From Gracilibacter sp. BRH_c7a (lineage in GTDB: Bacteria > Bacillota > Desulfitobacteriia > Desulfitobacteriales > Syntrophobotulaceae), in NCBI GenBank assembly GCA_001516055.1, contig LOEZ01000084.1, positions 1-45,076 on the forward strand: a stretch of DNA of 45,076 nucleotides, in the 5' to 3' direction. The translations under genes were made by a program, and so were the position numbers. Shown one piece after another: positions 1 through 45,076 of the stretch. Under the pieces are notes generated by a model. It ran no database searches. It was not told the origin of the DNA and was given only the letters and a program-made list of their open reading frames with translations. Numbering within the stretch: position 1 is the stretch's first letter; each line of letters starts with the position of its first letter.

Positions 1-283
1 TGTTAACCTGCTGGAAATTCTTTTCTGCAAAAGAGGCTAGGATAATGGGGAGTGTGAAGGAAAACTTCTAGAACGTTGACTGAAAAGGATTGAAGTGCGG
101 ACTAAGTGGCGATCAAGTTCTGATGGTGGTGACGCCTCAGGCTGGGATAAAGGGGAAACCGCCCCGCGGGAAACCAAGGGGAACCTAGTGGGAAAACCTA
201 CTTGACCTAAGCTGCAACATTTACTTTTCAGTATCCTAAAATTTAAGGAACTTAGCCCTCTCTAAACGAGAGGTTTTTTTTTT
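1..283 (+). ncRNA. unidentified structured RNA candidate
   Basis: No credible reading frame covers this stretch, which is G-rich compared with the AT-rich intergenic DNA around it. It contains several local hairpins: ATCA/TGAT near 112-124, GCC/GGC near 136-144, GGGG/CCCC near 151-164, and GTGGG/CCTAC near 189-202. It ends in a clean intrinsic terminator at 257-283. Together these suggest a stable transcribed RNA reading rightward. The 5' end may lie outside the window. I do not see the diagnostic motifs of RNase P RNA, tmRNA or SRP RNA. A raiA-type or other clostridial RNA motif is possible but I cannot confirm it. Confidence 0.4.
257..283 (+). terminator. intrinsic terminator of the upstream RNA
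   Basis: A perfect 6-bp stem CCTCTC/GAGAGG with a 5-nt loop is followed by ten T residues. It marks the 3' end of the rightward transcript. Confidence 0.75.
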
Positions 284-298
284 GAATATTTTTAAAAA

Positions 299-341
299 GA
301 AAAACACATAATCTCTCCTTAGAGAGAGGTTATGTGTTTTT
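299..341. terminator. bidirectional terminator after bactofilin
   Basis: A long inverted repeat has outer arms AAAACACATAA and TTATGTGTTTT and inner arms TCTCT and AGAGA. It lies between the end of the leftward bactofilin gene and the rightward RNA, with A/T tracts on both sides. It can stop transcription in either direction, chiefly the leftward operon. Confidence 0.7.
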
Positions 342-361
342 GGTTAGTTAAAGGATATTAT

Positions 362-784
362 TTATTTTTTATCATTTTCTTTTGTAACTGGATTGGAAAC
401 AGGGGAGCTAGCAACTTCTTCGTAGTTACTGCTACCGACGAAGCGAGCACCCTGATCTATTTTTAGCTGCTTCGTATTAATATCACCATATAGACGGGCC
501 GAGGATGCAAGTTCGAGAAGTTCCTTGGCTTTAACATTTCCACGAATTTCACCGGCAATACTAATAGTTTTAGCTTCAATATTTGCTTGTAAAACAGCAT
601 TTTGCCCTATTACCAGGTCACCTGCAATATTGATTGTTCCTTCAACCTTACCGTCAATACGGGCATTTCCTTGCCCTTCAATAGAACCCTTAATTTCACA
701 ATCATCTGCTATGTAAGTTATATTAGAACTTGACGAATTGGAGACGGGTTTGATAGTCGTACCATTTTCTTTTTTGCCGAACAT
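362..784 (-). CDS. bactofilin family polymer-forming protein
   Basis: A 140-residue protein with a polar N-terminal tail (residues 1-20), a central domain of short valine/isoleucine-rich turns typical of the DUF583 right-handed beta-helix (about 22-118), and a polar C-terminal tail. Bactofilins self-assemble into filaments that scaffold cell-wall enzymes. Its start lies 4 bp after the stop of the M23 peptidase gene, with an AAGGAG site inside that gene's end, so the two are translationally coupled. Bactofilin beside an M23 peptidase is a recurrent pair in which the filament is thought to position or regulate the peptidase. Family assignment is firm; the cellular role here is inferred. Confidence 0.9.
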   Translation of the reverse strand: MFGKKENGTTIKPVSNSSSSNITYIADDCEIKGSIEGQGNARIDGKVEGTINIAGDLVIGQNAVLQANIEAKTISIAGEIRGNVKAKELLELASSARLYGDINTKQLKIDQGARFVGSSNYEEVASSPVSNPVTKENDKK

Positions 785-788
785 ATTA

Positions 789-1685
789 TCACTGCTCCTT
801 AGTATTTGTTGTAAAAATTAGAGGGTCAACTAATTTACCATCAATAAACGCACTATAATGTAAGTGACTGCCAGTACTTCTTCCAGTATTGCCACTATAA
901 GCTATAATATCACCTTTCTCGACAGCTTGTCCAGATTTAACAGTTAATCTTGAATTATGAGCGTAGAAGGTGACGGTACCGTAACCATGGTTAATTTCGA
1001 CTCGTCTTCCCCAGTAGCCATCCCATCCAGCGAAAGTAACAGTACCATGAGCTGTAGCTTTAACAGGAGTACCATAGGAACAAGCGATATCTATACCATT
1101 ATGGAATTCACTTGACCAGCCACCAAATGGATTGCGTCTATACCCAAAAGGGGAAGAGATAGGGCCGCTAACAGGCAAGATACTGGGAGTATGGTTAGCC
1201 TTATCTTCATACTCTAAGGTAGCATCGTAGTATTCTTCTATATCTTTCATCTCTGATTCCACCATGGCAGCAACTTGATCAAGACTTTCAGGTGGGGCTA
1301 AAGATTGTAACGAAAACCCGCTACGGCTCATTTCCGAAGGGGGTGTTTCTTGGGGGATATTGAGAATAGAAGTTATTTGGCTTTCTAAAGAAGCCATCTC
1401 AATCAATTTGTTGTTAATATCAGTACTTTTCTCATGCAGACGTGCGATTTCCATATCTTTAGTTTTGAGTTCTAATTCTAACTTATCTACATAAGCCATT
1501 TTTTGTCGATAAGTTTTTATGTAAGTCGATTGGTAAATATCATGAATCATCAGACCCGAAAAAAATACTCCAAACGCAATGGATCCTGTGGTGATTACTT
1601 TCTTAAGCCGAACTGAAAAATGAATCTGACGAGGTGGCTTATCATGTTCAGGTGGAATAACTATGATGGAATATTTACGTTTCAA
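789..1685 (-). CDS. M23 family murein endopeptidase, membrane-anchored
   Basis: 298 residues: a short basic cytoplasmic tail, one membrane segment (about 30-50), a coiled coil (about 60-120), and a C-terminal LytM/peptidase M23 domain (about 175-290). The zinc site is visible as H-N-G-I-D and S-H-L-H-Y, which supply the conserved His/Asp and HxH ligands, so the enzyme should be active. It would cut peptide crosslinks of peptidoglycan outside the membrane. The TTG start is chosen because AGGAG lies 7 nt upstream. It forms an operon with the bactofilin gene and has its own candidate promoter. Confidence 0.9.
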   Translation of the reverse strand: MKRKYSIIVIPPEHDKPPRQIHFSVRLKKVITTGSIAFGVFFSGLMIHDIYQSTYIKTYRQKMAYVDKLELELKTKDMEIARLHEKSTDINNKLIEMASLESQITSILNIPQETPPSEMSRSGFSLQSLAPPESLDQVAAMVESEMKDIEEYYDATLEYEDKANHTPSILPVSGPISSPFGYRRNPFGGWSSEFHNGIDIACSYGTPVKATAHGTVTFAGWDGYWGRRVEINHGYGTVTFYAHNSRLTVKSGQAVEKGDIIAYSGNTGRSTGSHLHYSAFIDGKLVDPLIFTTNTKEQ

Positions 1686-1737
1686 AATATCACTCCTGAA
1701 AACAAGATGACGAAAACGAGATTATTTATCCATTTTT

Positions 1738-1766
1738 AGGATAAACTTCTTTAGTAAGTATGTCAA
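1738..1766 (-). promoter_or_regulatory. sigma-A-type promoter for M23-bactofilin
   Basis: Reading the minus strand, TTGACA (1766-1761) and TATCCT (1743-1738) are separated by 17 bp, about 50 bp before the M23 start. This suggests the pair can be transcribed separately from uvrC. Confidence 0.5.
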
Positions 1767-1803
1767 TAACAAGAATTGTTAAAAAAAGCGACATTATTAA
1801 CAA

Positions 1804-3564
1804 TTACTTCGAATTACGAAAGAAATTAAAAATCTCATTTGCAGTCCCTAAAGGCAAGCCAATCTTGATCAATTCATCAACAGAAGCATTCTTTATGCCC
1901 TCAAGAGATTGAAAATGCCGTAAGAGTAGCCTTTTACGTTTAGGGCCTACTCCTGGGATGCCATCCAACTCTGACGAGATCATATTTTTAAGGCGTTGCT
2001 GCCTATGAAAAGTAATAGCGAATCTATGCACTTCATCTTGAATTCTTTGGATAAGGCGGAAAGTTTCAGGCTTTAAGTCTAAAATCAGTTCTCTGCCATT
2101 GGAACTTACTAAACTTCTGGTCTCATGTTTCTCATTTTTTACCATCCCCGCTACAGGAATATTAAGCTGTAATTCCTTAAGGCTGGTACGAACTGCTTTA
2201 ACCTGTCCCTTGCCGCCATCGACTAGGATAAGATCGGGTAAAGGAGATTGCTCCTGTTTCAAACGAGTATACCTTCTGGAAATGACATGTTTAAGATATG
2301 CAGTATCATCGTTATTATTCTCTAGTACTGGAATATTATATTTTCGATAATTTGAACGAGAGGGTTTACCATAGACGAATTGAACCATCCCCCCGACTAC
2401 GTTTGTCCCTGATAATCCTGAGATATCAAAAGCTTCGATCACCTGAGTGCTGCGAATATTTAGAAGTTCTTGAAGACCTTCTAAAGCAAACTCCAGTTCT
2501 TCAATTTTCTCACCTTCCAACTCAATCTTTTCCTTAAGCGAGATTTCAGCGTTGGAGGTAGCAAGATCAATAAGCTCTTTGATTTTTGCCCGTTTTGGTA
2601 CTGTTAAAGGCAGGAGGTCTTGTATAGAGGAAGAGGAGATTTCAGGAGTACATATCTCATCTGGAATAATGGAATTATTGGAATAGTACTGAACCAAAAA
2701 TGAAATAAACCCTTCTTCCGGTTCGGTATAGTAGGGGAATATAAAACCTTCTCTTGTTACCAGCATGCCTTGACGGAAAGAGAAAACTTGAATACTAATA
2801 AGATTCTGGTCAAAGGCATAAGAAACTATATCGCGGTTACGAAAGTCATTAAGAGTGATGTTCTGTTTTTCGCTAATTTTCTTAAGATCGCTAATAAGAT
2901 CTCTATATTCCTTAGCTGCCTCAAATTGTAAAGATTCTGCAGCTCTGCCCATTCTTTCTTCTAACCAAGCGATTACACTTTTTTGGTTGCCCCGGAGAAA
3001 GTTTGAAGCTTTTTCAATTGTATCAGAGTATTCTTCGGGATGAATCGTGTTAATACAAGGCCCTAAACATTGGCCTAGGTGGTAATAGAGACAACTCTTC
3101 CCGGGAATATTATTACACTTGCGTAAAGGCAAAAGTCTGTTTAAGAGACGAGCTGCCTCTCTGGCAGCTGTAGCGTTAGGATAAGGCCCAAAGTACTTGC
3201 CGGTTTTTTTATTGATTTTACGGGTTACAACTATCCTTGGGTGTTTCTCTGATGTAATCAAGAGGTAAGGATAAGTTTTATCATCTTTTAACATGATATT
3301 ATATTGCGGATTATACTTCTTTATCAGATTACATTCCAGCAGAAGGGCTTCTACTTCAGAACTAGTCAAAATATATTCAAAATCATGGATTTGACTTACT
3401 AGTTTTTGAGTTTTCTGATCGTGTGAACCGGTGAAATAAGAACGAACACGGTTTTTTAATACTTTTGCTTTCCCTATATAGATAATTTTATCTGAACTAT
3501 CCTTCATTAAATAGACACCAGGTTTAGTGGGAAGCAGGTTAAGTTTTCTTTTAAGCATCTCCAT
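1804..3564 (-). CDS. uvrC: excinuclease ABC subunit C
   Basis: 586 residues with the full UvrC layout: N-terminal GIY-YIG nuclease (here starting PGVYLMKD, with IIYIGKAKVLKNR), a Cys-containing linker, the UVR motif (about 200-235), the RNase H-like second nuclease domain (about 385-540, with FDISG and LILVDGGKGQ) and C-terminal helix-hairpin-helix repeats (GIPGVGPKRK). It makes the dual incisions in nucleotide excision repair with UvrA and UvrB. An upstream ATG would extend the protein by 16 residues, but the start at 3564 is better because GAGGTG lies 6 nt before it. uvrA and uvrB are not in the window. Confidence 0.95.
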   Translation of the reverse strand: MEMLKRKLNLLPTKPGVYLMKDSSDKIIYIGKAKVLKNRVRSYFTGSHDQKTQKLVSQIHDFEYILTSSEVEALLLECNLIKKYNPQYNIMLKDDKTYPYLLITSEKHPRIVVTRKINKKTGKYFGPYPNATAAREAARLLNRLLPLRKCNNIPGKSCLYYHLGQCLGPCINTIHPEEYSDTIEKASNFLRGNQKSVIAWLEERMGRAAESLQFEAAKEYRDLISDLKKISEKQNITLNDFRNRDIVSYAFDQNLISIQVFSFRQGMLVTREGFIFPYYTEPEEGFISFLVQYYSNNSIIPDEICTPEISSSSIQDLLPLTVPKRAKIKELIDLATSNAEISLKEKIELEGEKIEELEFALEGLQELLNIRSTQVIEAFDISGLSGTNVVGGMVQFVYGKPSRSNYRKYNIPVLENNNDDTAYLKHVISRRYTRLKQEQSPLPDLILVDGGKGQVKAVRTSLKELQLNIPVAGMVKNEKHETRSLVSSNGRELILDLKPETFRLIQRIQDEVHRFAITFHRQQRLKNMISSELDGIPGVGPKRKRLLLRHFQSLEGIKNASVDELIKIGLPLGTANEIFNFFRNSK

Positions 3565-3666
3565 ACTCATCACCTCAAATAAGATATTATAGATAATGTT
3601 GACAAGATGCAACCTCTTATCATAAAGCTCGGACTTCCTGCGTATATTTTCAGGGGGTGGTAGTGT

Positions 3667-4173
3667 ATGCGAAATGCATGGGGACGTCCTCCCAAAAATG
3701 ATTTATGGAGTGATATTCAAGCCCTGGCAATTTGGGTTTTCATAATCGGGATTGTCGGTTATTTGCTTTTCCCAGGATTTTTTAATAATGTTTATACAGC
3801 TCTGACTGATCCCTACCAAGAAGCAGAAAATATTGGAGAGATTACCTTACCAACTTCAAGTCTCGACCTTTCTAATCCCAATGAAAGTTATCAATTGCCT
3901 GACTTCTATAATTCTCTCCAGATAGGCGATAGCGAGATATCAGAGGGTTATTGGGCTATCTTCGTGGGAGATAATCAATTTCAACAACTTCCGTTGACAA
4001 CTGAAAGCTATGCTTTTCTTTTAAAGTTGATAGAAAAAGATGGTCAAACAGAAACTGAGAACACTTTGCTTCTTGCGATAAATGGAAACATTCACAAACA
4101 TAACGTTAGTAATGAAATATACGAGATCTTATTGAGTCTAAGTAAAATTAATAACAGATCTGGGACGATATAG
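3667..4173 (+). CDS. hypothetical single-pass membrane protein
   Basis: 168 residues, no family recognised. A short N-terminal tail is followed by one hydrophobic segment (about 20-42) and then a hydrophilic domain of about 120 residues with no cysteines, which probably lies outside the cell. A GGGGGTGG ribosome site precedes the ATG. It is divergent from uvrC and faces a converging YdcZ-like gene. It looks like a real gene because of its length, ribosome site and membrane topology, but no function can be assigned. Confidence 0.7.
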   Translation: MRNAWGRPPKNDLWSDIQALAIWVFIIGIVGYLLFPGFFNNVYTALTDPYQEAENIGEITLPTSSLDLSNPNESYQLPDFYNSLQIGDSEISEGYWAIFVGDNQFQQLPLTTESYAFLLKLIEKDGQTETENTLLLAINGNIHKHNVSNEIYEILLSLSKINNRSGTI

Positions 4174-4206
4174 ATACCCACAACTCTGAATCTATAATAT
4201 TGTTTA

Positions 4207-4650
4207 TTATCTAATAAGTAATTTTGCTCCACTAGCAAAAAGTATCAGGCCCAGAATTTGCCATGGACTCCAAGGTATTCTCTGAACTCCCAGAAGTCCC
4301 ATATGATCTATTATGACAGCGATACCTACTTGGCCGAGGATAATAGCTGTTGTAGCATTACAAACACCAACCTTGGAAATAGAGAATGCGACAAGAGCAA
4401 TGATAAGGACACTAAGAACTCCTCCAAGATATAAATACCAAGGAACCTCTGACCATTTAAGTTGAAAGATAGGAGCTTTCCAGATAAGCACTGCTATGAG
4501 TGCTATAATTCCGCCTATTATATGAACAACAAAAGTAGAAGTTAATAGTGATGTTTTTTGGCTGAATTGTGAATTTAAGGTGCCTTGTAAAGCCATGGCA
4601 GCTCCTGAGATAGCAGCTAAAATAATAGGAAGAGACAAAAATTTGAGCAT
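4207..4650 (-). CDS. YdcZ (DUF606) family DMT-type membrane protein
   Basis: 147 residues, almost entirely hydrophobic, with four to five predicted membrane helices. The opening region (AISGAAMALQGTLNSQFS) and the closing W-x-P-W-Q-I-L-G-L-I-L segment are typical of the DUF606/YdcZ branch of the drug/metabolite transporter superfamily. Members are about 140-150 residues, so this one is full length. They are thought to act as half-size exporters, possibly as dimers, but the substrate is unknown. Monocistronic; it converges on the upstream hypothetical gene. Confidence 0.8.
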   Translation of the reverse strand: MLKFLSLPIILAAISGAAMALQGTLNSQFSQKTSLLTSTFVVHIIGGIIALIAVLIWKAPIFQLKWSEVPWYLYLGGVLSVLIIALVAFSISKVGVCNATTAIILGQVGIAVIIDHMGLLGVQRIPWSPWQILGLILFASGAKLLIR

Positions 4651-4779
4651 GATAACCCCCTGTAAAATTTTGAATATATTATGGGGAAGAACACCAAGAA
4701 AGTCAAAAATATAGTAGTATTTGTAGCTTTTGTTAAGGGGAAAATGATACTGAGTTTTCTTTTGAAAAGAGGTGGTATC

Positions 4780-5130
4780 ATGGATATTAATCCAGAGCTT
4801 GTGAGAAGAGCACAGATGTTACTTACACTCGATCATTCGCTGCCGCAGGTAAAACAAATCCTTTTACGTGAAGGGTACCGAGATGATCAAGTTAATGAAT
4901 TGATTGATGCTACAGAGGAGGTGTTAAATTACTTTATTCCTCCGACATTTACTGATGATAAGATAGCAATTGATATTAGACATTCTAAGGGCGAGATGGA
5001 CATTGATTCTAGTCCGGATATCATCATAGACAGAATTAATGGTAAGATTGAAATGTTGACACCGCATCTTCAGGAAACTTGGAGAGTAGCCAGTGAGATT
5101 AGGAAAACAATAAGACCGCAGTATCGTTAA
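4780..5130 (+). CDS. hypothetical protein
   Basis: 116 residues, soluble, mixed helical. The start is set at 4780 because AGAGGTGG lies just before that ATG; an upstream in-frame ATG gives a 33-residue extension with no ribosome site. The N-terminal half (residues 1-50) resembles a small helical bundle, with a repeated pattern of hydrophobics around QVKQILLREGYRDDQVNELID. That could be a UBA- or RecX-like three-helix motif, but this is only a resemblance. A strong terminator follows, so it is transcribed alone. Function unknown. Confidence 0.65.
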   Translation: MDINPELVRRAQMLLTLDHSLPQVKQILLREGYRDDQVNELIDATEEVLNYFIPPTFTDDKIAIDIRHSKGEMDIDSSPDIIIDRINGKIEMLTPHLQETWRVASEIRKTIRPQYR

Positions 5131-5167
5131 CAGGTTAACAGTTTTTTCAATTGACTTCAGAAGTATT

Positions 5168-5197
5168 AAAAACAGGGATTTATCCCTGTTTTATTTT
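5168..5197 (+). terminator. intrinsic terminator
   Basis: AAAACAGGGA and TCCCTGTTTT form a 10-bp stem with a TTTA loop and a T-rich tail. It ends the transcript of the gene at 4780-5130. Confidence 0.8.
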
Positions 5198-5297
5198 TCC
5201 GAGAAGATAGATATTTATACTGATGATTCTTTGCAAATAACACTTAACTATACTATTATTTATAATAATGATATTTTTTATACAGGATGAAAAGAGA

Positions 5298-5798
5298 ATG
5301 AAAATTGGAATTTTGTCAGATACCCATATCCGACAGGGAAAGTCATTACCTCCGTTTATCTGGGATGCTTTTGCAGATATAGAGATGATTCTGCATGCTG
5401 GAGATATCTTAATTGAGAGCGTGCTAGAAGAACTGTCACTATTAGCTCCAGTAGTTGCCGTCAAAGGAAATGGAGATTGGCTATTAAGTGACTTGCCGGA
5501 TAAAATAATAACTTCTGCTGGAAAAATAAACGTAGGTATTACTCATGGTTATCTTGGAAGAGGAAAGAATACTCCGGAAAGAGCCTATAACACCTTCCGA
5601 GAGGATCAAGTGGACTTAATAATATTTGGTCACAGCCATGTACCGTTTAAGAGTGTACATAACGGGATAACCCTTTTTAATCCAGGTTCGCCCACTGACA
5701 AGAGAGGACAGCCTTACTATTCCTTAGGAATACTTACTATTGAAGATGAGTCATTTGATATTCAGCATTTGTTCTATAAGACCGGGGGCAATTTATGA
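5298..5798 (+). CDS. YfcE/MJ0936 family metallophosphoesterase
   Basis: 166 residues with the complete calcineurin-like metal site: the D-x-H box (ILSDTH), GD box (HAGD), GNxD-type box (KGNGDW), a single His (THGY) and GHSH, ending with NPGSP. Small enzymes of this family hydrolyse phosphodiesters with two Mn-type metal ions; the natural substrate is usually unknown. The ATG at 5298 is preferred to the one ten codons upstream because the protein then begins directly with the first beta strand and AGGA lies 10 nt before it. The stop overlaps the start of the next gene by 4 bp. Confidence 0.9.
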   Translation: MKIGILSDTHIRQGKSLPPFIWDAFADIEMILHAGDILIESVLEELSLLAPVVAVKGNGDWLLSDLPDKIITSAGKINVGITHGYLGRGKNTPERAYNTFREDQVDLIIFGHSHVPFKSVHNGITLFNPGSPTDKRGQPYYSLGILTIEDESFDIQHLFYKTGGNL

Positions 5799-6436
5799 AA
5801 TTCCGTCACAAAAAAATCAAAAGAGAACATAGTATTATCAACGGAGCCCTATATTGGTTGGAAGACCTTAGCAAGAATTCGTTCGTTACCGATATCATAC
5901 CCGGAGTTATAGATGTTACCCACTCTCCTGAACGGGGCGTAGTATACAAGTATGAGACTCCTACAGGCTGCAAATTATTATTGAAAAGCGGGGGATCAAT
6001 TCAGGAAGCTTTTATAGTTACGAAAAACCCTGAAGCAGTCCAAAAATGGGTAACACGAATCATGGAAGAGTTATCTATGATGGAGTCCAGTCTTGAGAAT
6101 ATTACTTCTAAAGAAGAACGGGAGAACGATTCTTCAGCGAATATTAACAGGAAAACTAAAATTAATCCCAAAAAAGCACCCAAATCAGGGATACCAAAAG
6201 CCGATGCCCAAGCTTTAGAAACTAAAAGACCAACCCTCTTATCAGGCATTAAGGAAGACTATCGTTTGGTAGAGATAAACAAGGGCCTTAGAGATTCCTA
6301 TGTAGAGAGCCTAGCCAGTATGGCAGATTTAGATAATCCCAAAGTTGAAGATACGCTTAAACCTTCTATACGAGAGGCTCTGGAAAAACTGCAAAAGGGA
6401 TTAAAGGGTAAGGCTAAAACTGATATCGAAGAGTAA
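5795..6436 (+). CDS. DUF2103-like protein, coupled to the phosphoesterase
   Basis: 213 residues. The N-terminal 90 residues (REHSIINGALYWLEDL, then IIPGVIDVTHSPERG, then a Y-E-T-P-T-G-C-K-L-L-L-K-S-G-G pattern and VTKNPEAV) resemble the DUF2103 family, described as predicted metal-binding proteins. The assignment rests on my recollection of that family. The rest is a lysine/serine-rich linker (about 100-150) and a helical tail without a known fold. The ATGA overlap with the phosphoesterase implies translational coupling and perhaps a shared pathway. No membrane segments. Confidence 0.7.
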   Translation: MKFRHKKIKREHSIINGALYWLEDLSKNSFVTDIIPGVIDVTHSPERGVVYKYETPTGCKLLLKSGGSIQEAFIVTKNPEAVQKWVTRIMEELSMMESSLENITSKEERENDSSANINRKTKINPKKAPKSGIPKADAQALETKRPTLLSGIKEDYRLVEINKGLRDSYVESLASMADLDNPKVEDTLKPSIREALEKLQKGLKGKAKTDIEE

Positions 6437-6473
6437 AAACAGTATCTTACCGAATAGGAGATACTGTTTATTA
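6435..6473. terminator. bidirectional terminator
   Basis: AACAGTATCT and AGATACTGTT form a 10-bp stem with an 11-nt loop and flanking A/T tracts, between the rightward DUF2103-like gene and leftward rarA. Confidence 0.75.
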
Positions 6474-6499
6474 TTAATGCACAATTAAAAAGAATCATA

Positions 6500-7774
6500 T
6501 TAGTCCCGTGTTTTCTTATCTCCTAGAGAATCCAGATATTGTTTGAGCATATTCTCCATTTTGTTATTTCCTGGAAAGTAATACTTCGTTCCTCGGAGCT
6601 GATCAGGCAGATACTGTTGAGAGACATAATTACCTTCATAGTTATGCGGATATTTATAACCTGTTCGATCCAATTTATCCGCACCTTGATAATGAGTATC
6701 CCTTAGATGCAATGGAATACTACCGATATTCTTATTATTAATATCTTCCATCACAGAATTGAGAGCCATATAGCTGGTATTAGATTTGGGGGAGGAGGCT
6801 AAGAGTATCACCGCATGGGCAATCGGTATTCTCGCTTCAGGCAGCCCAACCTGTAAAGCACTTTGAGTAAGAGCATAAACTATACTTGAAGCTTGAGAAT
6901 AGGCTAAGCCGATATCCTCCGATGCGATGACTAATAAGCGCCTACATATAGAAATTAGTTGCCCGCCTTTAAGGAGAATACCTGCATAGAAAATTGCAGC
7001 ATCAGGGTCGCTGCCCCTGATGCTTTTTTGGAGGGCACTTAAAGCATCATAATAATTGTCACCTTTATTATCAAAAGCAAAACCTTTATTCTGTATGATT
7101 TCCTGGACATCTTCAAAAGCTATCTCGATTGTAGAGTTGTCACTATTCGGATAAAAATACACAATAAGCTCCAAGCTGTTGAGTGCTCGTCTAAGATCCC
7201 CACCGCTCATTAGGGCGATATAGCTCATACTCTCATCACTTATATCGATTTCGTTCTGAAATTCTTTACTTAGAAAAATAATTCCCTGCTTTAAAGAATC
7301 GATAATATCTTCTTCTCCAAGAGGGCGAAACTCAAACACCATGCTCCTACTTAATAGAGGGCCATATACATAATGATAGGGATTTTCGGCAGTACTGGCT
7401 ATAAGAGTTATTCTGCCGTCTTCCATATATTCTAAAAGAGATTGTTGCTGCTTCTTATTAAAATTCTGTATTTCATCTAAATAGAGAATCACTCCTTTAT
7501 ACCCGATTAAGGATTCCAGTTCTTTAATTATCAAATGAATATCTTTAATAGATGCTGTAGTAGCATTCAATCTGTACAACTTCTTATCGGTTACTTGGGA
7601 GATTATATTAGCTACAGTTGTTTTGCCAACACCTGGAGGCCCGAAAAAAATCATATTCACAATTCTTTTATTATCTATAAGGTTTCTAAGAACTTTCCCC
7701 TCACCTAAAAGGTGAGTTTGTCCAACAACTTCCTGGATATTTTTGGGTCTGATTCTATCAGCCAGCGGAATCAA
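6500..7774 (-). CDS. rarA: replication-associated recombination protein A
   Basis: 424 residues with AAA+ ATPase (Walker A GPPGVGKTT near residue 50, Walker B LYLDEIQN) followed by the clamp-loader-like tetramerisation domain. The C-terminal part includes LRGTKYYFPGNN, typical of RarA/MgsA. It acts at stalled replication forks. A GTG three codons upstream abuts the AAGGAG site, so the TTG at 7774 with proper spacing is the better start and gives the usual family opening (IPLADRIRP). Single gene, divergent from the iron-sulfur operon. Confidence 0.95.
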   Translation of the reverse strand: MIPLADRIRPKNIQEVVGQTHLLGEGKVLRNLIDNKRIVNMIFFGPPGVGKTTVANIISQVTDKKLYRLNATTASIKDIHLIIKELESLIGYKGVILYLDEIQNFNKKQQQSLLEYMEDGRITLIASTAENPYHYVYGPLLSRSMVFEFRPLGEEDIIDSLKQGIIFLSKEFQNEIDISDESMSYIALMSGGDLRRALNSLELIVYFYPNSDNSTIEIAFEDVQEIIQNKGFAFDNKGDNYYDALSALQKSIRGSDPDAAIFYAGILLKGGQLISICRRLLVIASEDIGLAYSQASSIVYALTQSALQVGLPEARIPIAHAVILLASSPKSNTSYMALNSVMEDINNKNIGSIPLHLRDTHYQGADKLDRTGYKYPHNYEGNYVSQQYLPDQLRGTKYYFPGNNKMENMLKQYLDSLGDKKTRD

Positions 7775-7935
7775 GAAAATCACTCCTTGCTCTAAATCAC
7801 CAAGCTTATTATAACAACAATAGCATTCGATGGTAAGGAAATAATTATATTACATACGTTTCTCTGCTCTAGGTTCGCTAAGTAATGTACAAATATTACC
7901 TTAAAGTTTTTTGAGGAAAATTTAGAGTTTGTTTA

Positions 7936-7967
7936 TTGACAAATTCCGATTGGTTTAGTAGGATATT
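7936..7967 (+). promoter_or_regulatory. promoter with putative Rrf2/IscR-type operator
   Basis: TTGACA (7936-7941), a 17-bp spacer and TAGGAT (7959-7964) form a sigma-A promoter. The spacer and -10 overlap an imperfect dyad at 7942-7967 with half-sites ATTCCGA and TAGGATAT, reminiscent of IscR/CymR-type Rrf2 boxes. A repressor bound there would block RNA polymerase, implying autoregulation by the downstream Rrf2 protein. The promoter is solid; the operator is inferred from the pattern. Confidence 0.55.
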
Positions 7968-7993
7968 AATTATTAAGGAGAGGTGAGGTTTTA

Positions 7994-8446
7994 ATGAAAT
8001 TTTCTACCAGAGGCAGATATGGTGTGCAAATTATGGTTGATTTAGCACAGCATGGAACTGAAGGACCTATCTCTTTAAAAAGTATTGCAGATAGACAAAA
8101 ATTATCGGAACATTATTTGGAACAGCTTGTACCAGAACTACGTAAAGCAGGATTGGTAAAAAGTATTCGTGGCTCTCAAGGAGGATATATCCTTGCTAAG
8201 AAACCGGAAGATATCTATATAGGAGATGTCATAAGGATTCTGGAAGGACCGATTGCTCCAGTGGACTGTACGAATGAGTTAGATGGCGAATCTTGCTGTG
8301 AGAAGACTGACTTTTGTATTACCCGGGAAGTATGGGTTAAGGTTAGAGATTCCATCAATGATGTAGTGGATTCTATCTCTTTAGCAGACTTGCTTCACGA
8401 TTGTAATAAAGAAGACGTGAAAAGGCTCAGTGAGCTTTTTGAATAA
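7994..8446 (+). CDS. Rrf2 family regulator, IscR-like
   Basis: 150 residues: N-terminal winged helix (residues 1-65, with the Rrf2 signature SEHYLEQLVPELRKAGLV and GSQGGY), a linker helix, and a cysteine cluster at C92, C101, C102 and C108. This resembles the three-cysteine [2Fe-2S] site of IscR, with one extra Cys. It sits directly before nifS and nifU, with AAGGAGAGGTG upstream of the ATG, so it most likely senses iron-sulfur status and controls this operon. A CymR-like cysteine regulator is the alternative, but CymR generally lacks the cysteine cluster. Confidence 0.9.
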   Translation: MKFSTRGRYGVQIMVDLAQHGTEGPISLKSIADRQKLSEHYLEQLVPELRKAGLVKSIRGSQGGYILAKKPEDIYIGDVIRILEGPIAPVDCTNELDGESCCEKTDFCITREVWVKVRDSINDVVDSISLADLLHDCNKEDVKRLSELFE

Positions 8447-8482
8447 ACACTAGACTGTACAGCGAAACGGAGGAAGCTTATT

Positions 8483-9655
8483 ATGCGCCGAATTTATCTA
8501 GATCATAGTGCCACAACTCCAGTAGATCCTCAAGTTGCAGAATTAATGATGAAGTATTATGTTGAATTTTATGGTAATCCTTCCAGCGTGCATCTCTACG
8601 GAAGAGAAGTAAGAAAGGCTCTGGATGAGGCTCGGACACAAGTTGCCACTCTAATTGGGGCAGATCAGGCTGAGATAACCTTTACCAGTGGAGGAACAGA
8701 AGCAGATAATATAGCTATCCAAGGAGCCGCTAAGTCCAGGGCGAAAAAGGGTAAACATTTGATAACTTCCGCGATAGAACATCATGCGGTCCTAGATACA
8801 TGCAAATACCTTGCTAAAAATGGTTATGATTTAACTATCCTACCGGTTGATGAAGAAGGATTAGTTAGTGTGGACGAGCTTAAAAAAGCTATTCGGCCTG
8901 ATACCATACTCGTTAGTATTATGCATGCCAATAATGAAGTTGGTTCTATCCAACCCATAGAAGAGATTGGGAAAATAACGAAAGAACTTGATATATTATT
9001 CCATGTAGATGCTGTCCAGTCGCTTGGAAAATGTCCTATTGATGTTAAGGCTATGAATATCGATCTATTAACTATTTCCAGTCATAAGATCTATGGACCT
9101 AAGGGGGTTGGTGCTCTTTATATTCGTAAGGGTGTAAGAATATCTCCACTGATGTTTGGTGGGGCTCAAGAAAGAAAAATCCGCTCCGGGACAGAGAATG
9201 CTCCAGGTATTATAGGATTTGGTAAAGCCTGTGAGTTGTCAGGTCAAAGAATGAAAAGCGAAATACCTTATCTGACCGGATTAAGAGATAAGTTGATTGA
9301 TGGGATTATGAGCAGAATAGATAATGTAAAACTGAATGGACCACGCGGACAGAAACGATTGTCTAACAATGTTAATGTAAGCATTAACTTCATCGAAGGT
9401 GAATCCTTGCTACTCAGTCTTGATATGATAGGTGTCGCTGCTTCCAGTGGTTCGGCTTGTACATCAGGATCACTTGATCCTTCCCATGTATTGCTGGCAA
9501 TGGGTATGAGTCATGAAGTTGCTCACGGTTCTTTGAGACTTTCTTTAGGAAAGCAGAATACTGATGAGGATATTGAATTTGTTTTGGAGGAACTCCCTAA
9601 GATCGTTGATAGATTAAGGGTAATGTCACCTCTTTATAATAAGACAAGTTGTTAG
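8483..9655 (+). CDS. nifS: cysteine desulfurase, NifS/IscS type
   Basis: 390 residues, full length for the class V aminotransferase fold. Key features are TSGGTEADN, the PLP-stacking His in AIEHHAVLD, the HVDAVQS Asp, the Schiff-base lysine in SSHKIYGPKG, and the sulfur-carrying cysteine in SSGSACTSGSLDPSHVL on the long mobile loop of group I enzymes. It removes sulfur from cysteine to make alanine and an enzyme persulfide, which is passed to the scaffold encoded next. It is 36 bp after the regulator in the same operon. Confidence 0.95.
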   Translation: MRRIYLDHSATTPVDPQVAELMMKYYVEFYGNPSSVHLYGREVRKALDEARTQVATLIGADQAEITFTSGGTEADNIAIQGAAKSRAKKGKHLITSAIEHHAVLDTCKYLAKNGYDLTILPVDEEGLVSVDELKKAIRPDTILVSIMHANNEVGSIQPIEEIGKITKELDILFHVDAVQSLGKCPIDVKAMNIDLLTISSHKIYGPKGVGALYIRKGVRISPLMFGGAQERKIRSGTENAPGIIGFGKACELSGQRMKSEIPYLTGLRDKLIDGIMSRIDNVKLNGPRGQKRLSNNVNVSINFIEGESLLLSLDMIGVAASSGSACTSGSLDPSHVLLAMGMSHEVAHGSLRLSLGKQNTDEDIEFVLEELPKIVDRLRVMSPLYNKTSC

Positions 9656-9680
9656 ATTTGAAGAAAAGGGGAGTGAATTC

Positions 9681-10055
9681 ATGTATTCTGAAAAAGTTAT
9701 TGATCATTTTACCAATCCACGTAATGTAGGAGAAATCGAAGAAGCTAATGGTGTCGGCCAGGTAGGTAATGCTAAATGTGGCGATATAATGCGTATTTCT
9801 TTAGTTGTTGAAGAAAATATCATCAAAGATATAAAATTCAAGACATTTGGATGTGGAGCAGCTGTAGCCACTAGTAGCATGGTGACGGAAATGGTTAAAG
9901 GTAAGTCTCTGGAAGATGCATTGAACATTACTAATTCTACGGTTGCTGAAGCACTTGGTGGATTACCGGAGGCCAAGATGCACTGTTCCAACTTGGCGGC
10001 AGACGCTGTTCATGTTGCTATAAAGGATTATCTAGCAAAAAAATCTAAAGTCTAA
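9681..10055 (+). CDS. nifU: iron-sulfur cluster scaffold, NifU/IscU N-terminal type
   Basis: 124 residues, the size of a stand-alone IscU domain. The three cluster-binding cysteines are in NAKCGD, FGCGAA and KMHCSNL, with the Asp of the first motif that aids cluster release. It receives sulfur from the upstream desulfurase and assembles a [2Fe-2S] or [4Fe-4S] cluster. GGGGAG precedes the ATG. A terminator follows, so the operon is regulator-nifS-nifU; mnmA, often next in related genomes, is absent here. Confidence 0.95.
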   Translation: MYSEKVIDHFTNPRNVGEIEEANGVGQVGNAKCGDIMRISLVVEENIIKDIKFKTFGCGAAVATSSMVTEMVKGKSLEDALNITNSTVAEALGGLPEAKMHCSNLAADAVHVAIKDYLAKKSKV

Positions 10056-10086
10056 GGGAAAAGTTACTTAACTTACCTTTAGGATT

Positions 10087-10122
10087 GAGGGCGGCTTGGA
10101 TAGTTCCAGAGCCGCCTCTTTT
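10087..10122 (+). terminator. terminator of the nifSU operon
   Basis: GAGG-GCGGCT pairs with AGCCGC-CTC, leaving a one-base bulge, and is followed by TTTT. It lies 30 bp after the nifU stop. Confidence 0.7.
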
Positions 10123-10212
10123 GCAAGTAAATGCAATGAAATGAATAGAAACCATAAAAAAAGGAAAAAGTAGAAAGTGTTAGTAATAATTCACGGATGA
10201 GGCTTTTTTCTT

Positions 10213-10674
10213 ATGAAAAGAATGAGAGATATTGTTAGACTTCCTGTTCTAAAATTACAGACAGGTGAACATCTAGGCTGGGTAAAGGATATCCTCTTTG
10301 ATGAGAAAAAATGCATTGTGACTGGTATCATTCTGGAAAAGGATTCTTTCTTAACTCCACATACTCAAATTATCTCTCGTGATGATATCGTAGCCTGTGC
10401 TAAAGATAGCCTTAATGTCAAAGAATTTACTAATGAGAAAGTAAACGGTTCTCTCTGGTCTCATAAAATCGGTAACAAAGTCTATAATGATCAAGGAGAA
10501 CAAATAGGTACTGTTGGAGATATTTTTGTTGACAATACCTTTAAGGATATCACGGGTTATGAAATATCCGATGGGTTATTTGCAGATTTATTTGACGGTA
10601 GGGGTGCAATCTTAGAGAAGAACATCATCGCTGATGGAAAAGATGTTATCATAGTTGAAGGAGGTTCATTATAA
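10213..10674 (+). CDS. PRC-barrel domain protein
   Basis: 153 residues forming two PRC-barrel-like repeats (about 3-80 and 85-150). Each has the pattern hydrophobic-G-x-x-(I/L)-G-x-V-x-D: GEHLGWVKDILFD in the first and GEQIGTVGDIFVD in the second. PRC barrels occur in RimM and photosynthetic reaction centres and usually bind RNA or protein; the specific role here is unknown. Its stop overlaps the start of the next small gene by one base (TAATG), so the two are coupled. It lies in the conserved gene string leading to alaS. Confidence 0.85.
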   Translation: MKRMRDIVRLPVLKLQTGEHLGWVKDILFDEKKCIVTGIILEKDSFLTPHTQIISRDDIVACAKDSLNVKEFTNEKVNGSLWSHKIGNKVYNDQGEQIGTVGDIFVDNTFKDITGYEISDGLFADLFDGRGAILEKNIIADGKDVIIVEGGSL

Positions 10675-10871
10675 TGATTTGCCCGGTTTGTGCGGGTCGA
10701 CAGATAGGCAAGGTCGGAGTAGAACAGTATTATTGTTGGAATTGTTGTGTCGAATTCAATAGTCATACTGATAACGTAGTAGTTTATGATCTGGATGAAG
10801 ACGGATCCCTTGTAGCTTGGGATGATTTCTTCTTAGATACCCAGGAGGTAAGCCAAGCTGTTGCCGAATAA
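10674..10871 (+). CDS. zinc-ribbon microprotein
   Basis: 65 residues. Two Cys pairs, C-P-V-C at the start and C-W-N-C around residue 22, make a rubredoxin-like zinc knuckle; an extra Cys follows the second pair. The remainder is acidic. It is translationally coupled to the PRC-barrel gene. Such small zinc ribbons often act as adaptors in RNA or protein complexes, but no function is known here. Confidence 0.75.
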   Translation: MICPVCAGRQIGKVGVEQYYCWNCCVEFNSHTDNVVVYDLDEDGSLVAWDDFFLDTQEVSQAVAE

Positions 10872-10942
10872 TACTATCAGATGAATTAGTACTATTAATG
10901 GGAGGTTGGGATTTTCAAGTTGAAAAGACCGGCCTTTTTATT

Positions 10943-11015
10943 AATAGGTTAATGCAAGTGAGAGCTGGACCGCAGCATGCACTATTCGGCAATAATGCCT
11001 TCCTGACGAAAAATC
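10943..11015 (+). repeat. partial copy of dispersed repeat (family R)
   Basis: The tract from AATAGGTTAATGCAAGTG through AGAGCTGGACCGCAGCAT to GCACTATTCGGCAATA matches the unit repeated at 16534-16620 almost base for base, then decays over the hairpin part (ATGCCTTCCTGACG). It fills most of the 214-bp gap before the AI-2E-type permease gene; no other gene is supported in that gap. A 63-codon frame runs through it but has no family resemblance. Confidence 0.8.
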
Positions 11016-11085
11016 CATGGAGGGACAAAATATTATCAGTTTTCAAAAAGAGTCTTAGAGTCTTGGCTGAGCTGGGGGATGGAAG

Positions 11086-12129
11086 ATGAAACGAAGCAAA
11101 AAACGCTGGCTATTTATAATCTTATTAGCTTTATTAAGTATCTTTTTTCTGTTTAAGGTTAGAAGCATTATTTCACCTTTTATCGTAGGAATTGTTCTGG
11201 CTTACTTATTAAGCCCGGTAGTGAGCTGGCTGGAGAAACAAGGATTGAACCGCAAGGCCGCTGTTACAGTCATCTTTATTTGGATAATAGTATTGTTATC
11301 TTTAACTCTTTTCTTTCTCTTACCCAAGCTCTACTTGGAACTTGGGAAACTAACCTCGATTCTCCCTCAGAAGATTCAGGTAATCTATGAATATGCAGAT
11401 CATGCTAAAAATCGGTATTCTCAAGCAGGACTGCCCAGCGAGGTTACAAAGCTTATTGAAGATCAACTTAAAGATGGACAGAATTTCCTTATCAAGTGGC
11501 TGGAGAGCTTAATAGACAGATTGCCGGATATTATCGTCTCCCTTGGACTCTTGATTATTTCTCCTATCTTGGCCATATACTTTATGCTGGACTGGAAGAG
11601 GATAAATGAAGGAGTACTACAGCTCGTCCCTCAAAAAGTTAGAGGACAGTGGCATAAGTTTCTCCAAGAAGTTGACTATATTATTCAACGCTATATCCAA
11701 GGTAATGTTATAGTGTCTATAATAGTAGGCTTACTAATAGGTTTTGGGGTAAAGTTAATTGGAATGGATTACGCCTTTATTATAGGAGTCATTTGTGGAA
11801 TAACCAACCTCATACCATATTTTGGTCCCATCTTGGGTGGAGTACCCTCAGTTTTGTTAGCTTTAGGCATATCTCCTTCGATGGCCTTAAAAGTCGCACT
11901 CATAATCTTTATAGTCCAACAGATAGAAGGAAATATCATTAACCCTAAATTAATGAGCGGGAAGGTTGGGCTCCATCCTCTCTGGGTAGTATTTGCTCTT
12001 CTGGCAGGTGGAGAACTGGGTGGATTATTAGGAATGTTTCTGGCTATTCCTCTGGCGGCCGTTATCCGCATCATAATTAGAGATGTTTATAATCATCTCG
12101 TGGCTCCTAAAGCTCTTGATGAGAGTTAA
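11086..12129 (+). CDS. AI-2E (YdiK/PerM) family membrane transporter
   Basis: 347 residues with about seven to eight membrane segments. The N-terminal helix pair, the central amphipathic region (residues 85-170) and the C-terminal block GVICGITNLIPYFGPILGG with FALLAGGELGGLLG are diagnostic of the AI-2E/UPF0118 family. Members are proposed exporters or Na+/H+ antiporters; the name comes from one autoinducer-2 report and does not fix the substrate here. A member directly before alaS is common in related Clostridia. Confidence 0.9.
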   Translation: MKRSKKRWLFIILLALLSIFFLFKVRSIISPFIVGIVLAYLLSPVVSWLEKQGLNRKAAVTVIFIWIIVLLSLTLFFLLPKLYLELGKLTSILPQKIQVIYEYADHAKNRYSQAGLPSEVTKLIEDQLKDGQNFLIKWLESLIDRLPDIIVSLGLLIISPILAIYFMLDWKRINEGVLQLVPQKVRGQWHKFLQEVDYIIQRYIQGNVIVSIIVGLLIGFGVKLIGMDYAFIIGVICGITNLIPYFGPILGGVPSVLLALGISPSMALKVALIIFIVQQIEGNIINPKLMSGKVGLHPLWVVFALLAGGELGGLLGMFLAIPLAAVIRIIIRDVYNHLVAPKALDES

Positions 12130-12157
12130 ACTCTTGCAATAGTCTGTTTCAAGTCTG

Positions 12158-12185
12158 TTGACATACAACTTCTATCAGCTATACT
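12158..12185 (+). promoter_or_regulatory. sigma-A-type promoter for alaS
   Basis: TTGACA (12158-12163), 16-bp spacer, TATACT (12180-12185). It lies about 170 bp before alaS, leaving a long leader that contains a family R repeat hairpin. No T-box motif was found in that leader. Confidence 0.6.
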
Positions 12186-12230
12186 TAAAATATATTTTTT
12201 AGTTTAAGTTTCGTCCGTTAATCATATGAC

Positions 12231-12278
12231 AGCAGTGCTGTAAGCACTTTTGGGCAATAGCGACCTCCTGTCGCAAAG
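12231..12278 (+). repeat. diverged copy of family R repeat in the alaS leader
   Basis: AGCACTTTTGGGCAATA corresponds to the GCACTATTCGGCAATA core at 10979 and 16586. It is followed by a perfect 5-bp stem GCGAC/GTCGC around the loop CTCCT. The homologous position at 16601-16617 has the different stem AACGCC/GGCGTT around the same loop, so the pairing is kept although the sequence changed. It is transcribed in the alaS 5' leader if the promoter above is right. Confidence 0.65.
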
Positions 12279-12354
12279 TCTAAAGGATTTATAAATACCG
12301 CACTACTTTCTAAATTATTGGACCAAGAATCATAACAGGCTTAGGAGGAAGATG

Positions 12355-14985
12355 ATGTATACCGGTAACCAACTGAGGGAAATGTTCTTAGAATTCTTTG
12401 AAAAAAAAGGACATAGTATTCAACCTAGTGCTTCACTCATTCCAAAAGACGATCCTACTCTCCTGCTCACAGTAGCAGGCATGGTTCCTTTTAAACCTTA
12501 CTTCATGCGCCAAGTCGAGCCACCGTTTCCTCGGGCAACTACTTCTCAGAAATGTGTACGGACACCTGATTTGGAAGCAGTAGGGAAAACAGCGCGACAT
12601 CATACTTTTTTTGAGATGTTGGGCAATTTTTCTTTTGGTGATTATTTTAAAAAAGATGCCGTCCGCTGGGCGTGGGAATACATAACTGTTGTACTGCAGA
12701 TACCTGTAGATAAATTATGGGTTACGATCTATCCAGAGGATGAAGAAGCCAGAACCCATTGGATCCAAGAAGCTGGAGTTGATCCTGATAGAATAGCTTT
12801 GGATGAGTCTAATTTCTGGGCTGCTGGTCCTGTAGGACCGTGTGGACCCTGTTCAGAGATATATGTAGACCTAGGCGATACCCGTGGCTGTGGCCGCGAA
12901 GATTGTAAGATTGGTTGTGACTGTGATCGCTTCCTGGAGATTTGGAACTTGGTATTCATGCAATATAACAGAGATGAATCAGGGAATCTGACACCTCTTC
13001 CCAGACAAAACATCGATACCGGCATGGGTCTGGAACGAATCGCTTCGGTAATGCAGAAGGTCGATTCCAATTTTGATACGGACCTTTTCCTGCCTATCAT
13101 TAATAAGACGGCAACAATAGCCGGGATAAAGTATAAGGATGACCCTAAAAGCGATGTAGCCCTAAAAGTAGTAGCCGATCATATTCGAGCAGTCGCTTTC
13201 ATGCTGGCTGATGGCATACGTCCCAGTAGCGACGGAAGAGGCTATGTCCTTCGTCGTATCCTGCGAAGAGCTGTTCGCTATGGGAAACTTCTAGGGATAG
13301 AGAAACCATTTCTAGAACAAATATTTGTAGTAATCCAAGCTGACTATTCTCATTGGTACACTGAACTTATAGAGAATGAAAACTTTATCCTGAATCATCT
13401 CCGCTTAGAAGAGAAGAATTTCCAGGCTACATTAGAACAAGGTACCCAAATCCTTCAAGATAAAGTTAAGGAACTTAAGCAAAAAGAGCAAAAGGAATTA
13501 AGTGGTGAAGATGCTTTTCATCTCTATGAAACCTACGGTTTCCCGGTAGAGCTCACAGAAGAGATGCTTTTGGAAGAAGAGATTACTGTAGATATGGAAT
13601 CATTTGGAAAAGCTGCTGCTGAACATAGACGTCTAGCCAAAGAGCAGTCTCGTCAAATGATAGCAACGGTAGAGAATAATGCTCTGCTGGCTAAGTCTCA
13701 AACCATCGGTAAAACTGATTTCACTGGTTATGGAGAATTGGAGACTACAGCTGTTATCCAGGGTTTGTTCACCTCTGAAGGAGAGATAGAGAGTGCAGGG
13801 GAAGGGGAAGAAGTATTATGCCTTCTTAACGCTACACCTTTCTATATGGAGAGCGGTGGGCAAGTTTCCGATATAGGAATTATAAAGACTGAAAAAGCTT
13901 CAGCTGAATTACTCGAATTGAAAAAATTGCCTAATGGAGCAATTAGCCATCGATTGCTTATCAAAGATGGAGTATTACATCAAGGAGACCAAGTAAAGGC
14001 CATAGTATGTTCCGCAACTAGGAAAGCTATTGCAGTTAATCATAGTTCAACTCATCTTTTGCATACAGCTCTGCGAAGAATTCTTGGGGATCATGTCCAG
14101 CAGGCGGGCTCTTTAGTTACGAAAGAAAGACTAAGATTTGACTTCTCTCATTTTTCTGCTCTAACGTCTGAAGAACTTTTAGCCGTGGAGAATGAGGTGA
14201 ATAAACTTGTTTTAGCTAATCTTCCGGTACAAGCAGAAGAGATGGCGATGGAACAAGCGAGGAAAAAAGGCGCGATAGCCTTATTCGGAGAGAAATACGG
14301 TAATACCGTCCGAGTAGTAGAGATGGGCGACTACAGCATGGAACTCTGTGGAGGTACTCATGTATCCAGCACTGGAGAGATAGGACTTATTAAGATTATC
14401 TCTGAAGGGGGTATAGGAGCTGGTCTTAGGAGGATTGAAGCTGTTGCCGGGATAGAAGTTCTAACCTACCTGCGTGATATAGAAAATCAACTAGGAGAAA
14501 TCACTCTCACCCTTAAAGCTCAACCTCAAGAAACAGTTAAGAAAGTTCATTCTATGGTGAATCAAGTAAAAGACCTAGAAAGAGACGTTCAACAATTAAC
14601 AGCCAAATTGTCTAAGAATGAAGCGGATAGCCTTCTGGATAAAGTACAGGATATCCAAGGGGTTAAAGTGTTAGCCGCCAAAGTTCAGGCTCAAGATATG
14701 GATACTCTCCGTCAAACAGCCGACCTGCTTCGGGATAAACTAGCTAATGGGGTCATCGTTCTGGGTGCGGCGGCTGAAGGCAAGGTGAATTTGGTCGCAG
14801 TTGTTCATCCTACAGGTTTAAGCAATCTGCATGCTGGGAAAATTATTAAAGAAGTAGCTGCGATAACCGGTGGCGGGGGTGGTGGTCGCCCGGATATGGC
14901 GCAGGCCGGCGGCAAAGATCCTGCAAAACTTGGAGAAGCTTTAGATAAAGTACCCGCTATTATCAAAGCGATGTTAGGAAAATAG
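12355..14985 (+). CDS. alaS: alanyl-tRNA synthetase
   Basis: 876 residues, full length. Order: class II aminoacylation core (N-terminal 240 residues, with motif 1 near KCVRTPDLEAVGKTARH and GNFSFGDYF), tRNA-recognition domain, editing domain (zinc site with HSSTHLLHTALR and ELCGGTHVS), coiled coil (about 720-770), and the C-terminal C-Ala domain with the glycine-rich GGGGGGRPDMAQAGG. It charges tRNA-Ala and removes mischarged Ser/Gly. Two adjacent ATG codons occur; the second is chosen because AGGAGG is 6 nt before it rather than 3. Confidence 0.97.
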   Translation: MYTGNQLREMFLEFFEKKGHSIQPSASLIPKDDPTLLLTVAGMVPFKPYFMRQVEPPFPRATTSQKCVRTPDLEAVGKTARHHTFFEMLGNFSFGDYFKKDAVRWAWEYITVVLQIPVDKLWVTIYPEDEEARTHWIQEAGVDPDRIALDESNFWAAGPVGPCGPCSEIYVDLGDTRGCGREDCKIGCDCDRFLEIWNLVFMQYNRDESGNLTPLPRQNIDTGMGLERIASVMQKVDSNFDTDLFLPIINKTATIAGIKYKDDPKSDVALKVVADHIRAVAFMLADGIRPSSDGRGYVLRRILRRAVRYGKLLGIEKPFLEQIFVVIQADYSHWYTELIENENFILNHLRLEEKNFQATLEQGTQILQDKVKELKQKEQKELSGEDAFHLYETYGFPVELTEEMLLEEEITVDMESFGKAAAEHRRLAKEQSRQMIATVENNALLAKSQTIGKTDFTGYGELETTAVIQGLFTSEGEIESAGEGEEVLCLLNATPFYMESGGQVSDIGIIKTEKASAELLELKKLPNGAISHRLLIKDGVLHQGDQVKAIVCSATRKAIAVNHSSTHLLHTALRRILGDHVQQAGSLVTKERLRFDFSHFSALTSEELLAVENEVNKLVLANLPVQAEEMAMEQARKKGAIALFGEKYGNTVRVVEMGDYSMELCGGTHVSSTGEIGLIKIISEGGIGAGLRRIEAVAGIEVLTYLRDIENQLGEITLTLKAQPQETVKKVHSMVNQVKDLERDVQQLTAKLSKNEADSLLDKVQDIQGVKVLAAKVQAQDMDTLRQTADLLRDKLANGVIVLGAAAEGKVNLVAVVHPTGLSNLHAGKIIKEVAAITGGGGGGRPDMAQAGGKDPAKLGEALDKVPAIIKAMLGK

Positions 14986-15085
14986 TTTAGAGAAATATGT
15001 TTTTTTTCTTCCTGACAGGGAATTTTTAACTAGATGCCGAATAATAATCTAATAAACTGGTAACAAAAGAAAGGAGGTATAAACC

Positions 15086-15340
15086 TTGAGTAACATAGGT
15101 GATACCATGATGTTTAAGTCTGAGGCTAGTGATAATTCAGCTCGGGATATTTTGCAACAGGTTTATGCTGCACTACAGGAAAAAGGATATGACCCAATTA
15201 ACCAACTGGTCGGTTATCTCATGTCTGGAGACCCTGTATACATTACCAGTCATAACCAAGCAAGAACAAAGATTCGTAAATTGGAACGCCATGAATTATT
15301 AGAAGAATTGGTAAGCAGTTATCTCCAAGAACTAGAATAA
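15086..15340 (+). CDS. ireB: IreB family regulatory phosphoprotein (UPF0297)
   Basis: 84 residues, matching the DUF965/IreB family over its whole length (DTMMF near the start, then [40 protein letters not shown] and [13 protein letters not shown]). In enterococci IreB is phosphorylated on N-terminal threonines by the PASTA kinase IreK and controls cephalosporin resistance; one candidate Thr is at residue 7 here. It starts at TTG with AAAGGAGG 9 bp upstream. The alaS-ireB order is conserved across Firmicutes, where ruvX normally follows directly. Confidence 0.95.
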
Positions 15341-15451
15341 TCCCTTTTAGACCGAAACCTATTCAGTTCTTCTAAATTAGAGGAGACACGCAAACACAGA
15401 TAATCTCCTATTGCTGTGTATGGGATGTTTTTTGGATTTTTCGCACTTATG

Positions 15452-15484
15452 TATAATATACCCTCACTAATGTGAGGGTTTTCA
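15452..15484 (+). promoter_or_regulatory. -10 box followed by hairpin ahead of the reductase gene
   Basis: TATAAT at 15452-15457 is followed at once by a perfect CCCTCAC/GTGAGGG hairpin with TTTT (15461-15482). The hairpin can terminate the alaS-ireB transcript. If the -10 box is used, transcription would begin inside the hairpin. No good -35 element was found. Confidence 0.5.
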
Positions 15485-15499
15485 GTTGGGGGTAGGAAT

Positions 15500-16444
15500 T
15501 TGCACAGGGTAAGACTAGGTTGGTGGGGACCGGAAGTATCTGAAGTTTGCTTCGGCAGCCTTGCCATATCTCCTCTTCAGGGCAGAATTAGTCATATCGA
15601 AGGTCAGGAAGTTTTACGTTACGCAGTAACGCAGGGGATAGATTGGATTGATACGGCAGAAATCTATGATAACTACGATCAGCTTAAGCCGATTTTAAAG
15701 ATATTTCCCGAGCTCAGAATAGTCACTAAATCGTATGCTTCTACTGCTGAGGAATTGAAAACCAGTCTAGAAACCAGCCGTAAATTATTGGGCAGAGATA
15801 TTCTGGATATGTATCTACTTCATGAACAAGAAAGCCATCATACTTTGAAAGGCCATGCTGCAGCTTGGGATACGCTACTGGAAGCCAAATCTCGAGGAAT
15901 CGTTAGTTCTGTAGGAATCTCCACCCATACTGTCCAGGGTGTAAGAGCAGGAGCCCTTCAGCCTGGTTTGGATGTTATTCACCCACTGGTCAATTTTCAA
16001 GGTTTAGGAATTCATGATGGAAGTTTAGGAGAGATGATTGAGGCTATAAAGTTTGCTGCCTCCATGGGAATAGGAATTTATGCGATGAAGGTTTTTGGGG
16101 GAGGTCACCTCACCAAGGAACCGGAGAAGGCTCTGAATTTTATTCGTAGTATCCCGGAGATTCACGCCATGGCTTTAGGGATGTCTTCAATCGAAGAAAT
16201 AGATTTCAATCTTTCCTTTCTAGCAGGCGATTCAATATCTGCAACACTGAGACAGACTGTAACCTCAAAGGAAAAGAAACTATACATAGCTGATTGGTGT
16301 CAAGGCTGTGGTAAATGTATCGAGACTTGTTCACACCAAGCTCTTAGCCTGAAGGATGGACAGGCATGTGTTGATCTTGACAGGTGTGTTCTTTGTGGAT
16401 ATTGTGGGCGAATATGTCCGCATTTCTGTCTCAAGATCGTTTAA
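15500..16444 (+). CDS. aldo/keto reductase fused to a 2[4Fe-4S] ferredoxin domain
   Basis: 314 residues. The first 240 form an aldo/keto reductase barrel with the catalytic tetrad visible: D51 and Y56 (DTAEIYDNY), K77 (TKSY) and H108 (LLHEQE). The last 50 residues hold two [4Fe-4S] motifs, CQGCGKCIETC and CVLCGYCGRIC, a bacterial ferredoxin fold. Such fusions are predicted to link a carbonyl/alcohol reaction to ferredoxin electrons, but the substrate is unknown. It starts at TTG with GGGGGTAGGA upstream. It is an extra gene in the otherwise conserved ireB-ruvX interval. Confidence 0.9.
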   Translation: MHRVRLGWWGPEVSEVCFGSLAISPLQGRISHIEGQEVLRYAVTQGIDWIDTAEIYDNYDQLKPILKIFPELRIVTKSYASTAEELKTSLETSRKLLGRDILDMYLLHEQESHHTLKGHAAAWDTLLEAKSRGIVSSVGISTHTVQGVRAGALQPGLDVIHPLVNFQGLGIHDGSLGEMIEAIKFAASMGIGIYAMKVFGGGHLTKEPEKALNFIRSIPEIHAMALGMSSIEEIDFNLSFLAGDSISATLRQTVTSKEKKLYIADWCQGCGKCIETCSHQALSLKDGQACVDLDRCVLCGYCGRICPHFCLKIV

Positions 16445-16465
16445 GGTTACTCCAATAATTGCGTG

Positions 16466-16736
16466 GACAGTATCTCAACAGCACTATTCGGCAATAGGCA
16501 CACCATGCCAAGGTGAGAGCTGGACCGTAACAAGCACTTTTCAGCAATAGGTAGATTAATGCAAGTGAGAGCTACACCACAGCATGCACTATTCGGCAAT
16601 AACGCCCTCCTGGCGTTAACTGCCGCGCTCCGCATCCGTGCTCCGCTTGTCGTGTATGCTGCGGTTCAGATTAGATGGAATTGTGTGCGGCATAGGCCGT
16701 ATAAGTTCCGCTTACCGTGCTTGTTGAGATACTGTC
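16466..16736. repeat. 271-bp inverted-repeat (MITE-like) element
   Basis: Perfect 15-bp terminal inverted repeats, GACAGTATCTCAACA at 16466-16480 and its complement at 16722-16736, continue as GCAC/GTGC across a 1-base indel. No transposase gene lies inside. The left half is made of family R units and the right half is a loose inverted copy of similar sequence (for example TACGGCCTATGCCGCACAC read on the minus strand). No convincing target-site duplication was seen. It occupies the gap between the reductase gene and ruvX; small frames inside it are not supported as genes. Confidence 0.7.
16481..16620 (+). repeat. imperfect tandem array of about 52-bp family R units
   Basis: Cores begin at 16481 (GCACTATTCGGCAATAGG), 16534 (GCACTTTTCAGCAATAGG) and 16586 (GCACTATTCGGCAATAAC), giving periods of 53 and 52 bp. 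GTGAGAGCTGGACCG, or a variant, lies between cores. Hairpins follow two of the cores: GGCA/TGCC with loop CACCA, and AACGCC/GGCGTT with loop CTCCT. Confidence 0.8.
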
Positions 16737-16771
16737 AGATCTATATTGATGGACTATACTTGGATAGCTCT

Positions 16772-16799
16772 TGAACTTCGAACATCGGACATCGAACAG
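16772..16799 (+). repeat. heptamer tandem repeat before ruvX
   Basis: Four consecutive 7-mers read TGAACTT, CGAACAT, CGGACAT and CGAACAG. They end 19 bp before the ruvX start codon. Copy number may vary between strains. Confidence 0.6.
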
Positions 16800-16817
16800 C
16801 TAATAGGGGGTGGTATT

Positions 16818-17228
16818 GTGAGGATAATGGGGCTTGATCTCGGGGAGAAGACTATCGGGGTGGCGATGAGTGATTCCTTGGCTATGACGGCTCAGGGTTT
16901 GAAGGTAATCAGAAGATCACATAACGAAACCCAGGAATTACAGGAACTATCTGATTTAATTCAAGAATATGGAGTGAATGAGATAGTTTTAGGGTATCCT
17001 AAGAATATGAATGGGACAATTGGGGAAAGTGCCAAAAAGTCTGAAGAATACGCTGAAAAGCTGAAGAAGAAATTTCAGCTGCCAGTTAAACTGTGGGATG
17101 AACGGTTAAGTACGGTTGGTGCTCAGAGGGCTCTTCTGGAAGCGGATGTTTCCCGAGCAAAGAGGAAAAAGGTCATAGACAAGATGGCAGCAGTCTTCAT
17201 CCTCCAGGGCTATCTTAATAGCAGGTAA
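16818..17228 (+). CDS. ruvX: Holliday junction resolvase-like protein RuvX/YqgF
   Basis: 136 residues. RNase H-like fold with the family motifs [12 protein letters not shown] (first acidic residue), [21 protein letters not shown] and the terminal [17 protein letters not shown]. In other bacteria the protein is implicated in pre-16S rRNA 5' processing and possibly junction resolution. A longer frame exists upstream, but the GTG at 16818 has GGGGGTGG before it and gives the normal family length. It resumes the alaS-ireB-ruvX-DUF1292 order after the inserted element. Confidence 0.93.
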
Positions 17229-17258
17229 AAATGTTATCTATCTTTTTAGTTGGATTAT

Positions 17259-17287
17259 TTGACATTCTTTACCTGTGAGGTTAAAAT
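17259..17287 (+). promoter_or_regulatory. sigma-A promoter for the DUF1292 gene
   Basis: TTGACA (17259-17264), 17-bp spacer, TAAAAT (17282-17287), 29 bp before the start codon. This is the best-matching promoter in the region and gives the small gene its own transcription unit. Confidence 0.65.
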
Positions 17288-17316
17288 TACACTATCTTGT
17301 TTGAGAGGTGATACAC

Positions 17317-17619
17317 ATGACTGATAAAATCAATAAAGAAGAAGAATTGGAAGAAACTTTTGATATCGTAGTATTGAACGATGACGAAGGAAATGAGCAT
17401 GAATTCATGCACTTGGCCTCCCTTGAAGTTGAAGGTAGTACCTATTTCGTCCTCCTACCAGTTGAAGAAACTGAAGACGATGATGAAGAAGCTGAAGCCA
17501 TCATCCTAAAACTAGGTAAGGATGAGAACGGCGAAGATATGCTTATGGATATTGAAGATGATGAGGAATGGGAAAAAGTTGCTGACGCTTGGGAAGAGAT
17601 GGAAGAAGCTGAAGAATAA
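17317..17619 (+). CDS. DUF1292 family protein (YrzB-like)
   Basis: 100 residues, extremely acidic, with the family core (VVLNDDEGNEHEFMHLASLEVEG, then YFVLLPVEE). Function unknown; the family is found in Firmicutes next to ruvX and mltG, as here. The start is at 17317 because GAGGTG precedes it; a GTG nine bases upstream lies inside that ribosome site. A strong terminator follows 70 bp downstream. Confidence 0.9.
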   Translation: MTDKINKEEELEETFDIVVLNDDEGNEHEFMHLASLEVEGSTYFVLLPVEETEDDDEEAEAIILKLGKDENGEDMLMDIEDDEEWEKVADAWEEMEEAEE

Positions 17620-17691
17620 ACTTCGCTCATCTGAAATAGCAACACTAAATGAATCTAGAACGACATATCAATAACTATAACCTATCTATTT

Positions 17692-17725
17692 GAAACTCAC
17701 GACGTAATTCGTGAGTTTCTTATTA
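17692..17725 (+). terminator. intrinsic terminator after the DUF1292 gene
   Basis: GAAACTCACGA and TCGTGAGTTTC form a perfect 11-bp stem with a 6-nt loop, then TTATT. The remaining 160 bp to mltG are AT-rich without a clear promoter. Confidence 0.75.
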
Positions 17726-17888
17726 TGATAAAAAAGATTATAATATAGTTTGGAATTACAACTTACTACACAGATCTCCTTAATAATATTGTCACAGGCA
17801 CTGATTTTTTTGCCAATGTTTCATTAAATATAATTTAGAAAATTAGTAATTTGAAGCTTTTCATCAAAACATAGAAAGAAGAGAAAAA

Positions 17889-18923
17889 ATGAGAAAGAGA
17901 CGTCTTCGAACAACAAGTAGCAAGAAGCTAGGTATATATGTTGTCTTTCTAAGCCTTATAGTTATACCCATAGCTTTCCTCATGTGGTGGTTCGGCAATC
18001 TTCAACCCCTTTCCGAAACAGGACAGAAGGAAATTTTTGAGGTCAAACAAGGGATGACTGCATCTCAAGTGGCTGATGAATTGGAAAAGAGAAGAATCAT
18101 TCAAAGTGCTCAAGCTTTCAAACAGCTATCGAAGTTAAATAATGTAGATTCAAAATTGATGGCAGGGCAATATTTAGTTTCTTCTGCTATGAGTGCCAGA
18201 GATGTATTAGACATCCTGCTTAAAGGACCTGAGCCGGATATAATTAAAGTTACCATTCCTGAAGGATATACAGTGAAACAGGTAGTAAATACTCTGGCAA
18301 AAAACGGACTGGGAACAGAACAGGAACTTTCTAAAGCCATGGAGTCATTTACCACCAAGGACTATAGCTTTTTGCAAGACATTCCTACAGGCAAGGAGCG
18401 TTTAGAAGGATTCTTATTTCCTGATACCTATTTTTTCGATAAAAATGCTGAGCCTAAAGAAGTAATTAATCGTTTCCTTGAGCGCTTCGATAAAGAACTT
18501 AGTGTGGAGACTCGCTCCCGATTGCAAGAATTGAATTTATCTGTTTATGATTGGGTAATCAAGGCTTCTGTAGTAGAAAGAGAAGCTGTTAAAGCTGAAG
18601 AAAGGCCACTCATCGCCGGAGTATTCGATAATAGACTTCGGACAGGTATGCCTTTACAATCTTGTGCTACTGTCCAGTATATTTTAGGTGAGGTTAAACC
18701 TGTTCTCAGCATAGCTGATACAGAAATCGATTCACCTTACAATACCTATAAATACGCTGGTCTTCCTCCAGGTCCTATCAGTAATCCGGGTCATGCATCA
18801 CTCGAAGCCGTACTATATCCTACTAAGACAGACTACTTCTATTTCGTAGCTAAGTCGGACGGTTCGCATGCTTTTGCTGTAACTTATAATCAGCATTTGC
18901 AGAATATTAATCAGTATCAGTAA
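17889..18923 (+). CDS. mltG: endolytic transglycosylase MltG
   Basis: 344 residues: basic N-terminus, one membrane helix (about 18-37), a LysM-like subdomain, and the YceG catalytic domain. The catalytic Glu is in SVVEREAVKAEERPLIAGVF. The hallmark blocks PLQSCATVQYILG and SPYNTYKYAGLPPGPISNPG are intact. MltG cleaves nascent glycan strands at the membrane and sets their length. In the usual gene order yrrM/U32 peptidase genes would follow; here an RpiR/ECF block intervenes. Confidence 0.95.
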   Translation: MRKRRLRTTSSKKLGIYVVFLSLIVIPIAFLMWWFGNLQPLSETGQKEIFEVKQGMTASQVADELEKRRIIQSAQAFKQLSKLNNVDSKLMAGQYLVSSAMSARDVLDILLKGPEPDIIKVTIPEGYTVKQVVNTLAKNGLGTEQELSKAMESFTTKDYSFLQDIPTGKERLEGFLFPDTYFFDKNAEPKEVINRFLERFDKELSVETRSRLQELNLSVYDWVIKASVVEREAVKAEERPLIAGVFDNRLRTGMPLQSCATVQYILGEVKPVLSIADTEIDSPYNTYKYAGLPPGPISNPGHASLEAVLYPTKTDYFYFVAKSDGSHAFAVTYNQHLQNINQYQ

Positions 18924-18973
18924 GGTTTTCCAATATATCTTTTCTTTCATCTTCTTAAGCAGCACTTTTTACG

Positions 18974-19816
18974 TTAATACCTAGGAATAAACGCTTCGTA
19001 GTTTTTTCGAAGTTGATGGAGATCATTTAATTTGCTAAGAGATTTTTCTTCATTCTTTTGGGAAACTCCCACAATCAGGGATTCGACAAGAACGACCGGA
19101 GCAACCATAGAATGAAATTCCCATAACTCTCCCCGTGCGGTATAAAAGATGATATCGCTCATTTCTATCATTTCCGAAACCAACAGATCGGTAATGAGGA
19201 TAGTGGTACAACATTTTTTTTTCGCATAATCGAGCAGGACCCTGATCTCTTGCAACATATTTACAAAACCAAATAGGATGATAACATCTTCGTCAGTGAC
19301 ATTCACAAGTGTTTCGAATATTTCATGCCCGCTTTTGGGCATTTTTTTTATGTTAAAACCTATTCGATTCAGCCGAAATTCTAAAAGGTTAACCAAACAT
19401 TCACAAGGACCGGGTCCATAAATATAAATATTTCTGGCACTGTTCAGGGCTGAAATGGCTTTTTGAAATTGATCCGCGGCAAGATATTTTGATGTTTCAC
19501 TTAAGTTATTGGCCGCTAAACTGAACATTTCGACTTGCAGATCTTCCTTTTCTGTTTTGCTTAAGATATCCTCCAGCTTATTAGCAGGGGTTGTGAGCAT
19601 CTTGTTCCTTAAATAATTTTTAAATTCTTTATTGCTGTCGAAGCCGATCGTTCGCCAAAAACGGGAAACGGTTGCGGAACTTAGTTTTAATTCGTCGGCG
19701 ATTTCTCTTTCAGTTAGATAGGCAAGACGGGTAAGATTTTTAGAGATAAAATCAGCGATCTTTTTCTGACTGCCGGTCATGTCTTCCAATGAAATATCTA
19801 AATCTAAAAAGTTCAT
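18974..19816 (-). CDS. RpiR/MurR family transcriptional regulator
   Basis: 280 residues. N-terminal helix-turn-helix of the HTH_6 type (about 1-77, with LTEREIADELKLSSATVSRFWR) and a C-terminal SIS domain (about 120-260, around NIYIYGPGPCECL and IILFGFVNM), which in this family binds phosphosugars or related metabolites. It is divergent from the ECF transporter operon across a 263-bp gap holding a TGAAA-N6-TTTCA dyad, so it very likely controls that operon. An SIS sensor hints at a sugar-phosphate-like signal, but the ligand is not known. Confidence 0.9.
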   Translation of the reverse strand: MNFLDLDISLEDMTGSQKKIADFISKNLTRLAYLTEREIADELKLSSATVSRFWRTIGFDSNKEFKNYLRNKMLTTPANKLEDILSKTEKEDLQVEMFSLAANNLSETSKYLAADQFQKAISALNSARNIYIYGPGPCECLVNLLEFRLNRIGFNIKKMPKSGHEIFETLVNVTDEDVIILFGFVNMLQEIRVLLDYAKKKCCTTILITDLLVSEMIEMSDIIFYTARGELWEFHSMVAPVVLVESLIVGVSQKNEEKSLSKLNDLHQLRKNYEAFIPRY

Positions 19817-19878
19817 ATGGGTCCTCCTTAAGCGAATTAGGACTATCTAACTTATATTATAAACAATTTACTGCAAAA

Positions 19879-19894
19879 TGAAAGAATAATTTCA
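19879..19894. promoter_or_regulatory. putative RpiR operator
   Basis: Inverted repeat TGAAA-N6-TTTCA, 63 bp upstream of the regulator start, between the divergent genes. RpiR-type regulators often bind A/T-rich dyads with GAAA/TTTC arms. An overlapping 8-bp palindrome TTCATGAA lies at 19891-19898. Confidence 0.4.
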
Positions 19895-19964
19895 TGAATT
19901 ACTATATGTATATTAATTTACATTAAGTTAATGGTGGTTTAATCCATAGTTAATAATACTTGCT

Positions 19965-20079
19965 TATAATGAACTTATCGGAAGGACAGACAAATATGAT
20001 GTCATCCCAATTGCGGGAGGTGAAACTAAGGCCCCGGTCCACAATTTAATATGAAATCGTATTAAACAGGAGGTTGATT
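19965..20079 (+). promoter_or_regulatory. -10 box and structured leader of the ECF operon
   Basis: TATAAT at 19965-19970 has no good -35 element, as in activator- or repressor-controlled promoters. The leader of about 100 nt that follows can fold with a closing helix GGAC/GTCC around small hairpins, including TCCC/GGGA with a 6-nt loop. It matches no riboswitch class I recognise and shows no terminator before the coding start, so a riboswitch is only a possibility. Confidence 0.35.
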
Positions 20080-20943
20080 ATGGCTAATTCATTAACTCAA
20101 ACTCAAGTAAACCAGTCTAAAACACTCATGCTATTTATACTTGCCATGTCTTTATCGGGTTTAGAAAACCTGGTAGCTGAGATCATTCCTGAATTTCAGA
20201 TTGGACCCATCGAATTGGGAATATCCAGTTTCATCTTTATTCCCCTTGTACTTGTTATTCTTTTTGATAATATCTGGGTGGCGCTGGCTGCTCCAATCGG
20301 TGAAATTGTTTTTGCCGACCTGATCTTAGGGGAATTTGGCGGGTTAGGCGAATTCGAAGAGGTTATCCTGCTTACAATGGGACTTTACCTGGCAGGAAGA
20401 TTAGTTAAAGATGTTGCCAGCCGCAAACAGTTAATCATCGCAGCATTGGTAGGTTTTGGCTTTACAGAATTGGCCGGAACCATGATCGATATCGGCAAAG
20501 TATGGATCGGAATTGAACAGCTGGAAGCTGTCCCCGGACTGCCGGAAAGTATTGTCGCGCTTGAAGGTATTGATTTTCTTGTGGAATTTGTCATAACTGG
20601 AATTATATTTGGTGTACTTCCCACTTTATACTTTGTGCCCCGCCTCTATGGGAAACTTGAACCGATGTTGGGTATTAAACCTCGGGAAATCGATGACTCC
20701 CGCAATCCTCTTCCCATCGCTGTAACCATTGGAGCTGTTATTGCCGTAATCCTGGGTACTACAGTGGCCTTTATTTCGGAAATGGGCATCAATATTATCG
20801 AATGGGAAGCAGATTTCCTGGATAAATTCGGTGACAACTTTATTTGGGTTCCGATTGGCATTGCAGCCCTTGTTGCCGTTATTACCTTTATACTTGCCAA
20901 AAATGGAAAAACAAAGGAAGCCAAAGCATCACAGGAGGGTTAA
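20080..20943 (+). CDS. ECF transporter S component, substrate unknown
   Basis: 287 residues, six to eight hydrophobic segments, with an alanine/glycine-rich core. Its operon position directly before fused ECF ATPases and an EcfT-like gene identifies it as the substrate-binding S component. It is longer than typical S components (about 170-220 residues), with an additional helical segment around residues 145-165 and a C-terminal membrane section after a charged loop near 210. AGGAGG lies 6 nt before the ATG. No vitamin-specific S family could be recognised. Confidence 0.75.
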   Translation: MANSLTQTQVNQSKTLMLFILAMSLSGLENLVAEIIPEFQIGPIELGISSFIFIPLVLVILFDNIWVALAAPIGEIVFADLILGEFGGLGEFEEVILLTMGLYLAGRLVKDVASRKQLIIAALVGFGFTELAGTMIDIGKVWIGIEQLEAVPGLPESIVALEGIDFLVEFVITGIIFGVLPTLYFVPRLYGKLEPMLGIKPREIDDSRNPLPIAVTIGAVIAVILGTTVAFISEMGINIIEWEADFLDKFGDNFIWVPIGIAALVAVITFILAKNGKTKEAKASQEG

Positions 20944-20944
20944 A

Positions 20945-22699
20945 ATGCCGCAAGGGATTATTCACATCGAAGGACTGTCTTTTACTTATCCCGGAAGTGG
21001 CTGTCCAGTATTAAAGAATGTTGATTTAGAAGTAGAAAAAGGAGATTTTGTCGCTGTCATTGGTAGCAATGGCAGCGGCAAAACAACTCTTTGCAAAGCC
21101 ATGAACGGCTTGATTCCCCAATATATATCTGGGGATTTTGCGGGCAAAGTGGAAGTTAACGGACTCAATACCCTGGAAACGACAGTTGCTTCCTTGGCCC
21201 GGCATATTGCCTATGTTTATCAAGATTTTGAAAACCAACTGGTACGTTCCACTGTCTACGAGGATGTTATCTTTGCACCGTTAAATTTTGGTTTTGCCGA
21301 TTATCGCGAGAGAGGGCTGCAAGCTTTAAAGATCTTGGGTTTAGAACACCTGAAAGATAGATTTATATGGGAGCTTAGCGGTGGGCAAAAACATCTCGCG
21401 GCCATGGCTGGTGCTCTTTCCCTGGGCCCGGATATTATTATCGTGGACGAACCGGCTGCCCAGCTTGACCCTCTTACTGCAGTTCGGGTGTATGAGAAGT
21501 TGCAAATTCTTAACCGCGATTATGGAAAAACGATTATTGTGATCGAACATAACAGCGAGTTTATTGCGGATTACTGCCGGTCGGTCATTATGATGGATGG
21601 CGGGTGTGTCTTCTGGCAAAAACCCGTGCGAGAGGCTCTAAACAGAATAGACGAATTAAAAGAGAGGAATATTCATCCTCCCCAGGTTACACAAGCCGCA
21701 CACCTTCTTTTCCAATCAGGGAGCGGTAAAAACAATGTTGGGAACTATCCCATTCAAATTGCAGAGAGTGAAGCATATTTTGCAGGTATCAATCTAAAAC
21801 CTTCATGTTGTGCTCATTCAATCACGGAACCTAGTCCGGCAAATAACAGGGAACCTGTAATTACGTTTCAAGGTGCTTCGTATGGATATAAAACCCTCGA
21901 GAATACAACTCATTATGTACTGAGCAATGTTGATTTTACCATCTATGAAGGAGACCGCCTAGCCATCGTCGGAAGTAACGGGGCCGGCAAATCAACCCTG
22001 CTCAAATTGATCTCGGGAATTATCAAGCCCCAGTCAGGAGGAGTGACAGTCTACGATTCAAATACCCGGGATGCATCTCCGGAAAACTTAGCAGAGATCG
22101 TCACCTATATTTTTCAGCACCCTGAGGAAATGTTTATTGAAGATTCTATCCGCAGGGATATTGAATATTTTTTAAAAGTCCGGAAGAATCCGAATCTGGA
22201 GGTTCTGGTCGACCAGGTCGTCAACGGTTTACAACTTACAGAACTACAGAATCAAAATGGCAGATTATTAAGCGGTGGGCAGCAGCGTCGTGCCTCCCTG
22301 GCTATTGGCGTCGCAACTCATCCATCGGTAATTCTCCTGGATGAACCTACCGGCAGTCTGGATATTTCCAGCCGCAAAGAGATGGTAGCTATGTTGGAAT
22401 ATTTGAAGGATCGAGTCAAAACAGTGATTGTTGCTACCCACGATATGCAGCTTGCAGCTGAATGGGCCAACAGGATAGCAGTAATGAAAGACGGCAAAAT
22501 TATTGAAGACAGTGATAAATATAGGGTCTTTGGCAATCCTGCACTCCTGAAAGAGGCTAACCTCAGACCTCCTCAGATCGTAGAATTATGTCATGATTTG
22601 GGTATTAGTCCGGTAGCTTTTAGCCTCGGGGAATTTTCCAATCGTTTGGTATTGGGAAAGGAGGATCATCATGGAAAATATTATGAAACGGTTGAATAA
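20945..22699 (+). CDS. ECF transporter, fused double ATPase (EcfA-EcfA')
   Basis: 584 residues containing two complete ABC ATPase domains. The first (about 1-250) has Walker A GSNGSGKTT, signature LSGGQK and Walker B IIIVDEPAAQLDP; the second (about 300-550) has GSNGAGKST, LSGGQQRR and VILLDEPTGSLD. They are joined by a roughly 60-residue linker with several cysteines and histidines. The ATG one base after the S gene stop, with AGGAGG, is the start; a longer frame upstream overlaps the S gene and is rejected. It powers uptake by the S/T complex. Confidence 0.92.
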   Translation: MPQGIIHIEGLSFTYPGSGCPVLKNVDLEVEKGDFVAVIGSNGSGKTTLCKAMNGLIPQYISGDFAGKVEVNGLNTLETTVASLARHIAYVYQDFENQLVRSTVYEDVIFAPLNFGFADYRERGLQALKILGLEHLKDRFIWELSGGQKHLAAMAGALSLGPDIIIVDEPAAQLDPLTAVRVYEKLQILNRDYGKTIIVIEHNSEFIADYCRSVIMMDGGCVFWQKPVREALNRIDELKERNIHPPQVTQAAHLLFQSGSGKNNVGNYPIQIAESEAYFAGINLKPSCCAHSITEPSPANNREPVITFQGASYGYKTLENTTHYVLSNVDFTIYEGDRLAIVGSNGAGKSTLLKLISGIIKPQSGGVTVYDSNTRDASPENLAEIVTYIFQHPEEMFIEDSIRRDIEYFLKVRKNPNLEVLVDQVVNGLQLTELQNQNGRLLSGGQQRRASLAIGVATHPSVILLDEPTGSLDISSRKEMVAMLEYLKDRVKTVIVATHDMQLAAEWANRIAVMKDGKIIEDSDKYRVFGNPALLKEANLRPPQIVELCHDLGISPVAFSLGEFSNRLVLGKEDHHGKYYETVE

Positions 22700-23483
22700 A
22701 ATCTCTGTTGAAAACATCAAACTGGAAATCATGCGAACCACCTTTGGCAACAGGGACACTTTTCTTTCCCAATTGGATCCCCGGGTTCTAATGTTCTGGT
22801 ACCTGATTTTTGCCATTTTCCCATGGTTTATTTATGATAAGATTGTTTTAGTAGCTTTGCTGGCATTTGTGACTTTTATCGCTGCAATCTCAAAAGTCAG
22901 TAAAGTGATTATTTTTTTGCTTTGTTTTGGGATAGCGTCTGAAATAATCTGTTACGGGATCGTTGCCTACTTTTTAGGTGGAGGCCTAGAAGCATTTCTG
23001 GCCTTGATAGGACTCACCATGAAGCTGGCTACGATCTCCCTGGCAAGCATTGCAATTTTCGGTAATATCGATCCTGAGCGGCTGAGTGACGCTTTATTAA
23101 GCTGGGGGGTTCCCGGACAGATTACATTTGCCGTATCCTTCGGTTACAGAATGGTACCGGTGCTGATCGAAGAATACAATAATATTATTAATTCTTTTCG
23201 GCTAAGAGGGAAATCTCCTGAACATAAAGGTTTTCTATACTGGCGTCAACTACTGCACATGCTAAAAATTGCGATCTACGCATTTTATCCGCTGATCTTT
23301 AATACGGCAAAACGAACGAGAACTACTGTAGAGGCCCTTGAAGTACGGGGGTTTTCCTACGCTTTACAGAATAAAGAGGTTAAAAAACTTAAATTAGCTT
23401 ATCTGAAAATCAGACTGAAGGATATCGCATTTTTAGCTGGCTCAGTATCGTACGTTATTTTTTTAATGATCATCGTAAAGTAA
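22671..23483 (+). CDS. ECF transporter T component
   Basis: 270 residues, five to six membrane helices. The paired Arg-Gly motifs that couple EcfT to the ATPases are visible as NSFRLRGKS and EALEVRGFS in the C-terminal half. The gene overlaps the ATPase gene by 29 bp and has AAAGGAGG at its start, so subunits are made together. The S-AA-T set is a complete dedicated (group I) ECF transporter rather than a shared module. Confidence 0.9.
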   Translation: MENIMKRLNKISVENIKLEIMRTTFGNRDTFLSQLDPRVLMFWYLIFAIFPWFIYDKIVLVALLAFVTFIAAISKVSKVIIFLLCFGIASEIICYGIVAYFLGGGLEAFLALIGLTMKLATISLASIAIFGNIDPERLSDALLSWGVPGQITFAVSFGYRMVPVLIEEYNNIINSFRLRGKSPEHKGFLYWRQLLHMLKIAIYAFYPLIFNTAKRTRTTVEALEVRGFSYALQNKEVKKLKLAYLKIRLKDIAFLAGSVSYVIFLMIIVK

Positions 23484-23500
23484 CTTATAAGGAGAAAAAA

Positions 23501-24268
23501 ATGGATATTGATCTACACTGTCACGCCAAGCTTTCCAAAGGAAGCTCATTTAACATTAAACATTTTCTTAAAATTAAGAAGTCAGCTTTAAGAAATGGTC
23601 TTCAGGCCATAGCTCTGACAGAACATTTTGATACCAACAGATTTACAGAAATCTATGAAGTACTGGAACAACATTATCAATACCAAAACGATTATTTTAA
23701 TATTGAAGGACTAAAGGTTTTTTGCGGTATGGAAGTTGATATCAAAGAAGGTGGGCATGTCCTGCTGATCGGTAAAAGGGAGGATGTTTTGAGCCTGCAT
23801 AAAGAACTGTCACCTTTTCTTGCCGGTAATACATATCCCTCTCTGGAGTACTTGACAGAAGAAGCGAATAAACGTGAAATGATAAAAATCGGGGCACATC
23901 CCTTACGAAATGATAATCCATTAGGTAAACTCCCCGATACTTTATTAAAAAAACTTGATTTTTTGGAGCTAAATGGTAAAGATATAAAAAAAAGTAGTTG
24001 CGTATTTCAACTGGCGGAACGCCTTGACCTTCCTGTGGTAGCCGGAAGTGATACCCATCTTTGGCTACAGGTGGGTTGTGTTAGAAACCGTCTGGACAAA
24101 GATTGCACTACAGTAAGCCAAATCAAAGCCGCCCTTGAGGAAGGCAAATACGATACATGTATTACCTCCGGAATTAATATTAAGCTGTCTTGTGCCAAAA
24201 TCGCAAAAAAAATTTTAAAAAAACTTTCTGCGCGTAATCGTACGGATGTTTTCAATCATAACAACTAA
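23501..24268 (+). CDS. PHP-domain phosphoesterase-like protein
   Basis: 255 residues with PHP metal-site motifs in order: DLHCHAKLS, LTEHFD, GMEVDI, IGAHPLR and AGSDTH. This suggests a trinuclear-metal phosphoesterase, as in histidinol-phosphate phosphatases and nucleoside phosphate phosphatases; the substrate is unknown. It lies 17 bp after the T component and is the last gene before a terminator. Linkage to an SIS-domain regulator and transporter suggests it acts on the imported compound or a phosphorylated derivative. Confidence 0.85.
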   Translation: MDIDLHCHAKLSKGSSFNIKHFLKIKKSALRNGLQAIALTEHFDTNRFTEIYEVLEQHYQYQNDYFNIEGLKVFCGMEVDIKEGGHVLLIGKREDVLSLHKELSPFLAGNTYPSLEYLTEEANKREMIKIGAHPLRNDNPLGKLPDTLLKKLDFLELNGKDIKKSSCVFQLAERLDLPVVAGSDTHLWLQVGCVRNRLDKDCTTVSQIKAALEEGKYDTCITSGINIKLSCAKIAKKILKKLSARNRTDVFNHNN

Positions 24269-24346
24269 ATATTGGAATAACATGAGAAAGATGGCAATAA
24301 TACTGGATAAATAGTATTAGTATTATATATAAGTTGAACAGTAAGT

Positions 24347-24395
24347 AAAGGGGGACGCAGCGAAACTAATTAAGATTCGTTACGTCCCCTTTAAT
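24347..24395. terminator. bidirectional terminator between ECF operon and trpB
   Basis: AAAGGGGGACG pairs with CGTCCCCTTT around a roughly 25-nt loop with a second short helix (CGAA/TTCG). A/T tracts lie on both sides of this convergent junction. Confidence 0.7.
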
Positions 24396-24439
24396 TGTTT
24401 TTGAAGATGCATTTTAGTTATTGGAGCGAGCTTTAATTG

Positions 24440-25618
24440 CTACTTCTGCATCATCTCAAAGATTTGCCTTACATCCTTATCTCCACGACCGGAAAGATTG
24501 ATTACCAGAATTTTGTCCTTAGCCATTTGTGGAGCCATCTTCAGAGCATGTGCAACAGCGTGGCAGCTTTCCAGGGCAGGGATAATACCTTCAGTTCTGG
24601 ATAATAGATGGAAAGCTTCCAAAGCTTCCGCGTCGGTGATACTAACATATTCAGCCCGACCAATATCATGGAGGTAAGAGTGTTCAGGACCTACTCCAGG
24701 ATAATCCAGCCCTGCAGAGATAGAGTGAGTCTCTAGCGGCTCGCCTTTTTCATCAGCCATCATATAGCATTTAAAGCCATGGATGACACCGGGTTTGCCA
24801 GCGCAGATAGGAGCAGCATGCTTGCCTGTTTCCATCCCATATCCGGCAGGTTCAACTCCAATCAGCCTTACATCCTTATCAGGGATGAAGTCGGCGAAGA
24901 TGCCTATAGCATTACTGCCTCCTCCGACACATGCCAGCACAGCATCAGGTAGACGACCTTCCGCTTCTAGGCATTGAGCTTTTGCTTCCCGACTGATTAC
25001 AGATTGGAAATGTTTAACCATGGTAGGGTAGGGATGAGGACCAACAGCCGAACCTAACATATAGTAGGTATTCTCATAATTAGCGATGAGGTCATCAAGA
25101 GCGGCATCGACAGCATCCTTAAGAGTTCTGCTTCCTCTGGTGACAGCAACTACTTCAGCACCCAGAAGTTCCATACGGAAGACATTAAGTGCCTGACGTT
25201 TGGTATCTTCTTCGCCCATATAGATTACACATTCCATATCGAAGAGAGCACAAGCGGTAGCGGTAGCAACTCCATGCTGACCTGCTCCTGTTTCAGCGAT
25301 AACCCGTTTCACACCCATTCTTTTGGCTAGTAATACCTGACCGATTGTATTATTGATCTTATGAGCTCCGGTATGATTTAAGTCTTCGCGTTTGAGGTAG
25401 ATTTTAGCACCTCCAAGCTGCTTAGAGAGCTTCTCCGCAAAATAAAGAGGATTGGGGCGGCCAATATACTGTTTAAAGTAGTAATCCAGTTCTTTTAAGA
25501 AATCAGGATCGTCTTTATACTTCTCAAAAGTATCTGCTAGGATATCCAGTACGTTCTGTAGCTGAGGGGGGACAAAACTGCCCCCATATTCACCGAAATA
25601 ACCTTTTTCTGTAGACAT
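24440..25618 (-). CDS. trpB: tryptophan synthase beta chain
   Basis: 392 residues, a TrpB1-type enzyme by length and opening ([16 protein letters not shown]). PLP lysine in HTGAHKINN, catalytic Glu in ETGAGQHG, phosphate-binding GGGSNA. It joins indole and serine to form tryptophan. No trpA or other trp gene is nearby, and a tryptophan T-box precedes it, so it is a single-gene unit tuned to uncharged tRNA-Trp. It may salvage indole or be a second copy beside a full trp operon elsewhere; the window cannot decide. Confidence 0.95.
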
Positions 25619-25697
25619 TAGTAACCCTCCAATTTTTTATTTTAAAATTTTTTGATTTAGTTTTACCCCAGAATCCGAAAGCAAGTCTGGATAAAAT

Positions 25698-25960
25698 AAA
25701 AAAAGCCATCTGCCTGTAAGGACAAAAAGCTCACTTTCGTGGTACCACCTTGCTTCACACCATCTCCAGGAAATAATCTCTCAGGTCAGGTGTCTCTAAC
25801 AGATACGGAGTAAGATACTCGATATCCTGTTTCTGTAACGGGAAACCCCCGACATCACCTAATCGGCCGCAGCTTTTCGGATTGTGGCTCAGAGACCCAT
25901 TCCATCCCGGGGATCGTATCGGACTTTCACCAACTCCGACTCGCTAGAACTACCCTCTGG
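25698..25960 (-). promoter_or_regulatory. tryptophan-specific T-box leader
   Basis: Read on the minus strand. Stem I begins CCAGAG (25960-25955) and closes with CTCTG. The specifier region GGAATGGG places the Trp codon TGG at 25899-25897. The T-box sequence AAGGTGGTACCACG is at 25751-25738, where AAGG can pair with a downstream CCTT to form the antiterminator. The competing terminator (AGCTTTTTGTCC paired with GGCAGATGGCT, 25731-25704) ends in seven T residues. It reads through when tRNA-Trp is uncharged, and trpB lies immediately downstream. Confidence 0.85.
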
Positions 25961-26177
25961 AATTTACTATTTCTCATCATAGCCTTAAGGATTCATTTTT
26001 TTGAATTCTACTACAAAGTAGGTAGTTGGTCAATAGTAAAACGAAAGTTTCTTCGTATTAAACTATGAAGATGGTCTACAACCTGGACATGGTGTGTCTA
26101 TGATTCTTCCAAGTAAGAATTTTACCTTTTGCCTAATTACCATTATAATGGTTTCTATGAAGCACTTAGGAGGTATT

Positions 26178-27446
26178 ATGAAAAAACCTGAGATTCTGGC
26201 TCCGGCCGGTGACCTAGAAAAATTAAAATTTGCTTTTGCTTATGGTGCTGATGCTGTCTATGCCGGAGGGAGTTCATTCGGCTTAAGAGCTCATGCTGGT
26301 AATTTTGGTGAAGATCAATTACGTATTGGAACCGAGTATGCTCATAAACTTAACCGTAAAATATATATAACCGTCAATATTTTTGCCCATGAACAGGATT
26401 TTACAGCTCTCAAGAGCTACTTAAAAGAATTAACAGAAATTGGTGTAGACGGAATCATAGTATCAGACCCTGGAGTACTGGCAGTCGCTCGGCAAGAAGC
26501 CCCTAATCTTACTGTCCATCTTAGTACTCAGGCCAACTGCACCAACTCCTCCAGTGCCAACTTTTGGTTCTCCCAGGGGGTGAAGAGGATTGTAATGGCC
26601 AGAGAACTCACCCTGGAAGAACTAGCGAGTATCCGTCCTAGAACTGAAGGAGAAATGGAGATATTTATCCATGGTGCAATGTGCATGTCCTACTCTGGAC
26701 GTTGTCTTCTGAGTAATTACCTTACTGGTAGGGATGCCAATAGGGGAGAATGCACCCATCCCTGTCGTTGGGGTTACGCACTTGTGGAAGAAAAGAGACC
26801 TGGAGAGTATTTTCCTATAGAAGAAGATAATAGAGGGAGTTATATCTTTAATTCACATGATCTCTGTCTCTTACCCTACCTACCACAGCTTAAGGAATTG
26901 AATCTTAACAGCTATAAGATAGAAGGACGGATGAAAAGTGCCTATTATGTGGCCAACACCGTTAAGGTCTACAGAGAAGCTATCGATGTACTCTGGGATC
27001 AGGGAGAAACCGAGTTCCAACAAAGAATTGCGGCTTGGCTTAAAGAGATGGATAAAGCTAGCCATCGTGATTACTCATCAGGATTCCTCTTCGGCAAACC
27101 AGGTGCTGAGTCCCATAATATCGAGACATCCAATTATATCCGTGAATATAACTTCGTTGGCAGGTCATTAGCTTTAGAAGAGCTAAAGGATATAGGCAAG
27201 GAAAAAACTGATTATGGGAATGAACTTGGGTATTGGATAGAACAGCGGAATATCTTCTATCTGGGAGATGAACTGGAAGTGCTTTCTCCCCACGGCGAGC
27301 CTTGGACTTTCCAGGTTGCCGCAATGTGGGATGAGGAAGGAGCAAAGGTTGAGGTTGCTAGACATGCACAACAAAAGTTGAAGATTGCTACGCCAAAACG
27401 CTTGGAACCTTATAGTATTTTGCGTAAAAATAAGAAAACAAAGTAG
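26178..27446 (+). CDS. U32 family peptidase, YrrO/TrhP-like
   Basis: 422 residues. Opening KKPEILAPAGDLEKLKFA and the cysteine cluster GAMCMSYSGRCLLS with GECTHPCRW are diagnostic of the U32 family; the C-terminal beta domain is also present. Homologues YrrN/YrrO (B. subtilis) and TrhP (E. coli) are needed for tRNA wobble-uridine 5-hydroxylation, and the mltG-linked position supports that group. The protease label is historical. Start at 26178 with AGGAGG; an upstream frame of 28 codons lacks a ribosome site. Confidence 0.92.
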   Translation: MKKPEILAPAGDLEKLKFAFAYGADAVYAGGSSFGLRAHAGNFGEDQLRIGTEYAHKLNRKIYITVNIFAHEQDFTALKSYLKELTEIGVDGIIVSDPGVLAVARQEAPNLTVHLSTQANCTNSSSANFWFSQGVKRIVMARELTLEELASIRPRTEGEMEIFIHGAMCMSYSGRCLLSNYLTGRDANRGECTHPCRWGYALVEEKRPGEYFPIEEDNRGSYIFNSHDLCLLPYLPQLKELNLNSYKIEGRMKSAYYVANTVKVYREAIDVLWDQGETEFQQRIAAWLKEMDKASHRDYSSGFLFGKPGAESHNIETSNYIREYNFVGRSLALEELKDIGKEKTDYGNELGYWIEQRNIFYLGDELEVLSPHGEPWTFQVAAMWDEEGAKVEVARHAQQKLKIATPKRLEPYSILRKNKKTK

Positions 27447-27483
27447 CATTAGCATTGAATTACACAATCAAAGGAGCTAAAGA

Positions 27484-27717
27484 ATGACTGACAATATACC
27501 TTTTCAAGATAGTGACCTCTTGATTAAAGCAAAGGTGCCACGCTCTGATATCCAGCTCTTAGCTAAATATGTGGAAGGGCTAGGACACCTGGGAGTGGTT
27601 ACTACCACAGACCGTATGAATGGAGAAGTTGTGTTCCAGACCACTAAATACTGCTGGCCTGATCTGCAAATCCTTTTGACAAAAATTCCTTTGGAAATAA
27701 CCTTTTTGGATAATTAA
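27484..27717 (+). CDS. DUF4911-type small protein
   Basis: 77 residues, mixed alpha/beta, resembling DUF4911 proteins found beside U32 peptidase genes in Clostridia. AAAGGAG precedes the ATG. It lies 37 bp after the U32 gene and is probably co-transcribed. Function unknown. The 292 bp that follow are AT-rich and contain no gene or structured element that I can support. Confidence 0.75.
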   Translation: MTDNIPFQDSDLLIKAKVPRSDIQLLAKYVEGLGHLGVVTTTDRMNGEVVFQTTKYCWPDLQILLTKIPLEITFLDN

Positions 27718-28009
27718 CGGTCTCTGTTTATACATATTAATGAGATGGATTAATTAGGGAAATAAACATTTGGTATCAAGATATGTAGAAATTTGTTGTT
27801 AGTAAAATTACCCTAGTATATAATTTAGTTATATGATTCAAAGTTAATTATGCGTGTGCTTCTATTTCTTCTTTTGGCTTAAGTAATAATTAGTGATTTC
27901 TATCAAGACAAAGATTATTCTATTTGGGAAAAAGAGCACTTAGCTTTTAGGATTAGTTATATCTATTATCTTTAGAATTTTAATATTCAGATAGGAGATA
28001 CGTAGTTAA

Positions 28010-29665
28010 ATGGCAAATCAATGGGTAGCACTTATTACGGGTTATGATTTTATAGTTGCCCGAGTCGTAGTCAGTAAGAACAAAGAAATGAAGATACATT
28101 TCCTGGACAAATATCCGGGCCAGATACCTATGACTATCGAGATCGATGAAGTTGAGAAAAAGGAACTAAATAAGCTTAAAAAATGGTTAAAAGAATTAGA
28201 CATACCATTACATACGCTAAAGATAGCACTTCCCAGTCTTGGGCTGATTACGAAGGTTGTTGATCTTCCCCAGATGTCAAATTATGATCTGGAAGATCTG
28301 ATAACGAATCAGATCCAAGAGTATTTTACTATTGAGATAAGCAATTACCTAATTGACTATAGGATCCTAAATAAGTACCTAGAGAATGATAAATCAATGA
28401 TCAAAGTCTTATTAGCAGCCTTACCCATGGAAAGGATAGAGTATATTTTAGCACTCTGTCAACAACTTGGGTTTGAGCCATCAGTTATTGACTTGACCGC
28501 AGATTGTATCTCTAGAATCTATGGACATTTATCCAGTAAGAGAAGTCTGGATGAGGTTATTGTTGGGGAGGAAGAATCTTCAACTGGAGATATGGCTATC
28601 GTTTCTTTGCATGCGGATAAAGTAGAATTTGTCCTGTTAAGAGCCGGTCAGTTCTTTCTTTATTCTGATATGGAAATAGATATCCGTAATATGCTTGAAA
28701 GGTATGATAATAGTCTAAAAGAGACAAAGGATTTGTTAGTTTATATTGGTGAGGAAGAGTCTGAAGAGTCGCAGGATGAAAGCATAGATTTGTCGGCTTA
28801 CATAATAGAGGAAGAACCACAAGACATACAAAACCCCCAGGAACCACAGAAAACACATGAACCATATGAACCACTACAAATAAACAATTTTGAATTGTTA
28901 ACTCATATTGACGATGAAGAACTTGTATTATCTCAGCCATCAAATAAAGATATAGAAAGCTCATTGGAAGGTGGGTTCTTCTACCCTCAGGAAGTATACC
29001 TAGAAGGAATAGATGGTAACATGCTTTGGGAAATTGAAGAGCAAAGTAATAATTTGTATACAGAAACCGATAATAATCAGCTGGAGGATACTATTAAAAT
29101 TAGCGGAAATGAGTTCTCAGTAGTTCAGGAGCAGGATGAAGATTCTCAGAGATATGATTGGGAACAACAGACAGAGTTAAATATGTTTAAACAGGCAGCT
29201 CTGAAGATTGAGGATCAAGACGAAGCAGAGAATGAATTTCTATTAGAGGATTTGTTTGTCCCGTTGGAAAAACTTAACAATGATCTGGAGACAGGCTCAT
29301 TAGAGGACTTCAGACAATGGGAAGATGATTTGGACAAGACTTTAATCGGGATAGAGGATAGAGATTCGGACAGAGGTTCCGAAGAACTGGAGATTAGCTT
29401 CAGACCAGTTTTGAATACTCTCTCAGGACTATTAGGTTCTTTCGAGAGTGAGAATCTTGGTCATACTGTTCGTGAGATTTATCTCACCGGAGAGTATAGT
29501 AGAAATCCTTATCTCACTCAGTTCTTCCAGGAGAATCTAGGAATAGTCGCGGTCACAGAATTGCCTAATGGTTGGCAGCCACAAATAGCAAAAGAGGCTA
29601 AAGATCAGACTCAAGATTGGCAGAAATATGCTTGTCTGTTAGGCCTTGCATTGCGGGAGGATTAG
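28010..29665 (+). CDS. PilM-like protein with long acidic insertion
   Basis: 551 residues. Residues 1-235 resemble the actin-like PilM fold (substrate-strand block KIALPSLGLITKVVDLPQ and the second subdomain), and residues 460-551 resemble its C-terminal end (IYLTGEYSRNPYLTQFF, closing LLGLALRED). Between them, about 245-455, is an insertion rich in Glu, Asp, Gln and Pro that looks disordered. PilM is the cytoplasmic partner of PilN/PilO, which follow directly. AGGAGA precedes the ATG by about 11 nt. The family call is by pattern and context. Confidence 0.75.
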   Translation: MANQWVALITGYDFIVARVVVSKNKEMKIHFLDKYPGQIPMTIEIDEVEKKELNKLKKWLKELDIPLHTLKIALPSLGLITKVVDLPQMSNYDLEDLITNQIQEYFTIEISNYLIDYRILNKYLENDKSMIKVLLAALPMERIEYILALCQQLGFEPSVIDLTADCISRIYGHLSSKRSLDEVIVGEEESSTGDMAIVSLHADKVEFVLLRAGQFFLYSDMEIDIRNMLERYDNSLKETKDLLVYIGEEESEESQDESIDLSAYIIEEEPQDIQNPQEPQKTHEPYEPLQINNFELLTHIDDEELVLSQPSNKDIESSLEGGFFYPQEVYLEGIDGNMLWEIEEQSNNLYTETDNNQLEDTIKISGNEFSVVQEQDEDSQRYDWEQQTELNMFKQAALKIEDQDEAENEFLLEDLFVPLEKLNNDLETGSLEDFRQWEDDLDKTLIGIEDRDSDRGSEELEISFRPVLNTLSGLLGSFESENLGHTVREIYLTGEYSRNPYLTQFFQENLGIVAVTELPNGWQPQIAKEAKDQTQDWQKYACLLGLALRED

Positions 29666-30208
29666 ATGAAGGAAAGAATAAATTTTAACTATGTTGAGAG
29701 ATGGAAACTAAGGTTTAATACTGAACATGATTACCGAAAGAAGCAGAAAAAATCTCCTCTAAAAATGGGTATTGCTTCTATTTCCATTGCTCTTATTTTT
29801 TCCCTTCCTTGGTTATGGCAACTTAAGCTCGAACATGACCTACGTAGCATAGAAGACAGTATTCAACCCTATAGTGAAGTGTCAAATATCCTCCAAGAAT
29901 TTGATCGGCTGAACACAGATATCGCTATAATGGAAAACTTCCTGAGAGACATCGAAGATAAATCTAAGAATCCAAGGCTTGTCATGGAACAGGTAGAGAA
30001 ACTACTGCCTGAAGGCACAACCCTCACATTATTTTCTCTGCAAACAGATAAATCTCTCCAATTAGAGTTGGTTCTTCCGGGACCTCCTGAGGTAGCAAGA
30101 TTATGGGTAAATTTAAGAGATTCCGGGATGTTCGAAGATTTCTATATGGAGACAGTATCTCTGGTGGACCAACCCCAGAGTATTAATTTGACTTTGAAAT
30201 TGAAGTGA
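29666..30208 (+). CDS. PilN-like inner-membrane pilus assembly protein
   Basis: 180 residues: basic cytoplasmic N-terminus, one membrane helix (about 31-50), a coiled coil (about 65-95) and a small alpha/beta domain. It begins one base after the PilM-like stop and precedes a PilO-like gene, giving the M-N-O order of type IV pilus alignment complexes. The short N-terminal region before the helix is where PilN binds PilM. Sequence similarity alone is weak, so context carries the call. Confidence 0.7.
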   Translation: MKERINFNYVERWKLRFNTEHDYRKKQKKSPLKMGIASISIALIFSLPWLWQLKLEHDLRSIEDSIQPYSEVSNILQEFDRLNTDIAIMENFLRDIEDKSKNPRLVMEQVEKLLPEGTTLTLFSLQTDKSLQLELVLPGPPEVARLWVNLRDSGMFEDFYMETVSLVDQPQSINLTLKLK

Positions 30209-30225
30209 TAAGGTGAAAGATATCT

Positions 30226-30756
30226 ATGAATAAACAAACAAACCCAATTATAATTTTAACTTTGGTATTTGTATTAGGCTTCATTTACGCCTATTTCAAG
30301 TTTCTGTTCATTCCTCAGTATTATGAGTTGAAAGATATTTCTGCTCAGCTGTCACAACGACAGATTTACTTGGAGAGGCTGCAAGAAAACTTGGAAAATG
30401 TAGCTGCTCTTAGACAAGATGTAATGGAATTGACTGTTGCAGAGACTAACCTCAAGGATAGAATTCCAGCGGAACTGGATTATCCGAATATTATGATGAC
30501 GGTTTATACCATGGCGAAGAATAATGGACTAAACCCTAAAAATATCTCCTATGAATCTATAGCGCAACAGGGGCAGACAGTGACTCTGGGTTTGAGTTTT
30601 ACTTGCACAGGATCGAGGGATAATATCTACACATTGGCAGAGCAATTCCTGAAAGGTGATGAATACCTGTTTGTTCTTGATAGTATAAGTGTTAGCGGTT
30701 CTCCAGAAGAATCATCGGCTACTATGATTCTGACAGCCTATGCTCTCCAAAACTAA
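30226..30756 (+). CDS. PilO-like inner-membrane pilus assembly protein
   Basis: 176 residues: short cytoplasmic tail, membrane helix (about 8-25), coiled coil (about 35-75), and a C-terminal ferredoxin-like domain, the PilO layout. It would pair with the PilN-like protein through the coiled coil. It is 17 bp downstream and ends the first M-N-O module, which is separated from the rest of the pilus genes by sigK, yqeG and aroE. Confidence 0.75.
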   Translation: MNKQTNPIIILTLVFVLGFIYAYFKFLFIPQYYELKDISAQLSQRQIYLERLQENLENVAALRQDVMELTVAETNLKDRIPAELDYPNIMMTVYTMAKNNGLNPKNISYESIAQQGQTVTLGLSFTCTGSRDNIYTLAEQFLKGDEYLFVLDSISVSGSPEESSATMILTAYALQN

Positions 30757-30776
30757 AATTTCAACAAGTGGATAGG

Positions 30777-30804
30777 CAGTATTCCTTGTTCTTTAGCATA
30801 GTTA
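30777..30804 (+). promoter_or_regulatory. possible SigE-type promoter for sigK
   Basis: CAGTATT (30777-30783) and CATAGTTA (30797-30804) resemble the mother-cell SigE elements loosely, with a 13-bp spacer. sigK is SigE-controlled in Bacillus, which makes the position reasonable, but the match is weak. Confidence 0.25.
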
Positions 30805-30838
30805 TTATAAAAGCATGCTGAAGGAGGGGACTGCCGAT

Positions 30839-31585
30839 ATGTTTACTGAAGTATTTCTGGTGGGGTTGGCACTTTCTGTAATCAAAGGGGTAACCCTGCT
30901 CGTATCATATATAAACAACAATGCCTTTCCCCAACCTTTGGGGGAACAGGAAGAAGCTGAGTATTTAAGAATTCTTTCTAATTATAAGAATGACGCTGTT
31001 GAATCCCCCGAGGAAATAATAGTGGAAAATGCTCGTAACAAACTTGTAGAGCATAATTTAAGATTAGTCGCTCATCTGGTTAAAAAATATGATGGTACTG
31101 GAGAAGAGAGCGACGATTTGATTTCTATCGGGACAATAGGGTTGATTAAAGGAATAAATACGTATAATGTAGCTAAGGGAACTCGCTTAGCTACCTATGC
31201 TGCCCGCTGTATTGAGAATGAGATTCTCATGTATCTGCGAACACTGAAAAAATCTCGCGGAGAAGTATCGATGTATGATCCCATAGGGACAGATAAAGAA
31301 GGAAATAGTATTAATCTTATAGATGTACTAGGTACAGATGCTGATGCTATTTCCGAACAGGTGGAAAACGAGTTTGAACAAAAAGCGGTTTTGGATAAAC
31401 TCAAATTTTTATCTCGTCGAGAACGGATGGTTATTCAACTACGCTTTGGTCTGATGAACGGTCCCAAAAAAACGCAGAGAGAGATCGCTAAGATGTTGGG
31501 GATCTCAAGATCATATGTGTCGAGGATAGAGAAGAAAGCCGTTCAAAAGTTAACTGAAGAAATGAAAGATCATAGATTGCATTAA
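30839..31585 (+). CDS. sigK: late mother-cell sporulation sigma factor SigK
   Basis: 248 residues. The N-terminal hydrophobic pro-sequence (MFTEVFLVGLALSVIKGVTL) followed by NNAFPQPL matches pro-SigK, which is released by regulated membrane proteolysis. Sigma-70 region 2 (NLRLVAHLVKKY to TYAARCIENEILMYLR) and region 4 (SRRERMVIQLRFGL to ISRSYVSRIEKKA) are complete. The gene is continuous, unlike the B. subtilis sigK split by the skin element. The start at 30839 follows AAGGAGGGG. This is the clearest sign that the organism forms endospores. Confidence 0.95.
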   Translation: MFTEVFLVGLALSVIKGVTLLVSYINNNAFPQPLGEQEEAEYLRILSNYKNDAVESPEEIIVENARNKLVEHNLRLVAHLVKKYDGTGEESDDLISIGTIGLIKGINTYNVAKGTRLATYAARCIENEILMYLRTLKKSRGEVSMYDPIGTDKEGNSINLIDVLGTDADAISEQVENEFEQKAVLDKLKFLSRRERMVIQLRFGLMNGPKKTQREIAKMLGISRSYVSRIEKKAVQKLTEEMKDHRLH

Positions 31586-31617
31586 GCAATAGCAATTCTA
31601 ATTATTCTTATTATTGG

Positions 31618-31647
31618 TTGCCCTGGTATATATTACTGATATATAAT
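31618..31647 (+). promoter_or_regulatory. promoter before yqeG
   Basis: TTGCCC (31618-31623), 18-bp spacer and a perfect TATAAT (31642-31647), about 38 bp before the start codon. It could drive yqeG-aroE and the genes after it. Confidence 0.5.
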
Positions 31648-31684
31648 GGTTTGAGCATTAAATATGAGAGCAGAGGAAGTTAGT

Positions 31685-32203
31685 ATGATAGGAATCTTAC
31701 GCCCTGACTTTCAATATGAAACTTTGCAAGATATTACCATAGAAATTCTGCAAGAAAACGGAATCAAGGGCTTGCTATTAGACTTGGATAATACGGTTGC
31801 TCCTTGGAATGATAATACACTATCCAGGGAAGTAATCGACTGGTTTGCCAAGATAAAGGCCTCAGGCATAATGGCTTGTATCGTTTCTAATAATAGCCGT
31901 CCGGAAAGAGTTGCTGCTGTTGCCGATGTTTTAGAAATACTTTATGTATATAAGGCAGCCAAACCCACCAAAAAAGCCTTTGAAAAAGGCATTAAAGCTT
32001 TGGAAATGAAGCCCGAGGAAGTTGCGGTGGTTGGTGATCAGATATTTACCGATATTCTGGGGGGCAATATGATGGGGCTTAAGACCATTTTGGTGTCTCC
32101 TATTCATGAGAGAGAATTTGCAGGGACAAAGATTTTAAGGTTTATGGAAACCCTAACAGGCAGAAAAGTTAGATTTACAGCGCAGGTTGAAAAAAAGAAA
32201 TGA
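31685..32203 (+). CDS. yqeG: YqeG family HAD phosphatase
   Basis: 172 residues with HAD motifs: I (LLLDLDNTVAPWND), II (VSNNS), III (the Lys of KPTKKAFEKG) and IV (VGDQIFTDILGGN). YqeG is a HAD subclass IIIA phosphatase widespread in Firmicutes, commonly next to aroE as here; its substrate is not firmly established. Start at 31685 with AGAGGAAG upstream, seven codons inside the longest frame. Overlaps aroE by 4 bp. Confidence 0.9.
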   Translation: MIGILRPDFQYETLQDITIEILQENGIKGLLLDLDNTVAPWNDNTLSREVIDWFAKIKASGIMACIVSNNSRPERVAAVADVLEILYVYKAAKPTKKAFEKGIKALEMKPEEVAVVGDQIFTDILGGNMMGLKTILVSPIHEREFAGTKILRFMETLTGRKVRFTAQVEKKK

Positions 32204-33024
32204 AATATGGAATAATCGGATACCCAGTTGAACATTCTCTTTCTCCTGTAATGCATGAAGCAGGTTTTAGGGAGCTAGGAATAGATGCTCAATACCATCG
32301 AATTCCGCTCCATCCTACCGAGTTGGCTGAAGGTTTAGCATTTTTATTGGAATTGGGCTATTCAGGGATAAACGTTACCTATCCGCTGAAGGAAGCCGTT
32401 CTGCCTTTTTTGGATAAAGTTAACCCTCAGGCTTCAGAGATTGGTGCTGTCAATACAATTAAAGTTGTAGACGGTGGCTTACAGGGCTACAATACAGATG
32501 GAGACGGATTTGTCCAGGCTTTAAAAGAACAAGGATATGATTTTACTGGTCGTAAGGTTGTAATCTTAGGTGCTGGTGGCTCGGCCAAATCTATTGCAGC
32601 GAGTTTGGCACATTTACCAATTAAAGAAATACTAATCCTGAATAGAACAGAGGAAAAAGCTCGCATTCTAGTCGAGCTTGTTCATTCTTTGGGAGGGCAA
32701 GCTTCAGGGGAAGCCTTCATCTCAGGAGATTGGTTAAAGAAAGTAGATTTACTTATTCAGACTACATCTGTAGGAATGAGAGGAGAGTCTTATCCGTTAT
32801 CCTTGCAAGGAATAAACCCTTCTGCTTGGGTAATAGATTTAATCTATCATCCCCCGCTTACAAAGTTTCTGGCCGAAGCTGAATCTTTAGGTTGTCGTAC
32901 GATGAACGGCCTGGATATGTTAATATGGCAGGGTGCTCTGGCTTGGAAGATATGGTTGGACAGAGAGGCTCCAGTTGCCCAGATGCGGAGGGCTCTCTTG
33001 GATAATTATATAAAAAGAGGATAA
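32200..33024 (+). CDS. aroE: shikimate dehydrogenase
   Basis: 274 residues. Substrate motifs YPVEHSLSPVMHE and NVTYPLKEAV (with the catalytic Lys), NTDGDGF, and the NADP-binding GAGGSAKSI turn with NRTEEKA. It reduces 3-dehydroshikimate to shikimate. Coupled by overlap to yqeG. It is the first of three aro genes spaced among prepilin genes (aroE, aroK, aroB); aroC is not in the window. Confidence 0.95.
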   Translation: MKYGIIGYPVEHSLSPVMHEAGFRELGIDAQYHRIPLHPTELAEGLAFLLELGYSGINVTYPLKEAVLPFLDKVNPQASEIGAVNTIKVVDGGLQGYNTDGDGFVQALKEQGYDFTGRKVVILGAGGSAKSIAASLAHLPIKEILILNRTEEKARILVELVHSLGGQASGEAFISGDWLKKVDLLIQTTSVGMRGESYPLSLQGINPSAWVIDLIYHPPLTKFLAEAESLGCRTMNGLDMLIWQGALAWKIWLDREAPVAQMRRALLDNYIKRG

Positions 33025-33028
33025 ATTA

Positions 33029-33460
33029 ATGGCCAAGAAAAGCTCAGGATACTCCCTGTTGGAGATTTTATTGGTGCTAACCTTATTGGCTGGAGCAGGA
33101 TTTCTCTTATTGATTCAGATTCCTCATAATTTGGAGCTGAAAGAGATGGAGATATCCAGTGAGATTATGCTTAATGATTTACGCGAAGTACAGCAGGCAG
33201 CTATCGCAGAGAACGTCTGGTATAGAGTGAAATTCTATCCCCATACCAAGGAGTACAGGATTTTCAGACAGGGGGATTTTATCCGATCCGTTGGTTTGTC
33301 GGAAGGTGTCCAGTATGGAAATACTCCTTCCGAACTAACTTTGTTGCCTACAGGAGCACCTGTTACGGGTATGACCATTATCTTGACCACTAGTAATCTA
33401 GAGAGAAAGGTAATTATTGCGCCTGTTATGGGAAGAATAAGACTTGAGATAGTGAGGTAG
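33029..33460 (+). CDS. prepilin-like protein, GspH type
   Basis: 143 residues. Type III signal with the processing site SG/YSLLEILLVLTLL: a short basic leader, Gly at -1, Glu at +5, then a hydrophobic helix. The remainder is a beta-rich globular domain like minor pseudopilins of the GspH/FimT group. Placed between aroE and aroK with almost no gaps, so co-transcribed with them. It would be cleaved by the PilD-type peptidase encoded downstream. Confidence 0.85.
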   Translation: MAKKSSGYSLLEILLVLTLLAGAGFLLLIQIPHNLELKEMEISSEIMLNDLREVQQAAIAENVWYRVKFYPHTKEYRIFRQGDFIRSVGLSEGVQYGNTPSELTLLPTGAPVTGMTIILTTSNLERKVIIAPVMGRIRLEIVR

Positions 33461-33465
33461 GTAAG

Positions 33466-33978
33466 ATGGTTAAGAATATTGTTCTAACGGGTTTCATGGC
33501 TGCAGGGAAAAGTAGTGTGGGCAGAATCTTAGCCCAAGAACTTGGGTGGGATTTTTTAGATACAGACCGGAGAATAGAAGAGCTTACAGATTTGAAGATA
33601 CCTGAGATATTCAGAAAATATGGTGAAGAACGCTTCCGCGCGGAAGAAAATTTTCTTGTGAAGAAAATTGCTGATATTACGAATACTGTAATCGCTACCG
33701 GTGGTGGGACAATCCTCTATAAGGAGAATTGGCAGAGACTGCAACAGCTAGGGTTAACTATCCATCTATTTGTTCCGCTGGAAGTTGCTCTGCAAAGAGT
33801 AAAAAAACGCCAGGATCGTCCTTTACTAGAAAAAAGTATTCCGGAAATAGAGCAGATGTGGAAAGAAAGATTAATTGTTTATAATCAAGCTGAGATAACT
33901 TTAGATACTACAGACCAAGAGATAGATACTTTAGTTGCTGAGATACTTAATCAAGTGAAAGGTGGTTTACCCAAATAA
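33466..33978 (+). CDS. aroK: shikimate kinase
   Basis: 170 residues. Walker A GFMAAGKSSVG, LDTDRRIE (shikimate-binding Asp), FRAEE (Arg), ATGGGT and the lid QDRPLL are all present. It phosphorylates shikimate at position 3. Its stop shares a base with the aroB start. Confidence 0.95.
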   Translation: MVKNIVLTGFMAAGKSSVGRILAQELGWDFLDTDRRIEELTDLKIPEIFRKYGEERFRAEENFLVKKIADITNTVIATGGGTILYKENWQRLQQLGLTIHLFVPLEVALQRVKKRQDRPLLEKSIPEIEQMWKERLIVYNQAEITLDTTDQEIDTLVAEILNQVKGGLPK

Positions 33979-35057
33979 TGCGGCAGAGAATTGATGTTGG
34001 AGGTTCACACGGATATCCTTTATTCTTAGGGGTTCCTTTAGAAGAATTAGGTTCATATCTGGAGAATAGATATGGTGCTAAAGGTCATTATCTAGTAATA
34101 ACCAATCCTATTATTGCTGATTTGTATTCAGAAAAATTGATGGAAGGTTTAAAGAATTTCCGTACTGATCTTATCACCGTGCCCGATAGTGAAGAAGAAA
34201 AGTCTTTGGATAGAATTAGTAAATTAACTGAACAGGCTTTGCGTTGCAGAGCTGATCGGGATACGATGGTCTTAGCTTTGGGGGGCGGGGTAATTGGTGA
34301 TTTGGCCGGCTTCTTTGCTAGCATATTTGTAAGAGGTATTAGGTATATACATATTCCCACTACCTTATTGGCACAAATAGATTCCAGTATAGGTGGTAAA
34401 GTTGCTGTTAATCATCCTTCCGGTAAGAACTTACTTGGATCCTTTTACCCACCTCAGGCAGTCTGGACAGATTATTCGACCCTCACTACTTTACCTTGGG
34501 AAGAGATTCAAAATGGCTTGGCGGAAACAATCAAACATGCTTTGGTTGCCGATTCGATGCTATTCGAGTTTATTGAGGATCATACAGCTGATATTTTGAA
34601 TAGAGATCCCAAGATAATGAAGGAACTAGCCATGAGATCGATGGCGGTTAAAGTCAAGATTGTAACAGAGGATGAAAAAGAAAAGGGAAATAGAATACTC
34701 TTGAATCTTGGTCATAGCTTTGGTCATGCCCTGGAGACTGATGCCAAATATAAGGGAGTATCTCATGGTCAAGGAGTAAGTATTGGACTGGTTGCTATAG
34801 CTAATTTAGCCTTTGAGAGAAATCTTCTCTCAGAAAAACAGCTGGTGAGAATTGTTGATCTGCTCGAGAAACTGGGTCTTCCCACTTATATAACCGATAG
34901 TGATCCCCAATCTTTGCTCCAACATATGTTAGTGGATAAGAAGAACAAAGCAGGTAATAAGATATTAATACTTCCAGTAGGAATAGGTAAATCTTCCATA
35001 GCTACTGACTGTGAAGATGAAGAAATTGTAAGAGCATGGAAAAAAATTATGAAATAA
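33978..35057 (+). CDS. aroB: 3-dehydroquinate synthase
   Basis: 359 residues, full length. NAD-binding LGGGVIGDLAGFFAS, zinc-binding Glu/His in GLAETIKHALV and NLGHSFGHALE, and TTLLAQIDSSIGGKVAVN. It makes 3-dehydroquinate from DAHP. Overlap with aroK means coupled translation. Confidence 0.95.
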   Translation: MRQRIDVGGSHGYPLFLGVPLEELGSYLENRYGAKGHYLVITNPIIADLYSEKLMEGLKNFRTDLITVPDSEEEKSLDRISKLTEQALRCRADRDTMVLALGGGVIGDLAGFFASIFVRGIRYIHIPTTLLAQIDSSIGGKVAVNHPSGKNLLGSFYPPQAVWTDYSTLTTLPWEEIQNGLAETIKHALVADSMLFEFIEDHTADILNRDPKIMKELAMRSMAVKVKIVTEDEKEKGNRILLNLGHSFGHALETDAKYKGVSHGQGVSIGLVAIANLAFERNLLSEKQLVRIVDLLEKLGLPTYITDSDPQSLLQHMLVDKKNKAGNKILILPVGIGKSSIATDCEDEEIVRAWKKIMK

Positions 35058-35148
35058 TTTACAAAAAAGAAGGAAAATGACAATTAATAGAAAAATATGT
35101 ATATATATTTTATGTACATATTTTTTTGTTTTTTTAAAGGCAAGATAT

Positions 35149-35499
35149 ATGAATTCTGAAAGTAGTCCTGAAATAAAATTAGGGTTTACCCTCTTGGAAG
35201 TGCTTCTGGTTATAGTCTTATTGGGAGTTATAACATTTTTAGCTGTACCAAGCTATCTGACTACTACAAATCATGTACAAGTAGAAATCAATAAGACAAA
35301 TATCTTAAAACTGGAAGAAGCTTCTCGATTATACTTTATAGATGTTGGTAGTTTTCCAGAGAGCATAGATAACCTGTTGGAACAGCCTGGACATATCTCA
35401 GAGTGGAGAGGGCCTTATCTTGACGAAAGACCGGAATGCCCTTTTGATTCAGATAAGGAGTATATCTTTAATAGCAGCGGAAGGGTAATGTTAAGGTAG
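35149..35499 (+). CDS. prepilin-like protein, GspG type
   Basis: 116 residues from this start. The processing site is KLG/FTLLEVLLVIVLLGV with Glu at +5; the C-terminal part (GSFPESIDNLLEQPG, then WRGPYLDERPECPFD) resembles the major pseudopilin GspG, including the region near its calcium loop. The frame also opens at 35077, but that gives a 36-residue leader; the ATG at 35149, with AAAGG 8 nt upstream, gives a normal 12-residue leader. The longer start cannot be excluded. Confidence 0.8.
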   Translation: MNSESSPEIKLGFTLLEVLLVIVLLGVITFLAVPSYLTTTNHVQVEINKTNILKLEEASRLYFIDVGSFPESIDNLLEQPGHISEWRGPYLDERPECPFDSDKEYIFNSSGRVMLR

Positions 35500-35507
35500 G
35501 TGATCGA

Positions 35508-35906
35508 ATGTCTTGGGTAATAACAAACAAACGTCAAAATTGCGGTTATATCCTACTCGACATTCTGCTGGGTCTATTCATCTTAGGTATGGGGTTGGCG
35601 GTAATTTGGAGCGTGAATAACGCTGCTGTCATGAAAAGCGGGCAAACAGATTCTTCCCTTCAAGCTATTAACCTGGCTAGCTCCACTTTGGATGAACTCC
35701 ATTGCATATTTTCTGAGGATATAACGACTATAAATCATTATACTTCTATGGAAGTTAAGGATAGCTATGGAATATTTGAGCGAGCAATAACTGCTGAATG
35801 GAAAACTATGGACTTACTTCTCCTAACAGTTACAATACAATGGCTGGAGAAGGGAGTAAGCAAAGAATATAGTTTGGAGAGTTACTACTATGCTCAGCCC
35901 TCCTAA
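35508..35906 (+). CDS. prepilin-like minor protein, GspI/PilV type
   Basis: 132 residues. Processing site NCG/YILLDILLGLFILG: acidic residue at +5 is Asp rather than Glu, an uncommon variant. The hydrophobic helix is followed by a mixed domain with NLASSTLDELH, typical of GspI/PilV-like minor pilins. Overlaps the next gene by 17 bp. Confidence 0.8.
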   Translation: MSWVITNKRQNCGYILLDILLGLFILGMGLAVIWSVNNAAVMKSGQTDSSLQAINLASSTLDELHCIFSEDITTINHYTSMEVKDSYGIFERAITAEWKTMDLLLLTVTIQWLEKGVSKEYSLESYYYAQPS

Positions 35907-36393
35907 AGTGCTCTGCCTTTCTAATAGAATAGACAAAGGTATTACTCTTCTTGAGGTTCTATTGTCTTTAATAATTATTGGTCTAATAGTTGATTTGGTT
36001 TTAAATCTTTATCTTGACCAGTATCGTCTTTTATCAGAGGTAAAGCAAAAGGCTGAATTGCGCTTTGTAGTATTTAGAGCTGGGCAGGTCTTAACTTCTG
36101 CAGTAACTAAGGCCGAAAAAGTAACATGGGTTAATGGTGATACACTGCTTGTTGAGTATCAAGGAGAATATCAACTAACCGATTCTTATTATCTTGATGA
36201 TAAAGATCGAGATGGGAATATGGATCTTTATCGACACCACCTCGGTGTATCTAATCCGGTTGTGACTGGGGTGACGGAGATAAACGTGCTTGAAGTGAGG
36301 AAAGGACTATGGGAGATCCATTTGCAAGCTAGTCACGGAAGTTTAAAATGTGATTGGTACAAGAAGGTGAGGCAACGGAATGACCATGATTAA
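35890..36393 (+). CDS. prepilin-like minor protein, GspJ/PilW type
   Basis: 167 residues. Processing site DKG/ITLLEVLLSLIIIGL with Glu at +5; a beta-rich domain follows with a D-D-K-D-R-D-G-N-M-D acidic stretch that may bind calcium. The position after GspH-, GspG- and GspI-like genes matches the usual order of minor pseudopilins. Overlaps neighbours on both sides. Confidence 0.8.
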   Translation: MLSPPKVLCLSNRIDKGITLLEVLLSLIIIGLIVDLVLNLYLDQYRLLSEVKQKAELRFVVFRAGQVLTSAVTKAEKVTWVNGDTLLVEYQGEYQLTDSYYLDDKDRDGNMDLYRHHLGVSNPVVTGVTEINVLEVRKGLWEIHLQASHGSLKCDWYKKVRQRNDHD

Positions 36394-36769
36394 AGACAAG
36401 GGCTTTGTGTCCTTGTTAATCCTCCTTACTTTATCAGCTCTTCTATGGACAGGTACTGTAGTCTTTACTAAGATAAGTTCTCAAGAACGAATCATAGCTT
36501 ATGAAGGTCAAAAGACTCAAGCAAGATTCCTCGCAGATAGTGGCTTAGAGTGGGCTAAAGATAATCTCAAGGCTGATTCGTCTTGGGAAGGCGGAAGTAT
36601 ATCTTTGGTTACAGGTGAAATTAGAGTGGATGTGAGAAGTATCCCTCAAGGATTTAGCGTCACCAGCAGAGCTGAATCAGGAAGGGCTCGACATGGAGTG
36701 TACGGAGAACTGGTAGAAGACGATAATAGTAATCTAATATTGTCTAAGTATGAGGAGCTGTTTAATTAA
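36380..36769 (+). CDS. GspK/PilX-like minor pilus protein
   Basis: 129 residues. The N-terminus DKG/FVSLLILLTLSALLWTG has a prepilin-like helix without Glu at +5, as in GspK-type tip subunits. QARFLADSGLEWAKDNL is the characteristic PilX/GspK segment. Much shorter than GspK (about 300 residues), so a reduced PilX-like form is more likely. It may initiate the pilus tip with the other minor subunits. Confidence 0.75.
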   Translation: MTMIKDKGFVSLLILLTLSALLWTGTVVFTKISSQERIIAYEGQKTQARFLADSGLEWAKDNLKADSSWEGGSISLVTGEIRVDVRSIPQGFSVTSRAESGRARHGVYGELVEDDNSNLILSKYEELFN

Positions 36770-36770
36770 A

Positions 36771-38453
36771 ATGCTCAACTTAGCAAATCATTCCAAATAT
36801 ATCTTTGAACGAGAGTTACTGAATTATCTTGCAGATAAAGAAGTTCTTTCCTCGGAGGTTATTGCCGAAATCCGAGAAGAATTGTTAGCTGGCAGCAGTA
36901 ATCTAGATGTTATCCTTACTAAATATCTATCGGCCAAGGAAGTAATGGATCAGAAAAGTGAGTTTCTAGGGATAAAGAGTATATCGCTAAGAGGCAGAAA
37001 TATTGAGAAAGCGATAATAGCATTAATACCAGAAGAGTTGGCGGGAAAATACAGTGTAATTCCTCTAGCCTTGCTCGGGGACAGGCTTCAAGTAGCTATC
37101 TCTAATCCTACTGATCTATCGGCCTTGGACAATATAAGTATCTATACGGGATTCCAAGTTGAACCTTTGCTAGCAGAAATCGAAGAAATCAAGGTGGCAA
37201 TCAGAGAGAATTATACTGTTCAAAGGACATATGACGGTCAAGCCTCTGAATTCGGCCTAGCTGGCTTATGGAAAATAGAAGAAGAATTGAGTACGAATCA
37301 TGAAGGCCCTGCAGTCAAGTTAGTTGATTCCTTGTTCCGTCAAGCAGTTCTGGAAAAAGCAAGCGATATCCATTGGGAACCGACCGCTAAGGATTTAACA
37401 GTCAAGTTCCGGTTAGATGGAGCACTTACAATCAAGGCCTCCTTACCAAGAGCTAGTGCTAGAATTGTAGCTTCACGCTTAAAGATTATGGCAGGGATGG
37501 ATGTCACAGAACGACGTATCCCTCAAGATGGACGTATTATGCTGGACTTTCCCGGCAAGACAATTGATATTAGGGTTTCCACTTTAGCTACTGTTTATGG
37601 AGAAAAGGTTGTCACCCGCATCTTAGATGCTGAGACAGCTCAAAGATCACTGTCGGAACTAGGTATGAGGGAAGATGTAGAAAAAGGGGTTAGAAAACTT
37701 TTGCAACAACCGCACGGCTTGATTCTGATTTCAGGACCAACAGGCAGCGGCAAAACTACTACCCTCTATGCCTTACTGCGAGAAGTGCAGTCTGAAGCTT
37801 TAAACATTGTTTCCATTGAGGATCCAGTTGAATATAGATTGCCTGGAGTTAATCAAGCTCAGGTAAACCAGAAAATCGGTCTGGATTTCGCTGGCGGACT
37901 TAGGGCTATACTTCGTCAAGATCCAGATATCATCATGGTTGGAGAGATTAGGGATAGAGACACAGCCAGGATCGCAACTGCGGCTGCTTTAACGGGACAT
38001 CTGGTATTTACCACTGTCCATACGAATACCGCAGCCGAAGCTCTTGCTAGGTTATTGGATATGGATATTGAACCTTATTTATTGGCCTCGGCCGTTTGTG
38101 GAGTGTTATCTCAAAGGCTTGTACGTAAACTTTGCCCTTATTGTAAAGAAGTACGGAATATAGGCACTGAATTAACCAAGACTTTAGAGTGGGAACCGAG
38201 TGGAGAAATATATGGACCTAAGGGATGTACTAAATGTCAAGGATCTGGTTACAGCGGCAGGATAGGTGTTCATGAATATCTACCCTATAATTCGAAAATA
38301 AAGGAGCTCGTTATCCAAAAAAACGGGGCAAAAGTTCTGGAACAGACTTCTCGTTCGTTAGGCATACTCTCTTTACTGGACGATGCTTTGTTAAAAGTCG
38401 ATGCTGGAATAACTTCTTTAGAAGAAGTTATTCGTTTGGCAGCAGGAGTTTAG
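36771..38453 (+). CDS. pilB: type IV pilus extension ATPase, PilB/GspE family
   Basis: 560 residues: N-terminal GspE_N domain (about 1-150), then the ATPase with Walker A GPTGSGKTT, Asp box, Walker B IIMVGEIRD, His box (TVHTNTAAEAL) and a four-cysteine zinc site (CPYC and CTKC). It powers pilin assembly. An in-frame ATG at 36750 lies inside the previous gene and has no ribosome site; GAGGAG precedes 36771, although 13 nt away, so the exact start is uncertain. Confidence 0.92.
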   Translation: MLNLANHSKYIFERELLNYLADKEVLSSEVIAEIREELLAGSSNLDVILTKYLSAKEVMDQKSEFLGIKSISLRGRNIEKAIIALIPEELAGKYSVIPLALLGDRLQVAISNPTDLSALDNISIYTGFQVEPLLAEIEEIKVAIRENYTVQRTYDGQASEFGLAGLWKIEEELSTNHEGPAVKLVDSLFRQAVLEKASDIHWEPTAKDLTVKFRLDGALTIKASLPRASARIVASRLKIMAGMDVTERRIPQDGRIMLDFPGKTIDIRVSTLATVYGEKVVTRILDAETAQRSLSELGMREDVEKGVRKLLQQPHGLILISGPTGSGKTTTLYALLREVQSEALNIVSIEDPVEYRLPGVNQAQVNQKIGLDFAGGLRAILRQDPDIIMVGEIRDRDTARIATAAALTGHLVFTTVHTNTAAEALARLLDMDIEPYLLASAVCGVLSQRLVRKLCPYCKEVRNIGTELTKTLEWEPSGEIYGPKGCTKCQGSGYSGRIGVHEYLPYNSKIKELVIQKNGAKVLEQTSRSLGILSLLDDALLKVDAGITSLEEVIRLAAGV

Positions 38454-38516
38454 CATTTTATGTAAAAGACTATTCAGATAGATATCAATGTTAAGACACT
38501 ATGAAGGAGGAGCTAC

Positions 38517-39545
38517 ATGCAGTCTCTTGAAGAACTTCTGAAAAAGGCAGGAAATTTTGGGGCTTCAGATATTCACCTAACAGTTGCCAGTCCTCCGGTT
38601 TTTCGCATAGATGGTGAGCTGAAGGCTTTTGGCAACGAATTTCTTAACAAGGAACATATTCAATCTTATATTAACAAGATACTTACTGACGAGCAGTACA
38701 AAACATTTAGCGAACAAGGTGATCTAGATCTTTCCTTTGGTCTGCCAGGGCTGGGAAGATATCGAATCAATGCCTTTTTTCAAGGGAAAAATCCTGGTCT
38801 GGTTATAAGGATAATTCCTCTGGTTATCAAGACACCGGAAGAACTAGAGTTTCCTTCAGCCATAGTAAATTTTGCGTCTCTTCATCGTGGTCTTATTCTG
38901 GTTACCGGTCCGACAGGGAGTGGTAAATCTACGACCTTAGCCTCCCTTATTAACTTGATTAATAATAATCGTTCGGCCCATATCATAACTATCGAAGATC
39001 CTGTTGAGTTCGTGCACAGTCATAGGAAGTGTCTGGTTAACCAGAGGGAGCTAGGACAAGATACTCAATCATTCAGCAATGCACTTAGAGCAGCATTAAG
39101 ACAGGATCCTGATATTATTCTGGTCGGGGAGATGAGAGATTTAGAGACCATCTCCATGGCAGTTACCGCAGCTGAAACCGGACATCTTGTTTTTAGTACT
39201 TTACATACGAACGACGCACCTCAAGCTATAGATCGTATTATCGATGTGTTCCCTCCTTATCAACAGAGCCAGATTCGGGTGCAATTAGCTTCCGTTCTGC
39301 AGGGTATCGTCGCTCAACAATTATTTCCATTGCAAAATAAAAAAGGCAGAATAGCAGCCTATGAAGTGCTTATCGCCACAACAGCAGTTAGAAATATGAT
39401 TAGAGAAGGTAAAACCCATCAGCTTAAGACTATTATGCAAACCAGTAGTCAGGTTGGAATGATAACCATGGAAAAGGCTGTAGAGGACTTAGCGATGAGA
39501 GGTCTGATTTCGGATAAAGTGGTCAAAGAAAGAATACATGAATGA
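38517..39545 (+). CDS. pilT: type IV pilus retraction ATPase PilT
   Basis: 342 residues, typical PilT length. N-terminal PAS-like domain with ASDIHLTVASPPVFRIDGEL, Walker A GPTGSGKST, Asp box, Walker B IILVGEMRD, and His box TLHTNDAPQAIDRIID. It lacks the zinc cysteines of PilB, as expected. Its presence argues for retractile pili (twitching or DNA uptake) rather than a pure secretion system. AAGGAGGAG lies before the ATG. The 125 bp after it contain no supported gene. Confidence 0.95.
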   Translation: MQSLEELLKKAGNFGASDIHLTVASPPVFRIDGELKAFGNEFLNKEHIQSYINKILTDEQYKTFSEQGDLDLSFGLPGLGRYRINAFFQGKNPGLVIRIIPLVIKTPEELEFPSAIVNFASLHRGLILVTGPTGSGKSTTLASLINLINNNRSAHIITIEDPVEFVHSHRKCLVNQRELGQDTQSFSNALRAALRQDPDIILVGEMRDLETISMAVTAAETGHLVFSTLHTNDAPQAIDRIIDVFPPYQQSQIRVQLASVLQGIVAQQLFPLQNKKGRIAAYEVLIATTAVRNMIREGKTHQLKTIMQTSSQVGMITMEKAVEDLAMRGLISDKVVKERIHE

Positions 39546-39670
39546 TTTTAGTATTGTAGATAGCAGTTCTGCGAGTGCTGGGGCTGTTGATGCTGATTCT
39601 AGAATTGTCAAAGGAATTGAATATTGTATTTATATTGATACAGACCTTATTTAGAAACGAGGAGTTGAAA

Positions 39671-40858
39671 TTGGCACTCTGGCGTTGGACCGCTTTGGAT
39701 GAACAAGGTAAACCAATGAAAGGTATATGGGAGGAAAGCAAAAAGAGTTTTGTTGTTGGACGATTAAGAGAGCAAAAGCTTTACCCCCTGAAAGTCCAAA
39801 GGGATTTTCTCCATTCTTGGTTGTTCCGGTTCTCAGCAGCGAAAAGCAAACTATATTGGAGCAGAACATCTCAAAAAATAGGGTCCATGCTGGAGGCTGG
39901 GATTCCGTTACTTACTGTCTTGGAAATCATTTCAGACAAGGAGAATGATAGTCAACGACAGAGGGGTTGGCAAAAAGTATACCAATCTGTTCGGGATGGT
40001 AATGAGTTAGGTCCAAGTATAAAAGGGATTAATCCTCCGCTGGGACATCATTGGGAAGCTTTGATAATAGTAGGAGAAAGAAGTGGAACGCTGGCAAGAT
40101 CCTTCTTAGAGATTGCGTCACAACTGGATGAAGAATATCATTTTGAACAAAAGATTAAGACAGCACTTTTTTATCCTGTACTGCTTTTGGGAATAGCTAT
40201 AATCGTTGTCTATACCCTAAGTGTTGTGGTGCTTCCCATATATGCTGACCTTTTCAGTAGTCTGGATGCAGAGTTACCGTTTATTACAGTTCTTGTGTTC
40301 ACCATTGGATCGTTAATACCTTATATTCTGACAGTACTGTTAGCTTTAACTGGAGTCATATTTTTCTTCAAAAGGAATTATCAGCGAAGAAGTAGAAATA
40401 GTTATCTCAATTGGCTGCCTGGAATAGGTCAGATTAAGAAGTATCAAGATATTATCTTGTTTTGTTCTATTTTAGAAACTCTGCTTAATGCCGGTATGCC
40501 TCTGATTCAAACATTGAATTTGCTGGAAGAAGCGGTACGAGGATGGGATATGAAAAAACTCATATCTGATCTTCGCTTTGAAGTTAGTGAAGGGAAAAGA
40601 CTGGCTCCAATATTTCGAGTGAATAGTTTTTTCCCAGAAGAAGCTGCCAAGATGGTTGGGGTTGCTGAGGAGTCTGGAAGGTTAAGTGAAATGTTCGGCT
40701 ATATGGCGAATATGTTTCGGAAGGAACTAGACCAAAAGGTTCAGCAATACACTAAATTATTAGAACCTTTATTGGTAATAGGGCTGGCAGGTATAGTTGG
40801 TTTAGTTGCTGTTGGGATCCTGTTACCGCTTCTGGATATGAGTACGCATATACGCTAA
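39671..40858 (+). CDS. pilC: pilus platform protein, PilC/GspF family
   Basis: 395 residues from the TTG at 39671, with GAGGAG 6 nt upstream. The longest frame begins 32 codons earlier, but that extension is hydrophobic and unlike the family. Two T2SSF domains (about 55-180 and 260-385) each follow the GIPL/GMPL motif (EAGIPLLTVLE; NAGMPLIQTLN), with three membrane helices. It is the inner-membrane platform on which PilB and PilT act. Confidence 0.92.
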   Translation: MALWRWTALDEQGKPMKGIWEESKKSFVVGRLREQKLYPLKVQRDFLHSWLFRFSAAKSKLYWSRTSQKIGSMLEAGIPLLTVLEIISDKENDSQRQRGWQKVYQSVRDGNELGPSIKGINPPLGHHWEALIIVGERSGTLARSFLEIASQLDEEYHFEQKIKTALFYPVLLLGIAIIVVYTLSVVVLPIYADLFSSLDAELPFITVLVFTIGSLIPYILTVLLALTGVIFFFKRNYQRRSRNSYLNWLPGIGQIKKYQDIILFCSILETLLNAGMPLIQTLNLLEEAVRGWDMKKLISDLRFEVSEGKRLAPIFRVNSFFPEEAAKMVGVAEESGRLSEMFGYMANMFRKELDQKVQQYTKLLEPLLVIGLAGIVGLVAVGILLPLLDMSTHIR

Positions 40859-40889
40859 GGTCTGAACATCATGGGAGGATGTAGTTATA

Positions 40890-41348
40890 ATGTCTAATAG
40901 GGGTTATGGTTTTACTCTTATTGAAGTGATGTTGGTAGTCGTTATACTCTCTGTATTGGCAGCCATAGCAGTTCCCAGATTAGCTGCCAGTGCTGATGTT
41001 GCTAGAGAGAAGGCTGATATTACTACAGGCAGAGAAGTAAAGGCTGCCTTAGACAGATATCAGATTGAAAAAGGGACCTATCCTGAGATTGAGGAGATCA
41101 GCCCTTCGAATGGTGAGATCACAGGAGAAGGGTTCATTCCGGACTATATAAAGATATTAGATTCAACAATAACGCAGCAGATTACTGAAGAAGCGAACAA
41201 GGGTTTTGGGATAGCTGAGATAGATCAAGGAGAGAGTTTTCCTGAACCAACGAATCTGATCATGATCTTTCTGACTACTGATGGAACCGCAGCTGAGGTG
41301 AGAGTCTATAACAAATCGTTAACCGAAATATTATGGTCATCAGATTAA
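40890..41348 (+). CDS. major pilin-like protein (GspG/PilA type)
   Basis: 152 residues. Short leader and processing site GYG/FTLIEVMLVVVILSVLAA with Glu at +5, the most canonical prepilin in the set. The alpha-spine (ADITTGREVKAALDRYQIEKGTYP) leads into a small globular domain. It has its own ribosome site (GGGAGG) and lies just before the prepilin peptidase gene. It is the best candidate for the main filament subunit. No disulfide pair is present. Confidence 0.85.
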   Translation: MSNRGYGFTLIEVMLVVVILSVLAAIAVPRLAASADVAREKADITTGREVKAALDRYQIEKGTYPEIEEISPSNGEITGEGFIPDYIKILDSTITQQITEEANKGFGIAEIDQGESFPEPTNLIMIFLTTDGTAAEVRVYNKSLTEILWSSD

Positions 41349-41371
41349 TAAAAGTTGAAAGGTAAAAGAAG

Positions 41372-42127
41372 ATGTTGGTAATAAACATTCTTGTCTATGG
41401 TGTACTGGGATTAATCTCTGGAAGCTTTCTTAATGTTGTTATTCATCGACTTCCAAACAGACAGTCCATAATCACTCCTCGTTCTCATTGTCCCCAGTGC
41501 GAACATGTTCTTCGACCTTGGGAACTTATTCCGGTGGTCAGTTATCTTCTTTTAGGAGGAAAATGCAGTCAGTGCAGACTGAGTATCCCCTGGAGATATC
41601 CAGGTGTGGAGATTCTTACCGGTGTACTTTTTATCTTTACCAGATTGTTACAACCCAGCCAGACAACTATTGGGATAGTGTTTGATTTAGTGTTTGTTTC
41701 TCTATTGGTGGCGTTAACCATGATTGATATAGATACTTTTCGCTTGCCCGATATATTGGTAGGCTATGTTGCAGCAACTGGTTTGATGAAAATAATCATT
41801 CTTGCTGAGCCGAATTTTTGGAGCGGGCTAATTGGGGCTATAGGAGCAGGAGGAGTGTTCTTTTTTATATCTTATTTTTACCCGGAAGGTATGGGTTTAG
41901 GCGATGTAAAGCTAGTGGCTGCTTTAGGAATATATTTTGGGTATCCAGATGTTTTTTATGTAATTTTCTTAGCTAGCTTCTTAGGCGTTATCTTCGGTGG
42001 TATTAGCTTGCTACTAAGAAAGAAAAGCCTGAGAGAGCCTATCCCGTTTGGACCTTTCTTAGCGGGAGCCTCTCTACTAGTTCTTTTTGGGAAGGAGCTC
42101 AGTACTCTTTACACATATTGGTTTTGA
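41372..42127 (+). CDS. pilD: prepilin peptidase and N-methylase
   Basis: 251 residues, about seven to eight membrane helices. N-terminal domain with the two zinc-binding Cys pairs (CPQC and CSQC) and SGSFLNVVIHRLP; catalytic aspartates in MIDIDTFRLPD and GMGLGDVKL. It cleaves and methylates the prepilins encoded around it. Also named comC/pilD/gspO in different systems. Confidence 0.95.
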   Translation: MLVINILVYGVLGLISGSFLNVVIHRLPNRQSIITPRSHCPQCEHVLRPWELIPVVSYLLLGGKCSQCRLSIPWRYPGVEILTGVLFIFTRLLQPSQTTIGIVFDLVFVSLLVALTMIDIDTFRLPDILVGYVAATGLMKIIILAEPNFWSGLIGAIGAGGVFFFISYFYPEGMGLGDVKLVAALGIYFGYPDVFYVIFLASFLGVIFGGISLLLRKKSLREPIPFGPFLAGASLLVLFGKELSTLYTYWF

Positions 42128-42139
42128 TGGGAGTAGGAG

Positions 42140-43477
42140 ATGCTAAATGTGAGGAAATCAGTTTTTATAGAGATTTCTTCCAGTGAAGTAAGATTTCTTT
42201 GTTGGGATAGAACATTTTGGAGTAAGAATCCGGAATTGGATTTTTATGTTTTCCCTTTGGAATCTAAAACTTCTCCAACAGATAATAGTGAATTGGTGAA
42301 GGTGCTGATGGATTTCCGTGAGCAGCATCTCTGCAATCAGAAAGTATCTGCTTATTTGCTTATACCTTTACAAATAGGTTTAATCAGAGATTTCAGATTG
42401 CCTTGGATTCCGAAGCAAGACAGGGATTCAGCAGTCGGTTATTATATCGAGCACGAGATACCGGTACCTTCTGGAGAGCTTGTTTATTACTACCAGGAAC
42501 TAGAGGAAAAAGAGAATGAATATTTGAAAGTTAAGGTAAGTGCTGCCAGAAGAGAAATCATTTCCAAGTATGGTGATTATCTTACTGAAGCGGGTTATAG
42601 ACTAGAAGGTGTCGAATATGCTGTGAACTGTGTTGGGGAGGTTTTAGGTCAATTAGGAGACAAAAGGATTCTTATCCTTCAGCAAATTAAAGAAGACAGA
42701 ATCCAGTTAGCTTTATTTAAAGGGGCTCTGTTGGAAGTAATAAGAGAAATAGACGGCGGGGAAAGAGATATCTCCCAATTTATGTTCTCTATCCGTTGGC
42801 AAGATAACGAGTTGCCTATTGACATGATGTTAAGTGACGGAAGTGATGAGGCAGATAGTCTCGCTTCTTTATTACGAAGAAAAAATCTAATTAAGGATCA
42901 GCAGCCAACACCAATATTTGAAAAGAGTAAGCTGAGTTTTTTGAATGCCCAGGGAATCAAGGCATATGGTGCTTACGGTTATCTAATAAAGATTAAGAAC
43001 GGAAAGCAAGCTAACTTGTTCAGCCCATTTCTCATGCCTCTCAAGCTTAAGCTGCTTGCAATGATGGCTGGGATTTTTTTATCTGTTTTACTCTTGTTTA
43101 GCACTCAGATTTGGTATCCTCTTTATGCAGATTATATAAGTTCCGAGATAAGGATAGACAGTTTTCAAATGGACTTAGCCAACCTGGAATCTGAGCAGGC
43201 CCAAGATATTTCAGCAGATTGGAGAAAGCTTGAAGCAAAATCTTATCAAGATCTGGAACAATTAGATAAGGCTTTACGCTATATAGAAAAGGAACTTAAA
43301 CTAACCCGTTTAAATTATAAACAAGAAACCCTCCACCTCTGGGCAGAAGGTACAGATAACCCTTCTATTTCCAAACTTACATCTAAGCTAATGGCTGATG
43401 GTTGGCATGACCCGGTACTTGTCAACTATAAATACTATCAAGAAAGCATATCCTTTTGTTTACGTGTAACGAGGTAA
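42140..43477 (+). CDS. GspL-like PilM-PilN fusion protein
   Basis: 445 residues: a cytoplasmic actin-like region (about 1-270), one membrane helix (about 306-325), and an extracytoplasmic coiled coil plus small domain (about 330-445). This corresponds to PilM and PilN in one chain, as in GspL. It is directly after pilD and before a PilO/GspM-like gene, forming the second alignment module of the window. Sequence conservation is weak, so the call relies on topology and position. Confidence 0.7.
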   Translation: MLNVRKSVFIEISSSEVRFLCWDRTFWSKNPELDFYVFPLESKTSPTDNSELVKVLMDFREQHLCNQKVSAYLLIPLQIGLIRDFRLPWIPKQDRDSAVGYYIEHEIPVPSGELVYYYQELEEKENEYLKVKVSAARREIISKYGDYLTEAGYRLEGVEYAVNCVGEVLGQLGDKRILILQQIKEDRIQLALFKGALLEVIREIDGGERDISQFMFSIRWQDNELPIDMMLSDGSDEADSLASLLRRKNLIKDQQPTPIFEKSKLSFLNAQGIKAYGAYGYLIKIKNGKQANLFSPFLMPLKLKLLAMMAGIFLSVLLLFSTQIWYPLYADYISSEIRIDSFQMDLANLESEQAQDISADWRKLEAKSYQDLEQLDKALRYIEKELKLTRLNYKQETLHLWAEGTDNPSISKLTSKLMADGWHDPVLVNYKYYQESISFCLRVTR

Positions 43478-43495
43478 AGCAAGGGAGGATTAAGC

Positions 43496-43996
43496 TTGAG
43501 AGTTAAGGACTTATTTAATTCTATCACTCAACGCCAAATAGTATTTTATAGTTTGCTTATTACTGTATTACTTATCCTGTTGATTTATTTGATATGTGTT
43601 ATACCCTTGGCAGATAAAGCGAAGACTGCTAAGTTGGATATCACGTCTCTACAAAATGAATTTGATAGCCACTTAGCCCAACAGATAAACAGCAGGGAAG
43701 CGATACCGACAAGTGCTGAATTAACTCAGGCTCTCGATTATCTTACTGATTATCTCGAAGTGAACGCAGTAACGGTGGAAGAGATTAATATAACTCAGTT
43801 AACCACCCAAGATAGGGCTGATTTTTTTCAGGCTCTTATTAAGATAAGGGTGGACGGAAATAGTCCTGAGATACTTCGATTAATCGGAGAGATAATTCAA
43901 GAGAGCAGATTTCCGTTTATTCTTCAGGAACTAGATGTTGGTAGGAGTACAGAGATTAGCTTGAAAATCCTTTACAGAAAAACTGAAGATTTATAA
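43496..43996 (+). CDS. PilO/GspM-like protein
   Basis: 166 residues: membrane helix (about 15-36), coiled coil (about 42-60), ferredoxin-like C-terminal domain (about 70-165). It pairs naturally with the GspL-like protein before it. GGGAGG precedes the start codon, read as TTG in LRVKDLFN context. It ends the pilus gene series. Confidence 0.72.
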   Translation: MRVKDLFNSITQRQIVFYSLLITVLLILLIYLICVIPLADKAKTAKLDITSLQNEFDSHLAQQINSREAIPTSAELTQALDYLTDYLEVNAVTVEEINITQLTTQDRADFFQALIKIRVDGNSPEILRLIGEIIQESRFPFILQELDVGRSTEISLKILYRKTEDL

Positions 43997-44016
43997 GAAC
44001 CGAGGAACATGACAAA

Positions 44017-44046
44017 CTTCTTTTCCATAATGTGGAAGAGGAGGTG
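44017..44046 (+). promoter_or_regulatory. hairpin occluding the LysM gene ribosome site
   Basis: CTTCTTTTCCA (44017-44027) can pair with TGGAAGAGGAG (44033-44043) over 11 bp, including three G-U pairs, around a 5-nt loop. The 3' arm contains most of the GAGGAGGTG ribosome site for the ATG at 44053. Folding would limit translation unless the hairpin is opened. Confidence 0.5.
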
Positions 44047-44052
44047 TGGGTA

Positions 44053-44487
44053 ATGAGGGAATATGTTATTAAGCAAGGTGATAATTTCTTCCTGTTAGCC
44101 CAGAAGAATGGAGGCTGCTGGCAAGATTATGTTGCAGTCAATCCTGGGATAGATCCATGTGCACTTTACGTCGGACAAAAAGTTGTCTTGCCGATTATCA
44201 TAGAAAAAGAAAAACCAGCCGTAGGTGGCTGTGCAGGAGTTACTGGTGAAGGTAGATGTGACGATGTTTTTCTGGAAGTAGAAGGAGTCAAATTCCGGGT
44301 GACCAGACAAGGCGAACCGTCCCTGCCTCATGAGGTACATTTAATTATACCCAGGACCGAGATTAGAAAAGTGGAATCTCCTGTGAATGGTATTATTGAG
44401 ACTACCATCATGCTGAGTAATGTCAATATCGTGAATTCACCAAGATTTGAAGGGGAAAGCCGCACCGAAGTACAGCAGAGTGAGTGA
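44053..44487 (+). CDS. LysM domain protein
   Basis: 144 residues. A LysM fold at the N-terminus (residues 1-47: REYVIKQGDNFFLLAQKNGG to LYVGQKVVLP) and an uncharacterised C-terminal half of beta-type sequence with two cysteines at the junction (GGCAGVTGEGRCDD). There is no signal peptide, which resembles spore-coat LysM proteins such as SafA more than secreted wall enzymes. It lies after the pilus genes and before a strong terminator. Start chosen at 44053 from GAGGAGGTG; an upstream GTG lies inside that site. Confidence 0.8.
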   Translation: MREYVIKQGDNFFLLAQKNGGCWQDYVAVNPGIDPCALYVGQKVVLPIIIEKEKPAVGGCAGVTGEGRCDDVFLEVEGVKFRVTRQGEPSLPHEVHLIIPRTEIRKVESPVNGIIETTIMLSNVNIVNSPRFEGESRTEVQQSE

Positions 44488-44563
44488 GGCTGACCTGAAG
44501 TAAGTTTGTTGAGATATCTTAGCTTGATAGTGTACGGATATTTAGAAATAGGTTTTTAGTTTT

Positions 44564-44602
44564 AACCCCTGGGACGATACAAGATGAATCGTCCCAGGGG
44601 TT
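44564..44602 (+). terminator. strong hairpin ending the pilus-LysM region
   Basis: AACCCCTGGGACGAT and ATCGTCCCAGGGGTT form a perfect 15-bp stem with a 9-nt loop. The following T tract is short, so it may also stabilise the 3' end of the message. Confidence 0.7.
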
Positions 44603-44627
44603 TGAAAATAAAATCGGGTAATCAATA

Positions 44628-44752
44628 CCTCCGATCACCGTTACCGAATCCACCTATGATGAACTCAACCAAATGAAAACCGCTCTAACACCAACCAGAA
44701 GGTATAACCAACACCTATAACGGTGATGGCTCAAGGATAAATATTAATTGTT
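44628..44752 (+). pseudogene. decayed RHS/YD-repeat fragment
   Basis: From 44628 one frame reads ITVTESTYDELNQMKT and stops at 44718. A second frame, shifted by one base, reads TYNGDGSR from 44713. Both TYDELNxM and YNGDGxR are hallmark YD-repeat motifs of RHS-type toxins and wall-associated proteins. There is no start or long open frame, so only a broken remnant is left, cut off by the neighbouring permease gene. Confidence 0.65.
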
Positions 44753-45076
44753 TTAACCGATACTGCGACTATTAAATCCCCACAATCCAAGACCTGAAAG
44801 TGCTGCTGCAATAAAAGTCAACAGTATCAGCGGCATAATTGAAAGCTCATGGATTGGGATACTGTAATGGGCATAGGCGAAGGGTGTCAATTGCAGTGCG
44901 GACCATCCCACGATTCCGACCTCCCAAAGCATCTCGATGAAGATAAACACGCCCAATATAAGCCAATTGAGAACGGAGGAGATACGGGGCAGCCAGCCAT
45001 ATAGCAGGGCGGCGATGCCGATAATTGTCCAGACGGAAGGAATTTTTGAAAGGCTCATGCCTAACACGCGGGGAAA
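44753..45076 (-). CDS. C-terminal part of ABC exporter permease (partial)
   Basis: The frame is open to the right edge, so the gene continues outside. The visible 107 codons (possible internal GTG at 45067) encode three membrane helices and resemble the end of permeases annotated as exporters of polyketide antibiotics (WLPRISSVLNWLILGVFIFIE, then FAYAHYSIP, ending ALSGLGLWGFNSRSI). GC-richer than its neighbours, which may reflect transfer. Substrate unknown. Converges on the RHS remnant. Confidence 0.75.
   Translation of the reverse strand, partial: FPRVLGMSLSKIPSVWTIIGIAALLYGWLPRISSVLNWLILGVFIFIEMLWEVGIVGWSALQLTPFAYAHYSIPIHELSIMPLILLTFIAAALSGLGLWGFNSRSIG

Follow-up and report, generated by a model that had tools for sequence, protein, structure and literature searches.

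MITEs and the mosaic repeats BOX and Correia are short, non-coding, modular and nested elements with terminal inverted repeats. REP/BIME elements are palindromic repeats of 20-40 bp that carry a GTAG or CGTC tag (PMC3733652). The proteins CsrA and RsmE recognise an ANGGAN hexaloop (PMC7652899), and template switching during replication can create and mend hairpins, giving covariation between the arms of inverted repeats without selection (PMC8794818).

Here we describe a structured and uncatalogued repeat family in organohalide-respiring bacteria and their relatives, which reaches tens of copies per genome in several complete or near-complete genomes. The window analysed is the whole of contig C84 (45,076 nt) in the 4.1-Mb assembly of Gracilibacter sp. 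BRH_c7a, where a sequence-only reading had drawn attention to hairpins that differ in their stems and share a CTCCT loop. The hairpin it reported is the centre of a larger unit, and the family to which that unit belongs is real, strongly covarying, high in copy number and not found in Rfam.

Results

The repeat unit and its copies in the window

Aligned copies define the unit as an imperfect palindrome of ~115 bp, intergenic and non-coding. Its three helices are stacked, and an unpaired bulge on its 3' side is conserved. The unit runs from an outer arm (GAGCTACACCGYAGCAWGCAC) through a TTTT internal loop, the CGGCA middle stem, a linker, the centre hairpin, TGCCG and a 26-nt bulge (CGCTCCGCATCCGTGCTCCGCTTGTC) to the closing arm (GTGCATGCTRCGGTGTAGCTT), with the TTTT loop facing the conserved bulge. 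The outer arm measures ~20 bp, the middle stem 5-6 bp and the centre hairpin, whose loop contains TCC, 6-8 bp. In copies of the window's genus the feet read GTGAGAGC.../...GCTTAGAT; many Dehalobacter copies have GGTCTG.../...CAGACT.

All of the window's copies described below lie on the plus strand. The full-length copy, with centre hairpin, middle stem, 20-bp outer arm and 3' bulge, occupies positions 16564-16677; it is a member of A1, an alignment of 34 copies from the window's genus, and is found with 117 bits (E 2.8e-27) by R1, the covariance model built from aligned window-genus copies. Its core GCACTATTCGGCAATA (16586-16601) comprises the 5' inner arm, a TATT internal loop and the CGGCA middle stem, and ends in GCAATA (16596-16601), the last letter of which opens the centre hairpin at 16601-16617: AACGCC (16601-16606), CTCCT (16607-16611) and GGCGTT (16612-16617), a hairpin that covaries in A1. 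This copy is the inner part of a nested array, flanked by an aldo/keto reductase gene and ruvX, in which extra 5' half-units precede the full unit at a spacing of 52-54 bases. The second half-unit, GTGAGAGCTGGACCGTAACAAGCACTTTTCAGCAATA, lies at 16513-16549 (direct repeat D1), and the outermost 5' arm, GACAGTATCTCAACAGCAC at 16466-16484, leads into the third half-unit and pairs with the outermost 3' arm, GTGCTTGTTGAGATACTGTC at 16717-16736; nested arrays are present both here and in the sister genome G001. The sequence-only reading had counted GGCA-CACCA-TGCC (16497-16509) as a third hairpin of the series, a view that does not survive comparison: it sits in a 5' half-unit that has no centre hairpin, and the orthologue in the sister species (L108) has GCGA...TACC in its place, and these do not pair.

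Upstream of alaS, a degraded copy keeps the core and an intact centre hairpin at 12244-12274, with GCGAC at 12260-12264, CTCCT at 12265-12269 and GTCGC at 12270-12274; the model match covers 12222-12316 (17 bits, E 0.079) and the BLAST match extends to 12301. The positions first given for this hairpin and for the one at 16586-16617 proved exact. Another copy (10945-11029) is also degraded: its 5' half is there, its centre hairpin has decayed and module B (see below) is reduced to a remnant; the orthologous site in G001 (L137) has a full copy. Besides the copy ahead of alaS, one copy lies upstream of an AI-2E transporter gene. The core GCACTWTTSRGCAATA occurs exactly five times in the window, always on the plus strand, and ten times genome-wide with at most one mismatch (the window's five included), against none for the reversed control; in G001, 58 places match it with at most two mismatches, against none in controls. 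A different repeat, resembling CGCTTCTCTGCTCTAAAGGTTCGCT-AAGCAATGCACAAATA, adjoins several copies in G000 (the window's own genome) and G001 (L008, L126, L131, with similar flanks).

In some copies the centre hairpin is separated from the partner of the middle stem by an additional 47-50 bases, here called module B. In many relatives within the order it also occurs alone, or in tandem with a period of 49-51 bases. Two orthologous Dehalobacter copies, L354 in Dehalobacter restrictus (G003) and L312 in G013, differ in that the centre hairpin of the former contains module B and that of the latter does not, which suggests that B inserts as a module of its own. Solo copies (~47 nt; e.g. L251:750, L253:763 and L257:755, the latter two on the minus strand, L254 and L255) hold two or three ANGGAN motifs and the hairpins GTCC-AUGGAU-GGAC and TGCC-ANGGAN-GGCA; in L251, L253 and L257 the module is in sense orientation directly ahead of the Shine-Dalgarno sequence of the next gene, a position at which CsrA-type control would be plausible.

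Distribution among genomes

R1 finds 11 copies in G000, 58 in G001, 52 in G003, 63 in G013, 68 in G017, 53 in G023, 39 in G021, 35 in G012, nine in G004, six in G002 and two in G010. Five genomes of genus g3 have between 39 and 68 copies each, and further copies fall in g2, g4 and g10, while none was found in G008 or in genera g5-g7, g9 and g11. G041, from a different family, has at least 36 copies and its genus-mate G048 has none, a patchiness that would be typical of mobile repeats.

A known RNA family was rejected as the identity of the repeat: an Rfam cmscan of the window at the gathering score left the repeats unmatched, and eight related loci gave no match up to E 1. The sole match in the window was to OLE at 1-254, the 3' part of that RNA (RF01071, 166 bits), truncated by the contig end. 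A plasmid origin was likewise set aside, with no BLAST match in PLSDB.

Stems covary among paralogues and between orthologues

In A1, 91.4% of cells are paired, as against 14.9-42.7% when the structure is slid along the alignment, and double compensatory changes affect 21 of the 34 base pairs. A covariance model had been proposed as the way to check the hairpins, and in the alignment behind R1 the double-change cells number 107, compared with 29.5±5.5 in shuffles. Variation is most striking in the centre stem, which exists as GCGAC/GTCGC, ACGCC/GGCGT, GCCAC/GTGGC, ATGAC/GTCAT, GTGAC/GTCAC and ACAAC/GTTGT; the pair that closes it turns from A-T to T-A in copies with CAATT...AAAC. Over the six innermost pairs 203 of 204 cells are Watson-Crick and the remaining one is T-G, such that the stem has passed between versions with hardly an intermediate. 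The original observation, that stems differ while pairing and the CTCCT loop are kept, thus holds well beyond the two copies on which it was made, with the CTCCT loop present in most copies.

Paralogous subfamilies can inflate covariation counts, and orthologous loci were therefore examined as well. At the ruvX locus the window has GACAGTATCTCAACA as its outermost arm and G001 (L108) has GACAGCATTTCAGCA, and the partner arm is altered to fit, giving three compensated pairs. Across 27 orthologous Dehalobacter elements, a strand-neutral count restricted to Watson-Crick pairs yields 20 double changes from one Watson-Crick pair to another where ~1.2 are expected. Mismatches accumulating in the stems at the neutral rate would have spoken against a maintained structure; at these orthologues paired sites changed at 5.9% and unpaired sites at 10.3% (p 1.4e-6), with 9.7% for the alignable flanks. 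In Dehalobacter and its relatives all four pair types are used at most outer pairs and pairing is retained, and in G041 the sequences of all three stems differ within an unchanged architecture. Outer arms can be entirely different between lineages and still pair, with the bulge and the CTTTTCG and TCC loops being retained; stems, in short, have repeatedly been swapped for other paired sequences and the letters of loop and bulge kept, and this holds for several genera and for a second family.

The sequence-only reading took covariation to mean selection for structure as RNA or as single-stranded DNA. The covariation itself is significant in both paralogues and orthologues, but the step to selection is less secure, as template switching can produce covarying arms without it (PMC8794818). 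On that account one arm is copied onto the other, mutation bias keeps the stems perfect and the repeats are inert relics; the absence of strand-biased wobble intermediates among the orthologue double changes and the near-absence of any intermediates in the centre stem of the window's genus are what such a process, able both to create and to mend hairpins (PMC8794818), would leave behind. We nevertheless consider it unlikely as a full explanation. The stems evolve more slowly than their flanks (5.9% against at least 9.7%), and every lineage examined retains the 26-nt bulge, which is asymmetric, as well as the loop letters; copying of arm to arm would erase such asymmetry, and something therefore appears to recognise the unpaired letters.

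Which strand, and which nucleic acid

The suggestion that the loop resembles the anti-Shine-Dalgarno sequence, and that an RNA carrying it might bind ribosome sites, rests on the plus-strand loop of the window's genus, which in A1 is mostly CTCCT, more rarely ATCCT or TTCCT. There ACCTCCT is found in 21 of 34 copies and the plus strand is the sense strand; elsewhere ACCTCCT is found in one of 156 copies (the shorter CCTCC in 36/63, 34/73 and 4/20), and the family-wide loop, NTCC(N)T, has free positions inside the supposed word. An RNA that pairs with ribosome-binding sites is accordingly very improbable, and for the family as a whole this role was rejected, the loop not being conserved as an anti-Shine-Dalgarno word. 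The word is the plus-strand view of a GGA loop on the minus strand.

On that minus strand the Dehalobacter-type loop is, in nearly all readable hairpins, ANGGAN closed by C-G, in which the A and the GGA are fixed and N is free. Outside the window's genus the centre loops are ATGGAT (23), ATGGAG (21), ACGGAG (16), AAGGAG (13), AAGGAT (10), ACGGAT (7) and others, and there nearly all readable centre hairpins have both the hexaloop and the C-G closing pair of a CsrA-type site; the bulge contributes a second GGA motif, (C)ANGGAN. We regard this likeness to CsrA/RsmE sites as the most interesting feature left unexplained. A minus-strand structured RNA whose GGA loop and bulge motif bind and titrate a GGA-binding protein, CsrA or one like it, would account for the match of A(N)GGAN closed by C-G to the known hexaloop (PMC7652899), and also for a bias in the outer arms of the window's genus, where plus-strand mispairs are A-C in 35 cases and G-T in three (excluding the outermost pair, for which G-T is the usual state), the A-C mispairs being G-U on the minus strand. 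Counted by hand as events the bias is ~16 to 3 (p 0.004), which is a hint only because the copies share ancestry. Against such an RNA, mispairs at the Dehalobacter orthologues are 23 G-T and 20 A-C, without G·U preference; in the window's genus most tandem contexts place the minus strand in antisense; the loops are shortened to AGGAN pentaloops in that genus and in G041; and CsrA (PF02599) was not detected in G001 (58 copies, 84% complete) or G041 (at least 36 copies, 91% complete), both incomplete assemblies, whereas it is present in G000, in Dehalobacter and in many genomes that lack the repeat. Taken together these observations make a titrating RNA improbable. Control by CsrA in Bacillota is known via the protein FliW, and it is tempting to speculate that the repeats could form a genome-scattered sponge in this phylum, as minus-strand RNAs or parts of mRNAs offering GGA hairpins to a CsrA-like protein, although we would rate this slightly lower still.

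The strand-neutral mispairs of the orthologues suit DNA at least as well as RNA. Given these, an orientation that varies by lineage, the lack of an Rfam match and the lack of a terminator-like site, a sense RNA shared by the family is not favoured.

Placement relative to genes

In the window's genus the repeat is mostly plus-sense to neighbouring genes (43 against 8 entries, nested copies not collapsed), a co-orientation that would not be required of a purely DNA-level element. Elsewhere orientation is near even, 21 to 15 in tandem contexts of Dehalobacter and 4 to 5 in G041. One might therefore ask whether the hairpin acts at the 3' end of mRNAs, directly after stop codons, protecting or ending the upstream transcript as has been proposed for some REPs. 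Window-genus entries are mostly sense to the upstream gene, many of them starting a few bases from its open frame, and divergent placement is rare in Dehalobacter (3 of 53 resolved contexts); the hairpin is not followed by a T-run, and nothing resembling a terminator was found inside the repeats, for which reason an intrinsic terminator was rejected, and the near-even orientation outside the window's genus also counts against a 3' element, which we judge rather improbable.

Neighbouring Dehalobacter copies face each other, plus then minus, in 27 of 30 pairs. In that genus the repeat thus shows the inverted dimers, intergenic placement and avoidance of divergent promoters of REP/BIME; facing pairs and avoidance are established for Dehalobacter, and in the window's genus copies nest within each other. 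Facing pairs (e.g. L302, L315, L345, L351 and L359) have ~30-50 bases of adjoining spacer in common, and pair and spacer together may form the mobile unit. The repeat has inverted arms, as MITEs do. No transposase was found adjoining the copies, and the orthologue alignments yielded neither a target duplication nor a clean empty site, several orthologous sites being occupied in both species. Mobilisation by a RAYT was rejected: Y1 genes (RAYT-type, PF01797) occur in G000, G001 and G003 without a flanking element, R1 finding no copy at these loci, and G013 has no Y1 match despite its 63 copies.

Discussion

The best reading of these data is of an uncatalogued repeat, probably once mobile, with a hairpin that is important, or is homogenised, at the level of DNA. 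We think it somewhat probable, judging from comparative sequence analysis, that this is a non-autonomous palindromic repeat of the REP/BIME type that is recognised as folded single-stranded DNA. The unpaired letters of loop and bulge would be the recognition feature of the folded strand, and complementarity of the arms would be upheld by selection acting on the fold, by template-switch copying from arm to arm, or by both. With hundreds of copies and many at orthologous sites, the family is a good natural test of how far stem covariation arises from selection and how far from template switching, a distinction that bears on every claim in which covariation is offered as proof of a functional RNA.

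Like MITEs, BOX and Correia elements, the repeat has terminal inverted repeats and is short, non-coding, modular and nested; it differs from them in that neither an autonomous partner nor a target duplication was found and in that its centre is conserved as structure. With the CsrA-binding RNAs of the CsrB/RsmZ type (PMC7652899) it has in common the ANGGAN loop with C-G closing and more than one GGA motif per strand, but CsrA is undetected in two high-copy genomes and gene orientation is inconsistent. In organisation the repeat resembles REP/BIME (PMC3733652): palindromes lie between genes by the dozen and on the 3' side of genes, inverted dimers occur, and subfamilies differ in the complementary residues of their stems. 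It is not classed as a REP because size, foot tag and RAYT association all speak otherwise, the unit being a three-helix structure of ~115 bp that conserves a bulge rather than a stem-loop of 20-40 bp, with feet other than GTAG or CGTC and no associated RAYT. Bacillota, moreover, are not among the groups reported in the REP/BIME survey (PMC3733652), and it is in Bacillota that the repeat described here is found.
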